Made by a program: the position numbers and the translations under genes. Positions 1 through 23,008 of a DNA stretch of 23,008 nt are shown piece by piece. The first letter of the stretch is position 1; each line of letters begins with the position of its first letter. Below the pieces are notes generated by a model. That model was given only the letters and a program-made list of their open reading frames with translations, had not been told where the DNA came from and did no database searches. Source of the stretch: a virus; IMG/VR virus record IMGVR_UViG_3300010354_000695, positions 1-23,008 of that record, one strand, 5' to 3'.

Positions 1-11
1 GAGGTGACCGC

Positions 12-209
12 ATGATCCCGCACGATTACGACGAACGCCCCGAGCGCGACCCGTGCGACGACCCCGAAGCGTGGGAGCCGATCCGGGACAGCTACGAAAC
101 GAGCGGGATCGCATTCATGTCCAGGCCCGAATGGGCCGAGCGCCTCCGGACCCTGGGAGCGCTGACCTACACCGCGACGCCCGATGATCCGGACGCCCTG
201 CCGTTCTAA
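12..209 (+). CDS. Small acidic protein of unknown function (65 aa)
   Basis: I do not recognise this protein. The ATG at 12 follows a GAGGTGA ribosome-binding site at bases 1-7. The product is strongly acidic, rich in Asp/Glu/Pro in its first 30 residues, with no transmembrane segment or clear motif. It is the first complete gene of a rightward cluster of short accessory genes ending at 2912. High GC at third positions and the good RBS support it as a real gene; its role is open. Confidence 0.6.
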   Translation: MIPHDYDERPERDPCDDPEAWEPIRDSYETSGIAFMSRPEWAERLRTLGALTYTATPDDPDALPF

Positions 210-240
210 CACTACGCGACCCTATCCAGAGGACAACACC

Positions 241-651
241 ATGCACAGCTTCTACCTGACCTTCGACTACACCGACACGACCGACGCCGACGGCGAGCCT
301 ATTGAGAGCGACAGCACCGCGTGGCGGCTGTTCCTCGCCGAGCTAGGGCGCGCCGTCGCCTGCTGGGACGACGTGATCGGCTTCATGCCGGTGCGCTGGT
401 TCGAGTCTCGCCGCCGCTGCGTTGTCCGGTTCACCGTGCCGGCGGAGCTGCCGCAGGCCGAGGCGGTCGACGCGGCACAGCGCTACCTGTACGACATCGG
501 CTGGCTGCACGGCTCGTTCGTCTACGGTGCTGAGCGCGCCTACCGCGTGCGCGTCGAGACGGAAGTGCTCGTCTACGCGGTCGACGAGGACACGGCCCGC
601 GGCGTCGCCGAGGCCACGACCGGCGTTCACTCCGTTATCCGCACCCTCTAG
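241..651 (+). CDS. Hypothetical protein (136 aa)
   Basis: The start at 241 is chosen because AGAGGA lies about 8 bases upstream; the longer in-frame start at 184 has no RBS and overlaps the previous gene. The protein is a compact mixed alpha/beta sequence with many aromatic residues (FYLTFDY at residues 4-10) and no membrane segment or known motif. It begins 31 bases after the previous stop, consistent with the same rightward transcription unit. No function can be assigned. Confidence 0.65.
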   Translation: MHSFYLTFDYTDTTDADGEPIESDSTAWRLFLAELGRAVACWDDVIGFMPVRWFESRRRCVVRFTVPAELPQAEAVDAAQRYLYDIGWLHGSFVYGAERAYRVRVETEVLVYAVDEDTARGVAEATTGVHSVIRTL

Positions 652-709
652 TGCTAACTACGCAAACCCGGCCTGAAGCCGAGCCTACACCATAACCGAG
701 GACACGTCT

Positions 710-1180
710 ATGTTTATCTGCACGAATGATCGCTATACGCCGACCGAGGACAGCTTTAACAGCGTCGACGCGTTCGTGGATATGTGCCGGGCCTGCTTCG
801 GCGAAGCGCCCGAGCTGACCGCCCGCAACGGCGGGAACGAGTACACGGACAGCACCGGCGCCGTGGTGCTCCGGCGCGTCTTCGACATGAGCCCGTACAC
901 CTCGGGCGGGGCACAGCTCCGCTGGGAGTCGATCCGGTTCGAGGACTACGCCAACGAGGCATCCCTGAACGCCGCGAACATGCGCGACGCAGGCAACTAC
1001 GCCGAGGCCGCGCGCACGTTCGAGCGCGCCGCGCTGCACGCCCTCCGGGCCGCGAACGCACGGTACGAAGCCTCCGGCCTGGACGGAGCGCACGCCGACG
1101 ACGTGAGCATTGCCGCGCTGCTGATCCGGGACGCCCGCACCTACGCCGACCTCGCGCGCCGCGCCCTCGCGTCTGTCTGA
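710..1180 (+). CDS. Hypothetical protein with helical C-terminal half (156 aa)
   Basis: The start at 710 has a GAGGA ribosome-binding site about 9 bases upstream. The N-terminal half contains two Cys (C4, C26) and a Tyr/Asn-rich stretch. From about residue 80 to the end the sequence is Ala-rich and predicted helical, with the look of paired helices (AGNYAEAARTFERAA), which is TPR-like, but one unit is too little to call the family. It follows the preceding gene after a 58-base spacer with no obvious signal. Confidence 0.62.
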   Translation: MFICTNDRYTPTEDSFNSVDAFVDMCRACFGEAPELTARNGGNEYTDSTGAVVLRRVFDMSPYTSGGAQLRWESIRFEDYANEASLNAANMRDAGNYAEAARTFERAALHALRAANARYEASGLDGAHADDVSIAALLIRDARTYADLARRALASV

Positions 1181-1231
1181 CTCACTCCGGGCCACGCAGG
1201 GGGCACGGAGAACAGGTGCCCCGAATTCTGG

Positions 1232-1259
1232 TTGACACGCTACACCGCAACGGTATATG
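1232..1259 (+). promoter_or_regulatory. Sigma-70-like promoter, rightward
   Basis: A perfect -35 hexamer TTGACA (1232-1237) is followed after 16 bases by TATATG (1254-1259); TATGTT (1256-1261) at 18 bases is an alternative -10. It lies in the 98-base gap between two rightward genes and would start transcription just upstream of the RBS of the gene at 1279. This is a sequence match only, but the -35 is the best in the window. Confidence 0.6.
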
Positions 1260-1278
1260 TTTGAGACAGGAGGCAGCC

Positions 1279-1632
1279 ATGATCATGTACGAAGTCAGTA
1301 AAGTCATCGCAGTATTCGACGAGGCCGAATCGCGCACACAGCCGATCCTGCTGTTCGTCGACGACATGGTCACCGAGATCCTACGCAACATCGTGCACGG
1401 CAGCGCCGAGGTTAGGTGGAGTTCGGACTACGAAGGCGTGCTGTGCTCGGGCTACGCGCGGCCCGAGGACGTGGCTGCGCTGCGCGATGCCGCGTACGTA
1501 GCCGAGCACGAGATGGCGACACCGCAGCTCGAAGAGGCGGCCACGCTGCGCGAGCTGGCGGATGAACTAGAACTCGGGCTGCGCTTCAGCATCGTCAAGG
1601 CCGAGCACGCTTGGGCCTACTACACCGCCTGA
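1279..1632 (+). CDS. Hypothetical protein (117 aa), first gene after the promoter
   Basis: The start at 1279 follows AGGAGG at 1269-1274, an excellent ribosome-binding site. The much longer in-frame ORF starting at 784 runs across the previous gene and is spurious. The product has a hydrophobic patch (PILLFVDDMV, residues 23-32) and an acidic helical C-terminal half, without a recognised motif. It is the first gene downstream of the TTGACA promoter, so it and the genes to 2912 may be a separate transcription unit. Confidence 0.65.
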   Translation: MIMYEVSKVIAVFDEAESRTQPILLFVDDMVTEILRNIVHGSAEVRWSSDYEGVLCSGYARPEDVAALRDAAYVAEHEMATPQLEEAATLRELADELELGLRFSIVKAEHAWAYYTA

Positions 1633-1643
1633 GGAGGTCCGAC

Positions 1644-1871
1644 ATGAGCACCAACGAATACGTACGCATTGTCGCCGAGGCGCACCTCGACCTGATCCGA
1701 GTCGGAATCCGGGGCGTCGAGGCCGCCGCCGCGAAGGGCGGCCAGGAGGCCGTCGTCTACGGGTGGAACGACGGATACCTGTTCGCCGCGCGCGAGGCCG
1801 AGCGCGCCCTCGCGGCGGTCATCGCGAAGCTCGCCGAGGCCGAGTCCGGCGCCGGAGCGGACGCCGCATGA
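1644..1871 (+). CDS. Small helical protein (75 aa)
   Basis: The ATG at 1644 follows GAGGAGG about 6 bases upstream and lies 11 bases after the previous stop. The sequence is Ala/Glu-rich and predicted almost wholly helical, with a central WNDGY motif. Its TGA stop overlaps the ATG of the next gene (ATGA at 1868-1871), which implies translational coupling. No family is recognised. Confidence 0.65.
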   Translation: MSTNEYVRIVAEAHLDLIRVGIRGVEAAAAKGGQEAVVYGWNDGYLFAAREAERALAAVIAKLAEAESGAGADAA

Positions 1872-1999
1872 TCGAGGCGCTCTTCGTGATCGGTTCGTGG
1901 GCCGGTCCCGTGATCTGGATACTGTGCGCCGCCATCGTCGCGGGCATCCTCGCAACGCCCGATCCGGGCCGCCGCCGGCACAACTCGAAGGAGGACTGA
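1868..1999 (+). CDS. Small single-pass membrane protein (43 aa)
   Basis: This gene is short. The start overlaps the previous stop by 4 bases (ATGA) and its own stop abuts the ATG of the next gene at 2000. Residues 4-29 form one hydrophobic helix rich in Ile/Ala/Val/Leu with two Trp; the tail (residues 30-43) is basic then acidic and should be cytoplasmic by the positive-inside rule. It could be a holin-like or membrane-anchoring accessory peptide, but nothing proves either. Confidence 0.55.
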   Translation: MIEALFVIGSWAGPVIWILCAAIVAGILATPDPGRRRHNSKED

Positions 2000-2446
2000 A
2001 TGACCGACACCCCCTACACCGTCACGTTGCGCGTGGCGCCGGGCACCCGGCAAGCGCGGATCACGCTCACCTCTCCAGACGCGCCCGAGGGGCTGTCCGT
2101 CGCGCGCCCCGGCATGTCCGAGGCGCACGCGATTACCAACGCCCTGCGCGGCATGGCGGACCTGCTCGACAGCGCCCGCCGGCAGCGTCTGCGCGAGGCC
2201 AACGCCACGCAGTGGGTCCGGCTCAGCATCGACGTGGACGTCGAGGTCATGGCCGCCGACGTGGAACTGGCGCGGCAGCGCGAAGACGCCGCCCAGTCCG
2301 GTGACATGGCCGCCGCGCGGGACATCATGAACCTGGCGCTCGAATGGCTGGGCACCGCCATGTACGACAAGGACTCCCGGGACTGGCAGTCGTTCGACTG
2401 GGCCCTCGTGGAGGACTGCGACCCCGACGACTTTCCGGAGGCATGA
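2000..2446 (+). CDS. Hypothetical protein (148 aa)
   Basis: The start at 2000 follows GGAGG inside the last codons of the preceding gene. The N-terminal 50 residues look beta-rich (TVTLRVAPGTRQARITLTS), followed by a long charged helical region and an acidic C-terminus (EDCDPDDFPEA). I do not recognise a family. Its stop overlaps the start of the next gene by 4 bases, so the two are probably co-translated. Confidence 0.65.
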   Translation: MTDTPYTVTLRVAPGTRQARITLTSPDAPEGLSVARPGMSEAHAITNALRGMADLLDSARRQRLREANATQWVRLSIDVDVEVMAADVELARQREDAAQSGDMAAARDIMNLALEWLGTAMYDKDSRDWQSFDWALVEDCDPDDFPEA

Positions 2447-2649
2447 TGCTGCTCCCACCGCCGGCCGAGGTCACCTTCGACTACACCAACTGGAAGGGGG
2501 AGCGCCGTCTCCGGCGCGTCCTGCCCCGCGAGCTGTGGTTCGGGGCCACCAACTACCACCCCGATCCTCAGTGGTTCATCCGGGCCGTCGACCTGGAGAA
2601 GAACGCCGTGCGCGACTTCGCGCTGCTCGACATCCACGGAGTCCGGTAG
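2443..2649 (+). CDS. WYL-like small protein (68 aa)
   Basis: The start at 2443 is in an ATGA overlap with the previous stop; a second ATG follows at once at 2446. The sequence pattern FDYTNWKGE...R.V.PRELWFG...YHPDPQWFIRAVDLEKNAVRDFALLDI resembles the beta-rich ligand-binding WYL fold in miniature: an aromatic-Tyr strand, an Arg-Pro turn, and a terminal RxFxLxxI strand. Such stand-alone proteins occur in phages and bacteria. No DNA-binding domain is attached, so a regulatory role is a guess. Confidence 0.55.
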   Translation: MMLLPPPAEVTFDYTNWKGERRLRRVLPRELWFGATNYHPDPQWFIRAVDLEKNAVRDFALLDIHGVR

Positions 2650-2654
2650 TTGAA

Positions 2655-2685
2655 ACGGGGCGCCGACACCATGCCGACGCCCCGT
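2655..2685 (+). terminator. Stem-loop after the WYL-like gene
   Basis: An 8-bp perfect inverted repeat, ACGGGGCG (2655-2662) and CGCCCCGT (2678-2685), encloses a 15-base loop six bases after the stop codon at 2649. No T-tract follows (only TTT at a distance), so it may be a weak or Rho-assisted terminator or a transcript-stabilising hairpin. Confidence 0.4.
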
Positions 2686-2735
2686 CCGTCCGCTTTCCAC
2701 CAGCAGAATAACACGACCACCGACAGGAGGCAGCC

Positions 2736-2912
2736 ATGAGCAACCACGCACCGCAGACCGGGATGGACTTCATCCAGCACCGACAGATCATCGAAGCGCT
2801 CGAAGCGCAGACCAAAGAGATCACGCGCATCCACACGCTGATCTCGCGGGTCGTCTTCTACTCCGCCCTCGCGTCTATCTTCGTGATGATGGCGCGCTGC
2901 GCCGCGAACTGA
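2736..2912 (+). CDS. Small membrane-anchored protein (58 aa)
   Basis: This gene is below the usual 60-codon cutoff. The ATG at 2736 follows ACAGGAGG at a good distance, and the stop is at 2910-2912. Residues 13-37 are a charged helix (heptad-like: I-I-E-A-L-E-A-Q-T), and residues 39-54 are a hydrophobic helix (VVFYSALASIFVMMAR) ending in a short polar tail. The topology is a C-terminal anchor, as in several phage accessory or lysis-associated peptides, but no specific family is recognised. It is the last gene of the rightward block. Confidence 0.55.
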   Translation: MSNHAPQTGMDFIQHRQIIEALEAQTKEITRIHTLISRVVFYSALASIFVMMARCAAN

Positions 2913-2919
2913 CCCGCCG

Positions 2920-2952
2920 AGCGCCCCCGGACGACGAGGTCACGGGGGCGCT
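2920..2952 (+). terminator. Strong stem-loop in the convergent gap
   Basis: A 10-bp perfect inverted repeat (AGCGCCCCCG at 2920-2929, CGGGGGCGCT at 2943-2952) with a 13-base loop begins 7 bases after the last rightward stop. There is no T-tract on either strand, so it is not a textbook intrinsic terminator. Its position between convergent gene blocks still fits a bidirectional terminator. Confidence 0.5.
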
Positions 2953-2987
2953 ACCGCGCGTCGGGCAGTCTCAGCAGGCACAGCTCC

Positions 2988-3034
2988 GCCGGTCAGGGGT
3001 GTCCACCCTTCCGGCTACCTGCCGTCTCGCGGCA
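2988..3034. other. Two further hairpins in the convergent gap
   Basis: GCCGG (2988-2992) pairs with CCGGC (3011-3015), enclosing a weaker inner pairing of AGGGGT with ACCCTT. Immediately after it TGCCG (3020-3024) pairs with CGGCA (3030-3034). Together with the stem at 2920-2952 they fill the 129-base gap between the end of the rightward block and the stop of the leftward TerS-like gene at 3042. Confidence 0.35.
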
Positions 3035-3041
3035 AGGTCCA

Positions 3042-3632
3042 CTATCCCGTGACGCGCTTCGCTGCAACGATCTGCGCGAGGCGCTCGTCGAAGTCGACGT
3101 CCACCTTGATGGCCGTCTCGACCGTCGTCGTGGACTTCTGAACCTCGACCAGGCCGCACCGGTCGAGGACCAGCTCGGCCGCCTTCAGGCGGTCCTTCGG
3201 CGTTACTGAATCGTCATTCATCAGGTCCACGAGCGTGGACAGGGCGGCCTCAGCAGCGTCCTCCAGCTCCTGCCCGAGGCTCTTGCGCCGCAGGTCGCGC
3301 CCGCGTTCGATGGCGCCCTTGATGGACGGGTCGTCGGCCCACTGCCACACGATGTGCGGCCGCAGCTTGAGCCGCCGCGACACGTCGCGCACAGTGTAGC
3401 CCGCGGTCAGGAGCTGGGTGGCGATGGCCCGCACCTCAGGGTCGCCCGCGAACCGCGCCTGGTCCGCGAGCATCTCGACCACTTCCTGCTCCGCGGCGGG
3501 CCGCACGAGCGTGACCTTCGCCACCGGCTGGATCGTGACGGAGGGTGCGATGGCAGGGATGCGAACGACCGGGCGACCTTCGTCGCCTCCGTCGGTCCCA
3601 CCGTCAAGGTCGTCGTCTTCGTCGTCGTGCAT
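3042..3632 (-). CDS. Terminase small subunit-like DNA-binding protein
   Basis: The N-terminal third is acidic and disordered (HDDEDDDLDGG). A helix-turn-helix follows at roughly residues 75-100 (YTVRDVSRRLKLRPHIVWQW), then a helical segment ending LVDLMNDDSVTPKDRLKAAELVLDRCGL. That layout, an HTH plus an AAxxxLDRxGL repeat, is typical of phage terminase small subunits and related HTH proteins, which recognise the packaging site. No large terminase subunit lies next to it in this window, so an HTH regulator remains possible. The start is uncertain: ATG at 3632 has a weak AGG nearby; ATG at 3644 adds four residues but lies in possible promoter sequence. Confidence 0.6.
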   Translation of the reverse strand: MHDDEDDDLDGGTDGGDEGRPVVRIPAIAPSVTIQPVAKVTLVRPAAEQEVVEMLADQARFAGDPEVRAIATQLLTAGYTVRDVSRRLKLRPHIVWQWADDPSIKGAIERGRDLRRKSLGQELEDAAEAALSTLVDLMNDDSVTPKDRLKAAELVLDRCGLVEVQKSTTTVETAIKVDVDFDERLAQIVAAKRVTG

Positions 3633-3645
3633 GCGGCCTAACATA

Positions 3646-3658
3646 ACCGCAGCGTCAA
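3646..3658 (-). promoter_or_regulatory. TTGACG-type repeated motif, copy 1
   Basis: On the minus strand this reads TTGACGCTGCGGT just upstream of the TerS-like gene. It matches the motif seen at 9773, 13774, 17081 and 22924. At this copy no good -10 lies 16-18 bases downstream, so it may be an operator rather than a -35 box. A TATGTT (3645-3640) overlaps the ATG at 3644. Confidence 0.4.
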
Positions 3659-3672
3659 GCTACGCGCAACGG

Positions 3673-3701
3673 TTGTGCAGTCGCGCGGTTTATGCTATCA
3701 T
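3673..3701 (+). promoter_or_regulatory. Possible rightward extended -10 promoter, antisense to the leftward operon
   Basis: TTGTGC (3673-3678), a 17-base spacer, then TGC-TATCAT with the extended -10 TG at 3693-3694 and the hexamer at 3696-3701. It points right, into the 3' ends of leftward genes, and no rightward ORF of quality follows. It would make an antisense transcript, if used. The -35 matches consensus at only three positions. Confidence 0.3.
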
Positions 3702-3720
3702 CGAGGAGCCCGGGGCTACG

Positions 3721-3912
3721 CTAAGAAGAGGCGCGCGGCAACGTGGCGTAGTAGCATTCCCACTCCCGAATCGGTACGAAGCCCACGTACTCGCGCCCAT
3801 CGGCGGTCCGCGTGTACCAGACGTGCCGGGACGTGCGCCGCACCTCCCGATACAGCTCGCGGGTGGCGGGCGAGAAGTAGACCTCCTCGCCCCGCGCGTT
3901 CGGGCCGCTCAT
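3721..3912 (-). CDS. Small aromatic-rich hypothetical protein (63 aa)
   Basis: The ATG at 3912 overlaps the upstream gene's TGA by four bases, which both fixes the start and implies coupling; longer in-frame ORFs run over that gene. The product is rich in Tyr, Trp and Arg (RHVWYTRTADGREYVGFVP, then REWECYY) and probably a small beta-sheet protein. No family is recognised. It is the last gene of the SMC-DUF927 operon; a 76-base gap separates it from the TerS-like ORF. Confidence 0.55.
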   Translation of the reverse strand: MSGPNARGEEVYFSPATRELYREVRRTSRHVWYTRTADGREYVGFVPIREWECYYATLPRASS

Positions 3913-4430
3913 GCCTTCGAGGCGAGCGTGTACCCGCGCTTCTTCCGGACCTCGACGAGCCGACGTGCACGGCCGTGCGCCACGCGAACGTGGAGCCAGC
4001 AGTACACGCCAGGCACGCCCTCGACCTTGAACGACGCCGGGATCTGGCACGAGATGCGCCCGACCGCGTGCAGCAGGTGTGAGCATGTACGGTGCGGCTT
4101 CCCCTTCGCAGGCTTGTACGGGTGCGTCGTCTCCGGCAGAGGCGGACGCGTGTCCTCGTACGGTGCCTGCGTCAGCGAGCGCAGCCGCGTCCAGAAGGAC
4201 CGGGCGGCCGCCGTCGGGTAGCTCTCCAGCACCTTCATGGCCGCGCGCACCATGCCGACGGTGACCGTCATGTCCAGCAGGACGGCCCCGCTGATCAGCG
4301 CGAGCGCGTCGCCCGCCTCGCGCGACCAGAAGAGGCAGCGCGAGGCAGTGGCCGGGTGGATGTTGACCTCCCAGTCGTCGGGCAGGTCGTACTTCTCGTT
4401 CCGCAGACGCGCTCGGTTAGGCCGGACCAC
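3909..4430 (-). CDS. Hypothetical protein (173 aa)
   Basis: This gene starts with GTG at 4430, preceded by GGAG at a 7-base spacing, and overlaps the 3' end of the DUF927 gene by 14 bases. The N-terminus is basic (RPNRARLRNEK), residues 38-65 are hydrophobic/helical (ALALISGAVLLDMTVTVGMV), and the C-terminal part has scattered Cys (C117, C129, C144) and a basic tail. I do not recognise a family; its fixed coupling to the helicase suggests an accessory to DNA processing. Confidence 0.58.
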   Translation of the reverse strand: MVRPNRARLRNEKYDLPDDWEVNIHPATASRCLFWSREAGDALALISGAVLLDMTVTVGMVRAAMKVLESYPTAAARSFWTRLRSLTQAPYEDTRPPLPETTHPYKPAKGKPHRTCSHLLHAVGRISCQIPASFKVEGVPGVYCWLHVRVAHGRARRLVEVRKKRGYTLASKA

Positions 4431-6585
4431 GGTGGATCTCCATGTCGTCCTCGGCCACCTGAGAGTCGATGACCGTGCGGCTGATACGGTACACGCGCAT
4501 CGGCGCCCCGTGGATGCGGGCCACCTCGGACCGGGACTTCACGCTGCTGTTGCTGTTCTGCGTCTTCCGGACGCCGCCGAGCAGCCAGCCGCGGTCCGCC
4601 CAGCGGTCGAGGATCTCCTCGACGTGGTAGCCGATGGGCTCCAGCACCTCGCGCAGGACGGTGGGCAGGAGCGCGATGTACTCCCAGTCCTCGCCGCGCG
4701 TCCACGACCCGGCCCAGCCCTTCGCCGGGACGATGGGCGACCCGCCCGAGGTCGTCTCGTGGCGGCCCCAGAAGCGGCCCTGGTTCGCCGTGCACCACGA
4801 CACCATCTCGATGAGCGCCGCGAGCGGCCGGTCCTGGTCGGCCTCGATGCGGTAGATCGCGTCAATGGCGAACGCCATCGGGTCCTCGTCAGGCATGGGA
4901 ACACCCAGCTCGTGGACGATGGTCGATGCAACGTGCAGCGTCGCCAAGTTGCCCGCATGCCGTCGGGTGACAGGCGTCCGCGCAATCTGCGCGTACTGGT
5001 CCCGTGTCTCCTTCCAGATGCGACGCAACGCGTCGTGCTGCTCAGCGATGCTGATGAGGTAGTGTATCACGCGACGGCCGAGATGACCATAGTCGGTCTG
5101 AAGCCGAAGCGTGATTTCTTCCGCCGCTTTCCCGCTCTCGGCCACCCCGGATCCCATGGGCTTGCCGGTCACCGGGAGCACGCGTGCACGGGTGCCGCCG
5201 TCCTGCGAGAACGACACCGCGGACGACTCGCCGGACATGAGCATGACCGTGCGCCACGAGGCCGTCTGCCGCGCGCCGCCGATGGACCCACGCCCTCGGC
5301 CCTGCCCGTTCGCGAAGTCGTACACCACGTCGCGCACGACCTTGGTGTCCTTCGCCCGCTTCGTCTCGTCGAGGATGACCGGCAGGTTGCTCAGGAACCC
5401 GGACAGCCGCTCGATGTAGACCTTGGTGCTGTCCCACGAGTACATCGCCGTGGGCGCGCTGTCGGCCGGGCGGCCCCAGACGCTGGCCGCCACGCGCATC
5501 GCCGTGGTCTTGCCGCTCGACGTCTCCCCGTTGAAGTCCATGATGAACGACGGGGCGTTGAAGATTTCCAAGAGCGGCGCGGCCGCGCTGGCGTAGAGCG
5601 CCAGCCACATGGGCGTGTAGGGCGCCATGATCTCCATGGTCGCGCACCACTCTTCCCACGTACCGCTCGGCTTCCAGCCTTCGAGGACCTGCTCCATGCC
5701 CTCGGGCGGCACCAGCTCCACGCCGCCCTCCTCGATGGACTCCAGCGCGTAGAAGATTTCCGGCAGCAGGAAGCCGCTCACGCCGCCCTGCTTGATCCAG
5801 CCCATGCGGTGCGCCGCCTGGTGCGCGATCAGCCGGTGCATGTTCTCCGCCTCGAAGTCGCCCAGCCACTCGACGAGGTTCGACGCGGAGTTGCTGGTGA
5901 CCGGCACCTCCAAGTCGGCGAGGCCCACGAGCTTCTGGCTGTTCAGCAGCACGCCGCGGTCGATGGCCCGCATCGTCCAGCCCGCGGGCGTGCGCCACAT
6001 GAGGAGCCGCTTGGCCCCGCCCGTGAGCACGTCGTGCGTGCGCCCGACGATGAACACCGGGGCCGCAGCGATGCGCGCGCTGTTCGTCCCGCCGTCCTGC
6101 GCCACGCTCAGCTTGAACACCCCGGAGGCGTCCATGATGTAGCCTCGTGGAACACGCAGGCTGTCCAGCACCCCCGGCTCGACGAGCTGGGGAGGCGGGG
6201 CCGCGGGCCCGAGCGCCATCGACACGGACACCAACGAGGTGTCGTTCACCACGCCGATGGCCTTGTCCATGCGCGCCTTGCGCTTGTCGGAGACGATGCG
6301 CCGGAGCGCCGCGCGCAGCGTGCGCGCCCGGGTGGCCTGGCCGGGGAGCAGCTCGATGACGGACAGCATGCCCGCCACTTGGCTCTCGTTCGCCACCCAC
6401 GCGTCCGCGATGAGGTCAAGCGCGTCGGCGCGCTGGAGCGCCGCCCACGCCGCGAGGTGGTTGCTCTTCTCTCCGGAGGAGAGCTGGCTCTGGAGCGTCC
6501 GCAGGATGTCGAGGCCGGGCTCTTCGGCAGCCGTCCCGCCCTCGTCGTTCTCGACGTGGATGTCGTTCTCGTCGTCGTTGTTCAT
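4417..6585 (-). CDS. DUF927-family phage helicase/ATPase (722 aa)
   Basis: The start at 6585 overlaps the upstream TGA by four bases. The C-terminal half carries a DUF927-type ATPase: Walker A GETSSGKTT (353-361) followed by AMRVAASVWG, Walker B PVILDE (402-407), a sensor-like strand TVMLMSGES (446-454) and an arginine in GGTRARVL (463-470). DUF927 proteins are phage and mobile-element relatives of primase-helicase C-terminal modules, expected to unwind DNA at the origin or fork. I see no TOPRIM or archaeo-eukaryotic primase motif in the N-terminal 300 residues, so a primase must come from elsewhere. The C-terminal 150 residues end in a probable winged-helix-like basic region. The gene sits directly after a multi-HTH DNA-binding protein. 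Confidence 0.82.
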   Translation of the reverse strand: MNNDDENDIHVENDEGGTAAEEPGLDILRTLQSQLSSGEKSNHLAAWAALQRADALDLIADAWVANESQVAGMLSVIELLPGQATRARTLRAALRRIVSDKRKARMDKAIGVVNDTSLVSVSMALGPAAPPPQLVEPGVLDSLRVPRGYIMDASGVFKLSVAQDGGTNSARIAAAPVFIVGRTHDVLTGGAKRLLMWRTPAGWTMRAIDRGVLLNSQKLVGLADLEVPVTSNSASNLVEWLGDFEAENMHRLIAHQAAHRMGWIKQGGVSGFLLPEIFYALESIEEGGVELVPPEGMEQVLEGWKPSGTWEEWCATMEIMAPYTPMWLALYASAAAPLLEIFNAPSFIMDFNGETSSGKTTAMRVAASVWGRPADSAPTAMYSWDSTKVYIERLSGFLSNLPVILDETKRAKDTKVVRDVVYDFANGQGRGRGSIGGARQTASWRTVMLMSGESSAVSFSQDGGTRARVLPVTGKPMGSGVAESGKAAEEITLRLQTDYGHLGRRVIHYLISIAEQHDALRRIWKETRDQYAQIARTPVTRRHAGNLATLHVASTIVHELGVPMPDEDPMAFAIDAIYRIEADQDRPLAALIEMVSWCTANQGRFWGRHETTSGGSPIVPAKGWAGSWTRGEDWEYIALLPTVLREVLEPIGYHVEEILDRWADRGWLLGGVRKTQNSNSSVKSRSEVARIHGAPMRVYRISRTVIDSQVAEDDMEIHRGPA

Positions 6586-7382
6586 GCCCGATCCCGGAGG
6601 TAGAGGTGGCCGCGTGGGACGAAGTAGCCCTCGCCGCGGAGCTTGACGATGGCGAAGTTGATGTAGGACTTGCTGAACGGGACCGAGGCCGCGAGCGTCT
6701 CCAGCGTGGCGCATGGACCGTCCGACCGCCATGCCTCGACCACGGTGCCGATGACCGCATCGTAGCAGGATGCGAAGCGGTCCTCGGTGATCAACGACGC
6801 AGCATGCAGCGCACGCGCCGTCGGCACGATGCCGTCCGCCACGATGCCCCGTCGACGCAGCTCCGCCACGTACGCCTTGGCGTCACGGTCCTGCATCCGC
6901 AGGATGTCCGCCAGGTCGTAGACGGTGGTCGTCTCCTCGATGGTCTGGCGGTCTTGCAGCACGTCGACCATCACCTCGATGACGTCCTCGCGCGGAACGA
7001 ACGCCCCGCGCGGGATGCTCTTGCGCGGCTTCCGCTCCTGCTTCGGGTACGTGACCCCGATGCGCTCGCAGTAGCGCACGAGCCGCATGTACAAGCAGCG
7101 CGTGCTGTTGGCGTCCGCGGGCATGCCGAGCGCCTCAGCGATCTCACCGAACTCCTTGCCTTCCATCCGCATGCTGTAGATGCGCTCCAGTTGCATGTCG
7201 CGCGAACTGTCCGCCCGGTGCGCCTGAGCGGGGTCGTACCCGTTCAGCCGCAGCCGCTTGTGGATGTTGTTCACCGAGCAGTTCTGCTGCGCGGCGATGG
7301 TCCTCACGTCCATCCCCGAGCGGAGCTGTTCCCAGACCCGTTCGAGGCGCTTCATCGTCCACGGCTTGCCGGGCGCGGTCAT
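6582..7382 (-). CDS. Multi-helix-turn-helix DNA-binding protein (266 aa)
   Basis: The ATG at 7382 overlaps the upstream stop (ATGA). At least two HTH units are readable: residues ~10-42 (WEQLRSGMDVRTIAAQQNCS) and ~62-85 (KEFGEIAEALGMPAD), each with the invariant Ala-Ala/Ile-Ala core. A C-terminal winged-helix-like segment (LETLAASVPFSKSYINFAIV, near residue 235) follows. The long basic linker RKPRKSIPRG joins them. Its 4-base overlap with the DUF927 helicase suggests an origin-binding or helicase-loading partner, analogous to phage replication initiators. A transcription regulator is the alternative. Confidence 0.62.
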   Translation of the reverse strand: MTAPGKPWTMKRLERVWEQLRSGMDVRTIAAQQNCSVNNIHKRLRLNGYDPAQAHRADSSRDMQLERIYSMRMEGKEFGEIAEALGMPADANSTRCLYMRLVRYCERIGVTYPKQERKPRKSIPRGAFVPREDVIEVMVDVLQDRQTIEETTTVYDLADILRMQDRDAKAYVAELRRRGIVADGIVPTARALHAASLITEDRFASCYDAVIGTVVEAWRSDGPCATLETLAASVPFSKSYINFAIVKLRGEGYFVPRGHLYLRDRA

Positions 7383-7585
7383 CGCTTCCACCAGTCGGTG
7401 AAGCTGCCCGTCGTGATCTGGTAGTACGCGGACGTGTAGGCGTGCTCGATACCGAGCAGGTACGCGGCGTAGTCCGCGTTGCCGCGGAGCCGGGCCTCCA
7501 GCTCCTGCTCGTGCGCCATCTTCGCGCGCCGCACGCACTCGTTCACGATGTGCTGGACCGTCATGCTCTTCTCATTCGTAGTCAC
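7379..7585 (-). CDS. Small helical protein (68 aa)
   Basis: This gene starts with GTG at 7585 behind GGAGGAGG and overlaps the preceding gene by 14 bases and the next by 4. The sequence is helical and charged (QHIVNECVRRAKMAHEQELE, residues 11-30), ending SFTDWWKR. No family is recognised. An in-frame ATG at codon 8 is possible but poorly spaced from the RBS. Confidence 0.58.
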   Translation of the reverse strand: MTTNEKSMTVQHIVNECVRRAKMAHEQELEARLRGNADYAAYLLGIEHAYTSAYYQITTGSFTDWWKR

Positions 7586-7841
7586 GAACCACCTCCTCCC
7601 ATGCCGCGGAGTCGAGAGACAGGATGATCTGCCGGAGCGCGCTGCGAGCAGCGTTGATCCGGTCCTCGTGGGCGATGCGGAGCGCGCTCTGGATGTCCCG
7701 CGCGACGCGAGACTCGTAGCGCCCCTCCTCCTTCAACTGGAACCAGTCGATGTAGTCGCTGTTGGTCAGCGCTTCGACGACGACGCGCTCCAGCTCGCTG
7801 AGCTTCGCCTCGAACTGCTCGTACTTCTCGTGCTTGTCCAT
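7572..7841 (-). CDS. Charged helical protein (89 aa)
   Basis: The ATG at 7841 shares one base with the TGA of the SMC-like gene (TGATG), a classic restart junction. The protein is almost entirely charged helix, with coiled-coil potential at residues 5-25 (KYEQFEAKLSELERVVVEAL) and again at residues 60-80. It lies between the SMC-like ATPase and the HTH/helicase genes and could be a small partner of the ATPase, which is a guess from position only. Confidence 0.58.
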   Translation of the reverse strand: MDKHEKYEQFEAKLSELERVVVEALTNSDYIDWFQLKEEGRYESRVARDIQSALRIAHEDRINAARSALRQIILSLDSAAWEEVVRDYE

Positions 7842-9682
7842 CACGCCCCCTCGGCCGGAGCGGGGATGCCGCCCGCGATGATCAGGCCAGCGCGGTCCTT
7901 GTCGAGCGCGCTGATCTGGCCGTTGCTGTACCCGAGCGCCTTGAGCATGGCCCACATGCTGGGGCTCGGCACGAACACCGAGAACGCGCCCGCGGGCTTC
8001 GGCACCTCGACGGTCGGCGGGACGATGACATCGGGGACGACCACGTCCTCGTCGGCGTCCTTGCTCAGCTCGATGACGGTCCAGCCCTTCGGCACCTTCT
8101 TGGGCTTCGTCGGCGTGCCGATGACCACCTGGCCGTCGAAGTTACACCAAGAGCTCAGCACCTTGCTCAGGGTGTCGGCGTCCCAGCCGCGGTCCTCGGG
8201 CATGACGAGCACCGGCCGGTCAGCCGGGGTCCCCGCCGCGAGCGCCATGGCGATGGCGCACGTCACCGTGGCCCACTCGGCCCCGGACAGCGCGGCACGC
8301 AGGCGGCGGTCGGTGACCAGCCCGAGGCGGAACACCTCCTTGCCGTTGTCCTCCAGCATGAGGCCGAACGTCCAGCCCGCGGGCATGAACGCCTGCACGC
8401 GCGCCACGAACGTGTCGACCACCCGCTTGAGCAGGCCGCCCACGATGTTCTCCAGCTCCTTCTTCATGGCCTTGTACGTCTCGGACTCGCGGGTCATCTC
8501 CGCGACGGTGTCGCGGGCGCGCTTGAGGCTGGTCCACTTGTCGGACGTGGAGCGCAGCGCGAGGTAGCGGTCCTGCGCGGCGATGGCCTCAGCCTGGAGC
8601 GCGTGCACGTCCGCGTCGACGAGGCTCGTGTCGAGCGCCGCCACCTCCTGCACCAGCTCGTTGATGCGCCGCTGGATGCCGTCGTAGTCGGGCATCACGG
8701 GAGCGGGCACGGGCGCCGGGAGCGCGCTCAGCGTGTCCGCGTAGAACTGCGCGCACGCCGTCAGGTGCGGCGTCCCCACCGAGCTGGAGCACAGCGGGCA
8801 CGAGGACAGCCCCCGCGCGACCGCGATGCGCCCCGCCGTCGCCATGCCTGCGTAGAACTCGCGCTCCTGCGCGTCGACCTGCACGGGCGCCTGTGGGCGC
8901 GGCGCCGAGAGCTGCTCGCGCAGCCCGGTGATCTTCGAGAGCAGGGCCGCGTGCTGCGCCTGCGTGCTCTGCACCCGGCTCAGCCGCATGGCCAGCTCGC
9001 CCGACACCCGACGGGCCGTCTCAAGGTCCTGCTCCGTCGGCGCCTCGTCGAGGTCCTGCGTCATGCCCGAGAGCAGCGTCTCCGCGCCACCGGCTTCCTT
9101 CGACGCGTCGCGCTGGCGCTTGCCCGCGTACTCCAGCGTGGCGAGGAGCGCCTCGACCGGCGTCTTGCCGCGACCCACCGAGCCGCTGATGTCCTTGTAC
9201 TTCGCCTGGTAGATGGCCGGGACCATCTCCTCGACGTCGCTCGCACGCACATCCGTCGCGGCCCACGCGAGGAACGCCTTGCGCGCCGTGGCCGCGCTGC
9301 CCTCCAGCACCTCGCGCACCGCGTGCAGCGGGACGAACGCCTCGCCCGGCATGTCGTGCGCGGGGCGCCCGCTGTCCTTGGCGATGAACACGTAGTCCTC
9401 GCCGCTGTTGAGCTTCGCATGGATGGAGAGACGCTCGGCGCTCACCATGCTCATGAGCAGGCCGTTGTCGCGCACGCCGTCGCGCCCGACGAGGTCGTCG
9501 GCGCTGCCGAGCAGCGCGAGCTGGAGGCTCTGCTGGATGGCAGACTTCCCGCTCCCGTTCGGCCCGATGATCAGCGTCTTGGCGCCGAGGTCAACGGTGC
9601 GCGGACGCCCGTCGATGGTCTTGAGGTTGGAGACGAGCCGCTCGACATGAGGGCGCGCTGCGTTGGTGGTCTTCTTCGGCAT
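7841..9682 (-). CDS. SMC/Rad50-like ABC ATPase with zinc-hook-like cysteines (613 aa)
   Basis: The start at ATG 9682 is chosen because GGAG lies 6-7 bases upstream; the TTG four codons earlier is that same RBS. Walker A GPNGSGKS is at residues 40-47, followed by a Q-loop region, a helical arm (180-260), CPLC at 295-298 with H306/C310 (zinc-hook-like), a second coiled-coil arm (335-420), then the ABC signature LSGAE (465-469) and a divergent Walker B VLVMPED (491-497). This is the Rad50/SbcC order in a much shorter protein than SbcC (about 1000 aa). The usual Asp-Glu pair of Walker B reads P-E-D here. No SbcD/Mre11-type nuclease gene is adjacent. Likely a DNA end-processing or repair ATPase; a defence or anti-defence role cannot be excluded. 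Confidence 0.78.
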   Translation of the reverse strand: MPKKTTNAARPHVERLVSNLKTIDGRPRTVDLGAKTLIIGPNGSGKSAIQQSLQLALLGSADDLVGRDGVRDNGLLMSMVSAERLSIHAKLNSGEDYVFIAKDSGRPAHDMPGEAFVPLHAVREVLEGSAATARKAFLAWAATDVRASDVEEMVPAIYQAKYKDISGSVGRGKTPVEALLATLEYAGKRQRDASKEAGGAETLLSGMTQDLDEAPTEQDLETARRVSGELAMRLSRVQSTQAQHAALLSKITGLREQLSAPRPQAPVQVDAQEREFYAGMATAGRIAVARGLSSCPLCSSSVGTPHLTACAQFYADTLSALPAPVPAPVMPDYDGIQRRINELVQEVAALDTSLVDADVHALQAEAIAAQDRYLALRSTSDKWTSLKRARDTVAEMTRESETYKAMKKELENIVGGLLKRVVDTFVARVQAFMPAGWTFGLMLEDNGKEVFRLGLVTDRRLRAALSGAEWATVTCAIAMALAAGTPADRPVLVMPEDRGWDADTLSKVLSSWCNFDGQVVIGTPTKPKKVPKGWTVIELSKDADEDVVVPDVIVPPTVEVPKPAGAFSVFVPSPSMWAMLKALGYSNGQISALDKDRAGLIIAGGIPAPAEGA

Positions 9683-9762
9683 GAGGCACTCCAAGGAAAG
9701 GCGCCCGGTGGGCAGGGTCAGAGACAGGAATTCTGCCCCACCGCACCGGACGACTACCTCTT

Positions 9763-9786
9763 AGTGTATCAGTACCGCAACGTCAA
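9763..9786 (-). promoter_or_regulatory. TTGACG-type motif, copy 2, with extended -10
   Basis: The minus strand reads TTGACGTTGCGGTA (9786-9773), then TGATACACT (9771-9763), an extended -10. The spacing from TTGACG to TACACT is only 12, so the -10 may act without that -35. It sits in the 100-base gap upstream of the SMC-like gene and overlaps the stop codon of the gene ending at 9783. It is the likely promoter region of the SMC-to-3721 operon. Confidence 0.42.
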
Positions 9787-10271
9787 GTGTGAATCGTATA
9801 CTTCGTGTACGGCGTGCAGATGCCCTGGTCCAGCGAGCATTCCAAGCAGTCGGTCAGCTCAGACGTGCCCGTATCTGCGGCGTTGACGTGCATGGTCGTA
9901 TGCACCCGGAGCGCGTGCCCACAACGCGAACAAGCGATGTCCCGCTCTGCGCCTTCTTCATCGCGCACGGGGGCCACGGGCGTCTCCGTAACGGGTAGAC
10001 CGGCTGCTGTCAAACGCTTGTGCATCGACCAGTATGCGGCGCGCATCTGCCGGTTCTCCTCGCGCACCGTCTCCAAGGCGAGCGCCGCTTCGGCCAAGAG
10101 GTGCCGGATCTGTGTCTTCTCCTCGGACCGATGCACATGCCACCACTTGATTCGGCGCAGAAGCATCTGCGTCTTGTCGATGGCCGGACAGGTGTGGCCG
10201 GGCGGCTTCGGCCGCGGAGCTTCGGCGGCGTAGCTGCACGGGCCGCAGTTGCAGGGGGGCAGCTCGCTCAT
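9783..10271 (-). CDS. Cysteine-rich, probably zinc-binding protein (162 aa)
   Basis: The start at 10271 overlaps the upstream stop by four bases. The N-terminus has C7, C9, C12 and C28 in a Pro-rich segment. The middle is a basic helix with WWHVHRSEEKTQIRHLL. The C-terminus carries CSRCGH and, 20 residues on, CLEC, with a final Cys in DQGIC, forming a two-CxxC zinc ribbon. It could bind nucleic acid, but no family is recognised. It is the last of 12 overlapping genes in its operon. Confidence 0.6.
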   Translation of the reverse strand: MSELPPCNCGPCSYAAEAPRPKPPGHTCPAIDKTQMLLRRIKWWHVHRSEEKTQIRHLLAEAALALETVREENRQMRAAYWSMHKRLTAAGLPVTETPVAPVRDEEGAERDIACSRCGHALRVHTTMHVNAADTGTSELTDCLECSLDQGICTPYTKYTIHT

Positions 10272-10612
10272 CGGGGCGCCGCCTCGAACGCGGCGACGAG
10301 GGCTTCGGCCTCGCTGTTGCCGAGCCCTTTCCACAGAATCGTCGCGTTCCAGCTACGAACGATCCACTCCTCCGCGTCGTGGTCGAAGGCTACGCCGAGC
10401 AGCGGCAGCCCCCATGCCTCGCGCACGCACGCGAGCAGGATGCCCATCGACGCAGGCTGCCGGAGGTCCGGCACGTCTACTCCAGGGTTCCACCGCCAGA
10501 GGAGCGAGTCGTCCCACGTCCGGCCCTGCATGTCCTTCAGACCCGGCATCGGGCGGAAGTGCTTACAGGCGGAGAGGCGCTTGCCCAGCGCGGTCGCTTC
10601 TTCTTCGGTCAT
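10268..10612 (-). CDS. Small phage protein, possibly ABA-sandwich type (114 aa)
   Basis: The start at 10612 has GAGGGGGA five bases upstream and overlaps the previous stop. The N-terminal helix precedes a Trp-rich core (DDSLLWRWNPGVDVPDL), then GILLACVREAWG and a C-terminal strand-strand-helix ending SEAEALVAAFEAA. The last helix pattern 'G.s.aEALvaA' resembles phage ABA-sandwich proteins, which are small, common and of unknown role. That assignment is tentative. Confidence 0.55.
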   Translation of the reverse strand: MTEEEATALGKRLSACKHFRPMPGLKDMQGRTWDDSLLWRWNPGVDVPDLRQPASMGILLACVREAWGLPLLGVAFDHDAEEWIVRSWNATILWKGLGNSEAEALVAAFEAAPR

Positions 10613-10902
10613 TCGTCCCCCTCGCTGCGGTGCTCGCCACGTTCAATACGTTCAGCCAGGCTGAGGATGTCTGTCTCGCTGGGGCCGAACGGTCCCGGGT
10701 CGAACGTCTTCAACATCCTTACCGCAGCGGTTCTATCCTCGACCAGTTCTTCGGTCAAGCCGATGACGGTCGAACGCAGGCGCTCCACCTCTGCCACCAA
10801 GTTCTTCACGTCCCCGAGGGCTGCGTAGAAGGCAGGGTCGTCGCCCTTGAAGTCCATGTACGCGTTTCGGATGCGCGCCTTGATGGCGATGAGGTCAATC
10901 AC
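10609..10902 (-). CDS. Tandem paralogue A, MIDLxxIKA family (97 aa)
   Basis: This gene starts with GTG at 10902, GAGGAGAAG upstream, and a GTGA overlap with the previous gene. The N-terminus reads (M)IDLIAIKARI; then a coiled-coil with VAEVERLRS (residues ~40-48), a short T/E helix, and the C-terminal signature AERIERGEHRSEGDE. It shares these modules with the next two genes upstream and, at the C-terminus, with 12833-13081. Proteins of this 'MIDL...AEVERLRE' type are common in phages and poorly understood. This copy lacks the RAAVVAYL core (it has RTAAVRML). Confidence 0.58.
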   Translation of the reverse strand: MIDLIAIKARIRNAYMDFKGDDPAFYAALGDVKNLVAEVERLRSTVIGLTEELVEDRTAAVRMLKTFDPGPFGPSETDILSLAERIERGEHRSEGDE

Positions 10903-10938
10903 GACTTCTCCTCGTTGCGGTGCTCGCCGCGTTCGATG
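10875..10938. repeat. 64-bp direct repeat, copy 1 (gene junction)
   Basis: This spans the end of one paralogue and the start of the next and matches 11231-11294 at 57 of 64 positions, with equal length and no gaps. The last 34 bases (10905-10938) differ at one position only. It encodes the C-terminal ERGEHRxEE end plus the MIDL start of neighbouring genes. Confidence 0.8.
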
Positions 10939-11258
10939 CTGTCGGCAGCGACGGCCAAGTTGCCTCCCCACGCGTGCAGCCACGCCACTACGGCGGCGCG
11001 CTCGTCCTCGCATCCATCCGAGTGTCCCTGCCGATAGCCGTCCTCGCCTTCGCGCAGCCGCTCCACCTCCGCGACCAGAGCGGCGATGTCGCCGGGTGCG
11101 TGGGCTATCAGCACCGCGTCCGCGCGCCCCGTCCGCGCTACGATCTCAATCGGGTAACCATAAGCCTGGGCCTCAACGCCGCGCCGACTTTCATCCACCC
11201 ACCACGGGCCGGGGGTCGCTGCGGCCAGCCGCGCCTTGATGGCTTCGAGGTCGATCAT
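10899..11258 (-). CDS. Tandem paralogue B, MIDLxxIKA family (119 aa)
   Basis: The start at 11258 follows GAGGAGAAGCC and overlaps the upstream stop. The layout is: MIDLEAIKARLAAATPGPWW (1-20), a beta-like segment with VARTGRADAVLIAHAPGDIAALVAEVERLRE (about 40-72), ERAAVVAWLHAWGG (~86-98), and the terminal SIERGEHRNEEKS. It has the fullest set of modules of the tandem family. The 'A.TPGPW...LIAHAPxDI..LVAEVERLR' pattern is well represented in phage genomes. No enzymatic motif is visible. Confidence 0.62.
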   Translation of the reverse strand: MIDLEAIKARLAAATPGPWWVDESRRGVEAQAYGYPIEIVARTGRADAVLIAHAPGDIAALVAEVERLREGEDGYRQGHSDGCEDERAAVVAWLHAWGGNLAVAADSIERGEHRNEEKS

Positions 11259-11294
11259 GGCTTCTCCTCGTGGCGGTGCTCGCCGCGTTCGATG
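11231..11294. repeat. 64-bp direct repeat, copy 2 (gene junction)
   Basis: This is the partner of 10875-10938, 356 bases apart, with 57/64 identical positions by direct reading. The spacing equals about one gene length, consistent with unequal recombination or tandem duplication of one paralogue. Confidence 0.8.
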
Positions 11295-11518
11295 GCTTGG
11301 CAGACAAGCCATACACCCATGCTTGCTTCTGTCCTCTGGACCTTTTCTGCGTTCAGCCACAGATTTGAGCGGTGATGCAGGTACGCCACCACGGCGGCGC
11401 GCTCGCCACGTAGACGCTCCACCTCCTCAACAAGACCAGCCATGTCGTCACGATGAAGGCAGATGTAGCCGCCAATGTCCTTGGCAAGCTGAGCCTTGAT
11501 CGGTTTGAGGTCGATCAT
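11255..11518 (-). CDS. Tandem paralogue C, MIDLxxIKA family (87 aa)
   Basis: The start at 11518 (ATG) overlaps the DUF3310 gene's stop by four bases. It keeps MIDLKPIKAQL at the N-terminus, a shortened middle with AGLVEEVERLRGE, then ERAAVVAYLHH and the terminal AIERGEHRHEEKP. The TPGPW and LIAHAP segments present in paralogue B are missing, so it looks like an internally shortened copy. Function unknown. Confidence 0.6.
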   Translation of the reverse strand: MIDLKPIKAQLAKDIGGYICLHRDDMAGLVEEVERLRGERAAVVAYLHHRSNLWLNAEKVQRTEASMGVWLVCQAIERGEHRHEEKP

Positions 11519-12027
11519 GCCTGCCTCCGTTCCAGCTCGCGCTGCAAGTACCACAGTGCTTTCTTGAGATCCTCGACCGCGTTGCCCTTGTGGTCGCAAC
11601 GAGCGAGGTACTTCAGACAGTTCCCCAAGTTGAAGCCCAAGTTCCAGTCCTCGATCACCGTGATGGCTTCGATTTTTCCGACGTTATAGTGGCGCGGATG
11701 GTCAACCGTGTTAGGTTCGGGACGAACCGGGACTGCGGTAGCAAGAGGCACGGCAGAGAAAGCCACCTGCAAGTCTCTGAGGCGGGACTCCATGTACCTA
11801 TGGCCGTGGTCACCCAAAGCGTGCTCCACGACGGCGTGCTCGTCGCAGTAGCGACCTCCTTCGCGGGCCGTGCCCGTGCAGCCGCCTGCCCACTTGCAGC
11901 CCTTGGGCGTCTTCGTGCGACGGCCCTTGGGCTTGTGCCAGCGGCACGCGTTGGGCGCGTTCATGCAGAAGGACGGGACGCCGTCGCGGACGATCTCTGC
12001 GCCGCAGTAGAGCCTGCTCTCGCTCAT
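11515..12027 (-). CDS. DUF3310 protein with an N-terminal double zinc-binding module (170 aa)
   Basis: The start at 12027 overlaps the upstream stop (ATGA). Residues 8-64 hold two Cys3His sets: C8, C21, C28, H31 and C44, C50, C61, H64. The C-terminal ~65 residues are a clear DUF3310 (SaV-like) domain: a DHPRHYNVGKIEAITVIEDW segment, then LGNCLKYLARCDHKGN and DLKKALWYLQRELER. DUF3310 is common in phages and is often labelled a nucleotide-kinase-related protein from the T7 gp1.7 link; the biochemical role of most members is not established. The zinc module is not part of the usual small DUF3310 protein. Confidence 0.82.
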   Translation of the reverse strand: MSESRLYCGAEIVRDGVPSFCMNAPNACRWHKPKGRRTKTPKGCKWAGGCTGTAREGGRYCDEHAVVEHALGDHGHRYMESRLRDLQVAFSAVPLATAVPVRPEPNTVDHPRHYNVGKIEAITVIEDWNLGFNLGNCLKYLARCDHKGNAVEDLKKALWYLQRELERRQA

Positions 12028-12455
12028 GCTGATTCTCCGGTGTGAAGTATGCCGACATCGGTCCAGGCGTCGGTGTCCTTGGCCTCGATGCCGGTGATGG
12101 CTGCGATCTGGTTGCTGTCGGGGACCCACGCGTACGCGTACTTGCCGCGCGCGAGGAACCCTTCGACGAGGGCGAACGTGGCCCGTCCGACGGCGGGCTG
12201 TTCGAGATGGAGTACGGGGACGACGATGCCGTGGAACAGCGGAGCGCCGCTCCAGTCCTCGGCCATGGGCACGTCCTTGACCCAGGTGTTCCAGCCGCCC
12301 ATCGCGCGGCTGCGCTTCATGTAGTCGTCGCGGCCCGGGGTCACGACAGCCTCCACGTCGACGCTGCTTAGGCGCTCGCACAGCGTCGCCGTCCACGCGT
12401 CGATGACGTCGTCCGGCGTCTGCTTGGCGTGCGCGAAGAACCACCGGCACTTCAT
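12024..12455 (-). CDS. Possible nucleoside deoxyribosyltransferase-like protein (143 aa)
   Basis: The start at 12455 overlaps the upstream stop. The sequence opens with a beta strand MKCRWFFAHAK, then a helix with Asp-Asp, VVTPGRDDYMKR, GWNTWVKDV, a hydrophobic strand GIVVPVLHLEQPAVGRATFALVEGF and LARGKYAYAWV. A strand followed by P.vGRAT...E.al..GK.v.a is reminiscent of nucleoside 2-deoxyribosyltransferase-like Rossmann proteins found in phages. The catalytic Glu cannot be fixed confidently, so the call is tentative. Confidence 0.45.
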   Translation of the reverse strand: MKCRWFFAHAKQTPDDVIDAWTATLCERLSSVDVEAVVTPGRDDYMKRSRAMGGWNTWVKDVPMAEDWSGAPLFHGIVVPVLHLEQPAVGRATFALVEGFLARGKYAYAWVPDSNQIAAITGIEAKDTDAWTDVGILHTGESA

Positions 12456-12679
12456 GCGACGTCCGTGGCCCGCCACATCACGGCGACCTTCCTGCGCGGC
12501 AGGCTCTTCTGCTGGAAGACGAGCTTGCCGTCGTTCAGCAGGTCCATCAACAGCGTACGCACCAGCCGCGAGGAGAGCTTCATCTCGGCCGCCACCTCTT
12601 CGGTGGTCGACCACGGCTCCTCGGCGACGATGGACAGCGCCTGCGCCTTCTTGACGGCGCGGGGGTCAACGACGGTCAC
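12452..12679 (-). CDS. Winged helix-turn-helix protein (75 aa)
   Basis: This gene starts with GTG at 12679 behind GGAGGT and overlaps the preceding small gene by 14 bases. Residues 12-55 give a winged HTH: ALSIVAEEPWSTTEEVAAEM, LSSRLVRTLLMDLLNDGKLV, then a basic wing QQKSLPRRKVAVMWR. It is a stand-alone DNA-binding domain of MarR/replication-terminator style size, a likely phage regulator. No target can be inferred beyond its own operon. Confidence 0.68.
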   Translation of the reverse strand: MTVVDPRAVKKAQALSIVAEEPWSTTEEVAAEMKLSSRLVRTLLMDLLNDGKLVFQQKSLPRRKVAVMWRATDVA

Positions 12680-12836
12680 GGCTACCTCCAGCGCGCACGA
12701 GCAGCTTCTTCAGCTCGCGCACGAGAATCTCGAAGTCATCGGCCTCGATGGTGATGGTGCGCTTGCGGATGAGCGCGTCGGTGCGGTTGCGCGCACGAAC
12801 GCGGTCTTCCAGCGACTGCAACTGGTCGACGGTCAT
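12666..12836 (-). CDS. Small charged helical protein (56 aa)
   Basis: This gene is below the usual length cutoff. The ATG at 12836 overlaps the upstream TGA by four bases, and the TGA at 12666-12668 lies 14 bases inside the next gene. The translation begins MTVDQLQSLEDRVRARNRTD, contains the beta-like ITIEADDFEILVRELKKLL (residues 28-46) and ends GSRDRR. Both junctions fit the overlap pattern of the operon, which is strong support. No family is recognised. Confidence 0.6.
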   Translation of the reverse strand: MTVDQLQSLEDRVRARNRTDALIRKRTITIEADDFEILVRELKKLLVRAGGSRDRR

Positions 12837-13081
12837 GGGTTCTCCTCGCGGCAGTGGTCACCGCGCATGATGGCCTCGGCGAGCGCGGCGTTGTCGCAGC
12901 CAGTCCCCGGCGCGAGCAGGTACGCCACCACGGCCGCGCGTTCCTCTGCTCGCGAGCGGTCGAGCTTGAGCGACTCGATGATGAGTCGGTCGAACTTCTG
13001 CGCCTTCTTCAAGTCCTTGATCGTCAGAGCCATCTCAGCGATCTGCGCGGCCAGCGCTTCGTTGCGTTCTTCGAGCGTCAC
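12833..13081 (-). CDS. Distant member of the tandem paralogue family (82 aa)
   Basis: The start is GTG at 13081, behind GGGAGGT; the GTG two codons earlier lies in that RBS. It overlaps the 26-aa gene's stop by four bases. The N-terminal half is coiled-coil (LEERNEALAAQIAEMALTIK). The C-terminal half repeats the family end: ERAAVVAYLLAPG, then AEAIMRGDHCREENP. It lacks the MIDL head, so it shares only the C-terminal module with the genes at 10609-11518. Function unknown. Confidence 0.6.
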   Translation of the reverse strand: MTLEERNEALAAQIAEMALTIKDLKKAQKFDRLIIESLKLDRSRAEERAAVVAYLLAPGTGCDNAALAEAIMRGDHCREENP

Positions 13082-13158
13082 GGCCACCTCCCAACCTTGC
13101 GGGCGATGGCGGCGACGAGGTCGAGTAACCAGTGCGTGATGTTGAGTAGGTCGTTCAT
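13078..13158 (-). CDS. Micro-gene encoding a 26-aa peptide
   Basis: The ATG at 13158 overlaps the previous stop (ATGA) and follows GAAGGAGGGA at ideal spacing; the TGA overlaps the next gene's GTG (GTGA). The peptide starts MNDLLNITHWLLDLVAAIAR and ends KVGRWP. It is a hydrophobic/amphipathic helix with a basic tail, possibly membrane-associated. Without it the operon would have an anomalous 76-base gap in an otherwise unbroken overlap chain. Confidence 0.5.
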   Translation of the reverse strand: MNDLLNITHWLLDLVAAIARKVGRWP

Positions 13159-13736
13159 CGTCCCTCCTTCAGCCGCTTCTTCAGTTCGTTCAGTTCAGCG
13201 ATGGCATCGCGCAGGTTTTCTTCGGCGTCAGCCAGCGCATCCTCCGCGCTCTCCACGGCTTCGCGACACTCCGCGACCTCTCGCTCCGCTGCCACGATGC
13301 GCTTCGGCAACTGGGCGTCGTGCCACCACGCGCACGCTTCACACTCGTGCTCGTTGAGGTCGCGAAACGGTGCGCGTGCATTCTCGCGCACCGTGGGTGG
13401 AAGTTGACGCGCCTCGTTCAGCGAGATGCGCGCGTAGTCAACGACGGCGCACGCTGCCTTGGCCGCGTCCCGCAGCGTGTCGGGGCACGGGGGACACGCA
13501 CGGGCGACATAGAGCAACCCAGCATCCATCCCGGTGCTGACGTGCGTGAAGTTCACGACGTTGGTGGCGTCGATGTGAGAGAACTCGTAGCCGACGAGAG
13601 CCAGCCCTGGTGCGTCGGGGTGCGTCAGTGCGTCGATGCCGTGCATCGGGCCGGAGGCGAAGAGGTGAATGGTCACCTTCGTGCGCGCCCAGCCACGTTC
13701 TTCCCACGACGGATGAGCGAGGTCTTCGATGTTCAT
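13155..13736 (-). CDS. Hypothetical protein with C-terminal coiled coil (193 aa)
   Basis: The start at 13736 is chosen because AGGGGAG precedes it and the longer start at 13754 would lie upstream of the transcription start implied by the promoter at 13759-13787. Residues 1-100 are a globular region with VTIHLFASGPMHGIDALTHP and CPPCPD; residues 120-140 contain CEACAWWH; residues 145-193 form a strong coiled coil (AEREVAECREAVESAEDALA). It is the first gene of the 12-gene operon. No family is recognised. Confidence 0.62.
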   Translation of the reverse strand: MNIEDLAHPSWEERGWARTKVTIHLFASGPMHGIDALTHPDAPGLALVGYEFSHIDATNVVNFTHVSTGMDAGLLYVARACPPCPDTLRDAAKAACAVVDYARISLNEARQLPPTVRENARAPFRDLNEHECEACAWWHDAQLPKRIVAAEREVAECREAVESAEDALADAEENLRDAIAELNELKKRLKEGR

Positions 13737-13758
13737 GTTCTCCCCTGAAGGCATTGTT

Positions 13759-13787
13759 GGTATAGCAACACCTTACCGGAGCGTCAA
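13759..13787 (-). promoter_or_regulatory. Leftward sigma-70 promoter with extended -10, motif copy 3
   Basis: Minus strand: TTGACG (13787-13782), a 17-base spacer containing CTCCGGTAAGG, then TGC-TATACC (-10 at 13764-13759, with extended TG). This is canonical spacing and the best leftward promoter in the window. It lies 10 bases past the polymerase stop and drives the 13736-to-9783 gene chain. Its first 14 bases are the repeated TTGACG-n3-CGGTA motif. Confidence 0.68.
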
Positions 13788-13796
13788 GAAGAAACG

Positions 13797-16631
13797 CTAC
13801 GCTTCCTTCAGATTGCGGCCGACCGTGGCCTCGGCCGTGAGCGGCACGTCCCATCCAGGGATGCGGACGGTCATGCACTCCTCGACCCTGCGCCGGTACG
13901 CTTCCAGTTCGGGCGGCAGCGCCTCGCCCTTCACCGGCTTCCACCCAGCCAAGCCCGGCGGCGCTTCGATCTCCACGGCCACGGAGTCATGGCACTGGTG
14001 GATGAGGCCCGTGCGTCGCCCGAGGTCCCACGGGAACGCGTGAATCAGCGCCTGCTCCGCGAGCCGCATGCAGCTCGCCTCGGCCGCGAGGATGGGGAAG
14101 TTCACGACCTCCTGCTTCTTGCCGTCGCTGAGCAGGCCCGAGCGCCGTCCCATGACCGGCTCTTCCATGTGGCCTTGGTGCCGGTAGATGGACTGCATGG
14201 CGTCCCACGCCGTCAGCCACTCGGGCTCGGTCTTCAGCCACGTCTCGTGGAAGTGGCGGACCTCTTTGGTCGTCATGCCGAGGTACGGCAGCTCTCCGCT
14301 GTCGGACTCCGTCGACGTGAGCACCTGCCAGATGGTCGCAGGATCGGCCGCATACGCAGCCGCGTACCGGAACGTCTTCGAGATGTCGCGCATAGCTTTC
14401 GCCATGCCGGAGCCGGGCTTGCGCTGGATGCTGAACCCGTCGGGTCCCCATCCGTCTGCGTTCTTGAACTTATCACCGAACAGCGCCAGCGCCAAGGCGT
14501 TGTGCGGATCTTTTCCTTCGACAAAGCCCTCGATCAACGTCGGGATCTTCCAGTAGTTCGCGATGATTCGGAGGTGCGCCTGGTCGAGGTCGGCGCCCAC
14601 GAGGAGGTGTCCCGGCTCGGCCGCGAACAGCGTCTTGAGCTTGCCCTGTCCCTTGCGGCTGCCGATGTTCTGGAGGTTCGGGCCGCTCGACGAGAGCCGC
14701 CCTGGAGCCGTGACGTGCGCGTTCCACGTCGAGCGCACGCGCCCGTCCGGGTGCCAAACGACGCCTTTGTTCGGATCGTAGCTAGTGAGGTTCAGCGGCA
14801 GCAGCACGGTGCCGAGGATCTTGTTCTTCTCCCGGCGGTACAGCCGCAGCTCGCGGATGAACGCCTCCTGCTCCTTCGACAAGCGCCCGCCCGCGAGGTG
14901 GCCGCGGAGCACCTTGTCGCCCGTGCCGGGCATCCCCGACGCCGTGTAGAAGTCGCGTGCCTCCATCTGCGGCGGGATGCCGAGCTTCCACGTCTCGTAG
15001 AGCAGGTCGCGGATCTGGTCCGCGCTGCCGGGCTTCACGCCCACAACCTCGTCGCCGTCGTCGTTGGAGCCCGCGCTCTTGAGGTCGAGCTTCCCGAGGC
15101 CGATGGCGAAGGACAGCTCCGCGAGCTTCTTCTCGCGCTTCGCGACGGACGCGCGCGTCTCCATCTCCATCTTGAAGCGCGCCTCCTGGTCGACGTACAC
15201 GCCGATCTTGTGGAGGTTCACGCACATGTCCTGCGTGGCGTGGTCCAGCTCGTGCAGGTCCCACCGACGCTGCTCCCAGCCCACGGGGCGCAGCGCCTCC
15301 GGCAGGTCGCGGAAGGCGCCCGCCTCCTCAGCGGCATCCAGCAGCGGCACGACGATGCGCGCGTTCACGGTGCTGTCGGTGCAGTTGTAGGCGAGCCGGT
15401 CCCAGTCGTCGACCTTGCCGTGCGCGAGGCTCTCGCCCTTCTCCGTCGTCTCCCAGCGGTCGACGTCGGTGAGCACGGAGCCGACGACCTTCAGCCCCTT
15501 CGGAAGTTCAGGCGCCCTGAACCTTGCTGCGAACAGCGTGTCGATGACCGGCGCTGGCGTGACGCCGAGCCACTGCTCGACCACCTGGCGGTCGTAGCTG
15601 CCCGCGTTGTGGCCTACCTTGACCTTGGTCGGGTCCGTCAGGAAGCGGCGCAGGATGTCGAGGATCCGCGCCTCGTCGTGCGGCTCGTAGTACCGCGTGT
15701 AGCCGTCGCCGCTCAGGATGTTGAGGCCCATGACCCCGGCGCGCAGCCACTCCTGCTGGCCCTCGCGCAGCGCGCGCCTGTCGGCGTTGAGGTCCGGGTG
15801 CGCGATGGCGATGGAGCGCACCTTGCACGTCATCGCCTCGATGCCGTCCGTCTCCAAGTCGTACGCCCAGAACGGCATGTCCTGCGCGAGGAACGCCTCC
15901 AGCTCGTCCGGCGTGGGGTTGAAGGAGCGCGTCGGCTGGGTCCAGCGAAGCTGACCCGAGAACCAGCGCATCGCCTTGCCGAGGTCCGCCTGCATCGTCG
16001 CACGCCATCCCGGGGCCTTCTGGACGAAGCCGGGATGGAACGTGGGGAACACTCGCCGCACCGCGCCCTCGGGCACCGCACCGCCCGCCAGCGGCGTCTC
16101 CATCAACGCGCCCCAGTGCTCGTCCACCCAGACCGGGCCGCCGCGCAGCGCGAAGATGCTCTGCGCCTTCGCCGTCAGGGCGTTCGCCGCCGAGCGTCCC
16201 AGCGCGATGATGTTGTTGTAATTTTCTGCCTCCTTGAGTAGCCGAGGACGGCAGCACGAGATAGGGTCCGGGAGGGCCGGGAGCCCGGTGACAAGACGGC
16301 GACGGTTCTCCTTGTCGAGCGCCTTGGTCATCTTCTCCCACGCGTTCTTGTCCGTGCCTGCGTTGCACGCGACGACGTGGGTGAGGTCGACGTCCGAGCG
16401 CCTACGCCCGATGGCCAGCAGCGCCAGGTTCCACTCCTGCCCGCTGCGCCCGGAGAGCGGCCGCCCGTTGTTGGTGTCCTCGATGTGCGGCGTCTCCGCC
16501 ACCGCGAGCACGGCAGCGCCTGCGTGCACCTCGGGCGGGCACGGCTGCCAGTAGCCGTCGCGGAACGCGCCCTTCGGCCCGAGCGGGCACACATCGCAGC
16601 GCGCCCCATGCTGCCGAGGATCGTACGTCAT
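13797..16631 (-). CDS. Family A DNA polymerase with N-terminal uracil-DNA-glycosylase-like domain (944 aa)
   Basis: The ATG at 16631 overlaps the methyltransferase stop by four bases. Residues 1-225 are a family 4/5-type UDG-like domain: C12xxC15, the AETPHIEDTNNGRPLSGRSG motif (45-64), C89, C126/C127 (Fe-S ligand candidates) and TFHPG (197-201). Residues 253-430 are a DnaQ-like 3'-5' exonuclease: D258/E260, N342...D347, Y415...D419. The polymerase follows: SSSGPNLQNIGSR (647-659), motif A from D681, motif B R748/K752/Y756/Y760, motif C HD (881-882). The catalytic Asp residues (681, 882) are present. Two positions are unusual: His686 replaces the steric-gate Glu of motif A, and Ser883 follows the motif C Asp where Glu is usual. 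It copies phage DNA; the UDG-like part could scan uracil. Confidence 0.9.
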   Translation of the reverse strand: MTYDPRQHGARCDVCPLGPKGAFRDGYWQPCPPEVHAGAAVLAVAETPHIEDTNNGRPLSGRSGQEWNLALLAIGRRRSDVDLTHVVACNAGTDKNAWEKMTKALDKENRRRLVTGLPALPDPISCCRPRLLKEAENYNNIIALGRSAANALTAKAQSIFALRGGPVWVDEHWGALMETPLAGGAVPEGAVRRVFPTFHPGFVQKAPGWRATMQADLGKAMRWFSGQLRWTQPTRSFNPTPDELEAFLAQDMPFWAYDLETDGIEAMTCKVRSIAIAHPDLNADRRALREGQQEWLRAGVMGLNILSGDGYTRYYEPHDEARILDILRRFLTDPTKVKVGHNAGSYDRQVVEQWLGVTPAPVIDTLFAARFRAPELPKGLKVVGSVLTDVDRWETTEKGESLAHGKVDDWDRLAYNCTDSTVNARIVVPLLDAAEEAGAFRDLPEALRPVGWEQRRWDLHELDHATQDMCVNLHKIGVYVDQEARFKMEMETRASVAKREKKLAELSFAIGLGKLDLKSAGSNDDGDEVVGVKPGSADQIRDLLYETWKLGIPPQMEARDFYTASGMPGTGDKVLRGHLAGGRLSKEQEAFIRELRLYRREKNKILGTVLLPLNLTSYDPNKGVVWHPDGRVRSTWNAHVTAPGRLSSSGPNLQNIGSRKGQGKLKTLFAAEPGHLLVGADLDQAHLRIIANYWKIPTLIEGFVEGKDPHNALALALFGDKFKNADGWGPDGFSIQRKPGSGMAKAMRDISKTFRYAAAYAADPATIWQVLTSTESDSGELPYLGMTTKEVRHFHETWLKTEPEWLTAWDAMQSIYRHQGHMEEPVMGRRSGLLSDGKKQEVVNFPILAAEASCMRLAEQALIHAFPWDLGRRTGLIHQCHDSVAVEIEAPPGLAGWKPVKGEALPPELEAYRRRVEECMTVRIPGWDVPLTAEATVGRNLKEA

Positions 16632-17065
16632 CGCGCGACCTTCGGCGGGTAGAAGACGGCGACCGCCGACGGGAACGGTGCGCCCGTCTTCGCGTCCCCG
16701 AAGCGCAGACGTCCGCGGACGAAGACGACCTGAGCGAACGGCAGCACGTAGTCGTGCCACCACGCGGTGTCCGTGCGCGCCGGGAGCAGGCACACGACGG
16801 TCGCGCCTGCGCGGCTCTCGTCGTACGCCTTCTTGACCCACCGGCTGATCTCGCGCCCATAGGGCGGGTTCATCCAGCAGACATCGAGGCTCCAGTCCTG
16901 CGCCAACCCGTTCGTCTCACGGTCGAAGAAGCGGGCGCACTTGGCGTTGTCCGCGTCCGCGCACACGTCGAGCGTGAAGTTGAAGACGCTGTTCCACTCG
17001 TTGAAGAACGCTTGCGGCGTGGCCCATTGGTCAGAGGCCGACGAGAACATGAGGTCGGTGTTCAT
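16628..17065 (-). CDS. dam: Phage N6-adenine DNA methyltransferase, Dam-type (145 aa)
   Basis: This matches the small phage N-6-adenine-methyltransferase family: DQWATPQAFFNEWN at the start, LDVCADADNAKCARFFD (32-48) as the SAM-binding region, and catalytic NPPYG (66-70). Family members are about 140-180 aa, so it is complete. It uses SAM to methylate adenine N6, protecting phage DNA or signalling its replication state. The start at 17065 has only a weak GGGG upstream. It overlaps the polymerase gene by four bases, so the two are made together. Confidence 0.87.
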   Translation of the reverse strand: MNTDLMFSSASDQWATPQAFFNEWNSVFNFTLDVCADADNAKCARFFDRETNGLAQDWSLDVCWMNPPYGREISRWVKKAYDESRAGATVVCLLPARTDTAWWHDYVLPFAQVVFVRGRLRFGDAKTGAPFPSAVAVFYPPKVAR

Positions 17066-17080
17066 GTAGCCCCGGTATCC

Positions 17081-17095
17081 TTACCGGAGCGTCAT
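17081..17095 (-). promoter_or_regulatory. TTGACG-type motif, copy 4 (variant)
   Basis: The minus strand reads ATGACGCTCCGGTAA, sharing 16 consecutive bases (TGACGCTCCGGTAAGG) with copy 3 at 13771-13786. After that the two differ: copy 3 has seven extra bases before ATACC, which copy 4 lacks. It therefore has no properly spaced -10. It lies between the gene at 17103 and the methyltransferase start. Confidence 0.42.
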
Positions 17096-17102
17096 GGCAA
17101 GC

Positions 17103-17615
17103 CTACTTGGGAACAAGCTCCGACCAGTCCAGCTTCACGCCCGGCTCATACTTGTCGAAGTAGTCCACAAGCGCGCCGATGTCGCGGTACTTGAGGTTGG
17201 CCGGACCCGCCACGAAGCGACCGTCTTCCCACCGACCCGCACCGCGGTCCTTGGCGTAGATGGACTCGACGCTGAAGGTCGGGTGGTTGGGCTTCTTGTA
17301 CCGGTCGGTGCCGTGCCCCGCATCCGGCACCTCGTTCGCAGCCCATGCGCCTCGCAGGTCGTAGTCTTCCAAGTCACGGTCGATGCCGCGCTTGATGGCC
17401 CATGCGCGGAACTCAGACTCCTTCTCCGGCGAGAGCTTGGTGTCGTACTCGCCAGCCTTGAACCACGGGCGCTCTGCAATCTGCTCCTGCTCGTTCGTCA
17501 TCGAGCCATAGCGCATCGACGTCTGCGCGGGCGTACCGGCCGTCGAGTTGAACTTGGCCTTCTGCTCCGCCATGCCCTCACGGCGGAGCTTCTCCTTCAT
17601 CTCAGCGTAGTCCAT
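17103..17615 (-). CDS. Conserved phage protein with KKPNHPTFS motif (170 aa)
   Basis: The start at 17615 is one base after the previous stop, with AAGG upstream. The N-terminal 50 residues are charged and helical. The core reads DRDLEDYDLRGAW, AGHGTDRYKKPNHPTFS, then VESIYA and RWEDGRFVAGPANL. The 'YDLRG...GH.tD.yKKPNHPTFS' pattern is one I associate with phage proteins of unknown role, often near virion or lysis genes; I cannot name it precisely. It is co-transcribed with the Dps-like gene. Confidence 0.6.
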   Translation of the reverse strand: MDYAEMKEKLRREGMAEQKAKFNSTAGTPAQTSMRYGSMTNEQEQIAERPWFKAGEYDTKLSPEKESEFRAWAIKRGIDRDLEDYDLRGAWAANEVPDAGHGTDRYKKPNHPTFSVESIYAKDRGAGRWEDGRFVAGPANLKYRDIGALVDYFDKYEPGVKLDWSELVPK

Positions 17616-17616
17616 C

Positions 17617-18057
17617 TCAGACCTTCTGAGCGCCGTACCGCTGCTTGAGCAGGTACACGTCCGTCAGGTGCTTGGTGCCGATGCCGGACACGAAGTTCGA
17701 CAGGGCGCCCGGGTACGGGCACTCCGCGCCGTTCACGACGGCGTCGTTCGCAGACTCCGACAGCTCCATGAGCATCTCGGCGATGACGAGAGGCGAGCCG
17801 CCCATCGTGGCGACCTGGCTGATCTTCTCGCCCGCCGCGGCCCATGCCTTGATGGGGTCCAGCTTGTCGGCGCCGTAGTGCCCCGCGATGACCTCGGCGA
17901 GGCCGTCGATCTCATCCTCGACGCTCTCGTAGAGGCGCTTGAACATGAGGTGGTCGCCGTAGAAGGGAGCGCCCTTCGCCTGCCAGTGCAGGGTGTGGTA
18001 CAGGTGATGCGCGGCGCGCAGACCTGCCCACAGGTCAAGTAGAACGGGCAGAAGCAC
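17617..18057 (-). CDS. Dps/ferritin-like protein with ferroxidase ligands (146 aa)
   Basis: The start is GTG at 18057, behind GGGAGG; the upstream TTG (18069) lies before that RBS. Residues 8-60 fit a Dps four-helix bundle: HTLHWQAKG, FYGDH and DEIDGLAE. H24, H36, D51 and E55 have spacings of 12, 15 and 4, the same as the ferroxidase ligands of E. coli Dps (H51, H63, D78, E82). The second half is compatible with two more helices. Dps proteins oxidise Fe(II) with peroxide, store iron and can bind DNA; here there is no basic tail, so DNA binding is uncertain. The protein is unusual in a phage replication region. A non-catalytic ferritin-like scaffold is the alternative. Confidence 0.75.
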   Translation of the reverse strand: MLLPVLLDLWAGLRAAHHLYHTLHWQAKGAPFYGDHLMFKRLYESVEDEIDGLAEVIAGHYGADKLDPIKAWAAAGEKISQVATMGGSPLVIAEMLMELSESANDAVVNGAECPYPGALSNFVSGIGTKHLTDVYLLKQRYGAQKV

Positions 18058-18077
18058 AGAGCCTCCCAAGCCCGACC

Positions 18078-18086
18078 ATCATATCA
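18078..18086 (-). promoter_or_regulatory. Extended -10 promoter for the Dps-like gene
   Basis: The minus strand reads TGATATGAT: TG (18086-18085), then TATGAT (18083-18078), five of six matches to consensus. The -35 region (TGGCGG) is poor, as is common for extended -10 promoters. It begins in the T-tract of the upstream terminator and would give a short leader of about 14 bases containing the GGGAGG RBS of the GTG start at 18057. Confidence 0.5.
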
Positions 18087-18134
18087 AAAACGAGAACGCC
18101 CCGCCACTAAGGACGGGGCCGAGCTTACGTTCTC
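18086..18134 (-). terminator. Intrinsic terminator of the recombination operon
   Basis: On the minus strand GAGAACG (18134-18128) pairs with CGTTCTC (18098-18092), with an inner CCCCG/CGGGG stem (18118-18114 with 18103-18099) and a 10-base loop. GTTTTT follows (18091-18086). It ends transcription coming leftward from the SSB-like gene, and its T-tract feeds directly into the Dps promoter. Confidence 0.72.
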
Positions 18135-18140
18135 GCCGGG

Positions 18141-18194
18141 CGTTGAGCTGCAAGAAGTGTCTACTCAACGGAGCTGGGTAAACACTTCTTGCAG
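18141..18194. repeat. Overlapping inverted repeats between operons
   Basis: CTGCAAGAAGTGT (18148-18160) and ACACTTCTTGCAG (18182-18194) are a perfect 13-bp inverted repeat with a 21-base loop. CGTTGAG (18141-18147), directly next to its left arm, is repeated inverted as CTCAACG (18164-18170) inside that loop. The two stems interlock, so one RNA can form either but probably not both. The outer 13-bp stem could also be a protein-binding palindrome in DNA. Confidence 0.6.
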
Positions 18195-18209
18195 GCCCGT
18201 GTCTACGGT

Positions 18210-18223
18210 TCCCTCGTCAGGGA
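18210..18223 (-). other. Short hairpin directly after the SSB-like stop codon
   Basis: TCCCT (18210-18214) and AGGGA (18219-18223) form a 5-bp stem with a 4-base loop, abutting the stop codon at 18224-18226. There is no T-tract. It is the first of three stacked structures before the terminator. Confidence 0.35.
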
Positions 18224-18844
18224 CTAACGAGCGACGTTCACGGCCGGGGGCGGCGGGAGACGGAGGCCGCCAGCGGGCGCCGGAGCCACGGTCTGCACCA
18301 CCTGGCCACCGCCAGCGGACGGGGCCGCCGGGATGACGCTCTGCGCCACCGGGGGAGCGCCGCGCGGGGCGCTGCCGCTGCCGTTCTGCGCGGTGGGCAC
18401 GATGCCGGAAGCCTTCGCCTTCTCGTACTGGTCCTTGGTGAGGAACTTGTTGATGGTGGCGTAGCTGCCCTGCACGCCCTGCTGGCCGGGCACGAACTCG
18501 ACGTACGCCTTGCGGCCGCCGTTGGTGGCGGACACGAACCACGCGTCGCTGATCTCGCCGCCCTCGATGTCCTCGTCGGAGAACCCGAACGACGACAGGG
18601 TGGTCTTCATCGCCGCGAGGCGGCCCTTGAACTGCTTCTCGGGCAGGCCCTCGACCGGCAGGTTGAGCCAGGTGAACATCTTGAACCCGTTCGGGAACTC
18701 GACGTTGAAGCGGCGGCTGTCCGGCTTGTCGCCCTGCTTGTGCTCGACGGAGACGCCGAACACCTCGTAGTAGCCCGCCTCCGGCTGGGAGGAGCCGAGG
18801 GTGGAGACGCCCTTGAAGGCGGAACCGTTGATCATGAAGGACAT
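18224..18844 (-). CDS. Probable single-stranded-DNA-binding or related recombination protein (206 aa)
   Basis: The start at 18844 has GGAG 7 bases upstream. Residues 1-140 form a beta-rich globular domain (YYEVFGVSVEH, FNVEFPNGFKMFTWLNLP, SDAWFVSATNGGRKAYVEFV). The tail (about 150-206) is disordered, rich in Gly, Pro, Ala and Gln, as in SSB-like proteins, though it ends in NVAR rather than an acidic tip. The position directly after the Sak4-like ATPase suggests an SSB role, since phages often pair the two. No OB-fold motif is provable by eye. Confidence 0.45.
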   Translation of the reverse strand: MSFMINGSAFKGVSTLGSSQPEAGYYEVFGVSVEHKQGDKPDSRRFNVEFPNGFKMFTWLNLPVEGLPEKQFKGRLAAMKTTLSSFGFSDEDIEGGEISDAWFVSATNGGRKAYVEFVPGQQGVQGSYATINKFLTKDQYEKAKASGIVPTAQNGSGSAPRGAPPVAQSVIPAAPSAGGGQVVQTVAPAPAGGLRLPPPPAVNVAR

Positions 18845-18886
18845 GGTGAACTCCAGTTGGTGGTCGTTGATGCAGTTGTTGACGGA

Positions 18887-19882
18887 CTACGAGGCGCTCG
18901 GAGGAGGGGGAGGCAGTGGCACGCCGCCCGTCTTCTTCGAGTCATCCTTCGGCGCGAGGTCGAAGAGGCTCCTCGCCTTGCGCTTGAGGAACGTAGCGCG
19001 GGCAATACCGTCTTGGCAAGCCCAGCGAAGATGAATTTGTTCATGACCGGCGCGGAACAGCGGGTGCTCCTCGGAGATCAGCTTGATGGAACCTTGCACA
19101 TCGTCGGTCGCCACGATACGCTCTGCAAGAGCATCCGCCAGTTCGTCCTGCCACTCCAGCCCCGGAACGCGGCTGAGCTGGTAGCCGCCCGCGCTCGCCC
19201 GGAGAACCTCGCGCAGGTTGCCCGGCGTCTTCGCCCAGCACACGCCGGTGCGGTCGCCCGTCACCCAGTCCGGCGACGTGGGGTCGCAGAAGTAGATGCC
19301 CGGGAACCATGGGTCCGGGTACGTCGAGTCGACCATCGCGCGCACGTTGATGTCGCACCAGCTCGGGAGAGTCTCGACCTGGTTGCGGCTGGGCACGTTC
19401 GGGCCGCCGGGGCAGAAGAACCCCTCGGCGTTCGTCCCCGGCATGCGCTCGTGGAACGTGAAGGCCAAGTGCACGCCCATGTGGCGGGCGAGGCCCGACA
19501 GCATGAGCAGGTACTTGTTGAGCTGCTGGTAGGCGTAGAACTTGTCCTTCTTGCCGCTCTTGCCCGCGGGCGCCTCTTCGTTCCAGACCATCATGCTGCG
19601 GTCGCAGATGTGGCTGGCGTCGTCGATGATGACCGCGCCGTACTGGCGGGCCATCCCCGTGCGGTGGACGTAGTCGAGCAGGGTCACCAGCTCGTGCAGC
19701 GTCTGCGGCGGCTCGGGGTGGACGGCGGGCGTGAAGCCCAGCTCGTTCTGCGCGACGAGGGTGATGGCACTCGGGACACCGATGCACAGCGCCGTCGGGA
19801 ACGCGGCGAGGACGTCGGACGTCTTCTTCTTCTTGGGCTTTCCGTACACCGTCACCATGACGGTCGGGTTGTCGGTGGTCAT
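18887..19882 (-). CDS. RecA/Sak4-like ATPase with degenerate Walker A (331 aa)
   Basis: The start at 19882 follows GGAG about 9 bases upstream; the longer ORF start at 20098 runs over the nuclease gene. The protein opens VMVTVYGKPKKKKTSDVLAAFP: a P-loop position with the usual second Gly replaced (G14...K19-K20-T21). Walker B is VIIDD (84-88), followed by a sensor-like strand GVHLAFTFHER. This is the phage Sak4/AAA_24 layout, a short RecA-like recombinase that normally works with an SSB, and the next gene is SSB-like. The C-terminus is Pro-rich. ATP binding is uncertain given the altered loop. Confidence 0.66.
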   Translation of the reverse strand: MTTDNPTVMVTVYGKPKKKKTSDVLAAFPTALCIGVPSAITLVAQNELGFTPAVHPEPPQTLHELVTLLDYVHRTGMARQYGAVIIDDASHICDRSMMVWNEEAPAGKSGKKDKFYAYQQLNKYLLMLSGLARHMGVHLAFTFHERMPGTNAEGFFCPGGPNVPSRNQVETLPSWCDINVRAMVDSTYPDPWFPGIYFCDPTSPDWVTGDRTGVCWAKTPGNLREVLRASAGGYQLSRVPGLEWQDELADALAERIVATDDVQGSIKLISEEHPLFRAGHEQIHLRWACQDGIARATFLKRKARSLFDLAPKDDSKKTGGVPLPPPPPSAS

Positions 19883-19909
19883 TCTTGGCACTCCGGCCCG
19901 GTGGTCATC

Positions 19910-19936
19910 CTCGTCGCGCGGGCCAGTCGCGACGAG
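19910..19936. other. 9-bp hairpin between the nuclease and ATPase genes
   Basis: CTCGTCGCG (19910-19918) pairs perfectly with CGCGACGAG (19928-19936) around a 9-base loop, in the 71-base gap between the nuclease stop and the ATPase start. Neither strand has a T-tract. It may be an RNA processing or stabilising stem. Confidence 0.45.
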
Positions 19937-19953
19937 AGGCAGCCCGGGCTCCG

Positions 19954-20937
19954 CTACGCGCGGGGTCCGAGAGAACAGAGGTCGAGCCCGGCACAGGTTC
20001 CGTAGCGGCCATAGCACGAGAGTTCGTTCTGCGCCTTCGGCCACTCCCACGGATCGAGAGTCATGTCGAAGTGCGCGATCTGGTGCTCCGCCCACCACAG
20101 CCAGCGGGCGAAGTGAGCATCGCGGTGCGGCGTCTGCGGAACCTGCTCGCGAGCCACGCGGCCGGGCTGCGTCGAGGAGATGAGGTTCAGCGTCAGGCCC
20201 CCGAACGCAGGCCCGTAGAGCTGCTTGCCCATGATGCGAAACGCAGCGAAGCCGCCGTCGATAGCGTAGGCCGCAGCGCTGCTTTTCGCGTTGACGCTCG
20301 CCTGGTGCTTGTGGTCCCAGATGTAGTAGCGCCCCGACCCATCACGGGTTACGAGGTCTATGCGGCGCGTGAGCGTTATCGGACGCCCATGCTCTCGGTG
20401 GTCGGGCATGTGCAAAGGCGTCACCTCGATGTCGGCACCGTCGAGACTGCGCCACGCGCCGCCCACTACCTCGGCAACCCACAGACCCCACTCGCCGCGC
20501 AGCGTGCCGAGCACCGCCGTCACCGGGGCCTCGACCGCGATGACGTCTCCGGGCGGCTCGGGGAACTTCGCCAGGTACGCGTGGAACACCGTGAGCATGG
20601 ACGGCAGCAGCTCATGGCTCCCGTACTTGTCGCACCACGCCGTGGCTGCCTCTTCCGGCTCCATGAACACCGACGGATCGCGGTGCATCGTTTCGTCGAC
20701 CACGACGCCCTGCGGCTGCCCAGCACCCCAGATGGCGTGCAGATGCGCTTGGAGCGTGTGGCCGATGCTGCCCTTGGCGAGCGCCTCGATGGGCGGAGAC
20801 AGGTCCGGCGTGCGGCCCTGCCCGTCCGCCATGCGCGTCGAGCGGTACAGGTAGGCGAAGAGCTGGGGGCACTTCGCGAAGTTGCCGATGCGGCTCCAGC
20901 CGCGGCCGGACTTGCCGGCGTCGATGAGCATCTTCAC
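19954..20937 (-). CDS. PD-(D/E)XK nuclease with Fe-S-type cysteines, RecB/Cas4-like (327 aa)
   Basis: The start is GTG at 20937, with GGAG TAGCC upstream, two bases after the helicase stop. The layout is: WSRIGNFAKCPQLFAYLYR (14-32, C23), KGSIGHTLQAHLH (conserved H60), VEAPV near 135, ITLTRRIDLV (D194), then IWDHK (D208-x-K210), the PD-(D/E)XK core. Three more Cys (C308, C315, C321) near the end, with C23, could ligate a [4Fe-4S] cluster as in Cas4 and AddB. It probably trims DNA ends in recombination or replication. It is coupled to an SF2 helicase upstream, suggesting an AddAB-like pairing in separate polypeptides. Confidence 0.8.
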   Translation of the reverse strand: MKMLIDAGKSGRGWSRIGNFAKCPQLFAYLYRSTRMADGQGRTPDLSPPIEALAKGSIGHTLQAHLHAIWGAGQPQGVVVDETMHRDPSVFMEPEEAATAWCDKYGSHELLPSMLTVFHAYLAKFPEPPGDVIAVEAPVTAVLGTLRGEWGLWVAEVVGGAWRSLDGADIEVTPLHMPDHREHGRPITLTRRIDLVTRDGSGRYYIWDHKHQASVNAKSSAAAYAIDGGFAAFRIMGKQLYGPAFGGLTLNLISSTQPGRVAREQVPQTPHRDAHFARWLWWAEHQIAHFDMTLDPWEWPKAQNELSCYGRYGTCAGLDLCSLGPRA

Positions 20938-20939
20938 GG

Positions 20940-22865
20940 CTACTCCTCCTCTTCTTCGATGAACAGCTTGGACACGACGTCGTCCACGATGGCCTCGCGG
21001 TCCTCCATGCCGAGCAGCTTCTCGCCCATGCCGTCCAGCTCGTCGGCCGCGAGGAACTGCTCGATGGGGCCGAACTTGTCGGTCAGGATCTCGACCACAC
21101 GCTCGTCGTAGGTCGAGGCTGCGACGACGACCTTCAGCAGCGTGGCCCGTCCGCCATGCCGGTCGAACCGGCCACGCCACTGAAGGAAGTCACCGGGCTT
21201 CCAAGGAAGCATGGCGAAGATGGCGAGGTCTGCTGTCTGCATGCCGTCGACGGCGATCCCGAAGGCTTGGCCGGTCCCCACCAAACAGCAGGGACCGGCG
21301 CTGCTTCGGAACCCGTCGGTCATGTCGTTGCGCTCGGACTCGCTTACGCCGCCGTGCCCAACCCAGACCGTCGCGTTCTTCACCTCGTCGCTGGCGCTCG
21401 CGGCCTTTCGGATCGCTTCGCCCCAACGCTCGGCTTCCCGGCGACGCGCAGTGAACACGATAACCTTGCCGCCACCCTTCAGTCCTTCAAGGACCTCCGC
21501 CACGACGTAGCTACGCTTTCGACTGCTCGCCTCCGCAAGACGCGCCTCGATGAGACGTTCTCGCGCCGGCACATCTTCATAATCACCTCGCGCCTGACGC
21601 GCAAGCTGTTTGATAGCTTGATCGAAGGTTTGTGCGTCGTCGTAGCGCTCGGCCTTGTCCTGCGCGGACACCGGCAGGTAGACCACCTGGACGCGCGTCG
21701 GCGGCAGGCTGGCGTGGCTCTCGGTGTACGGCACCTCGTGCGTGAAGAAGGAGCAGCGCGCCCGAAGCTCGTCGATGTTGCTGCTCCCCTTGTCGTCGTA
21801 GCCGCCGTAGGGGTTCGGCGTAGCGTCGCAGTAGCGCTGCGCGAAGCTGCGGTAGCTGTGGGCGAAGCCGCCGGGCGTGAGCAGGTCGAGCTGCGACCAG
21901 AGTCGGCGCGGCCGTCCGTCGTCGAGCGGGGTGGCCGTGAGGCCGATGCGGAGCTTCAGCGTGGGCAGACGGCTGACGTCCATGATCGCCACGGACCACG
22001 CGTCACGGTCGCCGCTGGCGGTCTGGCGCCGATGGAAGTCGACCTTCCCGTCGGATCGGCTGACGGCCTTCCAGCGCTTCGACTGCCCGTGGATGTGCAG
22101 CTCGTCGAGGATGAGCACGGTCGCCTGGAGCGAGGCGACGAAGCCGAGGTTGTCGTTCAGCGACTCCGCACCGATGACGACGAAGCGACGCTGCCCGTTC
22201 TTGGTGCAGTACTCGGTGTACTGGGTCCACGTCATGTCGCCCTTGCGGCGCTCGCTCTCCGGCAGCAGCCGCCACGGCAGGATGTTCGTGTACTGCTGAA
22301 CCTGCGTCCACCAGACGTGCCGGGCCTTCGCGGGACAGATCACGACGACCGTACCGTCCTGCGTCAGCGCGTCCACGAGCGCGCCCACGGTCTTGCCGGC
22401 TCCGCACCCCCAGACCTTCATGACCCACGGGCGCCCTGCGGCCCATGCGGCACCACGGCGCTGGTAGGGCGTGGCCATCGCCTCGACGTGAGGCTTCAGC
22501 TCTGCGTTCGCGACGTGGCGCTTGATGATGCGCCGACCGCTCTCTTCGAGATGGTTGAGTCCCTCCTCGGTCTGCGGCCACGGCAGCACGAGCTGCGCTC
22601 CTGCGCGCGGCTCCGCGCTCCAGAGGCCGTTGAGCCCCCAGCCCGCGAGGAAGTGCTCCACGATGAACGCGGCGTGCACGGGCGCGTAGACGTCGATGTG
22701 CGACGGCGCCCCCTCGTCGGGCCACTCGTTCTTCGTCAGCCGGTACTTGCGGCGGCCACGGATGGCCCACGCGAGCGCGCCGGGGATGTTCTGCTCCAGC
22801 GCGATGGCGAACTGGGCTTGTTGGGGGTCGAACAGCTTGTAGATGTAGTGGGGCTGGTCCCACAT
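20940..22865 (-). CDS. SF2 DEAD/DEAH-type helicase (641 aa)
   Basis: The start at 22865 is taken because AGGAG precedes it and the longer start at 22904 would fall upstream of the transcription start of the promoter at 22889-22917. The domains are: an N-terminal ~120-residue module, a Q-like ATPYQRRGAAW (131-141), Walker A WGCGAGKT (152-159), motif Ia VVICPAKARHVWW (174-186), DELH (254-257), LTATP (309-313), and a second RecA domain with KVIVFTARR and WKPGDFLQWRGRFDRHG (motif VI). These are SNF2/SF2 helicase motifs. It translocates on or unwinds DNA and heads the recombination operon. The C-terminus is acidic. Confidence 0.85.
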   Translation of the reverse strand: MWDQPHYIYKLFDPQQAQFAIALEQNIPGALAWAIRGRRKYRLTKNEWPDEGAPSHIDVYAPVHAAFIVEHFLAGWGLNGLWSAEPRAGAQLVLPWPQTEEGLNHLEESGRRIIKRHVANAELKPHVEAMATPYQRRGAAWAAGRPWVMKVWGCGAGKTVGALVDALTQDGTVVVICPAKARHVWWTQVQQYTNILPWRLLPESERRKGDMTWTQYTEYCTKNGQRRFVVIGAESLNDNLGFVASLQATVLILDELHIHGQSKRWKAVSRSDGKVDFHRRQTASGDRDAWSVAIMDVSRLPTLKLRIGLTATPLDDGRPRRLWSQLDLLTPGGFAHSYRSFAQRYCDATPNPYGGYDDKGSSNIDELRARCSFFTHEVPYTESHASLPPTRVQVVYLPVSAQDKAERYDDAQTFDQAIKQLARQARGDYEDVPARERLIEARLAEASSRKRSYVVAEVLEGLKGGGKVIVFTARRREAERWGEAIRKAASASDEVKNATVWVGHGGVSESERNDMTDGFRSSAGPCCLVGTGQAFGIAVDGMQTADLAIFAMLPWKPGDFLQWRGRFDRHGGRATLLKVVVAASTYDERVVEILTDKFGPIEQFLAADELDGMGEKLLGMEDREAIVDDVVSKLFIEEEEE

Positions 22866-22888
22866 GGTGCTCTCCTGAAGGCGGATCG

Positions 22889-22917
22889 AGCGTAGCGGGT
22901 CCATGACAAGGCGTCAA
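22889..22917 (-). promoter_or_regulatory. Leftward promoter of the helicase operon
   Basis: Minus strand: TTGACG (22917-22912), a 17-base spacer, then TACGCT (22894-22889). Both hexamers are four to five of six matches to consensus. It lies just upstream of the helicase RBS and shows that the helicase start is 22865. Confidence 0.6.
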
Positions 22918-22923
22918 GGGTTC

Positions 22924-22952
22924 TTGACGCAGCGGTAGAGAGATGGTACATG
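22924..22952 (+). promoter_or_regulatory. Divergent rightward promoter, motif copy 5
   Basis: TTGACG (22924-22929), a 17-base spacer starting CAGCGGTA, then an extended TGG-TACATG (-10 at 22947-22952). The motif reads TTGACGCAGCGGTA. The -35 boxes of the two divergent promoters are only 6 bases apart (22917 and 22924), so one protein bound here could control both. Confidence 0.6.
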
Positions 22953-22984
22953 GTGGCATGCCTCAAGGTGAGGTGGAGGATCCC

Positions 22985-23008
22985 ATGAACGAATCTGCTG
23001 TCGTGATC
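22985..23008 (+). CDS. Start of a rightward gene, cut by the window end
   Basis: The ATG at 22985 follows GTGGAGGATCCC, a strong RBS with good spacing, and is downstream of the promoter at 22924-22952. Only eight codons are present (MNESAVVI), too few to suggest a product. It marks the switch to rightward transcription at the right edge. Confidence 0.5.

Follow-up and report, generated by a model that had tools for sequence, protein, structure and literature searches.

Dps proteins oxidize Fe(II), mainly with H2O2, and store the iron, and Fenton chemistry is thereby blocked (PMC6675082). Their ferroxidase centre is formed by residues at positions 51, 63, 78, and 82 (His51, His63, Asp78, and Glu82), and an Asp or Glu at position 67 is the fifth ligand of the canonical centre (PMC6675082). 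Phage-encoded Dps proteins are already known: published examples come from Lactobacillus phages and from Gratiaviridae and other gut phages, and a function in oxidative stress, identical to that considered here, has been proposed for them (PMC8008677, PMC6669764). These are other phages with other hosts, and they are likened to the present case by description, except for Lactobacillus phage Semele, which was found among the viral fold matches of our protein. The members of phrog_3636 include the Dps proteins of Salmonella phages SE131 and 7-11, of Escherichia phages such as NJ01 and JacquesWildberger_Bas92, and of Cronobacter, Proteus, Aeromonas, and Streptomyces phages. Homologues of SE131 Dps were found in 144 GenBank phage records. 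In several Escherichia phage records of GenBank, the Dps homologue bears the label "integrase", which seems to be an annotation error.

We analyzed a 23,008-nt stretch of viral DNA (hereafter, the window), positions 1 to 23,008 of the 23-kb record IMGVR_UViG_3300010354_000695. The original prediction, a Dps-like, ferroxidase-type protein encoded in a replication region, was backed by sequence, profile, fold, and synteny. We consider it probable (about 0.7) that the gene encodes a phage Dps-family mini-ferritin belonging to the recombination/replication block of a tailed phage, with a putative iron- and peroxide-detoxifying activity. It is an ordinary though well-supported new example, which adds a replication-linked case to the phage-borne Dps proteins.

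The dps-like gene and its surroundings

The dps-like gene (17617–18057, minus strand) encodes 146 amino acid residues and ends with a TGA stop codon. Its start codon at 18057 is GTG, and there are relatives that use ATG at the identical place. A Shine-Dalgarno sequence, GGGAGG, lies 4 nt before the GTG (18062–18067, minus strand) and is kept in the relatives L002, L003, L004, and L006. This conserved element and the ATG-starting relatives indicate that the GTG start is correct. Comparison of the open reading frame with those of nine relatives gave dN values of 0.01–0.29 and dS values of 0.06–0.82, with a ratio of about 0.1–0.4. The gene is real and retained, being under purifying selection and occupying a conserved position in a recombination/replication block.

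Among the clade contigs with enough flanking sequence, the genes were arranged in the order SNF2-type helicase, PD-(D/E)XK nuclease, Sak4-like/AAA_24 protein, 206-aa protein, and dps, followed by a Dam methyltransferase and/or a UDG-exonuclease-DNA polymerase A. In the window, the 206-aa neighbour, which had no family match and adjoins dps in relatives too, is located upstream (18224–18844, minus strand). Downstream, and likewise on the minus strand, are a gene of 170 aa that starts 1 nt past the dps stop codon (17103–17615), a Dam-type DNA adenine methyltransferase (16628–17065; PF05869, 112 bits), and a DNA polymerase A with domain matches to UDG and 3'-5' exonuclease (13797–16772). The UDG domain of the polymerase is N-terminal (PF03167, 34.6 bits; cut-off 24.3). 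The 170-aa protein had neither a counterpart in close relatives nor a family match, and its gene is perhaps a recent insertion or replacement. The contigs of two relatives carry a terminase large subunit (phrog_2), which indicates that these are tailed phages. The Sak4-like/AAA_24 neighbour had no match in GenBank phages and the polymerase had distant matches only; these comparisons therefore pointed to no closely related cultured phage and to no host.

This arrangement bears on the idea, put forward earlier, of a virion-associated iron protein, which would be packaged, delivered with the DNA, and protective early in infection. The domain does occur within large open frames in some relatives, and proteins named prohead protease in BFVD contain Dps-like domains. 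In L049, an 890-aa frame (L049:913-3582) combines an InPase domain with a Dps-like domain at the C-terminus and matches head and DarB-like PHROGs, a fusion read from the open frame only. For phages with such larger frames, a virion-delivered version of Dps is possible. The gene in the window, however, is a short stand-alone gene lying in the replication block, as it does throughout the clade, away from recognized structural genes. No link to the virion was found for it, and a virion role, rejected because no recognized structural neighbour occurs in the clade, is highly improbable for this gene.

The intergenic region upstream of dps contains a terminator-like hairpin with an 8-bp stem (18098–18119, minus strand), extendable to about 18092–18135. 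In L003, the sequence of the stem is changed and its pairing is retained. Folding of the complete intergenic RNA is much more favourable than that of shuffled sequences (z=-5.3). The terminator ahead of dps is genuine and conserved, which bears out the earlier claim of a terminator at this place. The companion claim, that dps has its own promoter, found no support: the promoter scan detected no sigma-70-like site ahead of dps, leading us to reject a promoter of this type, and a lone TATGAT (18083–18078) is shared only with L002 and L004, the nearest relatives. Transcription of dps may depend on read-through or on a phage-type promoter. The spacer that separates dps from the 206-aa gene also contains a 20-nt inverted repeat with a 7-nt loop (18148–18194); L002 and L004 retain it, L006 has a degenerate form, and L003 lacks it.

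Sequence similarity and predicted fold

Two scans of IMG/VR yielded 14 and 106 relatives, and 61 members were aligned. The 146-aa protein matched phrog_3636 with an E-value of about 1e-9, and all 61 aligned members matched this family too. Searched as a single sequence, it scored below the cut-offs of Pfam Ferritin (20.5 bits; cut-off 24.5) and the NCBIfam Dps equivalogs (18.9 bits; cut-off 114), and its matches to Dps chains in the PDB started at 2e-4. The 61-member profile matched Dps crystal structures at 1.2e-12 over positions 10–145 of 154, with Dps4 of Nostoc punctiforme (NpDps4; 5hjh and 5i4j), which has a His-type ferroxidase centre, as the best match. As judged from these comparisons, the evidence is moderate for the single sequence and strong at the family level. 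The phrog_3636 match, the profile match, and the residues invariant in 61 of 61 members (see below) indicate that the similarity to Dps is far beyond chance.

SE131 Dps, about 28% identical to the 146-aa protein, shares with it the FYGDH core and the ferroxidase ligands, and the phrog_3636 members are similar to it in length; the SE131 dps gene adjoins thyX. The window clade differs from the phrog_3636 phage Dps proteins in having HxxxxYLLKQR in helix D and a shorter N-terminus.

The AlphaFold2 monomer model built with the family alignment (pLDDT 95, pTM 0.90) contains five helices, at residues 2–26, 32–61, 68–84, 89–109, and 116–141, which follow the Dps order A, B, BC, C, and D. They form a ferritin-like four-helix bundle with the extra BC helix. 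The original prediction had named a fold lacking a four-helix bundle as evidence against a Dps-like protein; the bundle is present in the model. The PDB fold matches listed were Dps proteins, with a probability of 1.00 and TM-scores by query of mostly 0.7–0.78; the Foldseek E-values against the PDB were weak (best, 4.8e-3). The bacterial Dps proteins of Listeria innocua (1qgh), Staphylococcus aureus (2d5k), and E. coli (1dps) share the four-helix bundle with the BC helix, the ligands at positions 51, 63, 78, and 82, and the Trp after the first His. The closest predicted fold was that of uncultured Caudovirales proteins annotated as Dps ferritin-like (UniProt A0A6J5RS28 and others; 28% identity), the best viral match superposing with a TM-score of 0.86 and an rmsd of 1.9.

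Since helix A starts at residue 2, nothing precedes it, and the lysine-rich N-terminal tail of E. coli-type DNA-binding Dps was not found. The protein is net acidic, with 11 Lys and Arg residues against 17 Asp and Glu residues. These features weigh against the possibility that the protein coats or condenses the DNA of the phage (or of the host) in the manner of E. coli Dps, with ferroxidase activity being secondary. The location of dps among replication genes and the name "DNA binding protein" borne by phrog_3636 would fit such a role, but the PHROG name is an annotation only. We rejected a DNA-coating role because of the absent basic tail, and regard DNA condensation as very unlikely.

Removal of iron and peroxide is the more probable mode of action, given the missing lysine-rich tail and the acidic character of the protein. 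The phage protein would dimerize and probably assemble into a 12-subunit shell, bind Fe(II) at sites in the dimer interface, and oxidize it with hydrogen peroxide as the main oxidant. The infected cell would thereby contain less free iron and undergo less Fenton chemistry while the phage DNA is copied. Infection by phage YerA41 induces host dps and catalase (PMC7354516), which fits oxidative stress during infection, and shielding of replicating DNA from such stress is plausible. Whether phage Dps protects infection from iron and peroxide can be tested directly with the homologues of cultured E. coli phages.

Ferroxidase ligands and the fifth position

In the 146-aa protein, H24, H36, D51, and E55 are spaced by 12, 15, and 4 residues and lie in the contexts HWQAKG and DEIDGLAE, which confirms the earlier reading of this spacing and of the HWxxKG and DExDxLAE contexts. 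They correspond, with identical spacing, to His51, His63, Asp78, and Glu82 of Dps. Their codons, all on the minus strand, are at 17986–17988 (His24, corresponding to E. coli Dps His51 and followed by Trp25), 17950–17952 (His36), 17905–17907 (Asp51), and 17893–17895 (Glu55). These four residues, together with W25, Y43, L136, and L137, are invariant in all 61 aligned virus proteins.

The fifth ligand, Asp/Glu67 of site B, is absent: by alignment, Lys40 (codon 17938–17940, minus strand) takes its place, and the protein therefore falls outside the subclass of Dps with a canonical centre. The column is unconserved among the 61 members (E in 22, Q in 17, S in 7, and K in 5). NpDps4 likewise has no acid at position 67, yet it oxidizes iron and is still a Dps (PMC6675082). 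Its His78 and His164 correspond to Asp51 and Leu136 of the phage protein. Pore positions 145, 148, 149, and 152 of NpDps4 correspond to residues 117, 120, 121, and 124 of the phage protein, which are Gly, Ser, Asn, and Ser; this mapping, which covers part of the ferritin-like pore, was taken from the profile-Dps4 alignment alone. The phage protein thus differs from bacterial Dps in having Lys at position 67 and neutral predicted pore positions. These two features suggest that iron site B may be atypical, and catalysis and iron entry may depart from those of canonical Dps.

Carried further, the same features would point to a modified metal site in which site B is lost and the protein acts as a slow or non-mineralizing binder that, for example, sequesters Fe, Zn, or Mn. 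Such a reading would draw on the lack of conservation at position 67 in the family, on the Leu136 that stands where His-type Dps have the compensating His164, and on the neutral pore. The invariance of the four main ligands and the Trp in 61 diverse members, however, argues for conserved chemistry, and NpDps4 oxidizes iron in spite of the same missing acid. We regard a loss of ferroxidase function of this kind as quite unlikely.

E94 and H130 were considered as an additional ferritin-type intra-subunit site, since both were invariant in the 14-member alignment. This candidate was dropped after the 61-member alignment, in which H130 was kept in 53 of 61 proteins and the helix-C Glu was divided between two columns. 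The helix-C Glu also appears in the Dps4 alignment, which counts against an extra site.

Distribution of the lineage

Close relatives of the 146-aa protein in GenBank phages were limited to one record (LR745208.1). A scan of an 84,980-species genome collection gave one relative, L096, which lies in an archaeal (Altiarchaeales) MAG on a contig of 3 kb; since two exact peptide patterns were used, the scan is evidence for viral enrichment and does not demonstrate that cells lack such proteins. Within these collections, the window's own subgroup is strongly enriched in viruses. L096 has a C-terminal extension like those of the phage members. Its contig may be viral, and a cellular origin of the lineage was rejected, L096 being the sole relative in the genome scan.

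In the virus lineage described by the 61 aligned members, four ferroxidase ligands are invariant and the fifth varies. A bolder proposal would see in these proteins a large, nearly virus-confined Dps-like lineage marked by a YGDH signature, which kept site A, lost the acid of site B, has a neutral pore in the clade, and was thus remodelled by phages to handle metal or peroxide in a different way, being delivered in some phages within large virion proteins. We consider this proposal unlikely.

A literature search on DUF5856, a Pfam family of unknown function, returned nothing. Of the 61 members, 43 matched this family (best E-value, 3.3e-8), which suggests that DUF5856 is Dps-like too.
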